The notes beneath the pieces were generated by a model. It saw nothing but the letters and a program-made list of their open reading frames with translations, was not told the origin of the DNA and searched no databases. Below, piece after piece: positions 1 through 59,850 of a DNA stretch of 59,850 bases. The position numbers were made by a program, and so were the translations under genes. The DNA is taken from NCBI GenBank assembly GCA_015061495.1, contig SUWL01000008.1, positions 1 to 59,850 of the forward strand, in the 5' to 3' direction. How positions within the stretch are numbered: position 1 is the first letter of the stretch; each line of letters starts with the position of its first letter. Origin of the DNA: Lentisphaerota bacterium (GTDB lineage: Bacteria; Verrucomicrobiota; Lentisphaeria; Victivallales; Victivallaceae).

Positions 1-125
1 GGCTCCTGCAGTAGGAGCCGGGGCAACTACTGCAGGAGCCGGGGCAACTACTGCAGGAGGAGGAGTAACCACGACCGGAGCCGGAGCAACTACTGCAGGA
101 GGAGGAGTAACCACGACCGGAGTCG
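1..125. repeat. 21/42-bp tandem direct repeats inside a coding region
   Basis: The motif gcaactactgcagga recurs at 23, 44 and 86, with spacings of 21 and 42 bp, and the intervening gtaaccacgaccgg is duplicated. The period is a multiple of three, so copy-number change would keep the frame and only lengthen the Pro-rich tail. Confidence 0.8.
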
Positions 126-276
126 GTGCGACCACCTCTTTGACCAGATGCACAATACCTGCAGCCAGAGCCAACCCCTCATTTCTTTTGTGATGACGAT
201 GATGCGGACCGGCAAATACTGCCGTACCCATGAATGCCGCAGCGGCAACCATCATTACTTTTGCTGTCTTTTTCAT
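1..276 (-). CDS. Secreted Pro/Val/Ala-rich repeat protein (3' end outside window)
   Basis: The reading frame is open from an ATG at 276 to the window edge (92 codons seen, no stop), so the gene is partial. An AGGA Shine-Dalgarno site lies about 8 nt upstream of the ATG. The product begins with a signal peptide (MKKTAKVMMVAAAAFMGTAVFA, then GPHHRHH), a short His-rich patch and a segment LALAAGIVHLVKEVV. It then becomes a low-complexity tail of APTPVVVTPPP and AVVAPAP units, encoded by 21- and 42-bp direct repeats. Such tails usually act as extended linkers or cell-wall/envelope spacers; no family was recognised. It has its own near-perfect promoter, which suggests strong expression. Confidence 0.75.
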   Translation of the reverse strand, partial: MKKTAKVMMVAAAAFMGTAVFAGPHHRHHKRNEGLALAAGIVHLVKEVVAPTPVVVTPPPAVVAPAPVVVTPPPAVVAPAPAVVAPAPTAGA

Positions 277-436
277 AACTTGATCCTTTCATGTTAAGTT
301 TCTGACAAGCACCACTCTCAAGTGCTTCCAACCATTTAACGGTACGGAATACCTAATTATTTTGTTGTCTTGAAAAATTTTTCATTTTTTTTAATTTTCA
401 TCACTTCCCGATGATAAAAATCTCATAGCTGAATCA

Positions 437-465
437 AATATAGCACCATTATCCACCGGTGTCAA
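437..465 (-). promoter_or_regulatory. Strong sigma70-type promoter for the Pro-rich secreted protein
   Basis: On the minus strand TTGACA (465-460), a 17-bp spacer and TATATT (442-437) match the housekeeping consensus almost exactly. The predicted leader of about 155 nt to the ATG at 276 contains a small AAGCAC/GTGCTT stem. No other gene lies in 277-518. Confidence 0.75.
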
Positions 466-518
466 TCTCTGAAAATCAATTTTTTACAACTTCTCCACCA
501 ATCTCCGTCCGCCGTTTT

Positions 519-1694
519 TTATTTGCCCGTATCAATAACGATCCCACGACGGCGGAACGTTGGCACATCCAGATCTTCGCCGTCAAGCATTACCGGAGCA
601 GTATTTTCCATGATTCCTTTTTCCTCGACGATCAAATTCGGCAGATCCATCTGCAAATCACCGTCTGAAGCATAGCGGTGGCTGCTGTCCCGGTGAAACG
701 TCGGTTTTTTAGATGCATTTACCGCCGGTGCCGGATGATCCAGATACCGGACCGCCAGTGCAGTCAACTGCAGTTTGCCGGCAAATTGTTCAGCGGTCGC
801 CGCCCCCATAAGTACCACTTTTTCAAAATCCGGATTGATCTGCCGCGAACAGAGATCCAATACTGCCCGCGCGCTGCCCAGAGAGAGTTCCGGACCGCCG
901 AGCAATGAAAACGCTACCGCATCAGCATTATCCAATGTATCCGGACCGCCGAGCAGAGGCGAAGTAAGCATCTTTTCCATAAGTTTTTCCGCAGAATCAT
1001 CTCCGGCATCGACCAATGCTGTACCCAATGCACACAGCGTATGCCGCCGTTTCATGATCCCGGTAAAAGAAGCGAAATCGGCATTGAAAAGATTCGCCCC
1101 GCCCATGATCGCCGCCAAAGCCAGCAGTGTCCGGGAAAGTTCCAAATCGGAAACTTTCAGCGCATCGGTAAATGCCGTTTCTGCCTCAAGAGTGGAAAAA
1201 AGCAGATCATTCGGCAGTGCGATCACCGCATCCGCCATCGGCAGAATATCACTTTTGATTTTTTCATCCGCCTGCTGACGGCGGCGGAAACCTTCCATGG
1301 AAAACGGCAGTGTGACCAGTACCGCGGTGGTAATATGCAAACTTGCCGCCACACTCAATACCACCGGCAAACCGCCGGTGGCTATCCCGCCGCCCAAACC
1401 GGCGACAACCGTCAATACATCCGTATTTTCAAGCACCCGGCGCAAGGATTTGCGCTCATTTGCCAATGCCTGCTGTCCGGCGATGACATTCCCTCCGCAT
1501 CCTCTGCCGGAACGGAACTGCTGCCCGGCCTGTACCCAGTGCGATTCCGGCAATCCGGATGACTGCAGACTGTCGATATCGCTGTCCACCGCAAGAAAAC
1601 GGAAATTATCCGGAAATTCCCCGGTATTCAACTCTCCGAGTATCCGGCATCCTGCTCCGCCGAGAGCCATGACCGTAATTTTCTTTTCGCTCAT
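519..1694 (-). CDS. ftsZ: Divergent cell-division protein FtsZ
   Basis: 391 residues. FtsZ forms the GTP-dependent Z-ring at mid-cell. The order of FtsZ landmarks is kept: nucleotide loop GGAG (12-15), signature-like GGGIATG (101-107, normally GGGTGTG), PFSMEGFRRR (about 130-139), PNDLL, and the T7 synergy loop NADFAS (204-209). The C-terminus ends with DVPTFRRR, resembling the conserved FtsA/ZipA-binding tail. Two changes matter: the tubulin signature is altered, and the second T7-loop aspartate (Asp212 in E. coli, N-x-D-F-A-D) is Ser, so GTP hydrolysis may be weak or different. The gene starts 4 nt after ftsA, which supports the identity. Divergent FtsZ proteins are known in Lentisphaerota. 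Confidence 0.85.
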   Translation of the reverse strand: MSEKKITVMALGGAGCRILGELNTGEFPDNFRFLAVDSDIDSLQSSGLPESHWVQAGQQFRSGRGCGGNVIAGQQALANERKSLRRVLENTDVLTVVAGLGGGIATGGLPVVLSVAASLHITTAVLVTLPFSMEGFRRRQQADEKIKSDILPMADAVIALPNDLLFSTLEAETAFTDALKVSDLELSRTLLALAAIMGGANLFNADFASFTGIMKRRHTLCALGTALVDAGDDSAEKLMEKMLTSPLLGGPDTLDNADAVAFSLLGGPELSLGSARAVLDLCSRQINPDFEKVVLMGAATAEQFAGKLQLTALAVRYLDHPAPAVNASKKPTFHRDSSHRYASDGDLQMDLPNLIVEEKGIMENTAPVMLDGEDLDVPTFRRRGIVIDTGK

Positions 1695-1698
1695 TATT

Positions 1699-2934
1699 TC
1701 ACTCTCCCTTGCCGAGGAACCGGCTGACTTTGGTAATCAGTTTGTTGAAACCGCTCTCCGGAGCAATGCCGAAGGCATGATAGAAATACGCCGCAACTTT
1801 CAACGCTCCCCAAATCGCACTGAACCGGGGAGAATCCAACTCCACTCCGGCGGCATCCGACGGCAGACCGACACGGCAATTCAAATCAAAAATATCACTG
1901 AAAAGTTCACGGCTGCGGAAATAATATGCTCCACCGCCGGTGAGTATCCCGCCTGCCCCCAAAGCACTGGGAGCCTCTTTTTCTTTGAGCTGACGGCGGA
2001 CAATCTCAAATATCTCCCGCAACCTGGCATCGACGATCATCTCAAATGCTGAAAGTGGAATTTTCCGCTTTTTGCCGCCGGAACCGGTAAATTCCAACTC
2101 CTGCTGTTTTTCTTTGATGGCATTTTCCAACTGCCCGCTCTCCAACAGTCTCCGGCAGGAATCAATGTGAAGTTTCAAGCCGATGGACAAATCATTTGCC
2201 ACATGCTCCCACCCCAGCTGCACGATCCCGGATGCGTAGATGCCCCGGTCAAAATGCACCAGATATTCGGTAGTTCCGGCACCGAGGTCGATCAGCAGCG
2301 AACCGTTTTCCTTCTCCAATTCGCTGACGATCCCGAATCCGGCAGCAAGGGGGGCAAATACCGGTTCGATATTGACATTTTCCACTCCGGCATTGGCGAT
2401 CACAGTCCGGTAATTTTCGATCCGGCTGGAGAGTGCATGGATGACATGCACCCAGGCTTCAAGCTGGCGGCCGGACTGGTGAAGCGGATTGCTGACCCGG
2501 CGGTTATCGACCAGATAATATGAAGTCGAGGTATTGATGATCTCCCTGCCGCTGCCAAGCGCAAACACTTTGGCATTTTCATTGGCTTCGTTCTTTTCCG
2601 CTTCAGTGATGACACCGTTGGCATTTTTCACCGTAACAATACCTTTGGATTGGCGGGATTCGATACCGCATCCGGAAACCAGCACGGTCAGAAGCGGACA
2701 ATTTACCAGCTCACCACCGGAAATACGGTCGGCTCTTTCCAGAGCCTTGCTCAAAGCTTCTGTGGCGCGATCCATATCCGCGATTTCGCCCTTGATAACC
2801 GCTCCGGGGCAATATTCCGAACCCATGCCGATAATATTGGCGACTTCACCGCGGCTGCCGACTTCTCCGAGCAGAACACAGATCTTGGAGGTGCCGAATT
2901 CAATAGCGCAAACTACATTTCTTTTGCGAAACAT
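1699..2934 (-). CDS. ftsA: Cell-division actin homologue FtsA
   Basis: 411 residues with an actin-like ATPase fold: phosphate-1 region AIEFGTSKICVLLGE near the N-terminus, phosphate-2 LLIDLGAGTTEY in the middle, and an adenosine motif ILTGGGAYY late in the protein. The C-terminus (GFNKLITKVSRFLGKGE) forms the amphipathic helix by which FtsA binds the inner membrane. FtsA tethers FtsZ and recruits later divisome proteins. An AGGAG site lies about 10 nt before the ATG. The gene is directly upstream of ftsZ (4-nt gap), the usual ftsA-ftsZ order. Confidence 0.92.
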   Translation of the reverse strand: MFRKRNVVCAIEFGTSKICVLLGEVGSRGEVANIIGMGSEYCPGAVIKGEIADMDRATEALSKALERADRISGGELVNCPLLTVLVSGCGIESRQSKGIVTVKNANGVITEAEKNEANENAKVFALGSGREIINTSTSYYLVDNRRVSNPLHQSGRQLEAWVHVIHALSSRIENYRTVIANAGVENVNIEPVFAPLAAGFGIVSELEKENGSLLIDLGAGTTEYLVHFDRGIYASGIVQLGWEHVANDLSIGLKLHIDSCRRLLESGQLENAIKEKQQELEFTGSGGKKRKIPLSAFEMIVDARLREIFEIVRRQLKEKEAPSALGAGGILTGGGAYYFRSRELFSDIFDLNCRVGLPSDAAGVELDSPRFSAIWGALKVAAYFYHAFGIAPESGFNKLITKVSRFLGKGE

Positions 2935-2979
2935 CTCTTTTGAATGCTCCTGTGTTTTTAAATATTGTAATACCCGGAA

Positions 2980-3008
2980 AATATAATCCCATCAGAGCAA
3001 ATATTCAA
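2980..3008 (-). promoter_or_regulatory. Promoter for ftsA-ftsZ
   Basis: TTGAAT (3008-3003), a 17-bp spacer and TATATT (2985-2980) on the minus strand, about 45 nt upstream of the ftsA ATG. This indicates that ftsAZ is transcribed on its own rather than from a large dcw cluster. Confidence 0.6.
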
Positions 3009-3035
3009 GCCCGGAAGTACAAAATATCGCACCAT

Positions 3036-3401
3036 TTAATGTACTGTCCCCAAACTGAAAATCCTTATCGGCAATAAAATCACCTGATAGGTCAATTCAA
3101 ACGGGGCGATCCCGCCTTTTACACAATTATCCACTCCGTCACTGAACATGCCGAAAGGCAACCCCAGCGTACACTGCAAAATCCCTACCGGCAGCAGAAA
3201 AATGGAAAATGCCGATTTGCCGATATTCATCATCCCGGTCCCGCAGGATTGAAGCGTTTTGATCGTATGCGGGCTCCATATCGCCGCCAATTCCAGAGCT
3301 TTTGGAGCAGCGGCGGTCATCGTTGCCGGATCAAGTGCCGCTGCCGGTTTGATCACCGCAAATGCTCCGGCAAGAAAAATTATCATCCAGATTTTTTTCA
3401 T
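3036..3401 (-). CDS. Small exported protein of unknown function
   Basis: 121 residues starting MKKIWMIIFLAGAFAVIKPAAA, a typical Sec signal peptide. The mature part has two Cys residues and hydrophobic stretches (FSIFLLPVGILQCTLGLPFGMF and QVILLPIRIFSLG), so it may be membrane-associated. The start at 3401 is preferred over the ATG at 3407: GGAGG lies 6 nt upstream, and the ATG overlaps the TGA of the upstream gene (ATGA). This indicates translational coupling to the ArnT-like protein. No family recognised. Confidence 0.65.
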   Translation of the reverse strand: MKKIWMIIFLAGAFAVIKPAAALDPATMTAAAPKALELAAIWSPHTIKTLQSCGTGMMNIGKSAFSIFLLPVGILQCTLGLPFGMFSDGVDNCVKGGIAPFELTYQVILLPIRIFSLGTVH

Positions 3402-4939
3402 TTGCATCCTCCGATCCGGTAAATCTGCACACTGCCGGGCAGTTCCGGCAATGCTGTTTCACATTTGAAAAGAGCCATCTTTCCCGTTTTGGTCAACCAC
3501 GCATTAAGATACAACACCTGCCCGTGTTTATCAAGCAGTTCCGGGACATCCGGATATCCGGATGGGCAGATGATCAGCATACACTCGCCGGCAGCAGCCG
3601 ATTCCACTGGATGCACCTCATATATCCGGCATGGCAAACCTCCTGCCAGTGCCGCCTCTCCATTGACACCGTCAAAATGCATGAGATTTTCAGACATGTT
3701 GGCATCCAATCCGTTGAACACGCCGTTTGCGCACTCAAAAACAGCGATTTTTTTGAAATTCCCTCCGGATATCTGCATATTGAAGTCGGTCAATTCCTGC
3801 GGACTGATCCCGCACAAAACCGGAAATCCGGCGGTGGAACGCAATACCGGCAGCACTTCAGGCGGCAGTTCCTGACGGCATTCATCAAATACCCGGATGT
3901 AATCCACCTGCCGCCAGTTATTGAATTGCAATGCAAATCCTCCGGCACTCAAAATCGCAGTTATCACCACGGCACAGATCAAAGCATGCCGGAAGCGGGC
4001 AGTAAATTCTCCGACCCCGATCCCTCCGGAAACTGCCAGTGCCGCAGCCAGAAACAGATAGCACCTTTCCGGTCCGCCGTTGGTGAATACCGACAACAGC
4101 AAAGGACAAAAAAGCAGCCCCAGTGCCGCCAGACGCTTTACCGGACGGAAAAACACCGGCAGTGCCGCCAGCAATACCGGAGTGACAGTCAACGAGAGCA
4201 GTGTATTGCCCAGAAACGCACCGAATCCGGCAACTGAATCCAATTTATTTCCCCAGCTCTGTCCGCTTTGCAATGCAGAAAAATTGATTCCGTAAAACAG
4301 CGCACCGGCAACAGCGATCACTCCGGCGCTGATCCAGATATCCCGATTTTTACGCACTTCGGGGGGAGTGTAAATCAAAAATCCCGCCGCCGCCGGGAGC
4401 AAAAACAACGCTCCGGTCGGCACTGAAAGGAATGTCCCGATCGCCCCGGCACTCATCCAGACCGCCGCCCGGCGCGGATTCTCTTTTGCTCCGCTCATTG
4501 CCCGGATGCACAACAGCAGAAAAAACAGCTGCACAGCATACCCTCTTGCCAAACCGCTGTAAATCGCAAGCGGCGCCGAAAATGCCGCAAATATCGCCGC
4601 CGAAATCAATGCGGCAAAGTGATTCGTCCGACTCCATTTATATGCCAGTTGACCGCACAAAACCGGGATCGCCGCTCCGCAGAGCAGTGACGGCAAACGC
4701 AATACGATCCCGGCATCGGAGAAAAACACCATTATTTTCAACAGCAGCGTATTCACCGGATGATTATTGGGCAGAGAAAGGTCGGTAAGTATCTGAAATA
4801 CATCCAATGGCACAAAATGGAGCAGACTCCAGAACTCATCATAGAGCAAATTACCCGGCATCAATATGGCAGTAAATGCGAATGACACAAAAAAGATCAG
4901 CAGATAAATCTTATGCTTTTCCCTTGTTTCATCCATCAT
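3398..4939 (-). CDS. ArnT/GT39-like polytopic glycosyltransferase
   Basis: 513 residues with about 10-12 predicted membrane helices. The first periplasmic loop contains LLYDEFWS, matching the acidic D/E catalytic motif of GT-C enzymes of the GT39/GT83 (PMT/ArnT) type, which move sugars from polyprenyl-phosphate donors to lipids or proteins outside the membrane. The C-terminal third is a soluble periplasmic domain. The ATG directly follows the dxr stop (TGA-ATG); a second ATG at 4936 is equally possible and better spaced from GGGGG. Substrate cannot be told; lipid A or protein are both possible. Confidence 0.65.
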   Translation of the reverse strand: MMDETREKHKIYLLIFFVSFAFTAILMPGNLLYDEFWSLLHFVPLDVFQILTDLSLPNNHPVNTLLLKIMVFFSDAGIVLRLPSLLCGAAIPVLCGQLAYKWSRTNHFAALISAAIFAAFSAPLAIYSGLARGYAVQLFFLLLCIRAMSGAKENPRRAAVWMSAGAIGTFLSVPTGALFLLPAAAGFLIYTPPEVRKNRDIWISAGVIAVAGALFYGINFSALQSGQSWGNKLDSVAGFGAFLGNTLLSLTVTPVLLAALPVFFRPVKRLAALGLLFCPLLLSVFTNGGPERCYLFLAAALAVSGGIGVGEFTARFRHALICAVVITAILSAGGFALQFNNWRQVDYIRVFDECRQELPPEVLPVLRSTAGFPVLCGISPQELTDFNMQISGGNFKKIAVFECANGVFNGLDANMSENLMHFDGVNGEAALAGGLPCRIYEVHPVESAAAGECMLIICPSGYPDVPELLDKHGQVLYLNAWLTKTGKMALFKCETALPELPGSVQIYRIGGCK

Positions 4940-6085
4940 TCACCCCCGGAATTCATGCGCCTTGATCCGGGCTTCCCGGTCAGCGGCAAATATCTGTTCG
5001 AGAGATTTCTGCGGCTCTGCCGTCGTGGAAGCCATCACTGATTCAATGATCTTCCAGATCGTGCCAAAGGAGATCTCCCCGGCGCAAAACCGCTCAACCG
5101 CCACCTCATTGGCGGCATTCATCACCGCCGGCAATGTGCCACCGGTGCGCATCGCCTCTCTGGCAAAATCCAGGGATGGAAATTTTTTATTGTCCGGAGC
5201 AAAGAACTTCAACTCCGCCATCGCCGCCAGATCCAGATGACTGCCGGGTTTCTCCAGCCTTGCCGGATAACTCAATCCATAGGCGATCGCCAGACGCATA
5301 TCCGGCACGGACATTTGCGCAAGCATTGAACCGTCGGTCAACTCCACCAGCGCATGCACGATGGATTGCGGATTGATGATCACATCCAGTTGTTCCGGCT
5401 GCAAGTCAAAAAGATAACGGGCTTCGACCAATTCCAGAGCCTTATTCATCATAGATGCGGAATCAATGGTGATCTTACGCCCCATCTGCCAGGTCGGATG
5501 CGCCAGCGCTTCGCTCAATGAAGCGTGGTCGATACGCTCTTTTTCCCAGGTGCGGAAAGGACCGCCGCTGGCGGTGAGCCACACTTTGCGGATCTCTTCC
5601 CGTCGGCGTCCCTCCAGACACTGAAACACTCCGGAGTGTTCACTGTCCACCGGCACCAGTCCCCCGGCGGACCCGGCGGCAGCCTGCATCACCAATTCCC
5701 CGGCAAGCACCAGGACTTCCTTGCTTGCCAGCGCCACTTTTTTACCGGCGGCAAGTGCCGACAGCACCGGCATGATCCCGGCAGTACCGATGATCGCGCA
5801 AAGCACTATATCCACTTCCGGATCAGTGACCGCTTCGATCATAGCATCCATTCCGCAGCGGACAACAGCCCGGGAACCGATCATCTCCTGCAATTTTGGG
5901 AATTTCTCCCGTGAAGCGGTGATAACATTTTGCGGAGCAAGCAATTTTGTCTGACGCAGCAATTCATCCAGATTATTTTTTGCCGCTATCGTATGGACCT
6001 GATAAAGTTCACGGTTGGCAGCCAGAACATCGGCAGCACTGCCGCCGATGGAACCGCTCGCACCAAGAACCACCACCTTTTGCAT
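4940..6085 (-). CDS. dxr: 1-deoxy-D-xylulose 5-phosphate reductoisomerase
   Basis: 381 residues, full length. DXR converts DXP to 2-C-methyl-D-erythritol 4-phosphate with NADPH, the committed step of the MEP isoprenoid pathway. Seen are the NADPH loop GASGSIGG (residues 8-15), ASKEVLVLAGE, the metal/substrate motif VPVDSEHSG, TASGGPFR, and HPTWQMGRKITIDSASMMNKALE. A GGAG site sits 8 nt before the ATG. It lies 14 nt downstream of the kinase-like gene in a clpP-clpX-kinase-dxr-transferase run. ispE of the same pathway is elsewhere in the window (40660-41547). Confidence 0.95.
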   Translation of the reverse strand: MQKVVVLGASGSIGGSAADVLAANRELYQVHTIAAKNNLDELLRQTKLLAPQNVITASREKFPKLQEMIGSRAVVRCGMDAMIEAVTDPEVDIVLCAIIGTAGIMPVLSALAAGKKVALASKEVLVLAGELVMQAAAGSAGGLVPVDSEHSGVFQCLEGRRREEIRKVWLTASGGPFRTWEKERIDHASLSEALAHPTWQMGRKITIDSASMMNKALELVEARYLFDLQPEQLDVIINPQSIVHALVELTDGSMLAQMSVPDMRLAIAYGLSYPARLEKPGSHLDLAAMAELKFFAPDNKKFPSLDFAREAMRTGGTLPAVMNAANEVAVERFCAGEISFGTIWKIIESVMASTTAEPQKSLEQIFAADREARIKAHEFRG

Positions 6086-6099
6086 AATTTATTCTCCGG

Positions 6100-7188
6100 T
6101 CAGAAAAATTTGTACAAATACCACGCCAGGAATGACAGCGCGCCGATCGCCAACAATAATATAACGATAATAACCAGATAAATATTGCGCCGCAAAAATA
6201 ACAATACATTGCGCACCGCTGAAGCTTTTTCCGCGATTGCCGCATATCCGGCCATAGAAGCATTTATATCCGTTCGTATATCCATGGCATCCTGATAACG
6301 TTCCTCCGGATCAAGTGCCATGGCTTTAAGACAAATCGCTTCCAGCGCCGGAGACAACTGGGTATTGTAAAATGACGGCGGGACGATCTTGCCGGCAACT
6401 GTCCGCCGCAACACCTCCTGCTGCGGCAGTCCTGCCAACGGAGAATCCAATGTCAATATGGCGTACAATATGCCGCCCAACGCATAAATATCTGCCAATT
6501 TACCGGGTTTTCCGGTGCCGGAAACCAGTTCAGGAGCCATATACCCCGGAGTACCCTTGACCTGCATGGCTTCCGGATTATTGATATCTCCGGCAAGTCC
6601 CCAGTCAATCACCTGAACTTCGCCGTAGTCGCCGCAGTGGATATTTCCCGGTTTCAGATCCAGATGATACACACCCATGGAATGAGCATACGCCACAGCA
6701 TTGCAAATACGGGTAAACATCTGCAGCAAACGGGGCAAGGGATATTTTTCTTTCATCAGAGAATCGTTGGAATGAAGTCTTTTAAGCACCATCGCCAACG
6801 AATATCCCCGCAAATATTTCATAGTAAAAAATGGCGATCCGGACATATCCACGCCGATATCATACACCGGTACGATATTGGGATGTTCAAGTTTGGCAGT
6901 GATCCGGGCTTCGCGGACAAAACGGTTCAAATCCTGCACCGGACGATCCCGGAAATCAGGCATGATCGCCATTGCCACATCCCGTCCGGTATCCCGGTCA
7001 TGCACCAGCAGAACCCCTTTCATACCGCCGAAACCGATACTGCGGATGAATTTATACCGATCCTGCGGCTTTAACGGCAGAGTCGATATCAGATTATCCT
7101 GATCTTCACCTTTGGAATCATCCGCGAGGATCACGGTTGCTTCAGCGCCGGGATCAGATGGATTCAAGTTCAACTTGAGCTTCTCCAC
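6100..7188 (-). CDS. Membrane-anchored Ser/Thr kinase-like protein, probable pseudokinase
   Basis: 362 residues: an N-terminal linker (about 1-45), a Hanks-type kinase fold, and one C-terminal membrane helix ([24 protein letters not shown]), so the kinase faces the cytoplasm with almost nothing outside. The glycine loop is IGFGGMKGV, the C-helix glutamate (FVREARITA), [11 protein letters not shown] and the APE-like APEL are present. The ATP-anchoring lysine is missing: the VAxK motif reads VAMAIM, with Ala in the Lys position. HRD is HLD. It starts at a GTG with GAGG about 7 nt upstream, inside the clpX 3' end (35-nt overlap). It may be a scaffold or weak kinase; partners are unknown. Confidence 0.85.
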
Positions 7189-8458
7189 GCACGACCTCGC
7201 CTGTGATCAAACACCGGCTGCCGCCCTTATTCGACGGAGCCCGGAACATTATATCCAGCATCAATTTTTCCATCAATGAACGCAATCCGCGCGCACCGGT
7301 ACCGCGTTTAACGGCACGGTCGGCAAGTTCTTCCAGAGCATCTGCGGAAAATTGCAAATCGACATTCTCCATCGCCATCAAACGGCGATACTGCTTGACC
7401 AGAGCATTTTTCGGCTCCTGCAGCACCCGGATGAGCGCATCTTTGTCCAGCGGTTCCAGTGCGGCAAGCACCGGCAGACGGCCGATAAGTTCGGGAATCA
7501 AGCCGAAATGCACCAGATCTTCCGGTTCGCACTCGTTGAAAAGTTTGCCGATATCTTCACCAAGATCTTTGTTTTCCTGCTCATTGACCGGAGCATTGTC
7601 ACCGAAACCAAGTACTTTTTTACCGAAACGGCGCTTTACGACCTTATCCAGACCGACAAAGGCACCGCCGCAAATAAAGAGAATGTTGGAAGTGTCGATA
7701 TGCAGAAATTCCTGATTCGGATGCTTTCTGCCGCCTTGCGGCGGAACATTGGCAACGGTGCCTTCCAGGATCTTGAGCAGAGCCTGCTGCACCCCTTCCC
7801 CGGAAACATCCCGGGTGATGGAGGCATTTTCTCCTTTGCGGGAAATTTTATCCAGTTCGTCAATATAGATGATACCGATCTGGGTGCGTTCAATATCATT
7901 GCCGGATGCCTGATAGAGGCGGAGCAGGATATTTTCCACATCCTCTCCGACGTAACCGGCTTCAGTCAAAGTCGTCGCATCGGTAATGGCAAAGGGGACA
8001 TCCAGCATCTTTGCCAGAGTCTGCGCCAGCAAAGTTTTACCGCTGCCGGTTGGTCCCAGAAGCAGAACGTTGCTTTTATCCAGTTCCACATCAGCCAAAT
8101 CCGCCGGCAGAGAGGAATCTTTGCCGCTGAATTTGGCTTTCAATCTGGCATAGTGGTTGTGAACTGCCACGGACAGCACTTTTTTTGCCTGATCCTGACC
8201 GATAACAAAGCGGTCAAGTTCAGCTTTTATCTCCTGCGGTGAAGGGACTTTCAACGCCTCCACTGCAGAGGCAGCAGCACTTTTTGCCCCGTTGCCATGC
8301 TGCTCGCGTACATCGCAGATGATCTCATAACCTTTAGTGAGACATTCTGAACAGATGCTCAAGCCCTCATACATGCTCGGCAGGAAAAAGACATCTTTTT
8401 TACGCCCGGATTCATTACCGCAAAAAGCGCAAGTCAGCTTTTCTTTGGATTTCGCCAT
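7154..8458 (-). CDS. clpX: ATP-dependent Clp protease ATP-binding subunit ClpX
   Basis: 434 residues. ClpX unfolds tagged proteins and threads them into ClpP. The N-terminal zinc-binding domain has C10-x2-C13 and C36-x2-C39. The AAA+ module shows Walker A GPTGSGKT, the GYVG pore loop, Walker [11 protein letters not shown] and arginine finger regions. An LGFG segment lies where the ClpP-binding IGF loop is expected. Start ATG overlaps the clpP stop by one base (TGATG), with AAAGG 6 nt upstream. Confidence 0.96.
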
Positions 8459-9078
8459 CAGTTACCTTTCTGATCTTTCGCCTTTTTAGACGGCAGAACT
8501 TTGTCGACCAGATGATATTCGCACGCTTCAGCGGCACTCATAAAAAAGTCACGTTCAGTATCTTTGTAGATCTTTTTCAGCGGCTGATTGCAATGGTCGG
8601 CAAGAATATTGTTGAGCATCTCTTTAAGACGCATGATCTCTTTTGCCTGAATATCGATATCCGCAGCAGTACCCTCGGCACCGCCCCAGGGCTGGTGGAT
8701 CATGATCCGGCTGTTGGGCAGGGCAAAACGTTTGCCGGGTGCGCCCGCGGCAAGCAGGACGGCTCCCATGCTGGCACACTGCCCGATGCAATAGGTGCGG
8801 ACATCGCAGGAAATCAACTGCATGGTATCGTAAATCGCCAGACCGGCAGTTACCGAACCACCAGGACTGTTGATGTACAATTCAATATCTTTTTTGGGAT
8901 CTTCCGCCTGCAAAAAGAGCAATTGGGCAACCACCAGACCGGCAACCTGATCATCGATCGGAGTACCCAGCAGGATAATCCGGTCTTTGAGCAGACGGCT
9001 GTAAATGTCAAATGCACGTTCTCCCTGACCGCTCTGTTCGATCACGGTCGGAACCAGATAAGAATTGGTTCTTTTCAT
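8458..9078 (-). CDS. clpP: ATP-dependent Clp protease proteolytic subunit ClpP
   Basis: 206 residues, normal length. The Ser-His-Asp triad is present: Ser in GQCASMGA, His in MIHQPWGG, Asp in the DTERDFFM region. INSPGGSV forms the oxyanion-hole segment. It assembles into a 14-mer that docks with ClpX and ClpC, both encoded in this window. A GGAG site lies about 9 nt before the ATG. The order tig-clpP-clpX is conserved in many bacteria. Confidence 0.96.
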
Positions 9079-9151
9079 AAAAATTTCTCCTCTTGCTTGA
9101 ACACCTCTTTTAAACTGCCTTTGCGGCAGTCACTCCTCCGGAAAATCACAA

Positions 9152-9182
9152 CGGTGACGGCAGAAAATCCATACCGTCACCG
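9152..9182 (-). terminator. Hairpin between tig and clpP
   Basis: Arms CGGTGACGG and CCGTCACCG (9 bp) lie just after the tig stop, but the following T-run on the minus strand is weak. A second small stem (ACTGCC/GGCAGT) sits at 9114-9130. These may partially terminate tig transcripts or stabilise their 3' ends; no clear clpP promoter was found, so clpPX probably depends on readthrough. Confidence 0.35.
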
Positions 9183-9197
9183 ATAAAATCAAACGTA

Positions 9198-10505
9198 TCA
9201 GTCAATAGCGGCGGCGGTGAGTTTCTCCAACACCTTGCCATTGATGATATCCATGCGCAATTCATCGATGGAACCGGATTTTTCCAGCATGTCACGCAGT
9301 TCGCGCGGTTTACAGCCATAGTAACGGCTCATCATCTGCAGCTGATCATCCAGCTCTTTATCGTCCACGGAGATATTTTCCAGTTTGGCGATATTGCGGA
9401 GGATCAGAGCGCGGCGGACGGCAGCTTTGGCATCGGCTTCAACCGCGGCACGGTGATCGGCGAGTTCTGCTTTGAACTTCTCGGCATCCTCTTCGCTCTT
9501 GACGATTTCACGGGCTTTCTGCTGGAGCAGTTTCTGAACCTCGTTTTCGATCAGAGCTTCGGGCAGGTCAAATTCACCGGCCAACTCGTCGAGTTTGCTG
9601 AAAACGGCTTCAGAAGCGTTGCGGCGCTGCTGATTTTTGGCATCCAGTTCCAAACCTTTGCGGATATTTTCGCGCAGAGCATCGATATCGGCACTGCCGG
9701 TGCGTTCGATCAATTCGGCATCGGTCAGTTTTTTACGGCGCTGGACCGCGGAAACTTTGACCGTGTAGGAAACGGTTTTGCCTGCCAGAGCCGCTTCGCG
9801 GTAGTCGGCGGGATATTCAGCGTCAAAGGTATATTCCTTACCGACTTCAGCACCGGTCAGGGCTTTGATGCAGCCGGGGATGTTTTCCGGTTCATTGAGC
9901 CACATAAAAGCATCGGTGGCTTCGACCTGGCGTTTCAGAGAAGCGGAAGCATCTTCGGGGAGTTCAAAGTTGCCTTTGTAATCAACTTTGAGCATATCTT
10001 CGGCCTGGGCGGCACCTTCGGCATCGGCAAAAGTGCCGTACATGGCGCGGTACATATCCAAACGTTCCTCGATGGCTTTATCCTCTACGGCATCCACGGG
10101 GACATCGACTTTGAGATTTTTGTAATCACCGGCATTGATCACCGGAGCGACGACACCCTCCATGGTAAAGGAGAATTCTTCGCCCGGAGTGATGCTGCCG
10201 AATTCTTTGAAGCGCAGAGAAAGCAGATCCAGAGATCCATCGCTCTCGATTTTTTCCACAGCGGCACCGACGAAACGGTTGCGCAGCTCTTCATTGATCT
10301 CGGCGGCATATTTTTTGCTGACCATACCGGCAGGGGCCTTACCGGGACGGAAGCCGGGGAGACTTGCAACACCCGCGATATAAGAAACAACTTTGTTCTG
10401 TTCATTTTTCGCGCTCTGGGCATCGACCGTGACCGCAAATTCTTTAGTACAAACTCCGCTGTCTTTGATCTCCAAAACGATGGATTCGCTCAATTTTTTC
10501 GCCAT
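9198..10505 (-). CDS. tig: Trigger factor chaperone
   Basis: 435 residues. Trigger factor binds the ribosome exit tunnel and nascent chains. The ribosome-docking signature GFRPGKAP is present in the N-terminal domain, followed by a degenerate FKBP-like PPIase domain (about 160-250) and a long helical C-terminal chaperone domain. An upstream GTG at 10517 is in frame, but AAAGG is then too close; the ATG at 10505 is preferred (spacing about 11). It heads the tig-clpP-clpX block. Confidence 0.92.
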   Translation of the reverse strand: MAKKLSESIVLEIKDSGVCTKEFAVTVDAQSAKNEQNKVVSYIAGVASLPGFRPGKAPAGMVSKKYAAEINEELRNRFVGAAVEKIESDGSLDLLSLRFKEFGSITPGEEFSFTMEGVVAPVINAGDYKNLKVDVPVDAVEDKAIEERLDMYRAMYGTFADAEGAAQAEDMLKVDYKGNFELPEDASASLKRQVEATDAFMWLNEPENIPGCIKALTGAEVGKEYTFDAEYPADYREAALAGKTVSYTVKVSAVQRRKKLTDAELIERTGSADIDALRENIRKGLELDAKNQQRRNASEAVFSKLDELAGEFDLPEALIENEVQKLLQQKAREIVKSEEDAEKFKAELADHRAAVEADAKAAVRRALILRNIAKLENISVDDKELDDQLQMMSRYYGCKPRELRDMLEKSGSIDELRMDIINGKVLEKLTAAAID

Positions 10506-10584
10506 TTTCTGACACACCTTTCTTACAATTTCTATGTTTAAAGAAAAAATATCCTTATCCGGCAGTATACACTGCTATTTTTAT

Positions 10585-10613
10585 ACTATATCCCCTTTTG
10601 ACTGTTTTTACAA
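10585..10613 (-). promoter_or_regulatory. Promoter for tig
   Basis: TTGTAA (10613-10608), a 17-bp spacer and TATAGT (10590-10585) on the minus strand, about 80 nt upstream of the tig start. Confidence 0.5.
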
Positions 10614-10663
10614 ACTTTTTTATTATTTTTCCTGAATAAAAATGCTTTATTATCCAAAAAAAG

Positions 10664-10693
10664 TTGGAATCCTCTGCAATATGGTGATATATT
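10664..10693 (+). promoter_or_regulatory. Promoter for the 10.7-kb lipoprotein
   Basis: TTGGAA, 18-bp spacer, TATATT on the plus strand, ending about 40 nt before the ATG at 10732. A second option lies upstream: TTGACT (10598-10603), 17 bp, TATTAT (10621-10626). Confidence 0.4.
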
Positions 10694-10731
10694 ATCATCA
10701 GAAGCTCAAAATACGGAATATGGATAATGAT

Positions 10732-11193
10732 ATGAAAATCTTGATACTCTTGCTGACAGCTATGATTTTTGCCGGATGCACCAATATTGATTACACCGGC
10801 AGGAAATTCACCCCGCAGGAAAATGTCACTTTTGTCAAAGGCATTGAAAATGTCCCTGCCGGTTACACCCTGATCGGCAGATTTACCATGGTAGCGCCTC
10901 CCCGCACCCATGAGTATTATGCGGAAGATGATGTCATGGAAAAAGCCCGGGAATTCGGCGGCGACATTCTCTGCTATACCGGAGCAAATCTGCGCCCACA
11001 CGGAGTTTACACCCCGAATGAACTTGAATTCGGCACCCCGGATCTCTCCCGCCGCAAAGTCAGTGAAACAGAACAGCAAACTCTGGGCGAACCGGTACCG
11101 CTGCAGAGCAGTTCACTGAAATACGAGCGCAAGCACTTCCATTTCCTGCTCTACAAAAAGAGCGAAGAGGTCAACCGTCAACTTGGATTCTGA
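10732..11193 (+). CDS. Small lipoprotein of unknown function
   Basis: 153 residues starting MKILILLLTAMIFAGCTN: a short lipoprotein signal with lipobox FAGC, so the mature protein is probably lipid-anchored in the envelope. The rest is a soluble domain of about 135 residues with no recognised motif. The start at 10732 places the lipobox correctly and has GGA about 9 nt upstream; ATG 10720 and an upstream in-frame ATG are less likely. Its last 16 nt overlap the convergent zinc-ribbon gene. Confidence 0.65.
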   Translation: MKILILLLTAMIFAGCTNIDYTGRKFTPQENVTFVKGIENVPAGYTLIGRFTMVAPPRTHEYYAEDDVMEKAREFGGDILCYTGANLRPHGVYTPNELEFGTPDLSRRKVSETEQQTLGEPVPLQSSSLKYERKHFHFLLYKKSEEVNRQLGF

Positions 11194-11543
11194 ACCGCCG
11201 CTCTCTCTTCAAATCTGCCGCATTCCCCCATCGGGTCGGCCTCCGTGTCGGTCAGTGAACAAACGGTCTTGAATGGATGCACCAGGAAATAGCGGCAATT
11301 GCGGCAGAACTTCCGGTCGACACTCCCGGCAAGCTCCACCTTTTCAGTCAAATCACCGCCCAGCAGCGCCGCCAGACGGGATTTATTGCCGTCAGAAGCC
11401 TTACCGGCAGTGCCGCCGGGAGCATTTTCACCCCACTTCTTACCGCAAAGAGCGCACACCTGGATCTCACCGACAACTTTCCAATTTTCGGTGATTTTTT
11501 TCTTTTTGGCGAAACTTTCCTCGCCGCAGTGGGGACAACGCAT
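11178..11543 (-). CDS. Double zinc-ribbon protein coupled to clpC
   Basis: 121 residues with two Cys quartets: C3-x2-C6 with C30-x2-C33, and C80-x2-C83 with C95 and C108. Between them is a Lys/Gly-rich linker. No family recognised. The gene starts 6 nt after the clpC stop, with AGGA about 10 nt upstream, so it is almost certainly cotranscribed with clpC. In Firmicutes the zinc-finger protein McsA works with ClpC; similarity of position and metal motifs suggests, but does not prove, a ClpC adaptor role here. It lacks a UVR segment. Confidence 0.6.
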   Translation of the reverse strand: MRCPHCGEESFAKKKKITENWKVVGEIQVCALCGKKWGENAPGGTAGKASDGNKSRLAALLGGDLTEKVELAGSVDRKFCRNCRYFLVHPFKTVCSLTDTEADPMGECGRFEERAAVQNPS

Positions 11544-11549
11544 GGCTGT

Positions 11550-14021
11550 TTAATCCTTATTTTCAGGGAAGATCAATATTTTGCCGTTGTCCAGTTCCAC
11601 CTGGACTCCGGATGCTCCGGCAAAAGAGCCTTTCAGGATCTCTTCTGCCATGGGATCTTCGATCCAGTGTTCGACAGCCCGGCGCAGCGGACGGGCACCG
11701 TATTCCGGCTCAAAATCCTTTTGCAGCAGAAATTCCTTCACCTTTTCGGAAACGCTCAATGTCAAGCCTTTTTCCTCAAGTTTTTTCTGCAGTGCCGCCA
11801 GTTCCAGATCGATGATCCGGATCAATGCCGACTTGTCAAGCTGCCGGAAGATCACCACTTCATCCAGACGGTTGATAAATTCCGGTTTGAAATATTTTTT
11901 GGCGATCGCCAGCAGACGTTCCTCCATTTTCAGCGAATCAGCCGCGCTGTCGGTGCCGAATCCCAATGTCCCGGTACCGGCGATCTCCGCCGCACCGACG
12001 TTGCTGGTCATGATCACTACCGTATTGCGGAAATCGACCTTGCGCCCGAGGGTATCAGTCAAACGGCCCTCTTCAAGGATCTGCAAAAGCATATTGACCA
12101 CATCCGGATGGGCTTTCTCTATCTCATCAAACAGCACGACGGAATAGGGACGGCGGCGGACCCTTTCGGTCAACTCGCCACCTTCGCCGTGACCGACATA
12201 TCCGGGCGGAGAACCGACCAGACGGGAGACGTTGAATTTTTCCATATATTCAGACATATCGATCTGGATCAACGCATCGGCATCACCGAACATGAATTCA
12301 GCAAGTGCTTTTGCCATCAGCGTCTTGCCGACACCGGTAGGACCGAGAAAGATGAATGATCCGATCGGGCGGCGGGGATTTTTCAACTCCGCCCGGGAAC
12401 GGCGCAGCGCTTTGGAAACTGCTGAAACTGCCGCATCCTGACCGATGACCATTTTGCCAAGTTCGCTCTCCATGCGGAGCAGTTTGGCACTCTCGCCCTC
12501 TTCCATCTGCTGAACCGGCACTCCGGTAAGTTTGGCGACCACAGCAGCGATATCCGCCGGAGTCACCGGGGTGATCGTACTTTGTTTGGCATCCTGCCAG
12601 TTGGTGAGCAATTCCTCAAGTTCACCGGCCAGCTGCCGTTCCTCATCCCGGAATTTGGCAGCGGCTTCAAAATCCTGCGTGGCGACCGCCGCGAGTTTTC
12701 TTTCAGCGACCGCCGCAAGTTTCTCATCCAATCCGGCAGTATCCGGCGGCGGGATGACCTGGCTTATCCGCGCTCTGGCACCGGCTTCATCCATAACATC
12801 GATGGCTTTATCCGGGAGAAATCTGCCGGAAATATAGCGGTCAGAGAGTTTCACGGCACTTTCCAAAGCTCCCGGCATATACTTCACATGGTGGTGTTCC
12901 TCGTAAGTTTCGCTCAACCCGTTGAGGATTTTTATGGAATCTTCAATGGACGGCGGATTGACGATCACCGGCTGGAAACGGCGTTCCAGTGCGGCATCTT
13001 TTTCGATACCTTTGCGGTATTCATCCAGCGTGGTGGCTCCAACACACTGCAATTCCCCCCGGGAAAGCGCCGGTTTAATGATATTGGCAGCATCCATCGC
13101 CCCTTCCGCACCGCCGGCACCGACGATCGTGTGAAGTTCGTCGATGAACAGGATCACCCTGCCGGAATTGCGCACTTCGTCGATGACACCCTTGATGCGC
13201 TCCTCGAATTGCCCGCGGTATTTGGTGCCGGCGACCATCAGCGGCAGATCAATGGCATAGATCATCTTATCTGCCAGCAGATCGGGGACCCGTTTTTCAG
13301 CGATTGCCCGGGCAAGCCCTTCAATGATCGCGGTTTTTCCGACCCCGGCTTCTCCGATAAGCACCGGATTGTTTTTAGTCCGGCGGCAGAGGATCTGGAT
13401 GACCCTTTCGATCTCATCGGCTCTGCCTACGACCGGATCCAGACGGCCTTCCACAGCAAGGGCGGTAAGATTCCTGCCGAATGCTTCAAGGGCGGTAAAT
13501 CCATTCTGATTGTACGCAGGATCATCTTCCGGGGGATTTCCGGATTCCGGCTTTTTTTCCGGCAGGTAATCTGAATCCAGTGCCTTGATGACCGCTTCCC
13601 GTACGGCTGAAACATCCACGCCCAGATTACGCATCACTCTTGCCGCCGGACTGGAACCTTCACGCAAGATGCCCAACAGCAGATGTTCTGTACCGATAAA
13701 GTTGTAATTCATTGCCCTGGCTTCTTCCGCGGCAAGATCCAGAACTTTGCTCAAGCCGCCGGTCATTGCCAACTCTCCGGCTTGCAAGGTAGGTTCTCCC
13801 TGACCGCAGCTCTTTTCCACTTCCAGGCGCAAATTGTCCAGATTCAGTCCATGCTCCTGCAGTACTCCGACAGCCACGCCTTCACCGAGGGCGAGCAGTC
13901 CCAGCAGCAGATGTTCTGTACCGACATAGCCGTGGTTGAAACGCATGGATTCCCGCTTTGCCAGCAGCATCACCTGTCTGGCACGGGGAGTAAAACGCTC
14001 AAATCCGCCTTTATCACTCAT
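11550..14021 (-). CDS. clpC: Clp protease ATPase ClpC
   Basis: 823 residues, full-length ClpC. Two Clp-N repeats (about 1-145), AAA-1 with Walker [10 protein letters not shown], a UVR domain (around [20 protein letters not shown]), and AAA-2 with [16 protein letters not shown] and GYVGHGEGG. An LGFGTD segment lies where the ClpP-docking loop is expected. ClpC unfolds substrates for ClpP. The start has GAGGAG 9 nt upstream. A separate promoter drives clpC and the zinc-ribbon gene. Confidence 0.95.
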
Positions 14022-14059
14022 CGCATATATCTCCTCAATTCAATAAAGTCTCTGAAATT

Positions 14060-14088
14060 AATATAATACCCTAAAGGAAAACTTTCAA
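14060..14088 (-). promoter_or_regulatory. Promoter for clpC
   Basis: TTGAAA (14088-14083), 17 bp, TATATT (14065-14060) on the minus strand, about 40 nt before the clpC ATG. No CIRCE or CtsR-like inverted repeat was seen beside it. Confidence 0.6.
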
Positions 14089-14094
14089 TGCCCT

Positions 14095-15396
14095 TTACCG
14101 TTTCGGTTCGTAATAATCATTGCGTTCCGGCACAAATGACGGTAATGACGGCAGCATGAAAAGCAAAATGAGCATCAAAGATCCGCTCAACAGAAAAAAG
14201 GTTTGATAACGGCTGATCTCTCTGCCGTAAAATTCCCACACCGGAGCAAACATTGATGTCCCCAGCAGCAGCGACGTACCGGTTCTGCCGATGGCGGTAC
14301 CGGCACTGCTGTAAGTCTGCACGAATGCCATTGCCATGGCTTTGTTACCGGGACGCGCCAATGCCAGAAGTTCCGCAGAATTGTTGCAGGTGAACAAACT
14401 TGCCGCAAAGGTGATGCTGAACATCACACAACCGGCGATCAGCGGAAATCCGGGGACGGATTTATCCATGAAAAAGAGCGTGAATGCCGCAACAATGTAT
14501 ATGCAGTGTGAAAACAGTTCCAGATATTTAAGTTTGCAGGCACCCAGTTTCCTGCTGTAACACCAATATCCGGTCACCAGACCGGCAATACCGGCAGTGG
14601 AAATGATCTGCACCGTACCGGGATTGAGCTGCACATACTGCCGGTAATAAAGATACGCCAGCGGCGAAAGTGAAGCATGGGCTATCGTAAACATCCATAC
14701 ATAAATCGAATAAGCCGTCAGCGGCCCGTTTTTCATAGCGATCCCCAACCCTTTGCGGACATCGGGATTTTCCGGTGCATCCCGCAGATTATCCGGGAAG
14801 CGCGACACGCAGAACGCCCTGCCCAATATCAGCACTCCGGCACAACCGATCACCATCTGCAAAAACATGACCGGCGGATTTTTCTGCATTATCAGACCGA
14901 TGATAAAAAACAGCGTACCGGTAAATCCGGTGTAAAAAAAGCGCATCGTACCGAAAAACTTCGCCCGGTCTTCCGGACGGAGAAAGACATCCAGCAGCGG
15001 ATACCATGCCGCGCCGTAACTGATCCGTTGAAAGGAGTAGATCAAACACCCTGCCAACGCCACATACTTCGCCGCTGCCATACCGAAAAACGGCGCACAG
15101 GCAATAAGCATAAACCCCATACAACCCGCCAGACAGGAGTGATAAACCACCTTTTTCAAACCGCAGCGGGTAATCAGGATACTGCACGGGATGTAAAACA
15201 ATGCTCCGAGAATACCGGTGAAACTTGTCCCCAGCATGGTCAGCATATCCCCGCCGTCAAGCATGGTGAAAAAGATAATGATGATCGCACTGCTGTCAAG
15301 CATCACTTCGGAAATACAACCGAAAAGACAAGCACCGTAAGCGTAACGCCTGCCGCTTCTGCGAACCTTTTCACTCAACGTTTCTGCGTAAGTCAT
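14095..15396 (-). CDS. Major facilitator superfamily transporter
   Basis: 433 residues with about 12 membrane helices, for example ILGALFYIPCSILI and LMLILLFMLPSL. Substrate is not recognisable; there is no clear MFS signature identifying a family. The start at 15396 (MTYAETLSEK) has GGGGGG 6 nt upstream and is preferred to the TTG at 15423, which overlaps the pdxB stop. Last gene of the dapB-ROK-pdxB run, so its substrate might be a sugar or vitamin precursor, but this is only context. Confidence 0.75.
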   Translation of the reverse strand: MTYAETLSEKVRRSGRRYAYGACLFGCISEVMLDSSAIIIIFFTMLDGGDMLTMLGTSFTGILGALFYIPCSILITRCGLKKVVYHSCLAGCMGFMLIACAPFFGMAAAKYVALAGCLIYSFQRISYGAAWYPLLDVFLRPEDRAKFFGTMRFFYTGFTGTLFFIIGLIMQKNPPVMFLQMVIGCAGVLILGRAFCVSRFPDNLRDAPENPDVRKGLGIAMKNGPLTAYSIYVWMFTIAHASLSPLAYLYYRQYVQLNPGTVQIISTAGIAGLVTGYWCYSRKLGACKLKYLELFSHCIYIVAAFTLFFMDKSVPGFPLIAGCVMFSITFAASLFTCNNSAELLALARPGNKAMAMAFVQTYSSAGTAIGRTGTSLLLGTSMFAPVWEFYGREISRYQTFFLLSGSLMLILLFMLPSLPSFVPERNDYYEPKR

Positions 15397-15419
15397 AACC
15401 GTCCCCCCATGACAGCAGC

Positions 15420-16529
15420 TCAACCGATATTAAAGTCCAACATCCGCAACGCTTTTTCTGCCTGTGCCGGAGCATTATGCACCGTGTATGCGGAAAATTC
15501 CCGCCGCACCCAATATGAACCGCGCAATGCTTCAAAAGCCCCTGGATCATTTCGCAGCGCTTCCGCATCCCGCCGGATATCGTAGGCGTGCAGAACCGCA
15601 CTGCGAAGTGCCGCATCCACGGAAGTTACCCCGGCAAGGTCGATATCTTTGCTGAAAACCGAGTCCGGAATTCCGGCAGCTTTCCAGTTGAGCAGTTCGC
15701 TTATTCCCAGTTTACCGGCGATGTACCGGACGGCGGCGGAAGTGCCGTTGGCTTTGCCGTCCGCCGAATACCCGGCAATATGCGGAGTGCCGAATCTGAC
15801 CGCATCGATCAATTCCTGCCCCATATCCGGTTCACCGGGCCAGACATCCATCAGCGCACCGCCAAGTTTACCGGCTGCTGCCGCACATAAAAAAGCATTC
15901 CGGTCAACGGCTTCCCCCCGGCAGCTGTTGAAAAACCACGCTCCGGAACGCATTTTCCGGAAAAATTCCCGGTCCGCCAGATTCACGGTCGGATATTTGC
16001 CGCCGGATTCCAGCGGGACATGCAAGGTGACGATATCGGATTTTGCCAACACTTCATCGAGCGGAACGAATCCGGCAGTCCCCTCTTTTTCTGCCCGGGG
16101 CGGGTCATTGAGCAGAACATTCATACCGAATGCCTCTGCCGCCTTTGCCACCCGGCTGCCCACATGCCCGACACCGACGATGCCCATGGTTTTACCGGCA
16201 AGCGGCATATCCATCGCCGCCAGAGCTGAAGCGATATAATTTTTCACACTTACCGCGTTGCACCCCGGAGCGTTGCTCCATTCGATGCCAAGATCCTGCA
16301 AGTCATTTACGGAGATATGGTCAAACCCGATGGTGGCAGTCGCCACGAAACGGACTGCGGAACCTTGCAGCAATGCCCGGTCGCACCGGGTTCTGGTGCG
16401 CACAATCAGCGCATCGGCATCAACGATATCTGCCGGAGAAATCTGTTTACCCGGCAGATAAGTCACCCGGGCAAAAGGTTCAAATACGCCGCGAAGGAAA
16501 GGTATCCGGTCATCGGCAACGATCTTCAT
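15420..16529 (-). CDS. pdxB: Erythronate-4-phosphate dehydrogenase
   Basis: 369 residues. A D-2-hydroxyacid dehydrogenase of the PdxB type, which oxidises 4-phosphoerythronate in pyridoxal phosphate synthesis (DXP-dependent route). Seen: NAD-binding GIVGVGHVGSRVA, catalytic Arg in NSCRGEAVD, Glu in DVWPGEPD, and His in TPHIAGYSADGKANG. The long C-terminal dimerisation domain fits PdxB rather than SerA. GGAG precedes the ATG; the gap after the ROK gene is 3 nt. Confidence 0.85.
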   Translation of the reverse strand: MKIVADDRIPFLRGVFEPFARVTYLPGKQISPADIVDADALIVRTRTRCDRALLQGSAVRFVATATIGFDHISVNDLQDLGIEWSNAPGCNAVSVKNYIASALAAMDMPLAGKTMGIVGVGHVGSRVAKAAEAFGMNVLLNDPPRAEKEGTAGFVPLDEVLAKSDIVTLHVPLESGGKYPTVNLADREFFRKMRSGAWFFNSCRGEAVDRNAFLCAAAAGKLGGALMDVWPGEPDMGQELIDAVRFGTPHIAGYSADGKANGTSAAVRYIAGKLGISELLNWKAAGIPDSVFSKDIDLAGVTSVDAALRSAVLHAYDIRRDAEALRNDPGAFEALRGSYWVRREFSAYTVHNAPAQAEKALRMLDFNIG

Positions 16530-16532
16530 AAC

Positions 16533-17699
16533 TCACTCTCCAAGTAAAATCTTATCCCGCATCATCATCGCCGCACCGATGGCGGTATCTGATAATTGCA
16601 AGGTGGAAATCTCAATTTTCAGCTCCCGCACGGCTTCCGGGAAACAGCGAAGTTCCAATTCTCTCCGCAAAGAATCGGTGAGAAACTCTCCAAGACTGGC
16701 GAATTTACCGGAAATAACGATCATTTCCGGATTGAGCAGCATGACTGCCACACTTAACGCATTGCCCAGATCCCGGCACAATTCATCGGCGATGATCCGC
16801 ACACCGCGGTTGCGCATAGCAAAATCGGCAAAGGTTTCCATGGTGAAATTTTCCGGCAAGCCTCCCAGATCCACGCCTGCCGCCCGGGATTCCGCGATCT
16901 TTTCCGCAAGTCCGGACGGGCTTGCCACAGATTCCAGACAGCCGCAGTTGCCGCACTGACAACGGGAACCGCCGGGTTTGACGACCAGATGACCGATCTC
17001 CATTGCCCTGCCGGAACTGCCGACAAAAAGTTCGCCTTTTTTGATAAAACCTCCACCGATACCCTCTTCGGTGACGAAGTTGAAGATGCTTTCCGGGGGA
17101 TCCGGCAGACGGCGCAAAAATTCCATACGGGTCTTGACCATCGCTTCGGGCCAGACGGCACTGGGCAAACCGGAAGCGTTTTCCAGCAGTTTGCCGGTTT
17201 CGACCTCCTGCCACGCCGGAATATTCACCGCCCGGATCGAATAGTTGCGGTCGATATCCACCAGACCGGGATCGGCAAACCCCAACCCCCTGACCAGCTG
17301 CCAATCGTCACCTGCCAGATCCCGCAAATGCTGGAGGACTTCAAGGATCTCATGTTTGACCTCAAGCAGATTTTTGCGGCTGGAAGCGGGATGTTCTACC
17401 GAATGGACCGCTTCTCCGCAGGCATTGACGATGACCCCGGCGCATCCGGACAGGCGCAATTCCAGCCCGACCGTGTGGCAGCTGTCAGCGGCACAGCACA
17501 ATTCCGGAGCGCGTCTGCCGGTCTTTTTGCCCCGGCGTTCAGGTTCGACGATCAATTTGTCGGCTTTCAACTCATCAATCGCTTCAAACACGGTTGCGGC
17601 ACGGACACCGGTCAACGCCACCAATTCGGGGCGGGTCGCGCGCCCCTGCAGCAGCAAGTGGCGCAGCAATATCTGTTTAAGTTCCTGTCGGCGGCTCAT
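16533..17699 (-). CDS. ROK-family transcriptional regulator
   Basis: 388 residues. An N-terminal winged helix-turn-helix (about 1-60, ATRPELVALTGVRAATVFEAIDEL) is joined to a ROK sugar-kinase-like domain with the zinc cluster CQCGNCGCLES and the preceding GHLVV. This architecture is that of NagC/XylR-type repressors that sense sugars. The start at 17699 overlaps the dapB stop by ATGA and is preferred over 17738. Its target cannot be read from the sequence; it lies between dapB and pdxB. Confidence 0.85.
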   Translation of the reverse strand: MSRRQELKQILLRHLLLQGRATRPELVALTGVRAATVFEAIDELKADKLIVEPERRGKKTGRRAPELCCAADSCHTVGLELRLSGCAGVIVNACGEAVHSVEHPASSRKNLLEVKHEILEVLQHLRDLAGDDWQLVRGLGFADPGLVDIDRNYSIRAVNIPAWQEVETGKLLENASGLPSAVWPEAMVKTRMEFLRRLPDPPESIFNFVTEEGIGGGFIKKGELFVGSSGRAMEIGHLVVKPGGSRCQCGNCGCLESVASPSGLAEKIAESRAAGVDLGGLPENFTMETFADFAMRNRGVRIIADELCRDLGNALSVAVMLLNPEMIVISGKFASLGEFLTDSLRRELELRCFPEAVRELKIEISTLQLSDTAIGAAMMMRDKILLGE

Positions 17700-18511
17700 T
17701 TCAGTTTCAACACATCCTGCATATCGTAAAGTCCGCACGGTGCTTCAAGCAGAAATTCAACTGCCAGCAAAGCGCCCCGGGCAAACATATCCCGGCTGGA
17801 AGCCCGGTGGGAAAGTTCCACTCTTTCGCCCTCGGCAGAGAAGATCACCGTATGATCTCCGACCACATCCCCGCCGCGCAAAGCATGCATGCCGATCTCT
17901 TCGGCGGGACGTTTGCCGACCATACCGGCACGGCCGTTTTTCACAGCGGTATCATAATCCCAGTTGCGAGCTTCGCAAACCACTTCTCCGAGGCGCACTG
18001 CCGTGCCGCTGGGAGCATCGAGTTTTTTGTTGTGGTGCATTTCGACGATTTCCACGTTGTAGTCGATGCCCAGAAATGCGGCGGCTTCTTTCACCAATTT
18101 AAAGAGCAGATTCACACCGACGCTCATATTGTTGGCAGCGACGATCCTGCCGTTTTCCTCATCGCCCAGACGTTTCAATTCGGCACGGTCTTCTGCGGTA
18201 AGAGCAGTCGTGCCGATCACCATGGCGCAGTTGGCTCTGACTGCAGCTTTAGCGGCATCGATCACACCGGAAGTGGCAAAATCGATCACTGCTTCGGCAC
18301 CGTTTTTCAACGCCTCATCCAGCGAAGCGGAAATTTTCACTCCGGCTTCCCCGCATCCGGCAAGGATACCGGCATCCTGACCGATAAAGGGAGATCCCTC
18401 AAATTCAATCGCTCCGGCAAGGCTCAATGTTTCACTTGCCATGATATTCGCTACCAGACGGCGGCCCATTCTGCCCGCCGCTCCAACTACGACCACTCCG
18501 TGTCCTGACAT
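17696..18511 (-). CDS. dapB: 4-hydroxy-tetrahydrodipicolinate reductase
   Basis: 271 residues. DapB reduces HTPA to tetrahydrodipicolinate in the lysine/meso-diaminopimelate pathway, supplying peptidoglycan. Seen: nucleotide loop VGAAGRMG (9-16), VIDFAT, GTTALT, and the catalytic segment HHNKKLDAPSGTA. First gene of the dapB-ROK-pdxB-MFS run, with its own promoter. Confidence 0.93.
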   Translation of the reverse strand: MSGHGVVVVGAAGRMGRRLVANIMASETLSLAGAIEFEGSPFIGQDAGILAGCGEAGVKISASLDEALKNGAEAVIDFATSGVIDAAKAAVRANCAMVIGTTALTAEDRAELKRLGDEENGRIVAANNMSVGVNLLFKLVKEAAAFLGIDYNVEIVEMHHNKKLDAPSGTAVRLGEVVCEARNWDYDTAVKNGRAGMVGKRPAEEIGMHALRGGDVVGDHTVIFSAEGERVELSHRASSRDMFARGALLAVEFLLEAPCGLYDMQDVLKLK

Positions 18512-18594
18512 AATAAAATTTCCTGTTTGACGATATCAATAAATTCACCTGTTCCCCGGAACACACATCCGCCTGCAAAAGCGTACCTTTACTT

Positions 18595-18623
18595 AATATA
18601 ATCAGAATAGTGCATTAATTCAA
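18595..18623 (-). promoter_or_regulatory. Promoter for dapB
   Basis: TTGAAT (18623-18618), 17 bp, TATATT (18600-18595) on the minus strand. It is back-to-back with the lptF promoter in the 190-bp divergent region. Confidence 0.6.
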
Positions 18624-18635
18624 GCGTAAAATGCT

Positions 18636-18664
18636 TGAAAAAATCAATTCCCGGTGCTATGGTA
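18636..18664 (+). promoter_or_regulatory. Promoter for lptF
   Basis: TTGAAA (18636-18641), 17 bp, TATGGT (18659-18664) on the plus strand, about 40 nt before the ATG at 18703. Confidence 0.5.
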
Positions 18665-18702
18665 TAAACGTGTTTCATTATTTTGCAGGAGAGAGATAAA
18701 CT

Positions 18703-19809
18703 ATGCGCTGCTTGAACTGGTATGTGACCAAATCATTTCTGATAACTTTTTTCATGGCGATCCTGGTATTGACCTTTGCCATGACCGGAGCAAATCTCAT
18801 CAAGGTGCTGGACTATATTTCCAGAGGTATTCCTTTTATCATTTTTTGCAAATACATGCTGTATATCATCCCGCGGATACTCACATTCACTGTGCCATGG
18901 GCAGTCATGGTTTCAGCCGTACTGATATTCGGCAGAATGTCCGCCGACAATGAAATCACCGCCATGCGTGCCTGCGGGGTAAGTATCATGCAGATCATCA
19001 GCCCGATCCTGCTGATCACCTTTTTGATGACCGCTTTGTGCGTCTACCTGCAGGTCGAAGTCGGTCCCCCGCTGCTGGGTAAATCCCGTACTATGATGAA
19101 AGAAGAAGCCGCAATCCGCCCCATGGCACTTTTTGAACCGGGCAATCCATTCAGCTATTCCGAGGGTGATTCCAATATCGTCATATCCATTGATGACCGG
19201 ATCAACGACAATGAGTTGCGGGGAGTTATTTTCTGCAAGACCGACAAAAACGGCAATATCCTGCAGGAGATCAACGCCGCCCGGGGCGTCGTGGAAAGCG
19301 ACATGGAAGAGATGGTTTTGAAGTTCACCTTGCTTGACTGCATTATCACTGACCGTACCGGCGGATCGGATGAAGGGGTGTCCCGGGCATTCACCCAGAA
19401 CTTTTCATTCCAATACAACTACGGTAAAGAAGCCAACGGGCAGCAGTTGAGCGTAAAAGCCAAATATATGCCGCTTAAAGAACTGCTCGGGGAGATCCGC
19501 CGTACCAAATTGAAAAATGAAGATACCACCCGACTGGAAATCGAATTGAATAAACGGATCGCCTTTGCCCTCTCCCCCATCGCCTTTCTGCTTATGGGGA
19601 TGCCGCTGGCGATCCGCACCAGCCGCCGGGAAACATCCATCGGACTTTTTATCAGCGTGGTTTTGGCAGCGGTCTACTTTTTCTCGATCATCCTCTTTGA
19701 ATCTCTGGATAAATTTTCCTGGATGTACCCGCAATATCTGCTGTGGATACCCAATATCATATTCCAGATACTCGGCGCGATCATGACCTACAAAATCTCT
19801 CAAAGGTGA
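18703..19809 (+). CDS. LptF/LptG (YjgP/YjgQ) LPS export permease
   Basis: 368 residues with three N-terminal helices, a central periplasmic beta-jellyroll-like domain (about 125-265) and three C-terminal helices, the standard LptF/LptG layout. It forms the inner-membrane part of the LPS transporter with LptB and couples to LptC. ADNEITAMRACGVS matches the coupling-helix region of the family. Only one of the usual two permeases is in the window; which of LptF or LptG it is cannot be decided. A GAGAG site precedes the ATG. Confidence 0.85.
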   Translation: MRCLNWYVTKSFLITFFMAILVLTFAMTGANLIKVLDYISRGIPFIIFCKYMLYIIPRILTFTVPWAVMVSAVLIFGRMSADNEITAMRACGVSIMQIISPILLITFLMTALCVYLQVEVGPPLLGKSRTMMKEEAAIRPMALFEPGNPFSYSEGDSNIVISIDDRINDNELRGVIFCKTDKNGNILQEINAARGVVESDMEEMVLKFTLLDCIITDRTGGSDEGVSRAFTQNFSFQYNYGKEANGQQLSVKAKYMPLKELLGEIRRTKLKNEDTTRLEIELNKRIAFALSPIAFLLMGMPLAIRTSRRETSIGLFISVVLAAVYFFSIILFESLDKFSWMYPQYLLWIPNIIFQILGAIMTYKISQR

Positions 19810-19814
19810 CCCCC

Positions 19815-21599
19815 GTGCGTACTGCTCTGCAAATCGCCGCCATCTTGCTGATGCTGGTCATCATCTGGCTGCTTTTCGCCCTGACCACCGCCTTTGACCG
19901 TGCCAGACAGGCCAGTGTCATGCTGGCAGATAAAATCGCCCGCTCCGGCAGGCAAATGCCGACTCGCACGGCGATATTGCGCAGCGGTGATTTTGCCAAC
20001 CGGGAATATTTCCCGCAAAATGCCCCTGCCGGAGGAACTTTGACGACGGCGATCGCCGCCGACCCGCCGGGATTGAATCCGTTATTGTCCAATGAAGCAT
20101 CCGCGCAAAGCATCATTGCCCTTTGCACCATGACCCTTGCCGAAAGAGATTGGCTCAAGCAGGAACGCTTCCGGCCGCTGCTGGCTGAATCATGGGAAAT
20201 TTCTCCGGATCATAAAACTTACCGCATCAAACTGCGCAAAGGGGTTTTCTGGCACAGTTTCACCGACCCGGCGAACGGCACGCATCAGCCAGCTAGGGAA
20301 GTCACCGCCCATGATGTCAAATTCACCTGGGAGATCATCCGGGACCCCGAAGTGAATTGTGCGGCTATCCGCTCATATTATCAGGATATCGCCGACATAA
20401 AAGTGATCAACGACTATGAATTGACCGTGACCTGGAACAAAGAATATTACGGTTCGATCTCTTCCACGCTCGGATTATTTCCCATGCCCCGCCACTTTTA
20501 CGCTCCCGACGGGAAATTCGACGGCAAAAAATTCAACGACGACCATCTGCGCAACCGGATGATCGTCGGTTGCGGTGCCTATATTTTCCGCAGTTGGAAA
20601 AGCGGCAGGGAGATCGTTCTGGAGCGCAATCCGGAATACATCGGCGCAGAATACGGTGCGGCTCCTGCAATTGACAAGCGGATTTTTAAAATCATCAAAT
20701 TGCCGCAAACCCGCTTCCAATCCATGCTTGCCGGAGAGATCAACATGCTTGGACTGACTCCGGAACAGTGGATCAAACGCACCGGCGGCAGGGAGTTCTC
20801 CTCCGGAAAAATCAACAAGATCCGCTTCCCGGATTTCAGCTCCTACAGCTATATCGGTTACAACCACCGGACTTTCTGTTTTGCCGATGCGAAAACCCGG
20901 CGGGCGCTGACCATGCTGATCAACCGGCAGAAAATTCTGGATCAGCTGATCTTCTCTCTGGGACAAATTTCCAAAGGGCCGCTGATGCCGGACTCGATCT
21001 ATTCGGATAAATCTCTCCAGCCGCATCCCTATGCCCCGGAAGCGGCAAAAAAACTGCTCCGGGAAGCCGGCTGGCAGGACATTGACGGCGACGGTATTCT
21101 TGAGCGGGACGGCAAAAAATTCACCTTTAACATGCTGCAGATATCCGGCAGTTCCACCCAACAGCGGATTTTGCTGATGGTGCAAAGCGACCTCGCCGCT
21201 GCGGGAATCGATATGAAACTTCAAACCGTCGAATGGAGCGTGCTTCTGGAACGGCTTAAAAAGAAAGATTTCGAAGCCTGCTGTCTGGGGTGGCGCAATG
21301 GGATCGATCCGGATCTTTATCAAATTTTTCACTCCAGCCAGATCGATGGTGAAGGTGATAACTTCATCTCGTTCCGCAACCGGCAGCTGGATCAGTTGAT
21401 CATGGAGCTGCGGCAGGAATTTGACATGGATAAGAGGGTCGCCATCTCCCGGAAAATCGAACGCATCATCCATGAAGAACAACCATACACTTTTCTTTTC
21501 TGCAATGATGCCCTGCTGGCGCTCGACAGTAAATTCGGCAATGTCCGGATATTCCCCAATGAACTGCACTCCATAAGTTTTTTCTACGGGGATAAATAA
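19815..21599 (+). CDS. Membrane-anchored oligopeptide ABC transporter substrate-binding protein (family 5)
   Basis: 594 residues. An N-terminal membrane helix (TALQIAAILLMLVIIWLLFAL) is followed by an OppA/DppA-type domain: PPGLNPLL, LAESWEISPDHKTYRIKLRKGVFWH, and C-terminal repeats typical of solute-binding family 5. The GTG at 19815 is the likely start, with AAAGGTGA a few bases upstream and just after the lptF stop; an upstream ATG would lie inside lptF. The signal has no clear cleavage site, so it may stay anchored. No permease is adjacent; an OppF-like ATPase is at 36542. Confidence 0.8.
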   Translation: MRTALQIAAILLMLVIIWLLFALTTAFDRARQASVMLADKIARSGRQMPTRTAILRSGDFANREYFPQNAPAGGTLTTAIAADPPGLNPLLSNEASAQSIIALCTMTLAERDWLKQERFRPLLAESWEISPDHKTYRIKLRKGVFWHSFTDPANGTHQPAREVTAHDVKFTWEIIRDPEVNCAAIRSYYQDIADIKVINDYELTVTWNKEYYGSISSTLGLFPMPRHFYAPDGKFDGKKFNDDHLRNRMIVGCGAYIFRSWKSGREIVLERNPEYIGAEYGAAPAIDKRIFKIIKLPQTRFQSMLAGEINMLGLTPEQWIKRTGGREFSSGKINKIRFPDFSSYSYIGYNHRTFCFADAKTRRALTMLINRQKILDQLIFSLGQISKGPLMPDSIYSDKSLQPHPYAPEAAKKLLREAGWQDIDGDGILERDGKKFTFNMLQISGSSTQQRILLMVQSDLAAAGIDMKLQTVEWSVLLERLKKKDFEACCLGWRNGIDPDLYQIFHSSQIDGEGDNFISFRNRQLDQLIMELRQEFDMDKRVAISRKIERIIHEEQPYTFLFCNDALLALDSKFGNVRIFPNELHSISFFYGDK

Positions 21600-22250
21600 A
21601 TGAGCGCGACTCTTCCGGAAACATGGCAGCAATTTCTCATCAATGCCGGATATTCCCCGGATCTCTGGGAAAAACCGTTGGCGAAATCTCTCGCCCGCAG
21701 ACAAAATGGACAGGTATTTCCGCCGGAAATGCTGGTTTTCAACGCCTTTGCCCTGACTCCTCCGGCAAATGTCCGGATCGTGCTGCTCGGTCAGGATCCT
21801 TATCACGATGACGGTCAAGCCGAAGGATTGGCTTTTTCCGTACCAGACGGCACTCCGCTGCCGCCCTCATTGCGCAATATATTCAAGGAGTATGCCGATG
21901 ACCTGCAACGCCCTGCTCCGACTGCCGGACATCTGGGCAGCTGGGCAGCAAAAGGGGTACTGCTGATCAATGCGGTATTGACAGTTGATGCCCATTGTCC
22001 CGGCAGTCACGCTTCATTCGGCTGGCAGGACTTCACCGACGGGGTGATTTCGGCTTTAAGCAGAAAAAAAGAGTCTCTGGTATTCATGCTCTGGGGAAAT
22101 TATGCCGCTAAAAAAGCACCGCTGATCGACCGGAACAAACACACGGTGATCCACAGCGCCCATCCGTCACCGCTGTCGGCATACCGGGGATTTTTCGGCA
22201 GCAAGCCATTTTCTGCCGCCGCCGCAGCTCTGCCCGGATGGGAGTGGTGA
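21600..22250 (+). CDS. ung: Uracil-DNA glycosylase
   Basis: 216 residues, family 1 Ung. It removes uracil from DNA in base excision repair. The water-activating loop GQDPYH, the LLINAVLTV segment and the minor-groove loop HPSPLSA are all present. It starts directly after the substrate-binding protein stop (TAA-ATG). Its end nearly abuts the convergent thioredoxin gene. Confidence 0.95.
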   Translation: MSATLPETWQQFLINAGYSPDLWEKPLAKSLARRQNGQVFPPEMLVFNAFALTPPANVRIVLLGQDPYHDDGQAEGLAFSVPDGTPLPPSLRNIFKEYADDLQRPAPTAGHLGSWAAKGVLLINAVLTVDAHCPGSHASFGWQDFTDGVISALSRKKESLVFMLWGNYAAKKAPLIDRNKHTVIHSAHPSPLSAYRGFFGSKPFSAAAAALPGWEW

Positions 22251-22254
22251 ATAC

Positions 22255-22578
22255 CTATTTCCGGGATTGGAACAACTGCATTACTCCGGCTTCATCGGTG
22301 CATCCGGTGATCCTGCCGACCTCTTCGCCATCCTGGAAAACCACCAGCGTCGGGACAACTTCCACCTCAAATTTGGCAGCGATGACCGGTGCTTCATCAA
22401 TATCCACTTTAGTAATACGCACATCTTCCGGGAAAGAATCCTTATCAGCCAGCGCATTGAGTAAATCGCCCTGTTTATGGCACGGGCCATGCCACTGGGC
22501 AAAGAAGTCCACCAGTACCACACCGCTGCGGACAGCGACCGGAAATCCGGCGGCGGTAAGTTTTTCGATCTTCTGCAT
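22255..22578 (-). CDS. Thioredoxin with HGPC active site
   Basis: 107 residues, a compact thioredoxin fold: VVLVDFFAQW, active site at 30-33, central VDIDE, and cis-Pro motif VVPTLVVF. The usual WCGPC reads WHGPC: the first, attacking Cys is His30, leaving only Cys33. Such a protein cannot perform normal dithiol reduction and may act through mixed disulfides, as a scaffold, or not as a reductase. Start at 22578 is set by GGAGGAG about 5 nt upstream; an upstream in-frame ATG has no such site. Confidence 0.85.
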   Translation of the reverse strand: MQKIEKLTAAGFPVAVRSGVVLVDFFAQWHGPCHKQGDLLNALADKDSFPEDVRITKVDIDEAPVIAAKFEVEVVPTLVVFQDGEEVGRITGCTDEAGVMQLFQSRK

Positions 22579-22608
22579 TTTTCTCCTCCTGAAACAACTC
22601 CTAATGTC

Positions 22609-22636
22609 AATATAAACTGCCGGAAGGAAAAAACAA
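22609..22636 (-). promoter_or_regulatory. Possible promoter for the HGPC thioredoxin
   Basis: TTGTTT (22636-22631), 16-bp spacer, TATATT (22614-22609) on the minus strand, about 30 nt before the ATG. Confidence 0.35.
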
Positions 22637-22708
22637 GGATGCGTACTGATCTTTGACCGATTTTTTACTGCGGCAGACAAGCAAATATCTTTTTTCTGCC
22701 GATTTTCA

Positions 22709-23875
22709 TCACTTTTTACGCCGGGACGGACGGACGAGGTTCAATTTGCGGATAACCTTTTCCAGAAAAGATACGAATTTAAGCGAGCGGCTCTTTTCCA
22801 CGGTGATCGCCCCCCGTGGACAAAACTCCTGACAGCAGAAACAACGGATACAGCCGATATAATCAAATTTCGGCACACCATTACGCATTTTCAGGGTCTG
22901 CGGCGGACACTTTTGGGCACATAATCCGCAGGATATACACTGCTTGCGATCGACAACCGGACGGGACAACAGCACACTGCGCAGTAACTTGCGCAATTTG
23001 ACCGGGAAATACACCCCCCACTCCAACTTCTTTTCCGGAGGTTCCGGCAGTTTGATCTGCCGCACTTCGGGGATATCGCCATTATCACAATATTCCGGCA
23101 GTATAGAACGCTCTGCCGCCTGCTTTAATACCGGCGTTTCATCCACACCCAGATATTTCGCCACCGATGCATCCAATGCCAGCGCATCAGCAGAAGCGGC
23201 AATAAAGCCCAATTCCACCGGGTCTCCACTGCCCGGACCGTTGCCCTCCATGCCGACAACCGCATCCAGCAAGGTCACTTTGGGCGCAACCAGCAGATAA
23301 AGATCCAGGAGCATGTCGGCAAATTCATCAAAATTTCTGCCGACCGCCAGATGCCAGGTCAACCGTTCACTGCCCCGGATCAACCCGAAAAGATTTTTCA
23401 CGCCGCAAGTCAACACCATCATCGCATGAGTTTTGGCTTTGGCGAAATCGATCACCAGGTCATAGTCCCGGAATTCAGTGGCGATCTCCAACTGATGAAA
23501 ACGGCATTTTTCCGGCATTCCGGTTTTCTCATAGCGGGCACAATTTTTTACCGTCACCCCCAATTCAGAGAGTCTGTCGGAAATATTCATCGTTTTCACG
23601 ATCATATCCGCACTTCTGACCGCCGGATTTTCGATCACGGCAATCTCTGCTGCCCCCTTATCCCGGAGGAAACGGCACAATGTCACCAGCAATTCCGGAT
23701 GGATGCTCGCCGGATCATACTCTTTGCGGTATTCAAGCAAATTGGGCTTGATCATCACTTTTTTGCCGCTTGCCCCGCCATGAGCCGCCAACACCGGAGT
23801 CAGGCATTTTTCCAACGCGGCATAGAGTTCTTCCGGGAGATAATTTTTTACTCCGGCATAATGAACATCGACCAT
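22709..23875 (-). CDS. DUF362 protein with two C-terminal 4Fe-4S clusters
   Basis: 388 residues. A DUF362 domain (about 1-270, with KPNLLEYRKE and FAKAKTHAMMVLTCGVKNLFG) is fused to a ferredoxin-like end with CISCGLCAQKCP and CIRCFCCQEFCP. Proteins of this layout are common in anaerobes; their reaction is not established. The start at 23875 has GAGGTGGATC upstream; longer alternatives do not. The terminator hairpin of ybaB lies just upstream, so expression may depend on readthrough. Confidence 0.85.
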   Translation of the reverse strand: MVDVHYAGVKNYLPEELYAALEKCLTPVLAAHGGASGKKVMIKPNLLEYRKEYDPASIHPELLVTLCRFLRDKGAAEIAVIENPAVRSADMIVKTMNISDRLSELGVTVKNCARYEKTGMPEKCRFHQLEIATEFRDYDLVIDFAKAKTHAMMVLTCGVKNLFGLIRGSERLTWHLAVGRNFDEFADMLLDLYLLVAPKVTLLDAVVGMEGNGPGSGDPVELGFIAASADALALDASVAKYLGVDETPVLKQAAERSILPEYCDNGDIPEVRQIKLPEPPEKKLEWGVYFPVKLRKLLRSVLLSRPVVDRKQCISCGLCAQKCPPQTLKMRNGVPKFDYIGCIRCFCCQEFCPRGAITVEKSRSLKFVSFLEKVIRKLNLVRPSRRKK

Positions 23876-23886
23876 GATCCACCTCA

Positions 23887-23922
23887 AAAAAAAACGGAGA
23901 CAGTTTCGCGCCGTCTCCGTCA
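23887..23922 (-). terminator. Intrinsic terminator after ybaB
   Basis: Perfect stem ACGGAGAC/GTCTCCGT (23896-23922) followed by nine T on the minus strand. It lies between ybaB and the DUF362 gene. Confidence 0.8.
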
Positions 23923-23940
23923 AACGTTAATATCCGTACG

Positions 23941-24258
23941 TCAGAATGCCGGCAAATCAATGCCCAGCGATCCGGTCACATCTTTCATGCGTTCCTGCAT
24001 GGCGGTGCGGGCGGAACCGAATGCGCTGTTGAGGGCATCTGTAAGTTCCTTTTCCAGAAACTCCTTATCACCCAGCATTTCCGGAGCGATGACGATTTTG
24101 CGTACCGTGAAGTCACCCCCCACGGTAACGCTCACTCCGCCATTGGCTGTGGAACTGGAAAATTCCAGCTGCGGCAGCTCTTCCTTGAGTTTTGCAGCAT
24201 TGGCCTGCAGCTCTTTGGCGTGCGACATCAGTTTGAGTATATCACCGAATCCTGCCAT
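23941..24258 (-). CDS. ybaB: YbaB/EbfC nucleoid-associated protein
   Basis: 105 residues, the usual size. It begins MAGFGDILKLMSHAKELQ, with GGVSVTVGGDFTVRKIVIAPEML in the middle, matching the DNA-binding YbaB/EbfC family. The start at 24258 has GGGAGG 8 nt upstream and sits 1 nt after the secDF stop; the ATG at 24282 lies inside secDF. It is more often next to dnaX-recR; here it trails secDF. Confidence 0.88.
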   Translation of the reverse strand: MAGFGDILKLMSHAKELQANAAKLKEELPQLEFSSSTANGGVSVTVGGDFTVRKIVIAPEMLGDKEFLEKELTDALNSAFGSARTAMQERMKDVTGSLGIDLPAF

Positions 24259-24259
24259 C

Positions 24260-26767
24260 TCAACGACCTCCCTGACGGGCAAGTTTGCAGTTCATTCTCC
24301 AAGCTACAAACGGTCCGGAGAGGAACACGGAAGAGTAGGTTCCAAGAATGATACCCCACATCATCACAAACACGAAGTCACTGATTTCAGGACCGCCGAA
24401 TATCCACATGATAAATACTACGATAAAGGTGGTTAAACTGGTGATCATCGTGCGGCTCAAAGTCTGATTGATCGAAAGATTGACCAAACTGGAGAAACTT
24501 TCTCCTTTGTGCAGCTGCAGATTCTCACGCACGCGGTCAAAGATGACCACCGTATCGTTGATGGAGTAACCGATAACCGTCAGGAACGCCGCCACCGTGG
24601 TCAAACCGATCGTTCTGCCGGAAAGCAGATAGATCGCCAGCACCACCAGCACGTCATGGAGCAATGCCAGCACACTGGCAACCGCATAAGACAATTCGTA
24701 ACGGAAAACGATGTAAGCTCCGATACCGATCAGTGCCAGCACGATCGCCAGTACCGCCGCTTTGGTGAATTCACGGCCGATCAGACCGTTGAGCTGCTGG
24801 ATATTGGATCCTTCCAGCACAATACCGCAATCGGGGAAATTTTTATCCATAAGTTTGAATACCGTAAGTTTGGTATTTTCGGCATTCTCTTTGGAACCGC
24901 GCAGCCGGATCTCCAGAAATTCGCCATTGCCGTCTTCGGCGGCGATATTGGCTTTGTAGGTGACCGACGGTTCATCATACCCGGCTTTTTTCAACATCTG
25001 CGCCATGGCAGTTGTATTGCCCTTTTTGGCGTAGTTGAAACTGATTGCAGATCCACCGGTAAAGTCAATACCCATGATACCGCGTCCGCGAACTGCCAGA
25101 ACCACCAGCAGCACTATCACCAATGCTCCGGAGAACATCAGCGAATAACGCCAGATTTTCACAAAATCGACATTGGACTTTTTGACGAGCTGCATCATTT
25201 TCAAGTTTTTGATATCCGCAAAACGGAAGAGGTAATCATAGACCAGACGGGTCACGAATACCGCCGAGAAAAGACTGCTCAAAATACCGATGCACAACGT
25301 CACAGCAAACCCCTTGATCGCACCGGTACCGACATACATCAGGATAAAACTGGTGATCAAAGTGGTGATATTGGAGTCCAGCACCGCGCTCAACGCCCGG
25401 TCGTAACCGGCATTGACCGCATTGAGCAGAGATTTGCCGCTGTGCATTTCTTCACGGATACGTTCAAAAATCAGCACGTTGGCATCGACCGCCATACCGA
25501 TGGTCAATACGATACCGGCAATACCCGGCAGCGTAAGCGTACTGTCAAATGCCGCCATCGCACCGAGGATCAGCATAATATTCAACGCCAGAGCCACCAC
25601 CGAAATCAAACCGCTGAACCGGTAATACACCACCATGAATACTGCAACCAGAGCCAGAGAAATGATTCCGACCATAATACCGTTTTTCACGCTGGCACGT
25701 CCCAGGGTCGGGTCGGTATCAAAGGTGGCATCGACATTGATCTTGAATGGGAAACTGCCGGAAACCAGCGCATCGGCAATGCTTTTGGCCTCTTCTTCAG
25801 TAAAGCTGCCGGAAATACTGGCGTTGCCGCCGGCGATCGCTTCGCGGATGACCGGAGCGCAGTAAAGTTTGCCATCCAGCACGATCGCCAACTGACGGTT
25901 GACATTTCTCTGGGTGACATTCTTGAATTCTTCGGCACCGGCAGTGTTGAACTGCAGCATGATCTGCAGCTGTCCGGTCATCTCATCACGGTGTGCCCGT
26001 GCCATGGTGATATTTTTACCGTCCATTTCGGGAACGATGGCAACCAGATAACTGTGGATGACCGGCTTGCCGTTCTCCATTTCGGTATATTCCATATACC
26101 GGGGATCGGTGCGCATCTGGTCACGCATCTCTTCGGGGATCTGCTGCTCGACCAGACGGAACTCCAGTTTGGCACTCATAGCGATCAAATCGCGGAGTTT
26201 GACTTTTTCATCCTTGGAAACGATCGGCGCACGCAGCACGATGCCGTCTTCTCCGGCGGGAGCGATTTCCGCTTCAAAGATGTTCTGACCTTCCAGACGT
26301 TTACGGAGAGTTTCGACCGCCACATCCCGGTAACGGTTGAAATCCTCCTGCATATTCTTTTTCAGAGCTTCATCTTTGGTCTCTTCCGGTTTCAGAGTCA
26401 GATAGAACTCCACACCACCGTTGAGGTCAAGCCCCAGACGGATGGAGCTGGATGCCTTTTTGCGGATCAGGCTCATCACGTCGCGGTTGTTATGCAAATC
26501 CTTGCCATTGACTTTTTTAGCAAGGTTGACACCGGCTTCATCCGCGGCGGCGAGCAGAGCCTGTGACTGGAAAAGGTTTTTATCCTTTTTCTCTTTTTCC
26601 CGGGCGACTTTGATCAGATCGAGCGCCTCTTTGTCATTGGGGTTTTTCAGCAGTTCCTGAAACACCCCGTAATAATCCCGCTCGGCAAGCGGATACATCG
26701 CAGCGGCAAAAACCGCCACCACGACCAGCACCAGCAAAGAGCGCAAAAGCAAAGGTTTCTTATTCAT
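24260..26767 (-). CDS. secDF: Fused SecDF protein-export membrane protein
   Basis: 835 residues with SecD and SecF in one chain. SecDF uses the proton gradient to complete protein export through SecYEG. The SecD half has a signal-anchor helix, a long periplasmic domain (about 30-330, SSIRLGLDLNGGVEF) and six helices ending near 515; the SecF half begins around LMMQLVKKSNVDFVKIW and contains GIDFTGGSAISF. Fused SecDF occurs in several phyla. It is 18 nt downstream of yajC. Confidence 0.95.
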   Translation of the reverse strand: MNKKPLLLRSLLVLVVVAVFAAAMYPLAERDYYGVFQELLKNPNDKEALDLIKVAREKEKKDKNLFQSQALLAAADEAGVNLAKKVNGKDLHNNRDVMSLIRKKASSSIRLGLDLNGGVEFYLTLKPEETKDEALKKNMQEDFNRYRDVAVETLRKRLEGQNIFEAEIAPAGEDGIVLRAPIVSKDEKVKLRDLIAMSAKLEFRLVEQQIPEEMRDQMRTDPRYMEYTEMENGKPVIHSYLVAIVPEMDGKNITMARAHRDEMTGQLQIMLQFNTAGAEEFKNVTQRNVNRQLAIVLDGKLYCAPVIREAIAGGNASISGSFTEEEAKSIADALVSGSFPFKINVDATFDTDPTLGRASVKNGIMVGIISLALVAVFMVVYYRFSGLISVVALALNIMLILGAMAAFDSTLTLPGIAGIVLTIGMAVDANVLIFERIREEMHSGKSLLNAVNAGYDRALSAVLDSNITTLITSFILMYVGTGAIKGFAVTLCIGILSSLFSAVFVTRLVYDYLFRFADIKNLKMMQLVKKSNVDFVKIWRYSLMFSGALVIVLLVVLAVRGRGIMGIDFTGGSAISFNYAKKGNTTAMAQMLKKAGYDEPSVTYKANIAAEDGNGEFLEIRLRGSKENAENTKLTVFKLMDKNFPDCGIVLEGSNIQQLNGLIGREFTKAAVLAIVLALIGIGAYIVFRYELSYAVASVLALLHDVLVVLAIYLLSGRTIGLTTVAAFLTVIGYSINDTVVIFDRVRENLQLHKGESFSSLVNLSINQTLSRTMITSLTTFIVVFIMWIFGGPEISDFVFVMMWGIILGTYSSVFLSGPFVAWRMNCKLARQGGR

Positions 26768-26785
26768 CTTAACTTATTTACTCCG

Positions 26786-27154
26786 TTATTTTTTCTCGCC
26801 GCCGGCATTTTCTTTTTCTTCATCGATCACGCGGGCGATACCCTCTTTAATGACCAGCACCCGGACATTATCGGCGATCTCGACCACGAATTCGTTGGCT
26901 TTGACTTCCATGATCTTGCCGATCACACCGCTGTTGAGCAGGACTTTGGCACCTTTAACGACTTTGTCCAGCATCTCCTGCCGCTGGCGCTGCTGTTTTT
27001 TGTTGGCACGGTTGAAAATAAAGAACATCAGCACGATCAACGCGATCGGGAACGCCATGCTCGCCCAGCCGCCGGATTTTTTCGGAGCCTCCTCCGCCGC
27101 CATGCAGCAGAATCCGGCAAAGAGTGACAAGGTCAAACACAATTTCTTAATCAT
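26786..27154 (-). CDS. yajC: Preprotein translocase subunit YajC
   Basis: 122 residues: signal-like N-terminus ending CCMAAEE, one membrane helix (MAFPIALIVLMFFIFNRANKK), then the conserved cytoplasmic KKQQRQRQEMLDKVVKGAKVLL and GVIGKI. YajC associates with SecDF. The order yajC-secDF-ybaB forms one operon. Confidence 0.93.
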   Translation of the reverse strand: MIKKLCLTLSLFAGFCCMAAEEAPKKSGGWASMAFPIALIVLMFFIFNRANKKQQRQRQEMLDKVVKGAKVLLNSGVIGKIMEVKANEFVVEIADNVRVLVIKEGIARVIDEEKENAGGEKK

Positions 27155-27176
27155 TTTTCTTCTCCTTGATTATGGT

Positions 27177-27191
27177 AATTGTTGAACAATT
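27177..27191. other. Palindrome upstream of yajC
   Basis: AATTGTT-G-AACAATT, a perfect 7-bp inverted repeat in the 42-bp gap between uxaE and yajC. It could be an operator or chance. Confidence 0.25.
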
Positions 27192-27196
27192 CTCAT

Positions 27197-28726
27197 TCAG
27201 TTTTTTGCGGGCACACCGAGCAGGGAAAGGTGTTTGTCAAAGTGTGCTTCGATGCGGGCATTGTAAGCATCTTCAAATTTGTGCATCGCTTTGAAGAAAC
27301 GTTCACGCAGGTTTCCGGTAAGGATCGGACCGTAGTTGATGTGAAGCAGCTGCCGGGCTTCGGGCATCTCCATCAGAGCGGGAAGTTCCGCATCGCTCAA
27401 AGTGCTGACCGCCGGGATCTTGTTGAAATCAGCGGTAATGTGGTAAAGTTTGAGCATTGCTTCAACATTGTCCAGCGCACACTGGTGCATATCCCGGTAG
27501 AGAGCCGGATCATTCCGGGCGATGACCGTTACAGCTTCCAGCCAGCTGGTACCGGCGGTTTTAAGGTGGAGATAGTGACGGGTCTCTCTGCCGACGGTGG
27601 GATAAACGGCAAATTTATCACTGCCGCTGTGGACGGAAATTTTGTAATTGCCGTAATTCTGGGCGATCAGAGCGTGAACTTTGAACTGACGGTCAAATTC
27701 ATCAAGATCGCCGATGTAGTCGATCGCTTTCTGGAATTCACCTATGAAACGGGGAGCAAGCGAACTGAATTCCACACCTCTGCGACGCAATTCACGCACG
27801 ATGAAAAGGTGGTGGCTGGGCAGAGTGGGACTGCTGGTTTCGTCGATACTGATTTCCAGATCGAATTCATCACCGCGGGCGGATTTCAGATGCTCGTAGA
27901 CCTGGAAAGCGAAATCCAGTGCCGAAGTATACATCACCGCGCAACGTTTGGCGGTAAGTTCGTCCAATTCGACAGCAACGCCGTCACCCAGCACGAAGTT
28001 TTTACCGGCATATCCGGAAACGACCAGCTGCTGCAGATCCGCCGGCAATCCGGCGAAGGCTTTTTCCACTGCGGCGGCATCCCAATCTCCGGCGGCGGCA
28101 TTCATCACATCGGAGAGGTCAAGGGTGATCATCGGCATACCGACCGCCAGAGCGGTGTCGATATCTTTGATAGTTTTCAGGTGGTCGCCGTCTGCGCCGT
28201 AACCATCGCGGTAATCTTCAGCAAAGACCAGGAAGCAGGCATCATCGACCACATTGCGGAAAGTTCTGCCGGTCATGGTCAATTCACGCATGGACTGTTG
28301 GGCAAGCACCGGGGAGATCTGCACCTTTTTAGCGGCGCGGACATGACCGACCGTCGCCAGACCGAGACGGTCGCCGCAGCCGACGGTGGTACGGACATTG
28401 CGGAGACTTTTTGGAGCAGTCCAGGGGAAATATTTGCGCAATGCGGCGGCATTATCGGCGGTAAGTTCGCCTTTGAGAGCCACGGCTTTGTTATCCAGAA
28501 CCATTTTTTCTCCGGTGAATCCGGCGGGCATATATTTATCTCCGGCAGCGGTGATCAGCAGATATTTTTTCTCATCATCCCGGCACATCAGCACGGCGGC
28601 GTTACCGATGGCGTGGACTGAAGCAGGATAAACGGCAACTGCCCCGGAATTTTTCAACACTTTCTCACGAAGCACCGCTTCTCCTTTGCCGAGATAAGCG
28701 GTCAGACTCTCTGCGATTTTTTTCAT
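27197..28726 (-). CDS. uxaE: Tagaturonate epimerase-like protein (UxaE family)
   Basis: 509 residues, the length of UxaE. The family, characterised in Thermotoga maritima, interconverts D-tagaturonate and D-fructuronate in galacturonate breakdown. The conserved segment NYGNYKISVHSGSDKFAVYP is present, as is the TIM-barrel-like EISIDETSSPTLPSHH. No other uronate-catabolic genes are nearby, so the role here is inferred from family alone. It has its own promoter with an AT-rich leader containing a TTGATATCAA palindrome. GGAAGG precedes the ATG. Confidence 0.75.
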   Translation of the reverse strand: MKKIAESLTAYLGKGEAVLREKVLKNSGAVAVYPASVHAIGNAAVLMCRDDEKKYLLITAAGDKYMPAGFTGEKMVLDNKAVALKGELTADNAAALRKYFPWTAPKSLRNVRTTVGCGDRLGLATVGHVRAAKKVQISPVLAQQSMRELTMTGRTFRNVVDDACFLVFAEDYRDGYGADGDHLKTIKDIDTALAVGMPMITLDLSDVMNAAAGDWDAAAVEKAFAGLPADLQQLVVSGYAGKNFVLGDGVAVELDELTAKRCAVMYTSALDFAFQVYEHLKSARGDEFDLEISIDETSSPTLPSHHLFIVRELRRRGVEFSSLAPRFIGEFQKAIDYIGDLDEFDRQFKVHALIAQNYGNYKISVHSGSDKFAVYPTVGRETRHYLHLKTAGTSWLEAVTVIARNDPALYRDMHQCALDNVEAMLKLYHITADFNKIPAVSTLSDAELPALMEMPEARQLLHINYGPILTGNLRERFFKAMHKFEDAYNARIEAHFDKHLSLLGVPAKN

Positions 28727-28768
28727 AAAAAACCTTCCTTGTTTATTGATAAAATATCACTTATGACC

Positions 28769-28778
28769 TTGATATCAA
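28769..28778. other. Operator-like palindrome in the uxaE leader
   Basis: TTGATATCAA, a perfect 10-bp palindrome downstream of the uxaE promoter, flanked by further TGATAT-type half-sites. Confidence 0.3.
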
Positions 28779-28793
28779 ATATATAATTATAAT

Positions 28794-28822
28794 AATATAT
28801 CACCTGTGACAGTTTTTTTCAA
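28794..28822 (-). promoter_or_regulatory. Promoter for uxaE
   Basis: TTGAAA (28822-28817), 17 bp, TATATT (28799-28794) on the minus strand, about 68 nt before the ATG. Confidence 0.6.
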
Positions 28823-28882
28823 CTGCCCGCATGGAGTTTTATATTAAAAAGGAGAATATTTAATCAGCAGGCGATGTCTGCA

Positions 28883-28930
28883 AAAAAAGTTACTGCCGCA
28901 AAAATCGATTTTTGCGGCAGTAACTTTTTT
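28883..28930 (-). terminator. Intrinsic terminator after dnaE
   Basis: A perfect 48-bp palindrome (arms ending GTTACTGCCGCAAAAATC, flanked by A6/T6) begins 2 nt after the dnaE stop. The symmetric A and T tracts let it work in either direction. Confidence 0.85.
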
Positions 28931-28932
28931 GT

Positions 28933-31900
28933 TCACTCTTTTTTATCACCATCGGCAGCGGCGGCAGGCGGACGGCTCCAGATCCGCGGCGGCGGCGGAA
29001 CCTCTTTGGCTTTGATACGGTAATTTTTTACTCCGAGCAAAGTATCGCACTTTTTCAACAGCGACATATTCACTCTTACCGGCGGCAAACCGGATTCGAC
29101 AAATACCGTTTCTTTGTCATTGACGATACAGAGCACCACCCCCGCCCCTCCGGAAGCAGCATTGGCCCGGAAAAGGTCTGCCAATTTCTTGAGAGTATCC
29201 GGCTGGAGATCTTTTTCATAGATATGCAAAAACAGTTGTTCGGTAAAAAGTTCCGGAGCCTGATCCAGAAGATTCAACCTCTCGACCGACAATCTCGGAC
29301 GCTCTCCCTCATCATTGCGCCGGATCGTGACATCCATAATAACTTCACTGCCGGTGGACAATTCGATGCCGCGGTCTTTGAGTTCTTTGAGCGTGCGCTC
29401 GTAGAGCATGATCTCACAACTGCCTTCCAGATCTTCCAGAAGCATTATTCCAAATGGTTTCTGGGTTTTCTTACTGATTTTGGCAGTGTAACCGGAAACC
29501 ATCCCTGCCAGACGCACGGACATGGAATCGGTGTGACGCTCTTTCATTCCCTCATGGAGCATATCCAGCTGACTCAAAGGTGTTCCGAAAAACTTCAACA
29601 GCTGGCTTTTGGGCTGCAGCGGATGGCCGGAAACGTAGAAGCCCAGCAGTTCTTTTTCGCTTTTCAGCAGTTCCAGCCAGTCAAATTCCGGGATATCCGG
29701 GATCGGCACCCCATCTGCGACACTGCTCTGATCGTCGCCGCCAAGCAGGTCAAAGAGCGATCCCTGTCCGCTGGCTTTATCCTTTGCCTGCTGGAGCGCA
29801 AATGCCATCATCGGTTCGGCGACCGCCAGAATCTGGGAACGGCGCAAGCCGAATGAGTCAAACGCTCCGGCACGGGTGAGAAATTCCAGCATCCGGGAGT
29901 TGACATCCGATCCGCATCTTTCGCAGAAATCCAGAAAACTGGTGAACGGTCCGTCTGCCTGCCGGCTGGCAATGATCTTGCTCGCCGCCGCCTCTCCACA
30001 GCCTTTGATCGCTCCCAGACCGAAGCGGATACGCCCCTTGTCCACGGAAAAAAGAATATTGCTGCTGTTGACATCCGGCGGGAGGATCTCAATGCCCATT
30101 TCCCGGCACTCGTTGATGAAAAATGCCAGTTTTTCGGCATTTTCGATTTCCCCGGTCAGCACCGCCGCCATGAATTCCACCGGATAATTGGCTTTAAGAT
30201 AAGCGGTCTGATAGGAAACCACCCCGTATGCCGCCGAGTGGGATTTGTTGAATCCGTATCCGGCAAAGATCTTGATCTTTTCCCAAATTTTGTCCGCCAG
30301 ATCGGCGTCAATATCACTGGCTTCTTTGCAGCCGGAAATGAATTTTTCCCGCTGCTGTTTCATCACATCCTCTTTTTTCTTACCGATGGCACGTCGCAGG
30401 ATATCCGCTCCGCCGAGGCTGAAGCCCGCCAGCGCCTGAACGACCTGCATGATCTGTTCCTGATAGACCATGATACCGTAAGTTTCTTTGAGGATCGGTT
30501 CCATTTTCGGATGGTCGTAAATAGTGACCTCCTCATTTTTCTTACGGGCGATGTATTGCGGGATGAACTGCATCGGACCGGGACGGTAAAGTGCCACCAG
30601 CGCGATGATATGCTCGATGGTTTCCACGCCCAGATTGCGGCACAGATCCTGCATACCGCCGGATTCCAACTGGAATACGCCTACGGTATCGCCCTTTTGC
30701 AGCATGGCGTAAGTTGCCGGATCATCCAAGGGCATTTTGGAAAGATTGATATCCACACCGTGCTGTTCTTTGATCATATCCAATGCGTTGCGGATAATGG
30801 TCAACGTCCGCAGACCGAGGAAGTCCATTTTGAGCAGACCGAGATTTTCACACGGTTCTTTGGGGTACTGCACCACCATATCCCCGGTGGCACTGCGGGA
30901 AAGCGGCACCAGATTGTCCAGCCGCTGGTCACCGATGATCACGCCGGCGGCATGGACTCCCGCCTGCCGGTTCAACCCTTCCAGGATTTTGGCATATCCG
31001 AAAACCTCTGCCACTCTTTTATCAGTTTCGATAAGTTTGGCGATATCTTCAGATTGGGCGATCGCTTTAGGGATGGTCATTTTCAGATCTTCGGGGATCA
31101 TTTTGGTCAATTTGTTGCCTTCGTCAAAGGAAAAATCCAGCACCCGGGCGACATCTTTGACCACGGCTTTGGCTTTAAGCTGACCGTAGGTACAGATCTG
31201 GGCGACGTTGTCAAAGCCGTACTTCTGCCGGACGTACTCGATGACCTCGGCGCGTCTTTTTTCACAAAAGTCGATATCAAAGTCCGGAGGGCTGACCCGT
31301 TCCGGATTGAGAAAACGCTCAAACAGCAATTCGTAACGCAGCGGATCAATATCGGTGATAAGCATCAGATACGCCACGACACTGCCGGCACCCGAACCGC
31401 GTCCGGGACCGACGGGGATACCATGTTCCTTGCCCCAGCGGATGAAGTCGGAAACCACCATGAAGTAACTGCAGAATCCGGTCTTTTCAATAACGTCAAG
31501 TTCGTAATTCAGCCGGTCAAGGATCTTCTGCTGTTCCGGAGTGTACTCTCCGTCGGCGGTATAGGAAAAGTCATACCGCATCGGCAGATTGCTGCAGCAG
31601 ACATCAAAAAGCACTTTGCGGTCGGCCTCCTTGCCGTCCGGCATGTAAAAAACCGGATAGTGGTTGGTTTTATAATCAAATTTGACCGGATCAGCAGCAC
31701 AGCGGTCACAAATCAGTCTGGTGTTGCTGACCGCGTCGGGGACATCTTTGAATATTTCCGCCATTTCCTCGGGGGATTTGAAGTAAAACTCCTGGGTCGG
31801 AAAGCGGAAATGTTTATCATTATTCAGTTTATCTCCGGTCTGGATACAGAGCATGATCTCATGTGCTTCGGCATCCTCTTTGCGCATGTAGTGGACGTCA

Positions 31901-32517
31901 TTGGTGGCGACCAGCCGGATATCCCGGCTGCGGGCGAGCTGGATAAGCTGCGGATTGACCTCTTTTTCCTCCGGCATATTGTGATCCATCAATTCGATGA
32001 AAAAGTTTTCCGGGCCGAAAATTTCCAGATAGTCATCCAGTGATTTATTTGCTCCCGCCATATCCCCGAGGGCAAGTTTGCGGGGAATTTCACCGGCAAT
32101 ACATGCCGACAATGCGATCAATCCCTCATGGTACTGCGCCAGCAGCTGTTTATCACAGCGTGCCTTGTAATAAAATCCGCTGCGCCATGATTCACTCATG
32201 ATCTTGCAGAGGTTGTGGTAGCCCTGCTGATTCTCCGCCAAAAGCACCAGGTGGAAGCCTTTGATGAAATCCACTGCCGGATTGGTATCCTGCCGGGTGG
32301 TTGGCGAAACGTATGCTTCCACGCCGATGATCGGAGTCAATCCTTCAGCGGTGAGTTTCTTGTGAAACTCCTCGGTTCCTCCCATATAACCGTGGTCGGT
32401 GATCGCGATCCCCGGCATTTCCATGGCTTTTGCCATAGGGATCAGACCGGATGCGGTACATGCTCCATCGAGCATACTGTAGTGGGTATGCAAATGCAAA
32501 TGAACGAAATCAGCCAT
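28933..32517 (-). CDS. dnaE: DNA polymerase III alpha subunit
   Basis: 1194 residues, full length. The replicative polymerase catalytic subunit. An N-terminal PHP domain (FVHLHLHTHYSMLDGA, with conserved His residues, so possibly metal-binding and proofreading-competent) precedes the palm with the catalytic PDFDIDFCEKRR and GPGRGSGAGS. The C-terminal part holds the clamp/OB-fold region (SVRLAGMVSGYTAKISKKTQ). It follows the UPF0210 gene by 17 nt. Confidence 0.96.
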   Translation of the reverse strand: MADFVHLHLHTHYSMLDGACTASGLIPMAKAMEMPGIAITDHGYMGGTEEFHKKLTAEGLTPIIGVEAYVSPTTRQDTNPAVDFIKGFHLVLLAENQQGYHNLCKIMSESWRSGFYYKARCDKQLLAQYHEGLIALSACIAGEIPRKLALGDMAGANKSLDDYLEIFGPENFFIELMDHNMPEEKEVNPQLIQLARSRDIRLVATNDVHYMRKEDAEAHEIMLCIQTGDKLNNDKHFRFPTQEFYFKSPEEMAEIFKDVPDAVSNTRLICDRCAADPVKFDYKTNHYPVFYMPDGKEADRKVLFDVCCSNLPMRYDFSYTADGEYTPEQQKILDRLNYELDVIEKTGFCSYFMVVSDFIRWGKEHGIPVGPGRGSGAGSVVAYLMLITDIDPLRYELLFERFLNPERVSPPDFDIDFCEKRRAEVIEYVRQKYGFDNVAQICTYGQLKAKAVVKDVARVLDFSFDEGNKLTKMIPEDLKMTIPKAIAQSEDIAKLIETDKRVAEVFGYAKILEGLNRQAGVHAAGVIIGDQRLDNLVPLSRSATGDMVVQYPKEPCENLGLLKMDFLGLRTLTIIRNALDMIKEQHGVDINLSKMPLDDPATYAMLQKGDTVGVFQLESGGMQDLCRNLGVETIEHIIALVALYRPGPMQFIPQYIARKKNEEVTIYDHPKMEPILKETYGIMVYQEQIMQVVQALAGFSLGGADILRRAIGKKKEDVMKQQREKFISGCKEASDIDADLADKIWEKIKIFAGYGFNKSHSAAYGVVSYQTAYLKANYPVEFMAAVLTGEIENAEKLAFFINECREMGIEILPPDVNSSNILFSVDKGRIRFGLGAIKGCGEAAASKIIASRQADGPFTSFLDFCERCGSDVNSRMLEFLTRAGAFDSFGLRRSQILAVAEPMMAFALQQAKDKASGQGSLFDLLGGDDQSSVADGVPIPDIPEFDWLELLKSEKELLGFYVSGHPLQPKSQLLKFFGTPLSQLDMLHEGMKERHTDSMSVRLAGMVSGYTAKISKKTQKPFGIMLLEDLEGSCEIMLYERTLKELKDRGIELSTGSEVIMDVTIRRNDEGERPRLSVERLNLLDQAPELFTEQLFLHIYEKDLQPDTLKKLADLFRANAASGGAGVVLCIVNDKETVFVESGLPPVRVNMSLLKKCDTLLGVKNYRIKAKEVPPPPRIWSRPPAAAADGDKKE

Positions 32518-32534
32518 ACTTCACCGTCTTGTAC

Positions 32535-33887
32535 TTAATTTTTCAAACTCTGGAGCGGAGCGGGGATCCGGCCGCCGCGCCTGATCATCACTTCCGGCGA
32601 GTACCCGGAAACCGGGATCACCGGAGCTTCGCCGAGCAATCCGCCGAAACAGATCATATCTCCGGCTTTACCGGCGGGGATCAACCGCACGGCAGTGGTT
32701 TTGGTATTGACCACGCCGATAGCGATCTCATCGGCGATGATCCCGGAAATCACCGCTGCCGGAGTATCTTCCGGGATGGCGATCATATCCAGACCGACGG
32801 AACAGACGGCGGTCATGGCTTCAAGTTTTTCCAGACTCAATGCTCCGCAGCGGGCGGCATCGATCATACCGGCATCTTCGGAAACCGGAATAAACGCCCC
32901 GGAAAGTCCCCCGACGTGGCTGGAAGCCATCACTCCGCCTTTTTTCACGGCATCATTGAGCATGGCAAGTGCCGCCGTTGTACCGGGGCAGCCGCACTTT
33001 TCCAATCCGATGGATTCCAGAATGTATGCCACCGAATCACCGACTGCCGGAGTCGGCGCAAGCGAAAGGTCCACTATCCCGAAAGGCACATTGAGCCTTT
33101 CACTGGCAAGTTTTGCCACCAGCTGCCCCACCCGGGTGATTTTGAATGCAGTCCGTTTGATCGTTTCAGCGATTTCAGTCAAATTGCATGATCCGGCACG
33201 GCGGATGGCAGAAGCCACCACTCCGGGGCCGGAAACACCGACATTGATGACGGTCTCCGGTTCTCCGATACCGTGAAATGCCCCAGCCATAAAGGGGTTA
33301 TCTTCCGGGACGTTGGCAAACACCACCAGCTTGGCACAGCCGATAGCGGAATTTTCCCGGGTAAGTCCGGCAGTTTCACAAATAACTTCCCCCATCTGCG
33401 CCACGGCATCCATATTGATCCCGGCTTTGGTGGAAGCGACATTCACCGAAGAACAAAGGCGACTGGTGGTCGCCAACGCTTCGGGGATGGCTGAAATCAA
33501 AGTCCGGCTGCCGTTGGTGAAACCTTTTTGCACCAGCGCGCTGTAACCGCCGATAAAGTTGATGCCCAATTCTCCGGCGGCACGGTCAAGGGTATGGGCG
33601 ATATTCAGCGCACCGTCCCGGGAAACACCGCCGCACATCAACGCCACCGGAGTAACTGAAACCCGTTTATTGATAATGGGAATGCCGTACTCTTTTTCAA
33701 TATCCGCCCCGGTCTGCACCAGATTGCGGGCATGGTACATGATCTTGTCGTAAATTTTGGTACACAAGCGTTTTTCATCATCGCTCTGGCAATCGAACAG
33801 CGAAATACCCATCGTGATGGTACGGATATCCAGGCACTCCTCCCGGATCATATTGATCGTTTCAAAGATATCATGATTTTTTATCAT
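32535..33887 (-). CDS. UPF0210 (PFL) family protein
   Basis: 450 residues, matching the UPF0210/PFL-like family throughout: [36 protein letters not shown], and [18 protein letters not shown]. The biochemical role is not established. It is 12 nt downstream of the UPF0237 ACT protein; this pair is conserved across many bacteria and archaea, which suggests that the ACT protein senses a ligand for it. Confidence 0.85.
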
Positions 33888-33899
33888 ATCTGGAACTCC

Positions 33900-34169
33900 T
33901 CAAATCCGGTGCATGGCATTGAAGATATCTTCGTGCATGGTGTGGATCTCCAGCTGATTGGCTTTGCCCAGATCACTCATCCGGTCAACGAAATCGGCGA
34001 ACGGTACATTGATACTGTCGATCTCCACCAGCATGATCATGGAAAAGTATTTCTGAAGCACCGTCTGGGAAATATCCACGATATTTACGGAACACTCCGC
34101 ACAAACGGCACTGATTTTGGCAATAATACCAACGGCATCACATCCGGTAACACTGATAACTGCTTTCAT
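33900..34169 (-). CDS. UPF0237 ACT-domain protein
   Basis: 89 residues: one ACT domain with MKAVISVTGCDAVGIIAKISAVC (the usual GxDxxGIIA start) and SVNIVDISQTVLQKYFSM. ACT domains bind small effectors, often amino acids. Always seen beside UPF0210, as here. Confidence 0.85.
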   Translation of the reverse strand: MKAVISVTGCDAVGIIAKISAVCAECSVNIVDISQTVLQKYFSMIMLVEIDSINVPFADFVDRMSDLGKANQLEIHTMHEDIFNAMHRI

Positions 34170-34213
34170 ATTTTTTGTTCTCTCCGATTTGAATAAAATG
34201 ATGATTTCAGAAT

Positions 34214-34241
34214 AATATACACTGCCGCAGATATTTTACAA
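34214..34241 (-). promoter_or_regulatory. Promoter for the UPF0237-UPF0210-dnaE run
   Basis: TTGTAA (34241-34236), 16-bp spacer, TATATT (34219-34214) on the minus strand; the -35 box lies in the last codons of the MurC-like gene. Confidence 0.45.
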
Positions 34242-35618
34242 GGTCAGCGACGATGAAAAATAACTTAAAGAGTTATCCCTTGCGCCCATAATGACCACCA
34301 CATCTCCGGCAGCGGAATTTTTCTGCAGAAATTCCTTCAGCGTCTCCCGATCCGGCATGACCATAAAACGGTCCGGATCAGCGGAAGCACTTCTCCATTT
34401 GGCACAAACATCCGCCGCATGCGGAGAAAAACTGGAAGTGCCTCCGGCATAGAATGGTTCAAGCAGGATGAAACGGTCAGAACTCTGCAGAAAAGATTCC
34501 AGTTTTTCAAACAACGCCTCCTCCATAAAACCGAATGGCTTGTAACCGTGCGGCTGAAAGACCGCAAACAACCGGTTCCCGGCAACTTCACGCATCCCGG
34601 CAAGACAGGAAATTATCTTTTCCGGGTTGTGCGCATAATCATCATAAACCATCGCTCCGGAAGGTGTTTTACCGGCAAAATCATTTCTGCGCCACACGCC
34701 GTCAAATTCGGATAATACCGGCAAAACCTGTTTATCTTCAAACCCCAGCATCCCGGCAAGCGCCCGGATGGCAAGCGCATTGAGCGCCACATGTCTGCCC
34801 GGAGCAGGCAGCACGACGGCACTGCCGTCACCGAAAGTCGCCAGCGGTCTGCTCCCCGGCTGATATCCGACAAGCGTGTACGCAGCTTCACTGCCGCAGA
34901 CACCGTCAAAAATCCGGATATCCAGATGGGCGGGCAAACGGTCTTTCAGAGCTTCGGCGACCTGCCGGGAAAGCACGGCTCCGCGCCGGATATTCTGCAG
35001 AAATTCACCGAAAACCCGCACCAGTTCCGCCTCTTCATAGTGGTCGGTACCGATATTGAGGATCACTGCATAATCAGCTCCGTAAGCGAGCAGACTTTTG
35101 TCGCTTTCATCCGCTTCAAAAACCAGATATTTGCCGTTCCCGGCCCGGAAATTACCGCCGTTCCCGGCGTGGCGGTAACGTTTGGACAACGCTCCGGAGA
35201 TCATCACCGGATCAGCCCCCAGACGTTCCAGACTCTCGGCGATGTACGCCGTCACCGAACTTTTACCGCAGCTGCCGGTGACCGCAATGGAGATCCGGTT
35301 GAATTTATCCAGCAGAAAACGCAAAAATTCCGAACGGTGCATCCGGGGGATATTTCCGGCGGCGAGGAAATCCGGATTGTCCTCTTCGATCGCCGTGCTG
35401 TACACCAGCGCATCCGGCTGATCGTTTCCGGCAAAACGGGAACCATCCTGCGGATAAACCGACACCGACTGGGAACGCAATGCCTCAATAAGCGGAGCAT
35501 TTTCCGGTTTGTCCGCCCCCCGGTCACTGCCGCTGACTGTGAAACCGCATGCCGCCGCACCGGATGCCAAAGCACTCATCCCGATACCGCCGACACCGAC
35601 GAAGTGAAAACTTTTCAT
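34236..35618 (-). CDS. murC: MurC-like UDP-N-acetylmuramate ligase
   Basis: 460 residues with the Mur-ligase plan: N-terminal FVGVGGIGMSALA (UDP-binding), ATP loop TGSCGKSS (117-124 region; most MurC have TGTHGKTT), EADESD, MVYDDYAHNPEKI and the FDGVWRRND segment of the C-terminal domain. MurC adds the first amino acid, L-Ala, to UDP-MurNAc. The altered P-loop leaves open that it is an Mpl-like or specialised ligase. It has its own promoter and no mur neighbours. Confidence 0.75.
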   Translation of the reverse strand: MKSFHFVGVGGIGMSALASGAAACGFTVSGSDRGADKPENAPLIEALRSQSVSVYPQDGSRFAGNDQPDALVYSTAIEEDNPDFLAAGNIPRMHRSEFLRFLLDKFNRISIAVTGSCGKSSVTAYIAESLERLGADPVMISGALSKRYRHAGNGGNFRAGNGKYLVFEADESDKSLLAYGADYAVILNIGTDHYEEAELVRVFGEFLQNIRRGAVLSRQVAEALKDRLPAHLDIRIFDGVCGSEAAYTLVGYQPGSRPLATFGDGSAVVLPAPGRHVALNALAIRALAGMLGFEDKQVLPVLSEFDGVWRRNDFAGKTPSGAMVYDDYAHNPEKIISCLAGMREVAGNRLFAVFQPHGYKPFGFMEEALFEKLESFLQSSDRFILLEPFYAGGTSSFSPHAADVCAKWRSASADPDRFMVMPDRETLKEFLQKNSAAGDVVVIMGARDNSLSYFSSSLTL

Positions 35619-35668
35619 AAATTATCCCCTGAAAACCTGTTTTTCATTTGCATTAACGTGTTTTTCAT

Positions 35669-35697
35669 ACTATACTAAACAAACGACGATTTTTCAA
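35669..35697 (-). promoter_or_regulatory. Promoter for the MurC-like gene
   Basis: TTGAAA (35697-35692), 17 bp, TATAGT (35674-35669) on the minus strand, about 50 nt before the ATG. Confidence 0.55.
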
Positions 35698-35784
35698 GAG
35701 ATATTTTGAGGAATCTTGACCGCTTGGCAGATGATTTGACTCCGGAAACGGAAAATCGCATCCCGAAGTAGACGATTGGTGAAA

Positions 35785-36555
35785 ATGAATAGAAATTTTG
35801 CAGAACTGGAAATCGCCGGAGAGAGCAATATCGGCACCATCCGGCATCATAATGAGGATAATTTCCTGATTTTCGCCCCGCCCGGCGGCAGTGCGGTGTT
35901 GGCAGTTGTCGCTGATGGCATCGGCGGTCACAGCCGGGGGGAGGTCGCCAGTTTCATCTGCTGCCGGGAACTTTTCCTGGCGGCAAAGCAGCTGGACAGC
36001 AGTTGCTGGGATAAAAAATTTCTCCTTGACACGCTCCAGGGTGCCAATGACAGGATATTCAACTTCAACTACCGGGGACGGCGCGTCAAACCCATGGGAT
36101 GCACGGTGGTTGCAGCAATATTCACCCGCGATACGGTCATCTGCGCCAGTGCCGGAGACAGCCGGATGTATGAATTTTTCCGCGCCCCCGGTCAGAAACC
36201 ACTGCGGCAGATCACCACTGACCACCGTCCGCAGGGATATGATGATCTGAAAAATGGAAATATGTTCCGGTATACCAATCTGATCTCCCGCTCTCTGGGA
36301 ACCGCCAAATATCTGCAGATCGACACCCACGAATTTCCCCGGCGTCCGAAGGCAAAATATCGGCTTTGTTCCGACGGACTGTACAACCGCAAACCGGAAC
36401 AGGTGCTTGCCGGAGTACTCGGTTCCGACCTCACGGTACGGCAGACGGTAAGCAGTCTGCTGCGGGAAACCCTGCTTTCCGGAGAGCGGGACAATATCAC
36501 GGTGATCTGCGCCGCTGATGCAAAAAAGGAAAATATGGATCATGCCTCTGCTTGA
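35785..36555 (+). CDS. PP2C-type serine/threonine phosphatase
   Basis: 256 residues. The PPM motifs that hold two metal ions are present: RHHNEDNFLIF, VVADGIGGHSRGE, CASAGDSRMYEF, CSDGLYN and ERDNITVI. Typical of PrpC/Stp phosphatases that counter Hanks-type kinases. The start is uncertain: TTG 35776, GTG 35779 and ATG 35785 are all in frame and none has a strong Shine-Dalgarno site; ATG is chosen. Its end overlaps the ATPase gene by 14 nt. Confidence 0.85.
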   Translation: MNRNFAELEIAGESNIGTIRHHNEDNFLIFAPPGGSAVLAVVADGIGGHSRGEVASFICCRELFLAAKQLDSSCWDKKFLLDTLQGANDRIFNFNYRGRRVKPMGCTVVAAIFTRDTVICASAGDSRMYEFFRAPGQKPLRQITTDHRPQGYDDLKNGNMFRYTNLISRSLGTAKYLQIDTHEFPRRPKAKYRLCSDGLYNRKPEQVLAGVLGSDLTVRQTVSSLLRETLLSGERDNITVICAADAKKENMDHASA

Positions 36556-37504
36556 AGTAAAAAATCTCTCCGTCCGTTACAAAGTGCGTACACCGCTATT
36601 TAAAAAACAACGCTATCTCTACGCAGTAAACGATGTATCGTTCACCCTCGAAAGAGGCGAAACCATCGGACTGGTCGGCGAATCCGGATGCGGCAAAAGC
36701 ACCCTCGGCAAAGCATTGGTAAAACTGGAAACCCCGTGCGCCGGAGAAATCCTGCTCCACGGCAAAGACCTGATCCATGCCGGAGGCAGAGAGTTGAAAA
36801 CTCTGCGTAAAAGTTTCCAGATGATCTTTCAGGATCCCTACGGTTCACTCAATCCGCGTTTGTCGATCTTTTCCACGCTGGATGAGATCGTGGCACTCCA
36901 CTATCCGGATATGCCGAAACGCGCCCGCCGGGAAAAGGCGGCACAACTGCTGACCATGGTCGGTTTGAATGAAGAAGCCCTCGACCGTTATCCCCACCAA
37001 TTTTCCGGAGGACAGCGGCAGCGCATCGGCATCGCCCGGGCACTGGCGGCAGATCCGGACTTTATCGTGGCGGATGAACCGGTTTCCGCATTGGATGTCA
37101 GTGTGCAGGCTGCCATCGTGAATCTTTTGCAGGACATCCAGCAGCAAAAGCAGACCGCACTGCTTTTCATCGCACACGATCTGGCGGTCGTGGAACATAT
37201 TTCCGCAAAGATCCTGGTGATGTATCTGGGGCATATCGTGGAATCCGCACCGGCTCGGGAACTGGTTTCATCTCCCCGGCATCCTTATACCGAAGCGCTG
37301 CTCTCTGCCGTACCGGATGCCGTAAACGGCTTAAACAACCGGATCCGTCTCACCGGAGATGTACCTTCCCCGTTGAATCCTCCCTCCGGATGCCCGTTCC
37401 ATGAACGCTGTCCTTATGCGACCAGACGCTGTTTTGAAGAAAACCCGCCGCTTACTGCGGCTGATTCAGGAGACCGGGCTTTTGCCTGCTGGAATCCCCG
37501 TTGA
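36542..37504 (+). CDS. Oligopeptide/dipeptide ABC transporter ATPase (OppF-like)
   Basis: 320 residues. Walker A GESGCGKST, Q-loop FQDPYGSLNPR, signature FSGGQRQRIG, Walker B FIVADEPVSALDV and H-loop AHDLAVV. The C-terminal oligopeptide extension with CPFHERCPYATRRC marks the OppF/DppF type and can bind a 4Fe-4S cluster in some members. The start at 36542 (MPLLEVKNL) fits the family; 36518 is possible. No permease is adjacent. The 3' end overlaps radC by 53 nt. Confidence 0.88.
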   Translation: MPLLEVKNLSVRYKVRTPLFKKQRYLYAVNDVSFTLERGETIGLVGESGCGKSTLGKALVKLETPCAGEILLHGKDLIHAGGRELKTLRKSFQMIFQDPYGSLNPRLSIFSTLDEIVALHYPDMPKRARREKAAQLLTMVGLNEEALDRYPHQFSGGQRQRIGIARALAADPDFIVADEPVSALDVSVQAAIVNLLQDIQQQKQTALLFIAHDLAVVEHISAKILVMYLGHIVESAPARELVSSPRHPYTEALLSAVPDAVNGLNNRIRLTGDVPSPLNPPSGCPFHERCPYATRRCFEENPPLTAADSGDRAFACWNPR

Positions 37505-38195
37505 GCGCAGCGGACTTTCCCGAAACGCCTTTCATCAGCGAATAAATGCGGTCTCCGCAGATCACGAGATGATCGGTCAGAATAATTTTCAAACTTCCCA
37601 GTAAATTACGCATCTGGATCGTTGACCGGATATCACTTTGCGAAGCCTGAAAAGTTTTTCCCGGATGATTGTGGACAAATACCACACTGCTGACACCCCG
37701 GCAGGACAGTATGCGCAATGCCAGTTCAGACGGATCCAAAACCACCGACCGGACACCTCCGGCAAATGTACAGCTGTCCAGAATACGATATTCCCGGTCC
37801 AACATCAAAACCAGCAGTTTTTCTTCACTTCTGCCGCCAAAATATTTTTTCAGGTAATCGTAAAATTCACGGCTGTTTTCAAACTTGAACGGCTTACTTT
37901 TGCCGGCAGAGGAAATATGTTCAATGAATGCCTGAAAGAGTTTCAACAGCAGTGCGCTGTTTTCTCCGACACCACCGGAAAGCATCAACTGATCTTTGTC
38001 AGCACGCAATACCATTTCCAATGATCCGAAACGGGCAAGCAGATCCTTGGCGATCCCTTTCACATCCCGCCGTGGAATCGCAAAACACAACAGCAGTTCA
38101 AGCAGTTCGTGTTCACACATCCCCAACCGACCGACGGTCATAAAGCGTTGCTTCAACCGCTGACGATGCCCACAACATCCATTCATACAACCCAA
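37452..38195 (-). CDS. radC: RadC-family JAMM/MPN protein
   Basis: 247 residues. An N-terminal helix-hairpin-helix-like region (GHRQRLKQRF, HELLELLLCFAIPRRD) precedes an MPN domain with the JAMM metal motif HNHPGKTFQASQSD. Despite its name, the family's role in DNA repair is unproven. A 25-residue tail beyond the MPN domain overlaps the convergent OppF gene. It begins 3 nt after the histidine kinase. Confidence 0.88.
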   Translation of the reverse strand: MGCMNGCCGHRQRLKQRFMTVGRLGMCEHELLELLLCFAIPRRDVKGIAKDLLARFGSLEMVLRADKDQLMLSGGVGENSALLLKLFQAFIEHISSAGKSKPFKFENSREFYDYLKKYFGGRSEEKLLVLMLDREYRILDSCTFAGGVRSVVLDPSELALRILSCRGVSSVVFVHNHPGKTFQASQSDIRSTIQMRNLLGSLKIILTDHLVICGDRIYSLMKGVSGKSAALNGDSSRQKPGLLNQPQ

Positions 38196-38198
38196 AAA

Positions 38199-40082
38199 TT
38201 ACTTATCTTTTCCCGGCAGAAACACACAAAATGTTGTTCCTTTGCCGGGAGAACTCTCCAATTGAACCCAGCCCCGGTGATGAGAAATGGTACCATAAAC
38301 CATTGCCAACCCCATTCCGGTACCTGAACCGACCGGTTTGGTCGTAAAAAACGGCTCAAAGATTTTTTTCCTGGTCTCCTCATCCATACCGCTGCCATTG
38401 TCCCGGACGGCAAAGTAGAGGTAATTCCCGGCGGAAGCATCCGGATGATCCGGCGGCGGAGCAAATCCGATCGGCGGTGTCAGAGCCGGACCGGCACTTA
38501 AATCAATGAGTCTGTCCCCGCTGTTTCCGGCGGTGGCATCCAGCGCATTGATCAGCAGATTCAATACCACCTGCTGCATTTGCACCTGATCGCCGCAAAC
38601 TATCAGCTCTCCGGATGAAAAATCACTGGTGAATACAACTCCACCCACCCGGAACGGATCAAGCATACCGATACACTCATTGAGCAGTTCTTTAAGGTCG
38701 ATATCCACGACCTGATATTTGCCTTTGCGGGCAAACCCCAGCAGCTGCGAGGTCAGTTTACCGGCTTTTTCGGCAATGGAAGAGATCTTTTGCAGGTGAT
38801 TGCCCACCTTTTCCGGATCATTGACATAAAGCATTTCCGCCACATCGGCATGTCCCATGATCGCATGAATACAGTTGTTGAAGTCATGGGCGATACCTCC
38901 GGCAAGCACGCCCAGAGATTCCATACGCTGCGAATGCATCAGCTGCACGGTAAGTTCCTCCTTTTCCCGTGCCAGAGTCACCTCTTCGGTAATGTCCCGG
39001 GCGATAAGCACCAGCAGTGACCGGGATTTCAGGCGGATGGGGGAGAGCGAAGCGGACAGGATCTGGTCATCCTGACCGGCAGATATGGTACAGTTGAAGT
39101 ACTGCGGTTCTCCATTAAGATCATTCAACGAAAACGGCGGATCCATGGTCCCCAGCAGAGAAAAAATATTTTTACCGGTCAGAGAATCCTGGGAACGGAC
39201 TTTGAAAAATTTTACAGCAGCAATATTCGCTTCCGTGATCCTGCCGTTTTCGTCAGTTACCACTACCACCTCGGCAGTGTGACGCAAAATCAGATGGTAA
39301 CGGTTTTCCCAGCTGTTGAGGTCAGCTTCCAGCTCTTTGACCCGGCTGTAACTGCCGAAAAAGGCAAATACGAAGTCAAACGTCCCGTTGCCGGAATCGT
39401 TGACATCTTTCTCAAGCATGGCAAGATAAAATGATAGCATCACTCCGGGGAACGGCGTTATCGCCAGCAATGTCAGCAGCGATGACCAGGAAAAAGTCCC
39501 GACATTGCCATTGATCTTGTACAGGATAATTTCCGGGATCGCCCCCAGCAGCAAGGCGCCAAGCATAGCCGAAATGATCCTCAATGTCCTGCCGATGCGC
39601 CGGGGGGCCCCACTGTAAAGCAGCGGCAGAGTAAAGAGGGAAATCAGATTGGATACCGCACTCAAATTCACCGATGCCGTACCATTTGAGAGCAGTAACA
39701 TCACCACATCCCGCAAAGGTCCGGGTGCCATGTGACGGCATTGCATTCTCATCAGCATGGCGAAGTATATACACAGCAGAAAACAGACTACGATACCCAG
39801 CAGCAGCCGCTGGGCTTTCAAAACTCCCAGGGAAATATAGATCATCAGAAATGCCGCAAGCAGCGGCAGAAACACCGCCGTCTGTGCCACATTGAACACC
39901 CCTCCCCACGGCAAAGGAGCGTAAATTTCTGCGGCATTCATCAGCACTCCGAAAAGCATCATCGTACCGTAAGCCATCGTCACCGGAGCAACGCCGATCC
40001 GCTCGCGCTGGTGACACAGTGCCGCAAGTATCACAAAGATAAAAAGTAATTCAAGAACAACTGCTGCAATCTGAAAATCCAT
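38199..40082 (-). CDS. Membrane sensor histidine kinase with PAS domain
   Basis: 627 residues. About seven N-terminal membrane helices (1-230), a PAS domain (about 265-375, [15 protein letters not shown]), HisKA with H-box GIAHDFNN, and HATPase_c with [20 protein letters not shown] and GTGMGLAM. No receiver is attached and no response regulator is encoded nearby, so its partner is unknown. The multi-helix N-terminus is likely the sensor. It is 20 nt downstream of gmhB. Confidence 0.88.
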
Positions 40083-40102
40083 AAGCTGCCCGTTTCAAAT
40101 TG

Positions 40103-40663
40103 TCAAGTTCCGGAAATTTCCAACATTTTTTTCACCGCCGCCGGCAAGTCGGCAGCGATCGGGAAACCGGCTGCTCCGGCTTCTTCGCGCACCTTTTCGC
40201 CGTAACCGGTAAGCACCAGACATTCACCGGCACAACCGGCATTGACTCCGGCACCGAGATCACTGATCCGGTCACCGATAATAAACGATGCACTCAAATC
40301 AATATCGAAATCTGCCGCCGCCCGCTTCAGCATCCCGGCTCCGGGTTTGCGGCAATCGCATTTGCCGGTAAATTCCGGATGGTGCGGACAATAATACCAA
40401 CCGTCGATCAGAGCATCGATTCCCCCGGCGGCGAGCAGCTGACGCTGGATCGCCGCATGTACCGGCTGAATATCCGATTCCGGATAGTAGCCTTTAGCGA
40501 CCCCCGCCTGATTGGTAACAGCGATCGCCAGGAATCCGTGGTCATGGATCATTTTGATCGCCTGCCAGATATTATCCAGCACCACGGTCCTGTCAACTTC
40601 GTGAAGGTAGCCTGTCTCCACGTTTATCACTCCGTCACGATCCAGAAAAAACGCCTTATTCAA
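40103..40663 (-). CDS. gmhB: D-glycero-D-manno-heptose 1,7-bisphosphate 7-phosphatase
   Basis: 186 residues, HAD phosphatase. Motif I FLDRDGVINVETGYLH, TNQAGVAKG, the zinc loop CPHHPEFTGKCDCRKP and GDRISDLGAG identify GmhB, needed for ADP-heptose of the LPS core. The start is TTG, overlapping the ispE stop as TTGA with GGAGGGAAGGA just upstream; no in-frame ATG exists nearby. Translational coupling is likely. Confidence 0.9.
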   Translation of the reverse strand: MNKAFFLDRDGVINVETGYLHEVDRTVVLDNIWQAIKMIHDHGFLAIAVTNQAGVAKGYYPESDIQPVHAAIQRQLLAAGGIDALIDGWYYCPHHPEFTGKCDCRKPGAGMLKRAAADFDIDLSASFIIGDRISDLGAGVNAGCAGECLVLTGYGEKVREEAGAAGFPIAADLPAAVKKMLEISGT

Positions 40664-41547
40664 AATTCCTTCCCTCCGGTAAATATCCGCAATGATCCCA
40701 TCGACTGAAACTCTGCCCGCATCTGCTGCGCCGCTGCCGCCGCGCCTCCTTCAAAGAGGGCAAAGAGCGATGATCCGCTGCCGGACATCTGAATTGCAGC
40801 AGCCCCGTATTCCAATAATTTCTCCCGCAATATTTCCAGCAAAGGAAACTTGCGGAACACCGCCGGTGCCAGATCATTGCGGCAAAAACTCTGCCAATTT
40901 ACCCTGCCCGAAATGAACGCCTGTTTCTCCGCCGGATCATCCGCCGAAATCAACTTTTCATCCATGTGGGTAAATGCCCATTTCGCCGAAACCGGGAATC
41001 CGGGATTGACGATCAATATTTCCGGCAGCGGGGGCAGATTTTCCAAAAACTCCAGATGTTCCCCGGCTCCGGTCACCCAGGCACTGCGCCGCTCCAGAAA
41101 AAACGGCACATCCGCGCCCAGTGAAAATGCCAGATCTCTCAATTCATCTCCGTCAAGCAATGCATAATGGCGATTCAACAGTGCCAGCAATGCTCCGGCA
41201 TCAGCACTGCCTCCGCCCAAACCGGCGGCAATGGGAACATTTTTCTCCAGAACGACCCGCCAATCCGGAGCTATACCGCATTTGCCGGCGTAACGTTCCG
41301 CCGCTTTTTGCAGCAGATTGTCTGCTCCGGCAAGCTGCGGAAATCCGGGAACCGCCAGCGAAAAACCGCATCCCGGACAGCACTCCACGGTCAAACAGTC
41401 GCCGGGATGAGGCAAAAAGAGAAAACAGCTTGACAGATCATGCAGTTTATCCTGCCGTCTGGCAGTTACTTTGAGCCGGAGATTGATCTTGCATCCGCAA
41501 TCGATGCTGTCACGCCATCTCTTCGGGTGACCACAAGGGGAATTCAA
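40660..41547 (-). CDS. ispE: 4-diphosphocytidyl-2-C-methyl-D-erythritol kinase
   Basis: 295 residues, GHMP kinase of the MEP pathway. The family start CKINLRLKVTARRQD, the ATP loop PIAAGLGGGSADAG and the C-terminal MSGSGSSLFALF are present. The start is TTG at 41547: AAGGAG lies 7 nt upstream and there is no usable ATG. This overlaps the upstream oxidoreductase gene by 38 nt and adds about 15 residues before the usual family start. gmhB is coupled downstream. Confidence 0.9.
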   Translation of the reverse strand: MNSPCGHPKRWRDSIDCGCKINLRLKVTARRQDKLHDLSSCFLFLPHPGDCLTVECCPGCGFSLAVPGFPQLAGADNLLQKAAERYAGKCGIAPDWRVVLEKNVPIAAGLGGGSADAGALLALLNRHYALLDGDELRDLAFSLGADVPFFLERRSAWVTGAGEHLEFLENLPPLPEILIVNPGFPVSAKWAFTHMDEKLISADDPAEKQAFISGRVNWQSFCRNDLAPAVFRKFPLLEILREKLLEYGAAAIQMSGSGSSLFALFEGGAAAAAQQMRAEFQSMGSLRIFTGGKEF

Positions 41548-42526
41548 ATCCGTACTCCTTATTATAGCGGCGCGCTTCGCTCTCGATCGCCACAGCGACC
41601 TCCAGGGCTTTCAACCCCTGCGCTCCGGAAACTCTCGGCTCATGAACCACACCGTCGGCTTTGGTCCGCTGAACTGCGGCGATGAAATCTTCCAATTCCT
41701 CTGCCAGAGCATTTTTTTCATTCAATTCAACATCTTTGCGTGCCAGACCGAGTTTGTTGCGCTTCAGGACCATGCCGAAGTGCTGACCGTAGTCCATGGA
41801 AATGTAGCTGTCCTTCTGGAAAACCCGGAAGCGGCGCATCGGATTCTGACTCACCCGGCTGGCGGTCAGACTGGCACAGCAGCCGTTGACAAATTTGATT
41901 CTGGCATTGACGATATCTTCACTGCCGGAAAGCACCGGAATACCGACCACGTCGATCTTTTCGATCTCGGCATTGACCATGCGCAGCACCAGATCGATAT
42001 CGTGGATCATCAGATCCAGCACCACGCTAACTTCCGTACCGCGGCGGGGCATTCCCGGACGCGGCGGGGGATAGGCAGCCAGACGGTGAGCTTCGATAAA
42101 GCGGGTATTATGGGCGTATTTTTCCAGGAAATCCATTGCCGGATTGAATCTTTCCACATGGCCCACTCCGAACACCACCTTATTTTTGGCGGCGGCTTCA
42201 CACATGGCACGCGCCTCGTCGATCCTGGCGGCGATGGGTTTTTCCACCAGCACATGTTTTCCCATATTCAGCAGCGGGATAGTGGTAACGGCGTGGTAAT
42301 TTGCCGGGACAGCGACGCTCAAGGCATCACAATTTGCCGCCAGATCTTCCCATCGTTCAAAAACTTTCAACCCGAATTCAGTTCCGACCTTTTCGGCGGC
42401 CTCTTTCTGCACATCAAAAATACCGACCATTTCGGCATTCGGACTCTGGGCATAAAGTCTGGCATGATGACGTCCGAGCGCACCGGTACCGATGACTCCG
42501 ACTTTCAATTTCGGCATATTTTCCAT
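41510..42526 (-). CDS. Gfo/Idh/MocA-family oxidoreductase
   Basis: 338 residues. N-terminal Rossmann fold GVIGTGALGRHHAR, VEKPIA (the catalytic Lys of the family), and the C-terminal sheet domain. A subgroup near lpx genes (GnnA-like) oxidises UDP-GlcNAc at C3 for amide-linked lipid A; lpxA is 0.9 kb away on the other strand. No GnnB aminotransferase is seen, so this is only a possibility. ATG 42526 has AGGTGA about 6 nt upstream; an earlier GTG is less likely. Confidence 0.82.
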   Translation of the reverse strand: MENMPKLKVGVIGTGALGRHHARLYAQSPNAEMVGIFDVQKEAAEKVGTEFGLKVFERWEDLAANCDALSVAVPANYHAVTTIPLLNMGKHVLVEKPIAARIDEARAMCEAAAKNKVVFGVGHVERFNPAMDFLEKYAHNTRFIEAHRLAAYPPPRPGMPRRGTEVSVVLDLMIHDIDLVLRMVNAEIEKIDVVGIPVLSGSEDIVNARIKFVNGCCASLTASRVSQNPMRRFRVFQKDSYISMDYGQHFGMVLKRNKLGLARKDVELNEKNALAEELEDFIAAVQRTKADGVVHEPRVSGAQGLKALEVAVAIESEARRYNKEYGFEFPLWSPEEMA

Positions 42527-42624
42527 AAAAATCACCTTTTTGTTGGGTTTAAAATGTGATAACCATATTAATATACACCTTTTTTTGAAATAAAACAGTC
42601 TCTTTTAAACTTTTTTGTGGCGAT

Positions 42625-42654
42625 TTTACAAAACAGCGGCTATATTAATAATAT
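42625..42654 (+). promoter_or_regulatory. Possible promoter for the pyrH operon
   Basis: TTTACA, 18 bp, TAATAT on the plus strand, about 38 nt before the pyrH ATG. A TATATT at 42641 without a good -35 is an alternative. Confidence 0.35.
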
Positions 42655-42691
42655 TATCAGGTATCGTATTCTGTTTAAACCGGAGAAAATC

Positions 42692-43402
42692 ATGGAAAAA
42701 TCACTCTATTCGCGCGTGCTGCTCAAATTGAGCGGTGAAACTCTCAATAATGCTTCAGATGTATCCTATGAACCGGACAGCTGCCGTTTCGTTGCCGAAA
42801 GGGTCAAAAGCCTGCTGGATGCCGGTGTGGAAGTCGCTATCGTCGTCGGCGCCGGAAATCTCTGGCGCGGTGCCGGTGCTTCCGGAGAAATGAACCGGGT
42901 CGATGCCGATAAAATGGGAATGCTCGCCACCGCCATGAATGCCATCACCATCAAAAATTACTGCAATGCCATCGGTATTCCGGTGCTGCTGCAGTGCGCC
43001 ATACCCACCGGCGGATTCCTGCCGGAATATGACCGGGAAAATGCCATCCACGCTCTGGAATCCGGCAAACTGGTGGTCTTCGCCGGCGGTACCGGCAATC
43101 CGTTTTTCACCACGGATACCGCCAGTGTCCTGCGGGCATTGGAAACCGACTGTGATGCGGTTTTCAAAGCGACCAAAGTTGACGGCATCTACTCTGCCGA
43201 TCCGAAAAAATTTCCCGATGCGGAGCGTTACGATGAATTGACCTATGATGAAGCTCTGGATCTGCGGCTCAAAGTGATGGATGCTTCAGCATTTTCACTC
43301 TGCCGGGATCACTCGCTGCCGATCGTGGTATTCGACTTTTTCACTGCCGATATCGAACGGATACTTGCCGGTGACACCTCCTGCGGAACTGTAGTACATT
43401 GA
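42692..43402 (+). CDS. pyrH: UMP kinase
   Basis: 236 residues, normal length. It phosphorylates UMP to UDP. Seen: VLLKLSGETL, VVGAGNLWRG, DKMGMLATAMNAI, GGTGNPFFTTDTAS and KATKVDGIY. The start at 42692 has GGAG 6 nt upstream; the longer upstream frame is not supported. First gene of a long plus-strand run. Confidence 0.95.
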   Translation: MEKSLYSRVLLKLSGETLNNASDVSYEPDSCRFVAERVKSLLDAGVEVAIVVGAGNLWRGAGASGEMNRVDADKMGMLATAMNAITIKNYCNAIGIPVLLQCAIPTGGFLPEYDRENAIHALESGKLVVFAGGTGNPFFTTDTASVLRALETDCDAVFKATKVDGIYSADPKKFPDAERYDELTYDEALDLRLKVMDASAFSLCRDHSLPIVVFDFFTADIERILAGDTSCGTVVH

Positions 43403-43410
43403 TTGCCAAA

Positions 43411-44250
43411 ATGACTGAACCGGCTATGAACAACATCCACCCCACTGCCGTCATTTCTCCGGATGCCGTTATCGGCACCGGAGTTACCGTCGGCGCATAT
43501 TCTGTGATCGAAAATGACTGTATCATCGGCGACAACTGCGTTATCGATGCCCATGTCAAAATCGCCGCACACACCACCATCGGACAGGGTTCCCGGATCT
43601 ACTTCGGAGCAGTCGTCGGAGATGATCCGCAGGATCACCGCTTCAAACCCGGAACCATTGCCCACACCCGGATCGGGGAATTTGTCACTATCCGTGAGTA
43701 CGTCACCATCCACCGCTCCCCGTTTGAAAACGGTATCACCGAAGTCGGCGACCGGACTTTACTCATGGCATTTGTCCATGTCGGACACGATGCCCGGATC
43801 GGTAAAAATGTCACCGTGGCAAACAATTCGGTTTTTGCCGGACATGTTTCAGTGGACGATGGAGCAGTGGTATCCGCTTATGTACTGGTTCATCAATTCT
43901 GCCGGATCGGCAAACTGGCGATGATCGGCGGCAGAACGCTGGTCAGACAGGATGTGCCGGATTTCTGCATGCTTGCTGAAGACAACACGGTCTGCGGCAT
44001 GAATGTAGTCGGACTCCGCCGGGCCGGATTTGACGAAAACCGGCGGCTGAAAATCAAACAATTGCTGAAAGTCTACTTTTTCCGCGGCTTAAATTCAGCT
44101 AAAGCTCTGGAAAAGATCGCAGAAGAATTCCCCGGCAATCCGGATGCCGCCGCTTTTGCCGCCTTTATCACCGGCAGTAAACGGGGAATCATGCCCGGAA
44201 CTCCGGCTCTTGCCGCTCTTGCCGCCAAATACAAGGAGAACAACCGATGA
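43411..44250 (+). CDS. lpxA: Acyl-[ACP]--UDP-N-acetylglucosamine O-acyltransferase
   Basis: 279 residues. A left-handed beta-helix of hexapeptide repeats (from IHPTAVISPDAVIG) and a helical C-terminus, as in LpxA, which starts lipid A synthesis. The catalytic His segment AFVHVGHDARIGKNVTVANN and GHVSVDD are present. Three starts are possible: TTG 43399 overlapping the pyrH stop, ATG 43411 and ATG 43426; none has a strong ribosome site. lpxC/fabZ are not in the window. Confidence 0.92.
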   Translation: MTEPAMNNIHPTAVISPDAVIGTGVTVGAYSVIENDCIIGDNCVIDAHVKIAAHTTIGQGSRIYFGAVVGDDPQDHRFKPGTIAHTRIGEFVTIREYVTIHRSPFENGITEVGDRTLLMAFVHVGHDARIGKNVTVANNSVFAGHVSVDDGAVVSAYVLVHQFCRIGKLAMIGGRTLVRQDVPDFCMLAEDNTVCGMNVVGLRRAGFDENRRLKIKQLLKVYFFRGLNSAKALEKIAEEFPGNPDAAAFAAFITGSKRGIMPGTPALAALAAKYKENNR

Positions 44251-45470
44251 AAAAAACGGCTTCCCGTTCCGCCATATTGACATTGTTTATGACCTTATTC
44301 ATGATTTCCGGATGTGTTCCGGCGGAATTCAGACTCCGGGAACTCCCGGAAAATCCTGCCGTACCGGTCACCGTTGCCGCACTGCTGCCGCTCACCGGAA
44401 GCAACCGGATCTACGCCGAACAAATGCGCGAAGGTCTGCTCTGCGCCGAAGATCGTGTCAATGATACCGGCGGTATCAGCGGGCGGCAGCTCAAACTGGA
44501 AATACTGGATACTTCCGGCACTCCGGAAGGTACCCGGGATGCCCTCGCCGCCGCCGCCAAAGCCGGAGCCAGCGGCATTATCGCCGGTTACGACACCGAG
44601 GAGGTCAGCATGATCATTGCCCATGCTTCCAGAATGCGGACTCCGATGGTCATTCCGCTGGCGACCAGCAACCACCATTTGCAGACCAGTCCTTTTGTCT
44701 ACCGCAACTGCTTTTCCGATACGCAGCAAATGGAAGTACTTGCCAACTATCTGCTTTACTGGCGGCAGCGCAGCCGCGGAGCGATCATCACCGATCAGCA
44801 CAATGACGATGATTACACCCGGGGGATCTCCCGCAGTTTTGCGATGGCTGCCAAAGATATCCACATTTTTATCACAACGGAAATGACCATTGCACAGGAT
44901 GAAGAACTCACCATCGGACAGCTGCAATCCATTTTGATGACCGATCCGGGATTCATCATGGTTTCAGCCCGCTGTCAGCGTTCGGCGAAGTTGATCAAAC
45001 AGATCCGCCAGGCCGGATTCACCGGGATCATCTGCGGACCGGACAGCTGGGATGATCCGGATTTGTGCAACGCCCTCACCGGGAGCGATCCGGGTGATTG
45101 TGTATTCACCTCCTTTTTCAGCGAAGAGAACAAATCAGTGGAATATCAGGATTTCAGCAAAAAATTCAATGAGCGTTTTTTCCATATTCCCGGCGCATGT
45201 GAAACTCAAAGTTACGATGCATTAGTGTTTCTTGCGATCGCACTGGACAAGGCGCAAAGCCTCTTTGATTTCGACCGCAACTGGCGGAGCATCAACCATT
45301 ATGAAGGTGCCGCCGCACTCTACACCATGCTGAAAAAGGGTGAGATCGACCGCACGATCTATCTGAAATCCTTCCGGATAGAAAAATACAGCAAATCCAT
45401 CAACTCCTATCCGCGGCTGACCAAAAAACTGCAGTATTCCAAATTGCAGGATTACCGCATTATTGAGTAA
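44247..45470 (+). CDS. Periplasmic-binding type I lipoprotein (LivJ-like)
   Basis: 407 residues. Lipoprotein signal with lipobox ISGC (residue 23 Cys), then a Peripla_BP_6-type domain: VTVAALLPLTGSNRIYAEQMREGLLCAEDRVNDTGG and ISGRQLKLEILDTSG. The family binds branched amino acids or similar; related folds also occur in LpoA, an outer-membrane activator of penicillin-binding proteins. No Liv permease or ATPase is adjacent. ATG overlaps the lpxA stop (ATGA), with AGGAG upstream. Confidence 0.8.
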   Translation: MKKTASRSAILTLFMTLFMISGCVPAEFRLRELPENPAVPVTVAALLPLTGSNRIYAEQMREGLLCAEDRVNDTGGISGRQLKLEILDTSGTPEGTRDALAAAAKAGASGIIAGYDTEEVSMIIAHASRMRTPMVIPLATSNHHLQTSPFVYRNCFSDTQQMEVLANYLLYWRQRSRGAIITDQHNDDDYTRGISRSFAMAAKDIHIFITTEMTIAQDEELTIGQLQSILMTDPGFIMVSARCQRSAKLIKQIRQAGFTGIICGPDSWDDPDLCNALTGSDPGDCVFTSFFSEENKSVEYQDFSKKFNERFFHIPGACETQSYDALVFLAIALDKAQSLFDFDRNWRSINHYEGAAALYTMLKKGEIDRTIYLKSFRIEKYSKSINSYPRLTKKLQYSKLQDYRIIE

Positions 45471-45490
45471 ATTCAGGAGAAAATACCGCC

Positions 45491-46111
45491 ATGTTTGAAA
45501 CCTTGATCTTTTACTTTGACCTTCTCGGCACGGTGATATTCGCCGTTACCGGGGCGGTAAGTGCAGTAAAATTGCGTCTGGACATGCTGGGGGTGGTGGT
45601 ATTCGGCTGCACCGTCGGAGTCGGCGGAGGCATCCTGCGCGATGCCATTATCGGAGACACTCCGGTTGCCGCACTGCAGAACGAAGTTTACCTCATTGCC
45701 TGCATCGCAGTAAGTTTGCTGATCTTTTTCATCTCCCCGCTCCTGCTGCATCATCAGGAGATCATCACGGTCTGTGATGCATTCGGACTGGGGGTATTCA
45801 CTGCCATCGGTGCCGCCAAAGGTGGACAATTTGACCTCGGACCGGTGGGGATCATGCTCTGCGGTACACTTTCAGCGGTCGGCGGAGGGATCCTGCGTGA
45901 TGTGATGTCCCGCAAGATCCCGGTGGTGCTGACCAGTGACTTTTATGCGACAGCTTCGCTGATCGGCGGCGGGACCTATATCCTGCTGAATAATACGTCA
46001 CTGCCGGTTCCGGCGCGCTTCTGTATAACGGCATTGGCTGTGGTGCTGATCCGGCTGCTGGCGGTACATTTCCATATCCGGCTGCCCAAAGCCCGGAGTA
46101 AATTCAACTGA
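45491..46111 (+). CDS. TRIC-type (UPF0126) cation channel
   Basis: 206 residues with about seven helices in two homologous halves; each half carries GGGILRD (VGVGGGILRDAI and SAVGGGILRDVM), the hallmark of TRIC/YicG proteins. Bacterial members are thought to be trimeric monovalent cation channels. AGGAG lies about 13 nt before the ATG. Confidence 0.85.
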   Translation: MFETLIFYFDLLGTVIFAVTGAVSAVKLRLDMLGVVVFGCTVGVGGGILRDAIIGDTPVAALQNEVYLIACIAVSLLIFFISPLLLHHQEIITVCDAFGLGVFTAIGAAKGGQFDLGPVGIMLCGTLSAVGGGILRDVMSRKIPVVLTSDFYATASLIGGGTYILLNNTSLPVPARFCITALAVVLIRLLAVHFHIRLPKARSKFN

Positions 46112-46143
46112 ATTCAACCCTGTTCACAGAAAGGTTTTCTATT

Positions 46144-46890
46144 TTGCGTTACAATCCTAAAAAACACCGTCTGCCGGAGTGCAAGGCATACGGCATACTG
46201 CCGGTAAATAAACCGGCGACCTGGACAAGTTTTGACGTGGTCAACTTTGTCCGCGCCCGGTTCAATGTCCCCAAAGTCGGACATTGCGGTACACTTGATC
46301 CGGCGGCGACCGGACTGTTGCTGCTGGTGCTGGGTAAATTCACCTCTTTAAGCGGCAAATTAAGCGGCGTGGACAAACAGTACACCGGCACGCTCACACT
46401 CGGAGTGGAAACCGATTCCGGCGACTTGGACGGTCAGGTGATAAACCGTTCGGCAGATCTTCCCGGAGAAGAGGAGATCCGAACGGTATTTTCCTCATTC
46501 CGGGGCAAAAGCATGCAGCTGCCGCCCATGTATTCCGCAGTAAAAGTCGGCGGCAAAAAACTTTACGAATTGGCACGGCAGGGCGTGGAAATCGAACGTG
46601 AAGCCAGAGAGATCGAAATTTCCCGACTGGATATCACCCGTATCGCCATGCCGGATGTTGATTTCATTGTCGATTGCTCCAAAGGCACTTACATCCGCAC
46701 ACTGTGTTCCGACATCGGTAAAAAACTCAACTGCGGCGGAGTTTTGAGCGCCCTGCACCGCACCCGGTGCGGCAACTTCACCATTGAGGACTCCGTTACG
46801 CTGAATGAATTAAAAGAGATGGATCAGGAACAATTCACCTCGATGATGGCGGCACGGCTGGTCAAACTTTCAGAAGGACTTTCATTATGA
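46144..46890 (+). CDS. truB: tRNA pseudouridine(55) synthase TruB
   Basis: 248 residues. It makes pseudouridine at U55 of the T-loop. Start region GILPVNKPATWTS, catalytic Asp in GHCGTLDPAATG, and KGTYIRTLCSDIG are present. Start is TTG with AAAGG 9 nt upstream. No PUA domain follows, so it is a short form. Confidence 0.92.
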   Translation: MRYNPKKHRLPECKAYGILPVNKPATWTSFDVVNFVRARFNVPKVGHCGTLDPAATGLLLLVLGKFTSLSGKLSGVDKQYTGTLTLGVETDSGDLDGQVINRSADLPGEEEIRTVFSSFRGKSMQLPPMYSAVKVGGKKLYELARQGVEIEREAREIEISRLDITRIAMPDVDFIVDCSKGTYIRTLCSDIGKKLNCGGVLSALHRTRCGNFTIEDSVTLNELKEMDQEQFTSMMAARLVKLSEGLSL

Positions 46891-48374
46891 AAAAAAATGT
46901 TGACAATATTTCCAGCGTGGATATTGAAAATGCCATCGCATCTGCCGGAGATAAATTCACCGTGGATGAACTTATCCGGACTCTGGCACCCGGAGATGCC
47001 GACGCGCTGCGCCGCCGTCTGGAACGCTTCATTGCTTCGGATGACACCATCTTTTACGATGAAAAATGGAACTGCTGTACCCGCAAAAGTTTTTTCAACG
47101 GCAAAAAATTCATCATCACTCCGGATGACTGGGAGATCAGCAACGGGATACTTTTCCCCGGACACCGTTTTGTGCCTTTCATTGCCGACGGGGTATTTCC
47201 CTCTACCGTGGAGTTGAATATTTCCGGAGAAAAAACCGGCATGAAAAAATTCATTTCGCCGCTTGGCAGCTGTTTTCACTACCACATTCTGCTGGGATCT
47301 GAACAGATATTCGACTTTTTACTGGCAGATGATCCCGCCAATGAATCATTGAAACATCATGCCGGTAAAACCGATTCGGTGACCCTGACGGTTTACGATC
47401 TGACCGATTTTTACCGGAAACATGAATTCCTTTTCGGAGATGCCATCGTCTGCACCGTGGAAGATCATGAAGCAGGAATCATTTCAGCGGAATACCTCTC
47501 CGGTTCGCTGCGCGGCTCCCACGCCCGCAAGGAATACCTCGCCGTAATGGATGATGCCGCTGCCAAAGTCTGGCAGGAGTTTCAGGATTACCCCGACATC
47601 CCGGAACAATTGGCATGGATGGTCTACTATTCCGGTGTGACAGAAGTTCCGGGCGCATCGATCGACGAATTTATCGCCGCTTCGGAAAAAGTCCAGCTCC
47701 GCCCCGAAGGCGACCACGCCGTATTGACCGTCGCCGATGAACATGACCATTGCCATGATGACCATTGCAGCTGTCACGGTCATGATCATGATGACGACGA
47801 TGAGTGCGGCATGGATATCCCGGAAGGATTATCCATCTCATCTGCCGAGTTGTCCGATCCATTCAAGTTGCTTGCCCATGCCGGTGTCCCTCTGTCGGCT
47901 ACGGAACTTGACGGATTTATTCTGGATGCCATCTATGGCAGGGAAACGGACTTTTCCGGGGTACAGAGCCGGATTTTCGGTTCTTCGGCTATTGATCTGC
48001 CTGACGAAGCACAACAGGCAGTGCTGCTCAACTTCCTGGAAGAACGCTTTGAAACCATGATGGAAAATTACAACCGTGCCGATGACGAACCCAAAGCGGA
48101 ACTGCGTTCCCAGATCATGGAAGCCGTTTCCCGCCGGATGGATTATCTCGCCTATCTCGGCAGTACCGGACGGGATCCCAACGAAGCGGAAAAAAAGAAT
48201 ATGCACCATCTCGCGGATGTCGCCGCCAAACTCGGTGAAGCATTGAAACTGCTCAATCACCCCGGATTCACCCCCGATCATCAGGAACGGGAAAATCTGG
48301 AGATCCTCATTGATGACCAGTTGAGTATCCAGGAAGAGATCCTCGCAGACTTTTCCTCTGAAGCTGACCAATAA
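46887..48374 (+). CDS. Uncharacterised protein with a His/Asp/Cys-rich metal-binding patch
   Basis: 495 residues; no family recognised. Mostly acidic and soluble, without a signal peptide, so probably cytoplasmic. Residues 285-307 (EHDHCHDDHCSCHGHDHDDD region, encoded at 47739-47807) form a dense His/Cys/Asp cluster likely to bind Zn, Ni or Co, lying between two folded parts; the C-terminal part is helical. The start overlaps the truB stop (ATGA). The strong coupling with truB and iorA in one operon gives no clear role. Confidence 0.7.
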   Translation: MKKNVDNISSVDIENAIASAGDKFTVDELIRTLAPGDADALRRRLERFIASDDTIFYDEKWNCCTRKSFFNGKKFIITPDDWEISNGILFPGHRFVPFIADGVFPSTVELNISGEKTGMKKFISPLGSCFHYHILLGSEQIFDFLLADDPANESLKHHAGKTDSVTLTVYDLTDFYRKHEFLFGDAIVCTVEDHEAGIISAEYLSGSLRGSHARKEYLAVMDDAAAKVWQEFQDYPDIPEQLAWMVYYSGVTEVPGASIDEFIAASEKVQLRPEGDHAVLTVADEHDHCHDDHCSCHGHDHDDDDECGMDIPEGLSISSAELSDPFKLLAHAGVPLSATELDGFILDAIYGRETDFSGVQSRIFGSSAIDLPDEAQQAVLLNFLEERFETMMENYNRADDEPKAELRSQIMEAVSRRMDYLAYLGSTGRDPNEAEKKNMHHLADVAAKLGEALKLLNHPGFTPDHQERENLEILIDDQLSIQEEILADFSSEADQ

Positions 48375-48401
48375 CCCTATATATTATATGGAGAAACAAA
48401 A

Positions 48402-49979
48402 ATGAAACTTTTCGCAAGCGGAAACGAAGCCGTCGCCATGGCGGCATTTGACTGCGGCGTAACGCTGGGATGCGGTTATCCCGGCACGCCGTCGTCAGAG
48501 ATCCTTGATGAATTCAGCAAAATCGGCGGCACCGCCGAATGGGCTCCCAATGAAAAATGCGCCCTTGAAGTCGCTATCGGCGCAGCTTACACCGGAGCCA
48601 GAGCGCTTGCCACAATGAAACATGTCGGTCTCAATGTGGCTGCCGATCCGTTTTTCACCATCGCCTACAGCGGTACGCCCGGCGGATTGGTGGTGATTTC
48701 CGCCGACGATCCGGGTATGGCATCCAGCCAGAATGAACAGGATAACCGCCGTTATGCCGCTGCCGCCGGAGTGCCGATGTTTGAGCCGGCAGACTCCCAG
48801 GAGTGTTATGACTTCATCTGTGCGGCATTTGAATTGGCAGATAAGTTCCGCAGTCCGGTGCTGTTCCGCATGACCACCCGGGTCTGCCACTCCAAATGTC
48901 TGCTGGAACGCCGCTTCGCAGATCAGGTCATGGCAAAAAAATCCACCGCCTTTACCCGTGACCCCAAATCCAATGTCATGGTTCCGGCATTTGCCAAACT
49001 CGCCCACAAACGGATGCGCGCCGATCTGCATGCCATGCAGGAACTCAACGAACAGGGTGCTTACACCACTGAAAAATGCGCTTCTGCCGAATTGGGCATC
49101 ATTACCAGCGGCATCAGTTATCAGCACGTTCTGGACGCCGCTCCGGAAGCATCGGTCCTCAAATTGGGGATGACCTATCCGCTGCCCATTGAAACGATCC
49201 GCAAATTCGCCGCAAAAGTAAAACGCTGTCTGATCGTCGAAGAGGGCGATCCCATGCTCTTTGAACAGATCATGGCTGCCGGAATCACCGTGGAAAACAA
49301 ACCGGAAGCGTTCCGTTTCGGAGAATTGAATGTCGCCAGAGTCAAAAAACTTATCAATGGCGACCTTACTGCCGATCCGGCCGGCGCTCCCGGCAAACCT
49401 CCCCAGCTCTGCCCCGGCTGCCCCCATCGCAAAACCTTTGAGGTGCTTCGTGATCTGGGATGTATCGTTTCCGGAGATATCGGCTGCTATACGCTCGGTG
49501 TCATGCCGCCATTCAATGCGATCGATACCTGTGTCTGCATGGGCGCCAGTGTCACCGTCGGTTTGGGCATGCGCCATACCCTCCCCGAAGCCGAAGCCAG
49601 AAAAGTGGTCAGCGTGATCGGGGACAGCACCTTTTTGCACACCGGCATCAACGGCATCGTGGAAATGGTCTACAACCGCCCCGCCACCGGACATGTGGTC
49701 TTGATCCTCGACAACCGCATCACCGCGATGACCGGCTGTCAGGAAAACCCCGCCACGGGGCGCAAACTTGACCACTCTCCCGCCTACGCCGTCTCTCTGG
49801 AAAATATCGTCCGGGGCATCGGAGTGGACAATGTGGATGTGATCGACACCACTTTGGAAACTGAAAAATTTGCAGAACTGCTGAAAACCCGTCTGGCTTC
49901 CAACGACTGCAGTGTTATTATCGCCCGCCGTCCCTGTATTCTGGCGATGGCAAAACAGGCAAAAATGGGGAAAAACTGA
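48402..49979 (+). CDS. iorA: Indolepyruvate:ferredoxin oxidoreductase alpha subunit
   Basis: 525 residues. IorA binds thiamine diphosphate and oxidises aryl pyruvates from aromatic amino acids to acyl-CoA. The N-terminal pyrimidine domain (CGYPGTPSSEILDEF), CPGCPHRKTFEVL, and the TPP-binding GDSTFLHTGINGI...NRITAMTG are present. It ends at ARRPCIL plus a few residues: the C-terminal two-cluster ferredoxin domain of many IorA proteins is absent. Similar short forms exist in other gut anaerobes. iorB follows by 2 nt. Confidence 0.92.
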   Translation: MKLFASGNEAVAMAAFDCGVTLGCGYPGTPSSEILDEFSKIGGTAEWAPNEKCALEVAIGAAYTGARALATMKHVGLNVAADPFFTIAYSGTPGGLVVISADDPGMASSQNEQDNRRYAAAAGVPMFEPADSQECYDFICAAFELADKFRSPVLFRMTTRVCHSKCLLERRFADQVMAKKSTAFTRDPKSNVMVPAFAKLAHKRMRADLHAMQELNEQGAYTTEKCASAELGIITSGISYQHVLDAAPEASVLKLGMTYPLPIETIRKFAAKVKRCLIVEEGDPMLFEQIMAAGITVENKPEAFRFGELNVARVKKLINGDLTADPAGAPGKPPQLCPGCPHRKTFEVLRDLGCIVSGDIGCYTLGVMPPFNAIDTCVCMGASVTVGLGMRHTLPEAEARKVVSVIGDSTFLHTGINGIVEMVYNRPATGHVVLILDNRITAMTGCQENPATGRKLDHSPAYAVSLENIVRGIGVDNVDVIDTTLETEKFAELLKTRLASNDCSVIIARRPCILAMAKQAKMGKN

Positions 49980-49981
49980 TC

Positions 49982-50455
49982 ATGAGCACAATTACCAATA
50001 TCGTTGCCGCCGGGCTCGGCGGTCAGGGTGTACTGAAAATTACCGATATCCTTGCGGATGTGATCTTCCAGGCCGGAATGGATGTGAAAAAAAGTGAGGT
50101 CCACGGCATGAGCCAGCGCGGCGGATCGGTTTCCAGTGAAGTCCGGTTCGGTGAAAAGGTCAACAGCCCGATGATCCCCGCCGGTGAAGGCGATATTCTG
50201 GTGGTGCTGGATGCCTCCCAGCTGGATGTCGCCCGCCCGGTGCTGAAACCGGAAGGTACGGTCATTGCTCCTGCGGATGTGCCGACGGACAAATTGAGCA
50301 ATCCCAAAGCACTCAATGTCATGCTGCTCGGCGCGCTGTCCGCAAAACTGCCGCAATTCCCGGAAAGCCTCTTTCTGGAAGCTCTGAAACGGGCATTCCC
50401 GGAAAAACTCCACGAAGCCAATGAGGCGATGTTCAAACTCGGACGCAACCAGTAA
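49982..50455 (+). CDS. iorB: Indolepyruvate:ferredoxin oxidoreductase beta subunit
   Basis: 157 residues, a little shorter than many IorB. The pyruvate-oxidoreductase gamma-type domain starts with GLGGQGVLKITDILADV and contains SEVHGMSQRGGSVSSEVRFG. It pairs with IorA. A downstream ACT protein probably senses a related amino acid. Confidence 0.92.
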   Translation: MSTITNIVAAGLGGQGVLKITDILADVIFQAGMDVKKSEVHGMSQRGGSVSSEVRFGEKVNSPMIPAGEGDILVVLDASQLDVARPVLKPEGTVIAPADVPTDKLSNPKALNVMLLGALSAKLPQFPESLFLEALKRAFPEKLHEANEAMFKLGRNQ

Positions 50456-50477
50456 AAACAGTATACGGAGCATAAAA

Positions 50478-50912
50478 ATGAAAAATCTCAAACAGCTTTC
50501 AGTATTCATCGAAAACCGTCCCGGCGCCCTCTCGGAAGCATGCCGGGTACTTAAAAGCGCCAATGTCAACATCCTCTCAATGAGCGTTGCGGACACCAGA
50601 GAATTCGGGATCCTGCGGCTGCTGCTCAACGATACCGCCAAAGGCAGTGCGGCATTGAAAGCCGCCGGATTCATCGCCAGAGAGAACCATGTACTGGCGG
50701 TTGCCGTCCCGGATTGCGCGGGCGGACTGGCAGGAGTTTTTGAAAAGACTGATGAACTGCAGCTTTCCGTAGAATACATGTACGCGATACCGTCCGCAAA
50801 AACGGATAAAGCGGTCATTATTTTCCGTTTTGACGATCAGGCAGACGCGGCGGACAAACTTGCTGCCGCCGGAGTCGAACTGCTTTCAGCCGACGACATC
50901 TGCCGCGGATAA
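50478..50912 (+). CDS. Tandem ACT-domain protein
   Basis: 144 residues with two ACT domains: the first from KQLSVFIENRPGALSEACRVL, the second from HVLAVAVPDCAGGLAGVFE. Such proteins often accompany iorAB or phenylacetate-CoA ligase genes and may regulate by binding aromatic or branched amino acids. The start at 50478 has GGAG 8 nt upstream. Confidence 0.8.
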   Translation: MKNLKQLSVFIENRPGALSEACRVLKSANVNILSMSVADTREFGILRLLLNDTAKGSAALKAAGFIARENHVLAVAVPDCAGGLAGVFEKTDELQLSVEYMYAIPSAKTDKAVIIFRFDDQADAADKLAAAGVELLSADDICRG

Positions 50913-50926
50913 ACGATAATGGACAT

Positions 50927-50966
50927 CCGGCGGCATGGTTCGGTTGCCATTGCCGCCGGAATGACA
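50927..50966 (+). terminator. Probable terminator after the iorAB-ACT genes
   Basis: Stem CCGGCGGCA/TGCCGCCGG (9 bp, 50927-50959), 15-nt loop, followed by a modest T-rich tract. It ends the long pyrH run. Confidence 0.55.
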
Positions 50967-50995
50967 TTTTATCTGATAATTTACAGCAAACGCCC

Positions 50996-51024
50996 TTGAC
51001 AAAATATTGTTTAAACAGTATATT
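50996..51024 (+). promoter_or_regulatory. Strong promoter for the 51-kb secreted protein
   Basis: TTGACA (50996-51001), 17 bp, TATATT (51019-51024), a nearly perfect consensus. Confidence 0.75.
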
Positions 51025-51078
51025 TTTATCATCGCACGGTGCGAATTAACACCTTATAACAAAAGGAAAGGTAAAAAA

Positions 51079-51480
51079 ATGTTCAAAACGATGTTTATTT
51101 CAATGGCGTGTATCATGGCTGCAGTCACCGTTTGCGCCGCTCCCAAAATCAGTTTCTCTCAAGATACGAAAGAAGCAACTATGGCAGCTTATCTGGGGGC
51201 AATGGCCTACGAAGATTGTGACTTGATGTGGCAGCTTATGGATCCTGCCGTTGTCAAAGTAGCGATTGCCGGATCCGGCTCTGAAGAGGCGGCAAAAAAA
51301 GAGTTTTGGAAAGGCGTTTCCAGTCAGATCAATCCCCAGATCGTGCAAAAACTTAAAGAAGTTTACAACAATAACGACCTGAAACAACAGGCGGTTGCCG
51401 GTCTTATGCAGCAGTACGGTCACTGGCTGGTAAAAGTCAACGGCAAATGGTATCTCAATATTTTTAATGAGAAAAAATAA
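51079..51480 (+). CDS. Small secreted protein, possibly NTF2-like
   Basis: 133 residues starting MFKTMFISMACIMAAVTVCAA, a clear Sec signal peptide. The mature 110 residues end in HWLVKVNGKWYLN, a pattern common in NTF2-like and DUF4878-type domains, though this is weak. GGAAAGG precedes the ATG. It has its own strong promoter and terminator, so it is a single-gene transcript. Confidence 0.65.
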   Translation: MFKTMFISMACIMAAVTVCAAPKISFSQDTKEATMAAYLGAMAYEDCDLMWQLMDPAVVKVAIAGSGSEEAAKKEFWKGVSSQINPQIVQKLKEVYNNNDLKQQAVAGLMQQYGHWLVKVNGKWYLNIFNEKK

Positions 51481-51537
51481 TTGTTTCTGTCCCATTTGTT
51501 GCAATGCATTACCCGACAGACTCAACTGGGACATCAA

Positions 51538-51590
51538 CAAAAAAAATTGGACAGCTGCTGAACGTAAAAGTTCGGCAGCTGCCATTTTTT
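51538..51590. terminator. Bidirectional terminator between the secreted protein and HmuS-like genes
   Basis: Stem of about 12 bp (CAGCTGCTGAAC/GTTCGGCAGCTG, 51549-51583) with a T6 run on the plus side and an A8 run on the other, so it can stop both converging transcripts. Confidence 0.8.
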
Positions 51591-51636
51591 ATACCGTCAA
51601 AAACAGCGGGAACGATCCCGCATTTTTCAGGATGGG

Positions 51637-54600
51637 TTATTTTTTCCTGCCTCGCAGCCGGATATTACCGGCGATCACGGCGGCGACAACCGCGATAATG
51701 ATAACGGCGATTATTTTCAACGCCGGGGCACTCTCCCCTTGCGGAGTTTGCGGAAGAGTTTCTGCCAATTTAACTCCGGAAACATCTTTTTGTTCCGGAG
51801 AAGCGGCGGCAGTTTTTTTCAATTCCAGAGATTTGGCAATCTGCTGTTCAAAACTTTTACGCAATTCCGGATCTTTCAAAGATTTTTTGATCATCTCCTG
51901 CAATTTGGCATTATCCACCGGCGGCAGGTCAAACTTACGCATCAATTCGGCGTGATTCCGGGCAATATCCTCAACGGTTTCCGGATCTGCCTTCCAGAAG
52001 CCTTTACGGACGGATTCCAGCATGATCCCGGTCATTTCATGCAGTACCGCCGGATTGTTTTGCTCAAAGAAATCCTGCGTACCGAGTTGCAATTTGTCAT
52101 CCACATAAACTTCTTTATACTCCTGCCACAAGTGATCATCCAGCATATCCGGTTTCATGATCTCCCAGCCCAGAGTATTGCGCATGATTTCAGCGAATTG
52201 TCCGGAAGCAGGTGCGCCTTCTTTCATCATCTCTCTGATGTATTTCGGGTTAAGCACGGTGCTTCTGGCCTCGACCATGGCTGCTTCACCGGCGGTCTGC
52301 ACTTTGGCTTTACCGGCAGTACGCAGATCATTGAAGTACGCTTCCGGATCTTTGCCGTTGACATGGCGGGCGGCAAGGCTCATTCCGCCGGTAAACTCAT
52401 AGACATGATCCAGAGAGAGCGCACCCCAGCTGTTGCTCGAACGGGACTGCACAACGGAATCGGTATTCTTTACAGCGGCACGGAACATTTCAGGTTTATG
52501 CTCGCCCCAATGACCTTCGGTATATACGGCACTCATATTGTTCAGGTAAAGTTCAGCAATACCTTTCGTATCTTCCCATTTGCCGGTATCTTGTGCCGCC
52601 CCCATTGCTCCTGTGCCAAAATTACCGTTGACTCCGCCAAAAATACGGGCATTGCTCAACTCTTTTGCGGACTGCGGCGACATGCCTTGCGCGATCAAAG
52701 CGTTGGTGATTTCCAGACTGCCATGCCGGACAAAGTTGCCGAATTCGCCTTCCGGGTCGGCGGCAGCCAGCATGACAGCTTTGTCGATGAGCTTCATCCG
52801 GCTGGTCGCTGCTCCCCGGAACTGCCCGGAGGTCTGAATGACGACATCGATCCGCGGACGTTTGAGTTCACCGGCAGGGATCAGCCGGACATCCCGGACT
52901 CTTCCCCGGGAATCCCAGACCGGTTCTACGCCCAGCAGATAAAATATTTCACCGATATTCACGCCTTGGGTACGGATGAATTCTCCACCCCAGAGTGAAA
53001 ATGCGACTTTTTGCGGATATTTGCCGGTGCTTTTCAATCTCTGCCTGATGAGTTCTTCAGCGAGCTGCTTACCGACCTCAAAACTCTCTTTCGTCGGCGT
53101 GCGTTCCGGATCAATGCCGTAAAGATTTTTACCGGTCGGCACAGTTCCGGGATTGAGGATCGGATCACCTCCGGCGGTAGCGTAAATATAACCTCCGGCA
53201 AACGCATTGACGATCGAATCAAGTTCAGCGGCAGAAGAGTCCAGCAGATCCTGACGGGATTTCAACAGCACCTCTTCCGGGGAAAGCCGTTTTTCCGGGG
53301 CTTTTTCCCTGCCGGGACGGACTTTCATCATCTGCATTGCCTGCAGCATTTGCGGCGGGATCGGGCGGCCGTCGGGAAGTTTGCCGCTCTGCATCATTTT
53401 TTGCATTTCTCCGGCATCGGCACTCATTTTCTTTCCCGGATGTGCCGGTTTTTCCGGCGGGGCAAGCCGTTTGAATTTCTCCGGTGCTGCCAACACTTCA
53501 GCGGCGTATTCTTTAGCGCGCACAACATAATTGTTGCGGAAAAAGATCTTATCTTCACGTTTTTCCGGAGTTACTTTACCTGCTTTAACATCCCGGTCAA
53601 ACAATTCACCGGCAAGCACATCAACATTCATCAATATCGCTGTTTCATCCGCTTGGGCATCACTGTACGGTCTGCCGACGACATAGACACCGCGATTTAC
53701 TTTTGCATCATTGATCTCGTGCAGATATTCCTGGATTTTCAGCAAATCATCTTCGGTAAGAACACCTTGCTGGAGTTTTTCAGAAAGTTTCAGATCTTTA
53801 TGAATATTCTCCTGCATTGCCAATTCGATGATCGCTTTGCCATACCCGGATTTCAATTTGGCATTTTCAGCGGTTGCATAATGGTGAAGTTTCTCCTGCA
53901 GCAAAGCGACTGCACCGTAACTGTCGGAATTCATAAATGGCGGAGTCAGATGGCTGATCATCGTGGCATAACTGCGCCGTTTGGCGATTTGCGCCTCGCC
54001 GATATTATTGATGATATACAAATAATAATGGGGTATTTCTCCGATGAGGACATCCGGCCAGTCATAACTGGAAAGTGCCGCCTGCTTCCAGGGGGTGAAT
54101 TCCAGACTGCCGTGAGTTCCTACGTGCATCAACGCATCCGCTTTGAATCCGTGCCGCAGGTAGAGATAAGTGGCGATATAGGTGTGCGGCGGAGAAGTTT
54201 TCACTCCGTGGATCAACTTGTTTTCATCTGCGCCTTCCCCGGGGAGCGATTGAGGCATTAAAATCACATTCCCGAAACGGATACAGCCGATTGCCATATT
54301 ATTTTCTTTTGTACGGAACATTTTCCCCGGAAAATCGCCGTACCGCTCAACGACAGTGGAATACAAATCATCGGGCATACTCTTTTTCACCCAGCTTGAA
54401 TACTCGTCGGGCGTAATGATAACGGTCTGAATATGTTTGGGAGTAAGCTGTTTTGTGCCGCCGATTTTACCGAAAATTGCACTGTTTTCTTTGATTTCTT
54501 TATCCAGAGCTTCCACTGATTCCGGGAGAACACCGGTATTGTAACCTTCTTTTTGCAGACGGTGGAGAATATTCAAGATTGACTGTGAAGTACCGAGTCC

Positions 54601-55722
54601 GGCAGTAGCAGATTCCTTTCCGATAGAGCCGTAGTAAATCAAAGCGATTTTCTTATCCGCATTATTTTTCCGCTTCAAAGCGGCAGTTTTTCTGACCATT
54701 TTCACAAACCGTGCCAGCCGGTCGGGAATCATCCGGAATTCCATCAGTCCCCGGGAATTTTTGTACAATGCTGAAAGCACAAACGGCACGATGCCGCCGT
54801 CCAATTCCGGCATGGTGATACTCTGACTGAGCATGCCGCCGGTCATGCCCCGCTGATCTTTCAGAAACTCCTCATAATTCTGATTGACCTTGAGCGGACA
54901 GAAAAGCGGAATGTTTTTTTCTTTCAGAAATTCGACCGCTTCATCCCCCAATCTGCCGTGCGGCTGATAGATGACCAGATCCGGAGCGATTTTTTCCATA
55001 ACCTCCCTGCCGGGCCACAAGCCGGAAACTGCAATAACGTTGCACTGTTCTTTTTCCAGAGCCCCGATCAATTCGCCGAGACTGCCGCCGCCGTTGCCGC
55101 CGAGAATACAGATCTGCGGACAGCCATCCTGATGAAATCCCTGCTGACGGTAAAAGGTAAAATATTCCTCAACTGTTTTGAATGAATTTTTGCTGTCGAT
55201 ATGAAAAAACGGTTTATGCTCCATCTTTTCCGGTGCCAGCGGTTCAGGGGCAAAGATCCGTTTGCCATCCAATTCAAAGCGGATATAATCCAGCATCCGC
55301 CGGAAATTTTCTTTACCGCCGAAGCGCAGATACTTATCCAGCATCTCTTTCTGTTCCGCACTCAACGCCGAAGCCAGCGCAGTTTCCTGCCGCGTGGCAG
55401 ATGTGGTGTAGACCGGACACGGCAAGCCGGCAAGCAGTTTCTGCTGGGCTTCGGTGAAATTCAGCCCCATTCCAAAAAAAATCACGCAGTCGGCATCCCG
55501 CAATTCTGCGCCGCTTTTATCGTTCCACGCAAGATACCGGATATCCAGTGCGGGATTCAACTCCTGATCCAGCAGCGGCGCAAGGATATATTCCGGATAG
55601 TTGACCAGATAGATCCGGGTGCTGGATGCATACCGGAAATACCCCCAGCACACCAAACCGGCTATCAGCAATACTGCCGCACCCGAAATCAGATATTTTT
55701 TATATTCCGTTAATATTTTCAT
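51637..55722 (-). CDS. hmuS: Membrane-anchored CobN/BchH-like chelatase (HmuS-like)
   Basis: 1361 residues. An N-terminal helix (YLISGAAVLLIAGLVCWGYF) and a C-terminal helix (ALKIIAVIIIAVVAAVIAG) anchor the body, which probably faces the periplasm. The CobN/magnesium-chelatase-H core is clear: HVGTHGSLEFTPWKQ, IAKRRSYATMISHLTPP, SLWGGEFIRTQGVNIGE, and RPRIDVVIQTSGQFRG. A Met-rich insert lies at about 766-798. Soluble CobN inserts cobalt; the anchored Bacteroidota relative HmuS has been reported to remove iron from heme. The neighbours (DUF2149, TolQ-like, polytopic) are those of hmu loci. ATG overlaps the DUF2149 stop (ATGA). Confidence 0.8.
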   Translation of the reverse strand: MKILTEYKKYLISGAAVLLIAGLVCWGYFRYASSTRIYLVNYPEYILAPLLDQELNPALDIRYLAWNDKSGAELRDADCVIFFGMGLNFTEAQQKLLAGLPCPVYTTSATRQETALASALSAEQKEMLDKYLRFGGKENFRRMLDYIRFELDGKRIFAPEPLAPEKMEHKPFFHIDSKNSFKTVEEYFTFYRQQGFHQDGCPQICILGGNGGGSLGELIGALEKEQCNVIAVSGLWPGREVMEKIAPDLVIYQPHGRLGDEAVEFLKEKNIPLFCPLKVNQNYEEFLKDQRGMTGGMLSQSITMPELDGGIVPFVLSALYKNSRGLMEFRMIPDRLARFVKMVRKTAALKRKNNADKKIALIYYGSIGKESATAGLGTSQSILNILHRLQKEGYNTGVLPESVEALDKEIKENSAIFGKIGGTKQLTPKHIQTVIITPDEYSSWVKKSMPDDLYSTVVERYGDFPGKMFRTKENNMAIGCIRFGNVILMPQSLPGEGADENKLIHGVKTSPPHTYIATYLYLRHGFKADALMHVGTHGSLEFTPWKQAALSSYDWPDVLIGEIPHYYLYIINNIGEAQIAKRRSYATMISHLTPPFMNSDSYGAVALLQEKLHHYATAENAKLKSGYGKAIIELAMQENIHKDLKLSEKLQQGVLTEDDLLKIQEYLHEINDAKVNRGVYVVGRPYSDAQADETAILMNVDVLAGELFDRDVKAGKVTPEKREDKIFFRNNYVVRAKEYAAEVLAAPEKFKRLAPPEKPAHPGKKMSADAGEMQKMMQSGKLPDGRPIPPQMLQAMQMMKVRPGREKAPEKRLSPEEVLLKSRQDLLDSSAAELDSIVNAFAGGYIYATAGGDPILNPGTVPTGKNLYGIDPERTPTKESFEVGKQLAEELIRQRLKSTGKYPQKVAFSLWGGEFIRTQGVNIGEIFYLLGVEPVWDSRGRVRDVRLIPAGELKRPRIDVVIQTSGQFRGAATSRMKLIDKAVMLAAADPEGEFGNFVRHGSLEITNALIAQGMSPQSAKELSNARIFGGVNGNFGTGAMGAAQDTGKWEDTKGIAELYLNNMSAVYTEGHWGEHKPEMFRAAVKNTDSVVQSRSSNSWGALSLDHVYEFTGGMSLAARHVNGKDPEAYFNDLRTAGKAKVQTAGEAAMVEARSTVLNPKYIREMMKEGAPASGQFAEIMRNTLGWEIMKPDMLDDHLWQEYKEVYVDDKLQLGTQDFFEQNNPAVLHEMTGIMLESVRKGFWKADPETVEDIARNHAELMRKFDLPPVDNAKLQEMIKKSLKDPELRKSFEQQIAKSLELKKTAAASPEQKDVSGVKLAETLPQTPQGESAPALKIIAVIIIAVVAAVIAGNIRLRGRKK

Positions 55723-56057
55723 TTTGTTTCCTCCGGCACATAGATGACCTCGCCGTTTTCAAGCTGATAAGCGATACCGACCCGGCGGCCCTTGCCGGTG
55801 CCGGAATTTTTTTCCGACTTGTAACGGGTGATCTTATTATCCTTTTTCACGATTATTTCCATATCTTCCTTACCGGCATTTTTAATAAATGCGGCATCTT
55901 CGGCGGTCAGAAATTCTGTCATCCGGGTCTGGATGACAAATGCCACCATCAACGCCACCGCAAACACCATTGCCACATCAAAAAGATTTACCAAACTGCC
56001 CATCGGATCGACCTCTTCCCCGGCGGCAGCACTTTTGTAACGGTCCCGGTAATTCAT
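55719..56057 (-). CDS. hmuV: DUF2149 (HmuV-like) membrane protein
   Basis: 112 residues: one N-terminal helix (DPMGSLVNLFDVAMVFAVAL) with an Asp in it, then a small periplasmic domain, a topology like ExbD/TolR. The motif NLFDVAMVFAVAL is typical of DUF2149. In hmu loci it accompanies a TolQ-like protein and may form a proton-driven motor. Start 56057 has GGGAG 5 nt upstream; the longer frame overlaps the TolQ-like gene and is rejected. Confidence 0.75.
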   Translation of the reverse strand: MNYRDRYKSAAAGEEVDPMGSLVNLFDVAMVFAVALMVAFVIQTRMTEFLTAEDAAFIKNAGKEDMEIIVKKDNKITRYKSEKNSGTGKGRRVGIAYQLENGEVIYVPEETK

Positions 56058-56058
56058 C

Positions 56059-56643
56059 TCATCTCCCGGCGGTTTGGCGGTCAAGGACATAGCGCAAGTT
56101 GGTGATTTCTTCAATATACCAATGCTTTTTGACGCTGTTGATAAGCAGGGCGATTCCGGCGACCGTACAACCGACGACAGTCGTGGCAAATGCGATCTGC
56201 ATATTGTACGCCATATTGGCGATATCCCCGCCCGCCAGTCCGGCAAGTGCCGGTCCCATCGGAATCAGCGTCCCCATAAGTCCCAGCATCGGAGCGGTTT
56301 TGGCCAGAAACCGGCTGCGTTCCAACTCCTTTTCATAAGATTGTTCTATTTCGGAAATATACTTCTCGCACTCCAGCTGATCAAATCCAAACGAAAAAAG
56401 CATCCGCACATGATCCGCAAAAATACCGTTCTCTTCAATATCTGTTTCACTGAACCGGACTGAATTACGGATCTTTGCCAACAGCAAAGCCCGTTTCTTT
56501 TTCTCCTGAAGCAAGCTTAAATATGTCGCACAAAAGCCCCCCAGTGAAATAAGTGCCGCCGCCAGCGATGCCAGCAAAAGAACGATCACCGGCAAAAGCA
56601 AACTTGCCGATATCCAGTTAAGGATTTGAGTTACCATTGACAT
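56059..56643 (-). CDS. hmuU: MotA/TolQ/ExbB proton channel (HmuU-like)
   Basis: 194 residues with three helices in TolQ order: an N-terminal one, then two late ones (MLGLMGTLIPMGPALAGLAGG and ATTVVGCTVAGIALLI). The TAPMLGLMGTLIPMGPAL segment matches the family's conserved motif. It likely energises the DUF2149 partner and HmuS-like enzyme. AAAGGA lies about 9 nt before the ATG; it overlaps the upstream gene by 26 nt. Confidence 0.8.
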   Translation of the reverse strand: MSMVTQILNWISASLLLPVIVLLLASLAAALISLGGFCATYLSLLQEKKKRALLLAKIRNSVRFSETDIEENGIFADHVRMLFSFGFDQLECEKYISEIEQSYEKELERSRFLAKTAPMLGLMGTLIPMGPALAGLAGGDIANMAYNMQIAFATTVVGCTVAGIALLINSVKKHWYIEEITNLRYVLDRQTAGR

Positions 56644-57343
56644 GAAGTTTTCCTTTCTTTTTCAATATGTAAAAAAACAGTGTACATCCGCCGACGATCA
56701 ATGCCGACAGTACCAGCAGCAGCAGCGGCTGCAGGAAATCAAAATTTTCTCCGGCAGAAACCAGTTTGGCTTCCGCCGCCACCGGCAGAAATACCGCCAG
56801 CACCACCAGTAAATATTCCCAATGCATCACCGCCAGTATCCGCCGCGAACGCTCCCGGAAAATCAGCCGCATGGTTTCCATTATCAATAATGCCGCCACC
56901 GGCAAAACTGCCGCCGTTGCCCATGCAAGCTGTTCAAACGTGTATTCCACCAGCTTGTTATACAGAAACATCTGGCAGTACCAAACCCCGTAAAAAAGCA
57001 GTATCGACGGCATGAATGCCAGAAATTTCAGATAATGTGCGATCCGCTGATAAACGGATTCCGGTTTCTTTGCCGCTTCGCCTCCCAACAGGGAAAACGC
57101 CAGAATAATGTTGATGAATTCCTGGATTATTACCAGACCGCATAACTCATTGAGCGTATCTGCATTGCTTAATGCCGTTTGAAATTCCAGCATACTGGTA
57201 TCCGCCGCTGCTCTGGCAAAGAAAAACGGCAGCAGCATCAGCATAATAACCGACAAATATTGTATACTCCGGTTGAGCAATGACAATTTACAGCAATTCT
57301 GCACGGCGGCAGTCAACAGCAGCATGACGATGAATAGCGGCAT
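56618..57343 (-). CDS. Polytopic membrane protein (HmuT-like or DUF2162-like)
   Basis: 241 residues with about seven predicted helices and short loops, ending with a Lys-rich tail. Function unknown. Its place before the TolQ-like, DUF2149 and chelatase genes matches HmuT of Bacteroidota and the DUF2162 protein of methanogen CobN-like clusters. Assignment rests on position and topology only. GGGGTG precedes the ATG; gap after the upstream gene is 4 nt. Confidence 0.6.
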   Translation of the reverse strand: MPLFIVMLLLTAAVQNCCKLSLLNRSIQYLSVIMLMLLPFFFARAAADTSMLEFQTALSNADTLNELCGLVIIQEFINIILAFSLLGGEAAKKPESVYQRIAHYLKFLAFMPSILLFYGVWYCQMFLYNKLVEYTFEQLAWATAAVLPVAALLIMETMRLIFRERSRRILAVMHWEYLLVVLAVFLPVAAEAKLVSAGENFDFLQPLLLLVLSALIVGGCTLFFYILKKKGKLHVNGNSNP

Positions 57344-57347
57344 TGAT

Positions 57348-57809
57348 TCACCCCAATTTCACAGCCGAGATCCGGTAGCCGCTTTTGCGCTTGACCAGCA
57401 CGATGGATAGTTTCCGGTCATTTGCAGTTTCCGCCCGCAAAATCCGGACGGAGGAGTTTTTTTCCAGTGTGAATATCTGCCACTTGTCATCTTTAACCAG
57501 CTGGGAATGCTCCTGCAGCAGCGCGAGCTGTTCTTTGACCGGATCGCATTTCCGTTCGATTTTGGCAAGTTCCCGGTCGGCTTTGGACATATTGAACAAC
57601 TTTTCCAGTGAGTGAAAATTGTTCCGGCTGCCCGCGTCCGTAATTCTTTTGCGGATATTCGTCAATGCCCGGTCGCCATCAGCAGTGACCGGAATTTCAC
57701 TGGGTACATACTGCGAAACATCATCTTTTTGCGAAGCAAACTGCCAGCAAATACTTCCGGCCAGAAGCGCAAACAGCAATGTCAATAAAATAATCTTGTT
57801 TTTCATCAT
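57348..57809 (-). CDS. Small membrane-anchored protein in the HmuS-like operon
   Basis: 153 residues. An N-terminal signal anchor (KIILLTLLFALLAGSICW) is followed by a soluble domain of about 125 residues with a predicted coiled, charged middle (LEKLFNMSKADRELAKIERK) and a beta-rich end. No family recognised. It is 18 nt downstream of the pseudopilin and 4 nt upstream of the HmuT-like gene, so it is probably part of the same machine. ATG 57806 is an equally good start. Confidence 0.6.
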   Translation of the reverse strand: MMKNKIILLTLLFALLAGSICWQFASQKDDVSQYVPSEIPVTADGDRALTNIRKRITDAGSRNNFHSLEKLFNMSKADRELAKIERKCDPVKEQLALLQEHSQLVKDDKWQIFTLEKNSSVRILRAETANDRKLSIVLVKRKSGYRISAVKLG

Positions 57810-57827
57810 TCACTTCTCCGCCGATCA

Positions 57828-59048
57828 TTATTCCGCCGGTTCGTAATTTTCCGTATCGTCCGCATCACTGCCCAAACCGCCGATCTTGAGTCTCCGGGCT
57901 GCTTCATCATCGTAAATGTAACCGATCTGCTCGCTGGAAACATGACCGTCCGCCCAGGCAATGCCCGCTGTCGAATTATGGCGGAACGCCGTCGAACCAT
58001 TGTCGATCGAATAACCGAATTTGGTGTAACTGCCCATACTGCCATACTGATCACCGAAACTTACGATCCCGGACGGATTGGCAATTTTTCCCGGACGGCA
58101 AACTTTGCCCGGGAAACTCATTCCCGGCCCCATCGTCGTCGTCGATGACCAGGGATGAATGGACATATTCGCACCAATACCGCTGCCATTGGCTCCGGTG
58201 ATCGGCTGACCGGAAGCACCGAAAAGTTCAGTGACCGACGGTTCCGGACAGAAAAACACATTGCTCTCTACCGCACTTTGCAAACTCTGGTCAACTCCGG
58301 ATTTGGTAAGATACGGAGTCAGAAACCCCTCCCCGGTAAAGTCGCAAACGTTAGCAGCAGTGCGCTTGCCGTTCCACGCTTTCATCTCGCCGAACATCTT
58401 TTCAGCCGCCGGGACAAAACATTCATTATCCTGCTGATACATGGCATCCGCTGTGGAAATCTGCTTCAATCGGCTGATGCAGCTGGCAGTGATCCCGCGA
58501 CTGCGGGCACTATTCAACGCCGGCAGCAATATCGATGCCAATATCGCGATGATCGCAATGACGACCAGCAATTCTATTAAAGTAAAATGGGAGTGTGCGG
58601 GGGACAAGGAAAACTTTTTTTCACGAGAAAAAAAGTTTTCCCTTTCCCCCGCGCCCCCTTTCTCTTTCAAAAAAAGCGGTACTCTTTGGGATACATATTG
58701 TCCGAGCCCCAGCGTAGAAAAGGGAGAGTTTTTCCGCAACCCGCCGCGCGGGCGGGAAAAAAAGTTTTCCCTTTCCCCCGCGCCCCCTTTCTCTTTCAAA
58801 AAAAAGCGGGATTCTTTGGGACATATATTGTCCGAGCCCCAGCGTAGCGACTCGTCGCGGCGTAGTGAAACGAAGACGGAAGGGCGAGTTTTTCCGCAAC
58901 CCGCCGCGCGGGCGGGAAAAGAGGTTTTTCCCCTCTCCCCAAACCCCACTTCCCTTTTCAAGAAAAGCGGGATTCTTTGAGATGATCTGTTCTGTGTTTG
59001 GACTGCAAAAATCGGTATTTCTGCTGCAACGATACTCTTGTTATTCAT
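57828..59048 (-). CDS. Pseudopilin with H-x9-DG motif and repeat-rich N-terminal extension
   Basis: 406 residues. The type-IV-pilin-like helix FTLIELLVVIAIIAILASILLPALN starts only at residue 155; residue -1 is His, not the usual Gly. The domain ends with HNSTAGIAWADG, the H-x9-DG signature of Lentisphaerota/Planctomycetes pseudopilins. Residues 21-150 comprise three degenerate repeats (P-L-F-L-K-E-x-G-G-A-G-E-R type). ATG 59048 has AAAGGG 8 nt upstream, so the extension is likely translated; a TTG a few codons before the helix is an alternative start. Function of this group is largely unknown. Confidence 0.75.
   Translation of the reverse strand: MNNKSIVAAEIPIFAVQTQNRSSQRIPLFLKREVGFGERGKTSFPARAAGCGKTRPSVFVSLRRDESLRWGSDNICPKESRFFLKEKGGAGERENFFSRPRGGLRKNSPFSTLGLGQYVSQRVPLFLKEKGGAGERENFFSREKKFSLSPAHSHFTLIELLVVIAIIAILASILLPALNSARSRGITASCISRLKQISTADAMYQQDNECFVPAAEKMFGEMKAWNGKRTAANVCDFTGEGFLTPYLTKSGVDQSLQSAVESNVFFCPEPSVTELFGASGQPITGANGSGIGANMSIHPWSSTTTMGPGMSFPGKVCRPGKIANPSGIVSFGDQYGSMGSYTKFGYSIDNGSTAFRHNSTAGIAWADGHVSSEQIGYIYDDEAARRLKIGGLGSDADDTENYEPAE
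58608..58641. repeat. Perfect 14-bp inverted repeat within the pseudopilin gene
   Basis: Arms GGAAAACTTTTTTT and AAAAAAAGTTTTCC with a 6-nt loop, inside the coding frame (encodes ENFFSREKKFSL). Looks like a terminator or a palindromic element. Confidence 0.75.
58621..58990. repeat. Imperfect direct repeats in the pseudopilin 5' coding region
   Basis: Two near-identical modules of about 87 bp (58631-58717 and 58760-58847) and a diverged third (about 58915-58990), with a second 35-bp module (58726-58760 and 58886-58920) containing CCCGCC/GGCGGG. All three copies stay open in the pseudopilin frame. Confidence 0.8.
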
Positions 59049-59161
59049 AATATATACCCTTTCTGTTTAATACTTTGAGCGTCTGTTGACGACCTGAAAC
59101 GGTTTTTATGCTCACCACGAGCAGAAAATAAAAACTCTTCCGGCGCACCCGGATAGATCAT
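59045..59161 (-). CDS. Possible 38-residue coupled mini-ORF
   Basis: The frame MIYPGAPEEFLFSARGEH continues to a TGA that overlaps the pseudopilin ATG (ATGA). A strong AAGGAGG lies upstream but about 19 nt from the ATG, too far for normal initiation. It may be a leader ORF or chance. Confidence 0.25.
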   Translation of the reverse strand: MIYPGAPEEFLFSARGEHKNRFRSSTDAQSIKQKGYIL

Positions 59162-59185
59162 ATTATTTGCCGGTTGCTCACCTCC

Positions 59186-59386
59186 TTACTTTTCCTCTTT
59201 GATATCCACCACAAAACGGTGACAGCGGCTGCATTGGATCGTAATCTCTTTCTGACCGCGTTTCAGAATTTTGGTGTTTACTTCCAAATGTCCGGAACCA
59301 TTGTGATTCAGAAGATAATCAAAGGAATTGAGTAATCTTTCCCGGACTCTTTCCTCATCATCCGCCGGATGCTGGATCTTATTCAT
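59186..59386 (-). CDS. Small CxxCH protein, first gene of the HmuS-like run
   Basis: 66 residues, charged, no signal peptide. Near the end is CSRCH (52-56), and earlier HNGSGH (28-33). CxxCH is the heme c attachment motif, but without export this may simply be half a metal site. No family recognised. It lies downstream of a strong promoter and a terminator-like hairpin, and upstream of the pseudopilin (138 nt). GAGG lies about 12 nt before the ATG. Confidence 0.5.
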   Translation of the reverse strand: MNKIQHPADDEERVRERLLNSFDYLLNHNGSGHLEVNTKILKRGQKEITIQCSRCHRFVVDIKEEK

Positions 59387-59417
59387 ACTTAAATTAGCCT
59401 CGTCTAACTTTAATTAT

Positions 59418-59459
59418 AAAAAAAAACAGCCGCCCGGCAATCTGCCGGATCACACGGCT
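59418..59459 (-). terminator. Intrinsic-terminator hairpin in the leader (attenuator candidate)
   Basis: AGCCG ... CCGGCA-loop-TGCCGG ... CGGCT stem followed by nine T on the minus strand. It lies between the promoter at 59477-59505 and the 66-codon gene, so it would end transcripts after about 50 nt unless overridden. Confidence 0.7.
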
Positions 59460-59476
59460 CCTGATGTGTGGAATAT

Positions 59477-59505
59477 AATATAACACTAATAGACTGCTTT
59501 ATCAA
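59477..59505 (-). promoter_or_regulatory. Promoter for the right-hand minus-strand operon
   Basis: TTGATA (59505-59500), 17 bp, TATATT (59482-59477) on the minus strand. It is the only clear promoter found upstream of the 66-codon gene, pseudopilin and HmuS-like genes. Confidence 0.65.
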
Positions 59506-59850
59506 GTTAGTTTAATCTAATTTTTTTTATTTTTTGTCATCTTCCACCGTAGAATAACGGATAAAAATATCGCCATACCCCATCTGAATAATGCGTTTGC
59601 AATATCCAACTGCCGGATATGTGCCAGCAGCTTTTGCAGGTATCAGCCCACTTCCACAATTTTCCGCAAGGAACGCCCAAGTTTTGCAAATTTCCAAACC
59701 GGCTTTGTTGCAGCAAACTGGCGTTTTGTACGGACAGTTACGGAGATGGTTTGTTTAAAATCAAGCCGATGTTTGAATTTTTTTGAAATTTTTATCAAAT
59801 TCTTTATCGGCGATGACCATTCCCCTTAAAATCAATAACATCTTTCTCAT
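59506..59850. other. AT-rich region without a supported gene
   Basis: No ORF with a ribosome site was found. On the minus strand a frame from the window edge (MRKMLLILRGMVIADKEFDKNF) stops after 29 codons, and a second frame continues for about 50 codons to 59643; the switch point is an A7 run (59778-59784). This may be a decayed gene or chance. Confidence 0.25.

Follow-up and report, generated by a model that had tools for sequence, protein, structure and literature searches.

The window analysed here, a stretch of 59,850 nucleotides, comes from a gut bacterium of a little-studied group, the Lentisphaerota, and includes the recently described gene set for removal of iron from heme. The set lies at 51637-57809 on the minus strand and encodes HmuS, HmuV (DUF2149), HmuU (MotA/TolQ type), HmuT and an anchored 153-residue protein, with a pseudopilin at its head:

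51606..51621, minus strand: terminator-like hairpin from a consensus scan, about 15 nt past the end of hmuS
51637..55722, minus strand: hmuS, 1361 aa, class I (CobN/ChlH-type) chelatase of the HmuS heme de-chelatase family, with predicted N- and C-terminal membrane anchors
55719..56057, minus strand: hmuV, DUF2149 protein of 112 aa; one predicted TM helix bearing an invariant Asp is followed by a small extracytoplasmic part
56059..56643, minus strand: hmuU, MotA/TolQ/ExbB-type proton channel, 194 aa
56618..57343, minus strand: hmuT, polytopic, hydrophobic membrane protein, 241 aa
57348..57809, minus strand: anchored 153-aa protein, predicted helices and four-stranded sheet, weakly NTF2-like
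57828..59048, minus strand: pseudopilin that opens the operon; 406 aa in its longest ORF, with the true start uncertain and a prepilin motif at 58524-58586
59413..59505, minus strand: two promoter-like sites (10/12 matches) upstream of the pseudopilin

Organization of the locus

The genes are tightly packed: DUF2149 and HmuS share an ATGA overlap, HmuT and HmuU overlap by 26 nt and the others overlap or almost touch. The consensus scan found 18 terminator-like hairpins in the region for 11.3 expected; the promoter-like sites (12 for 8.8 expected) are weak. The order pilin, small protein, T, U, V, S was found again in related genomes, and the arrangement is therefore not due to chance. A first-pass annotation, made from the letters of this DNA, had listed the same six components and their overlap, and had named a lack of conservation of the neighbours as a ground for refutation; the components are confirmed and the neighbours are conserved. 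Likewise, it had noted the absence of cobalamin genes; a Pfam scan of 37 window proteins turned up none, and none for heme synthesis either. The genome itself (89% complete) contains a single PF02514 gene, a separate ExbD and a FeoB gene; the last fits the role in heme iron scavenging suggested earlier.

Compared with the hmuYRSTUV operon of Bacteroides thetaiotaomicron and Porphyromonas gingivalis (PDB 9d26, PMC12583661), S, T, U and V are all present, but in the order T-U-V-S instead of S-T-U-V. The window operon also differs by its lack of HmuY and of a receptor gene, as first annotated, and by the pseudopilin and the anchored 153-aa protein at its head.

The pseudopilin scored above cut-off with TIGR02532 and matched TIGR01710 (E 2.5e-8); its prepilin motif corresponds to PF07963. 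We considered that it could be a chance neighbour. This is disfavoured: only 77 prepilin-motif matches, a few of them paired within one frame, were counted in 2.67 Mb, whereas by hand count 21 of the 31 Lentisphaerota hmuS loci whose upstream sequence is available have a linked pilin. In a pilin tree (garbled rows L065 and L080 left out, L178 marked as linked by hand) the window protein groups with 10 other hmuS-linked pilins in one clade; hmuS-linked pilins overall do not form one clade. For the 153-aa protein, Pfam matches all remained below cut-off. Its AlphaFold2 model (pLDDT 88.4, pTM 0.71) gave Foldseek top rows that were often NTF2-like, with weak scores (E 0.047 or worse), and a profile of the protein, searched among loci around hmuS only, recovered 16 matches, 11 of them distinct.

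HmuS among class I chelatases

The product of 51637-55722 matches PF02514 (CobN-Mg_chel) with E 9e-286 and 951 bits, and its best structure match is B. theta HmuS (PDB 9d26, E 8e-294), ahead of ChlH (5e-116) and CobN (2e-99). In HmuS, the heme ligands Met-79 and His-254 lie at the head/neck interface, His-538 is essential, His-1209 and Glu-1212 line the cavity and domain IV carries a Met-rich insertion (PMC12583661). These features are shared by the window protein, as is the predicted double membrane anchor, which the first-pass annotation had described as two-ended: M85 aligns with Met-79, H255-G256-R257 with His-254 (HGR), and H537, H1106 and E1109 with His-538, His-1209 and Glu-1212, while the slot of the insertion holds 77 aa with 8 Met.

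A chelatase tree was built by a quick method (LG+G4, rooted by hand on 4 CobN/BchH rows; broken or short rows L064, L084, L116, L124, L125 and L140 and unnamed duplicates of named loci left out). The HmuS clade takes 74 of its 88 rows with 100% SH-aLRT, apart from CobN/BchH, and contains the window protein; the phylogenetic comparison proposed at first annotation thus came out in favour of that annotation. Within it, the protein belongs to a set of 28 Lentisphaerota/Verrucomicrobia rows standing beside, and outside, the Bacteroidota HmuS set; a recent transfer from Bacteroidota is accordingly unsupported. HmuS-type chelatases outside Bacteroidota, announced in the first annotation, were indeed found in Lentisphaerota, one Verrucomicrobia MAG, two Planctomycetota and one KSB1 MAG. 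Across the 28-row set, H254-G-R is kept in 28 and M79 in 26, the exceptions being one Arg and one gap; all three Planctomycetota/KSB1 rows lack M79 too, and in 3 of the 28 rows the Met-rich slot is shorter than 30 aa and free of Met.

The chelatase could in principle be a cobalt-inserting CobN of the cobalamin pathway. NCBIfam CobN models score 390-671 bits on it, but every score falls under the model cut-off. CobN (with CobS/CobT-type AAA-VWA partners) and BchH/ChlH share with it the PF02514 family and the HxGTHG-type motif, whose His (H537) is present throughout the 88 aligned rows; unlike it, they are unanchored and have cobalamin, bacteriochlorophyll or ATPase neighbours. No AAA/VWA partner was seen in the window operon, nor among the 37 scanned proteins of the window. 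The four CobN/BchH rows also differ in residues (H254 and E1212 in 0/4, H1209 in 2/4). Cut-offs, anchors and tree thus speak against a CobN or BchH identity, which we reject; a cobalt-inserting CobN of the cobalamin pathway is extremely improbable.

A related question is whether heme is the substrate of the Lentisphaerota enzyme at all, or whether it handles a different metal (zinc, nickel, cobalt) or tetrapyrrole. Anchored chelatases with MotA/TolQ-type and DUF2149 partners occur in Trichlorobacter, Runella, Azospirillum, Pseudoalteromonas, Diaphorobacter and Comamonadaceae and, from the literature, in P. aeruginosa (PA1922-1925). Some stand in nickel, zinc or cobamide contexts, such as hyp genes (Runella), nikR (Azospirillum) and, according to passages of PMC9431628, the zinc regulon of Pseudomonas; several are near a TonB receptor. 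However, the heme-ligand residues of HmuS are mostly missing from these enzymes, and of 10 chelatases placed outside the HmuS clade, M79 and H254 were each found in 2, H1209 and E1212 each in 1 and R256 in none. The M79/H254 and H1209/E1212 pairs are kept in the window protein and in nearly all Lentisphaerota rows, and the window protein falls inside the HmuS clade. Another substrate is thus unlikely. We infer heme de-chelation, iron removal rather than metal insertion, by analogy with the related B. theta enzyme for which this activity, an NADH-dependent conversion of heme to PPIX, was assayed.

The motor genes and their association with anchored chelatases

DUF2149 (PF09919) was matched with E 2e-31 (scanned as 55719-56054; the ATG of hmuV is at 56057), and 56059-56643 matched MotA_ExbB (PF01618) with E 3e-12 and 46.9 bits for a cut-off of 22.9. 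The membrane Asp of DUF2149 is invariant in 73/73 aligned rows from 68 distinct loci, and the LGL.GTLI and FaTTVvG stretches of HmuU are conserved across 73 rows. HmuT (56618-57343) has no Pfam family match; a profile seeded with the 241-aa protein picks up the product at the place of HmuT in hmu operons of Bacteroidota. A similarity of HmuV to ExbD is stated in passages of PMC10100974. Comparison by hhalign with 7 ExbD sequences (usable sequence came from 7 of 30 ExbD loci) gave a probability of 0.7%, so DUF2149 as a true ExbD is unsupported, and the likeness to ExbD/TolR/MotB comes down to the single TM helix with its invariant Asp. The AlphaFold model of HmuV was poor (pLDDT 66, pTM 0.32) and a fold search with it gave nothing. 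The first-pass annotation had spoken of a proton-driven envelope machine. The invariant Asp, the MotA/TolQ match and the predicted anchors fit this description, while the proton drive itself is what we infer.

We then looked at the company kept by 95 chelatases. Membrane-anchored enzymes with MotA and DUF2149 nearby numbered 66, many of them close kin, and no unanchored enzyme had a motor; in the stretch seen, 16 anchored and 13 unanchored chelatases were motor-less. For 9 of these 16, no motor was traced elsewhere, flanks or contigs coming to an end. The anchor threshold of 1.2 was picked after the values had been seen (lowest anchored value 1.26, L148; highest unanchored 0.86, L216), the motor label was set by hand for 11 loci, from annotation or locus inspection, and L062, L070, L123 and L133, whose sequences are truncated or split between frames, are left out of the count. 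Four genomes (G045, G052, G057 and G068) have hmuS and motor genes on different contigs. Victivallis vadensis DSM 14823 has a TUV locus apart from hmuS.

It has been proposed for P. gingivalis, in passages of PMC13227078, that HmuTUV carries heme or porphyrin across the inner membrane as a permease driven by protons; HmuS would then only de-chelate heme or pass it on. The polytopic HmuT accompanies hmuU and hmuV even where hmuS is elsewhere, and in Trichlorobacter a DUF2162 membrane protein occupies the same slot. On the other hand, eight loci (L044-L046, L147, L149, L150, L155 and L179) combine an anchored chelatase, MotA and DUF2149 without a match to the HmuT profile. This profile misses the Trichlorobacter DUF2162 protein, and hence another membrane partner may stand in at these loci. 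We regard a permease as conceivable, at a rather low probability.

Divergence within Bacteroidota points to the chelatase. Over 29 loci, the distances of U, V and T correlated with those of S (r.84,.69 and.80) and little with those of the receptor (.20,.02 and.25), the latter rising to.48,.31 and.46 when restricted to receptor pairs with at least 30% identity. Motor divergence in Bacteroidota thus tracks HmuS more than the receptor.

TonB receptors and the client of the motor

In the published view, HmuU and HmuV energise the TonB-dependent receptor HmuR (passages of PMC10100974; PMC12583661). Applied to the Lentisphaerota lineage, this would make an unseen receptor the client. In favour of the published view, a TBDT lies upstream of hmuS in most fetched Bacteroidota loci, and the KSB1 and G196 loci also have a TonB-dependent receptor. 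In contrast, no TonB-receptor plug domain was found in the window's own genome (89% complete), in keeping with the absence of HmuR noted at first annotation, and HmuY was not found in the fetched loci around its hmuS (operon-level search). The plug domain was absent from 59 of 60 genomes searched, own included, so that its absence characterises the lineage more widely. In a phylum sample of 194 genomes (own included), DUF2149 was present in 25, PF02514 in 27 and both in 24; a plug was absent from 22 of these 24, although it was found in 129 of the 194. Three genomes have a chelatase and no DUF2149: in G017 the contig ends within the locus, and the enzymes of G148 and G172 are unanchored, that of G172 adjoining CobW and a ChlI/ChlD-type AAA-VWA protein, that of G148 having no AAA partner within the 10.7 kb covered.

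The archaeal argument, drawn from one control genome and a published table, is that Methanosarcina acetivorans has both DUF2149 and PF02514. This archaeon is not known to have an outer membrane. Also against a receptor as client are the separate ExbD of the window's genome and the U and V distances in Bacteroidota. Similarly, Trichlorobacter has MotA-DUF2149 beside its own ExbB-ExbD-TonB. A receptor as the client in this lineage is thus improbable. Outside Lentisphaerota, a TonB receptor is also encoded at many of the loci with a motor, and the motor may therefore have a double role, on chelatase and receptor.

As no outer-membrane heme receptor was found, we suggest that it is the iron-stripping enzyme which the motor drives. 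In the Lentisphaerota locus, anchored HmuS probably both de-chelates heme in the periplasm and serves as the client of a HmuU/HmuV proton motor. HmuS, anchored in the inner membrane, would convert periplasmic heme to protoporphyrin IX and Fe2+, and the latter would be imported by FeoB. Ion flow through HmuU (MotA/TolQ type) and HmuV, with its invariant membrane Asp, would move the extracytoplasmic part of HmuV against the chelatase, and this could open HmuS, strain the porphyrin or expel products, allowing turnover. Such a motor would replace, in an ATP-free compartment, the ChlI/ChlD or CobS/CobT ATPase of cytosolic relatives. HmuT would be an accessory membrane protein, perhaps for passage of porphyrin. 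The pseudopilin and the anchored 153-aa protein, which take the place of HmuY/HmuR in Bacteroidota, may replace them and pass heme to HmuS.

HmuS is presented in PMC12583661 as the first biological heme de-chelatase to be demonstrated directly; according to the same paper, the B. theta enzyme purified alone is limited to 1-2 turnovers, and ATP is not required in lysates. Since the purified enzyme yields some PPIX without HmuTUV (PMC12583661), the motor is unnecessary for the chemistry as such. A motor acting on the chelatase would be one explanation for the 1-2 turnovers.

More tentatively, powered class I chelatases may exist in two forms, one cytosolic with an AAA+ ATPase, the other extracytoplasmic and anchored, with a MotA/TolQ-type and DUF2149 proton motor. 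The second could be a general stripper of metals (iron, zinc, nickel), with HmuSTUV as its heme member and, in Lentisphaerota, a pseudopilin/anchored-protein feed and no TonB receptor. What is new is that the Lentisphaerota version, which comes from genomes with no TonB plug found, takes away the presumed client of the motor, so that the partner constantly seen with it is the chelatase. The client of the motor can be tested directly in Bacteroides and in Victivallis vadensis, which is in culture. Lentisphaerota of gut and rumen would also join the likely anaerobic heme degraders.

Operon structure and identity of the chelatase

The first-pass annotation had read the locus as an hmuSTUV set in tight overlap, preceded by a small anchored protein and a pseudopilin. 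All these genes are in place, adjoining or overlapping one another in a tight minus-strand operon with a terminator-like hairpin past hmuS:

57828-59048, minus: pseudopilin, operon head (true start unsure)
57348-57809, minus: anchored 153-aa protein
56618-57343, minus: HmuT-type membrane protein
56059-56643, minus: MotA/TolQ-type channel (HmuU)
55719-56057, minus: DUF2149 protein (HmuV)
51637-55722, minus: CobN/ChlH-type chelatase, 1361 aa (HmuS)

The gene at 51007-51480, convergent with hmuS, encodes a small protein whose N terminus resembles a signal sequence and which has no family match over the cut-off. On the same contig, 38199-40082 encodes a histidine kinase carrying a VUPS (vitamin uptake-like sensor) domain.

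The best PDB match of the chelatase was the B. theta heme de-chelatase (981 bits, vs 392 for ChlH and 337 for CobN). The HmuS family features described in the available text of PMC12583661 could be located by alignment: Met-79 corresponds to M85, His-254 to H255 (followed by Gly-Arg), His-538 to H537 and His-1209/Glu-1212 to H1106/E1109, and the Met-rich stretch to a 77-aa slot with 8 Met. Among the 28 Lentisphaerota-set rows, M79 was kept in 26 and H254-G-R in all; outside the HmuS clade H254-G-R was found in 0/10 chelatases (H-G in 2/10), and H254 in none of four CobN/BchH rows. Planctomycetota/KSB1 rows carry Arg or His at the M79 position.

In a quick IQ-TREE phylogeny of 88 rows (LG+G4, SH-aLRT support only, CobN/BchH root, long branches flagged), 74 chelatases including that of the window formed an HmuS clade (100%), with CobN/BchH outside. 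By sequence the enzyme is an HmuS, as the annotation had proposed. Its set (28 rows, 98%) holds 24 Lentisphaerota, one Verrucomicrobia and three ungrouped rows including the window. Since it is separate from the sets with Bacteroidota (43 rows, 99%) and of Planctomycetota and KSB1 (3 rows, 85%), it is best interpreted as an old sister lineage rather than a recent acquisition. By chelatase sequence, the closest named relatives are Lentisphaeria MAGs, at 83-84% identity for L062 and L064 (both cut by contig ends) and 78% for L061; the chelatase of cultured Victivallis vadensis DSM 14823 (L080) shows 65%. Two HmuS copies occur in each of three Lentisphaerota assemblies (L069/L074, L076/L131, L079/L083, paired by contig prefix); in two of the three, T-U-V adjoins one copy and is absent beside the other. 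The hmuS of G004 (L036/L085) has an internal stop codon, and its two pieces were kept apart.

Gene order and the pseudopilin module

The usual Bacteroidota order is receptor-(HmuY)-S-T-U-V, and the available text of PMC10434189 gives S-T-U-V for P. gingivalis, MotA and DUF2149 genes last. In Lentisphaerota, KSB1 and Planctomycetota it is usually T-U-V-S, with a receptor upstream in the KSB1 locus. Synteny was mostly kept within Lentisphaerota; in four genomes (G045, G052, G057, G068) hmuS and T-U-V lie on different contigs. Of the 31 Lentisphaerota hmuS loci that have upstream sequence, 21 begin with a same-strand pseudopilin (hand count; five upstream-cut loci excluded). The ten loci lacking it include V. 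vadensis and L073, where a pilin-like ORF is cut by the contig end.

The linked pilins form a well-supported clade of 11, the window's included, and a second clade of 7. Matches to the 153-aa-protein profile occurred at exactly the 11 loci of the former and in 0/7 of the latter; thus pilin and small protein vary together. The 153-aa protein was modelled confidently (pLDDT 88.4), with weak NTF2-like matches (E 0.047 or worse).

The planctomycete Aquisphaera insulae (L139) also carries a pseudopilin directly before T-U-V-S (pilin ORF from 6844, hmuS to 14794), which falls outside both clades. Around the 5′ end of the window's pseudopilin gene, a 60-90-nt repeat is present in three copies (58625-58982). 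A 21-nt piece of it matched exactly in 3/220 loci (L032, L040 and L071, the last two from one genome), within the corresponding pilin ORFs. The pilins of L032 and L071, and another pilin of L080, show an FTLIEL motif followed by extra sequence.

The client of the motor

HmuU/HmuV are reported to energise HmuR, the TonB-dependent receptor (available text of PMC10100974 and PMC12583661). The accessible part of PMC13227078 proposes that heme crosses the inner membrane via HmuTUV, an effect on HmuS activity not being excluded there. Six lines of our results point to the chelatase as the probable client.

Across 194 genomes of the phylum (own included), DUF2149 was found in 25, PF02514 (the chelatase family) in 27 and both in 24, against 3.5 expected under independence, although same-family genomes are not independent. 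The sole DUF2149-only genome (G131) has a partial match (30.8 bits) with no MotA within 8 kb around it. Of three chelatase-only genomes, G017 is cut by a contig end and the others encode unanchored chelatases, next to CobW and a ChlI/ChlD-type AAA-VWA protein (G172) or to ABC-transporter genes with no AAA partner within 10.7 kb (G148). The TonB-receptor plug was missing in 22 of the 24 genomes with both genes, vs present in 129/194 overall; the two that have one are G039, where the chelatase (L043) falls outside the HmuS clade, and G196, where a receptor adjoins the chelatase. G039 was also the single genome with a plug in a set of 60 relatives (own included). In the own genome (89% complete; 2.67 Mb in 123 contigs), PF02514, DUF2149, ExbD and FeoB each gave one match and the prepilin motif 77, and no plug was detected; an LptF/LptG gene (18703-19809) points to an outer membrane.

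Among 95 chelatases with usable ends, 66 were anchored by a C-terminal membrane helix with MotA and DUF2149 in the stretch, 13 had neither, none was unanchored with a motor and 16 were anchored without a motor in the stretch (the anchor threshold was chosen after the values were computed, and many rows are kin). Five of these 16 have a motor elsewhere in the genome (L043, L068, L075, L080, L134), L074 and L076 share assembly prefixes with motor loci L069 and L131, and nine were traced to none. Of the 13 unanchored chelatases, four are accompanied within the stretch by an ATPase partner, eight by cobalamin/bacteriochlorophyll genes and one (G148) by neither. Eight anchored, motor-linked loci gave no HmuT profile match (L044-L046, L147, L149, L150, L155, L179); other membrane proteins may replace HmuT there, like DUF2162 in Trichlorobacter.

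Pairwise distances were compared across 29 Bacteroidota loci that have a receptor upstream. Those of U, V and T correlated with the distances of S (r.84,.69,.80) and much less with those of the receptor (.20,.02,.25; partial correlations controlling for S: -.06, -.25,.04). When only receptor pairs sharing 30% identity or more were kept (133/406), the values were.83,.58,.81 with S and.48,.31,.46 with the receptor. All these distances share descent, so the correlations are support, not proof. In Trichlorobacter the MotA-DUF2149 pair adjoins a complete ExbB-ExbD-TonB set. The control genome of Methanosarcina acetivorans contains both DUF2149 and PF02514 (co-occurrence at genome level), and archaea are not known to have an outer membrane to energise. 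HmuV and HmuS clusters are listed for Methanomicrobia in the available text of PMC10100974.

Mechanism and the wider family

B. theta HmuS converts heme to PPIX and Fe2+ and needs NADH; lysates did not require ATP and were more active in the membrane fraction, and the purified enzyme was limited to 1-2 turnovers (PMC12583661, available text). An ion gradient acting through HmuU/HmuV would supply the missing power, and the pilin and 153-aa protein may deliver heme. That purified HmuS is active without the motor counts against an absolute need for it. HmuV has a single helix with an Asp in 73/73 rows (68 distinct loci), the layout of stator partners. Profile comparison against 7 ExbD sequences gave no homology and the predicted HmuV model is poor, so "ExbD-like" describes anatomy only.

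Directly upstream of hmuS, G045 encodes an exported FMN_bind protein (RnfG-type, PF04205; L033:7236-8567 = L068). Homologues occur near hmuS on the opposite strand in G004 (L036:561-1574 = L085) and, weaker, at L121:673-1209; among the three, PF04205 was shown for L033 alone. Such proteins are candidates for donating electrons to HmuS outside the cytoplasm for the reduction of heme.

The earlier observation is confirmed, and its reading as a proton-driven envelope machine acting on a tetrapyrrole is supported. In the available text of the open literature searched, HmuU/HmuV were nowhere said to drive HmuS, and hmuSTUV was not described from Lentisphaerota. As far as searched, both the case for the proton motor belonging to the chelatase and an hmuSTUV lineage with a pseudopilin module, in genomes where no TonB receptor was detected, are new.

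Four plasmid-borne, motor-linked anchored chelatases annotated as CobN (L149, L150, L151, L155), some of them placed in a nickel context (hyp genes, nikR) or a cobamide one, are likely metal-acquisition enzymes of other specificity. Outside the HmuS clade, anchored motor-linked chelatases were found in nickel (Runella, hyp genes; Azospirillum, nikR) and cobamide (Trichlorobacter) contexts, and P. aeruginosa PA1922-1925 is marked as Zur regulon, a zinc context, in the available text of PMC9431628. These contexts suggest that the anchored, motor-linked chelatases may constitute a general metal-stripping machine, of which HmuS would be the heme branch.
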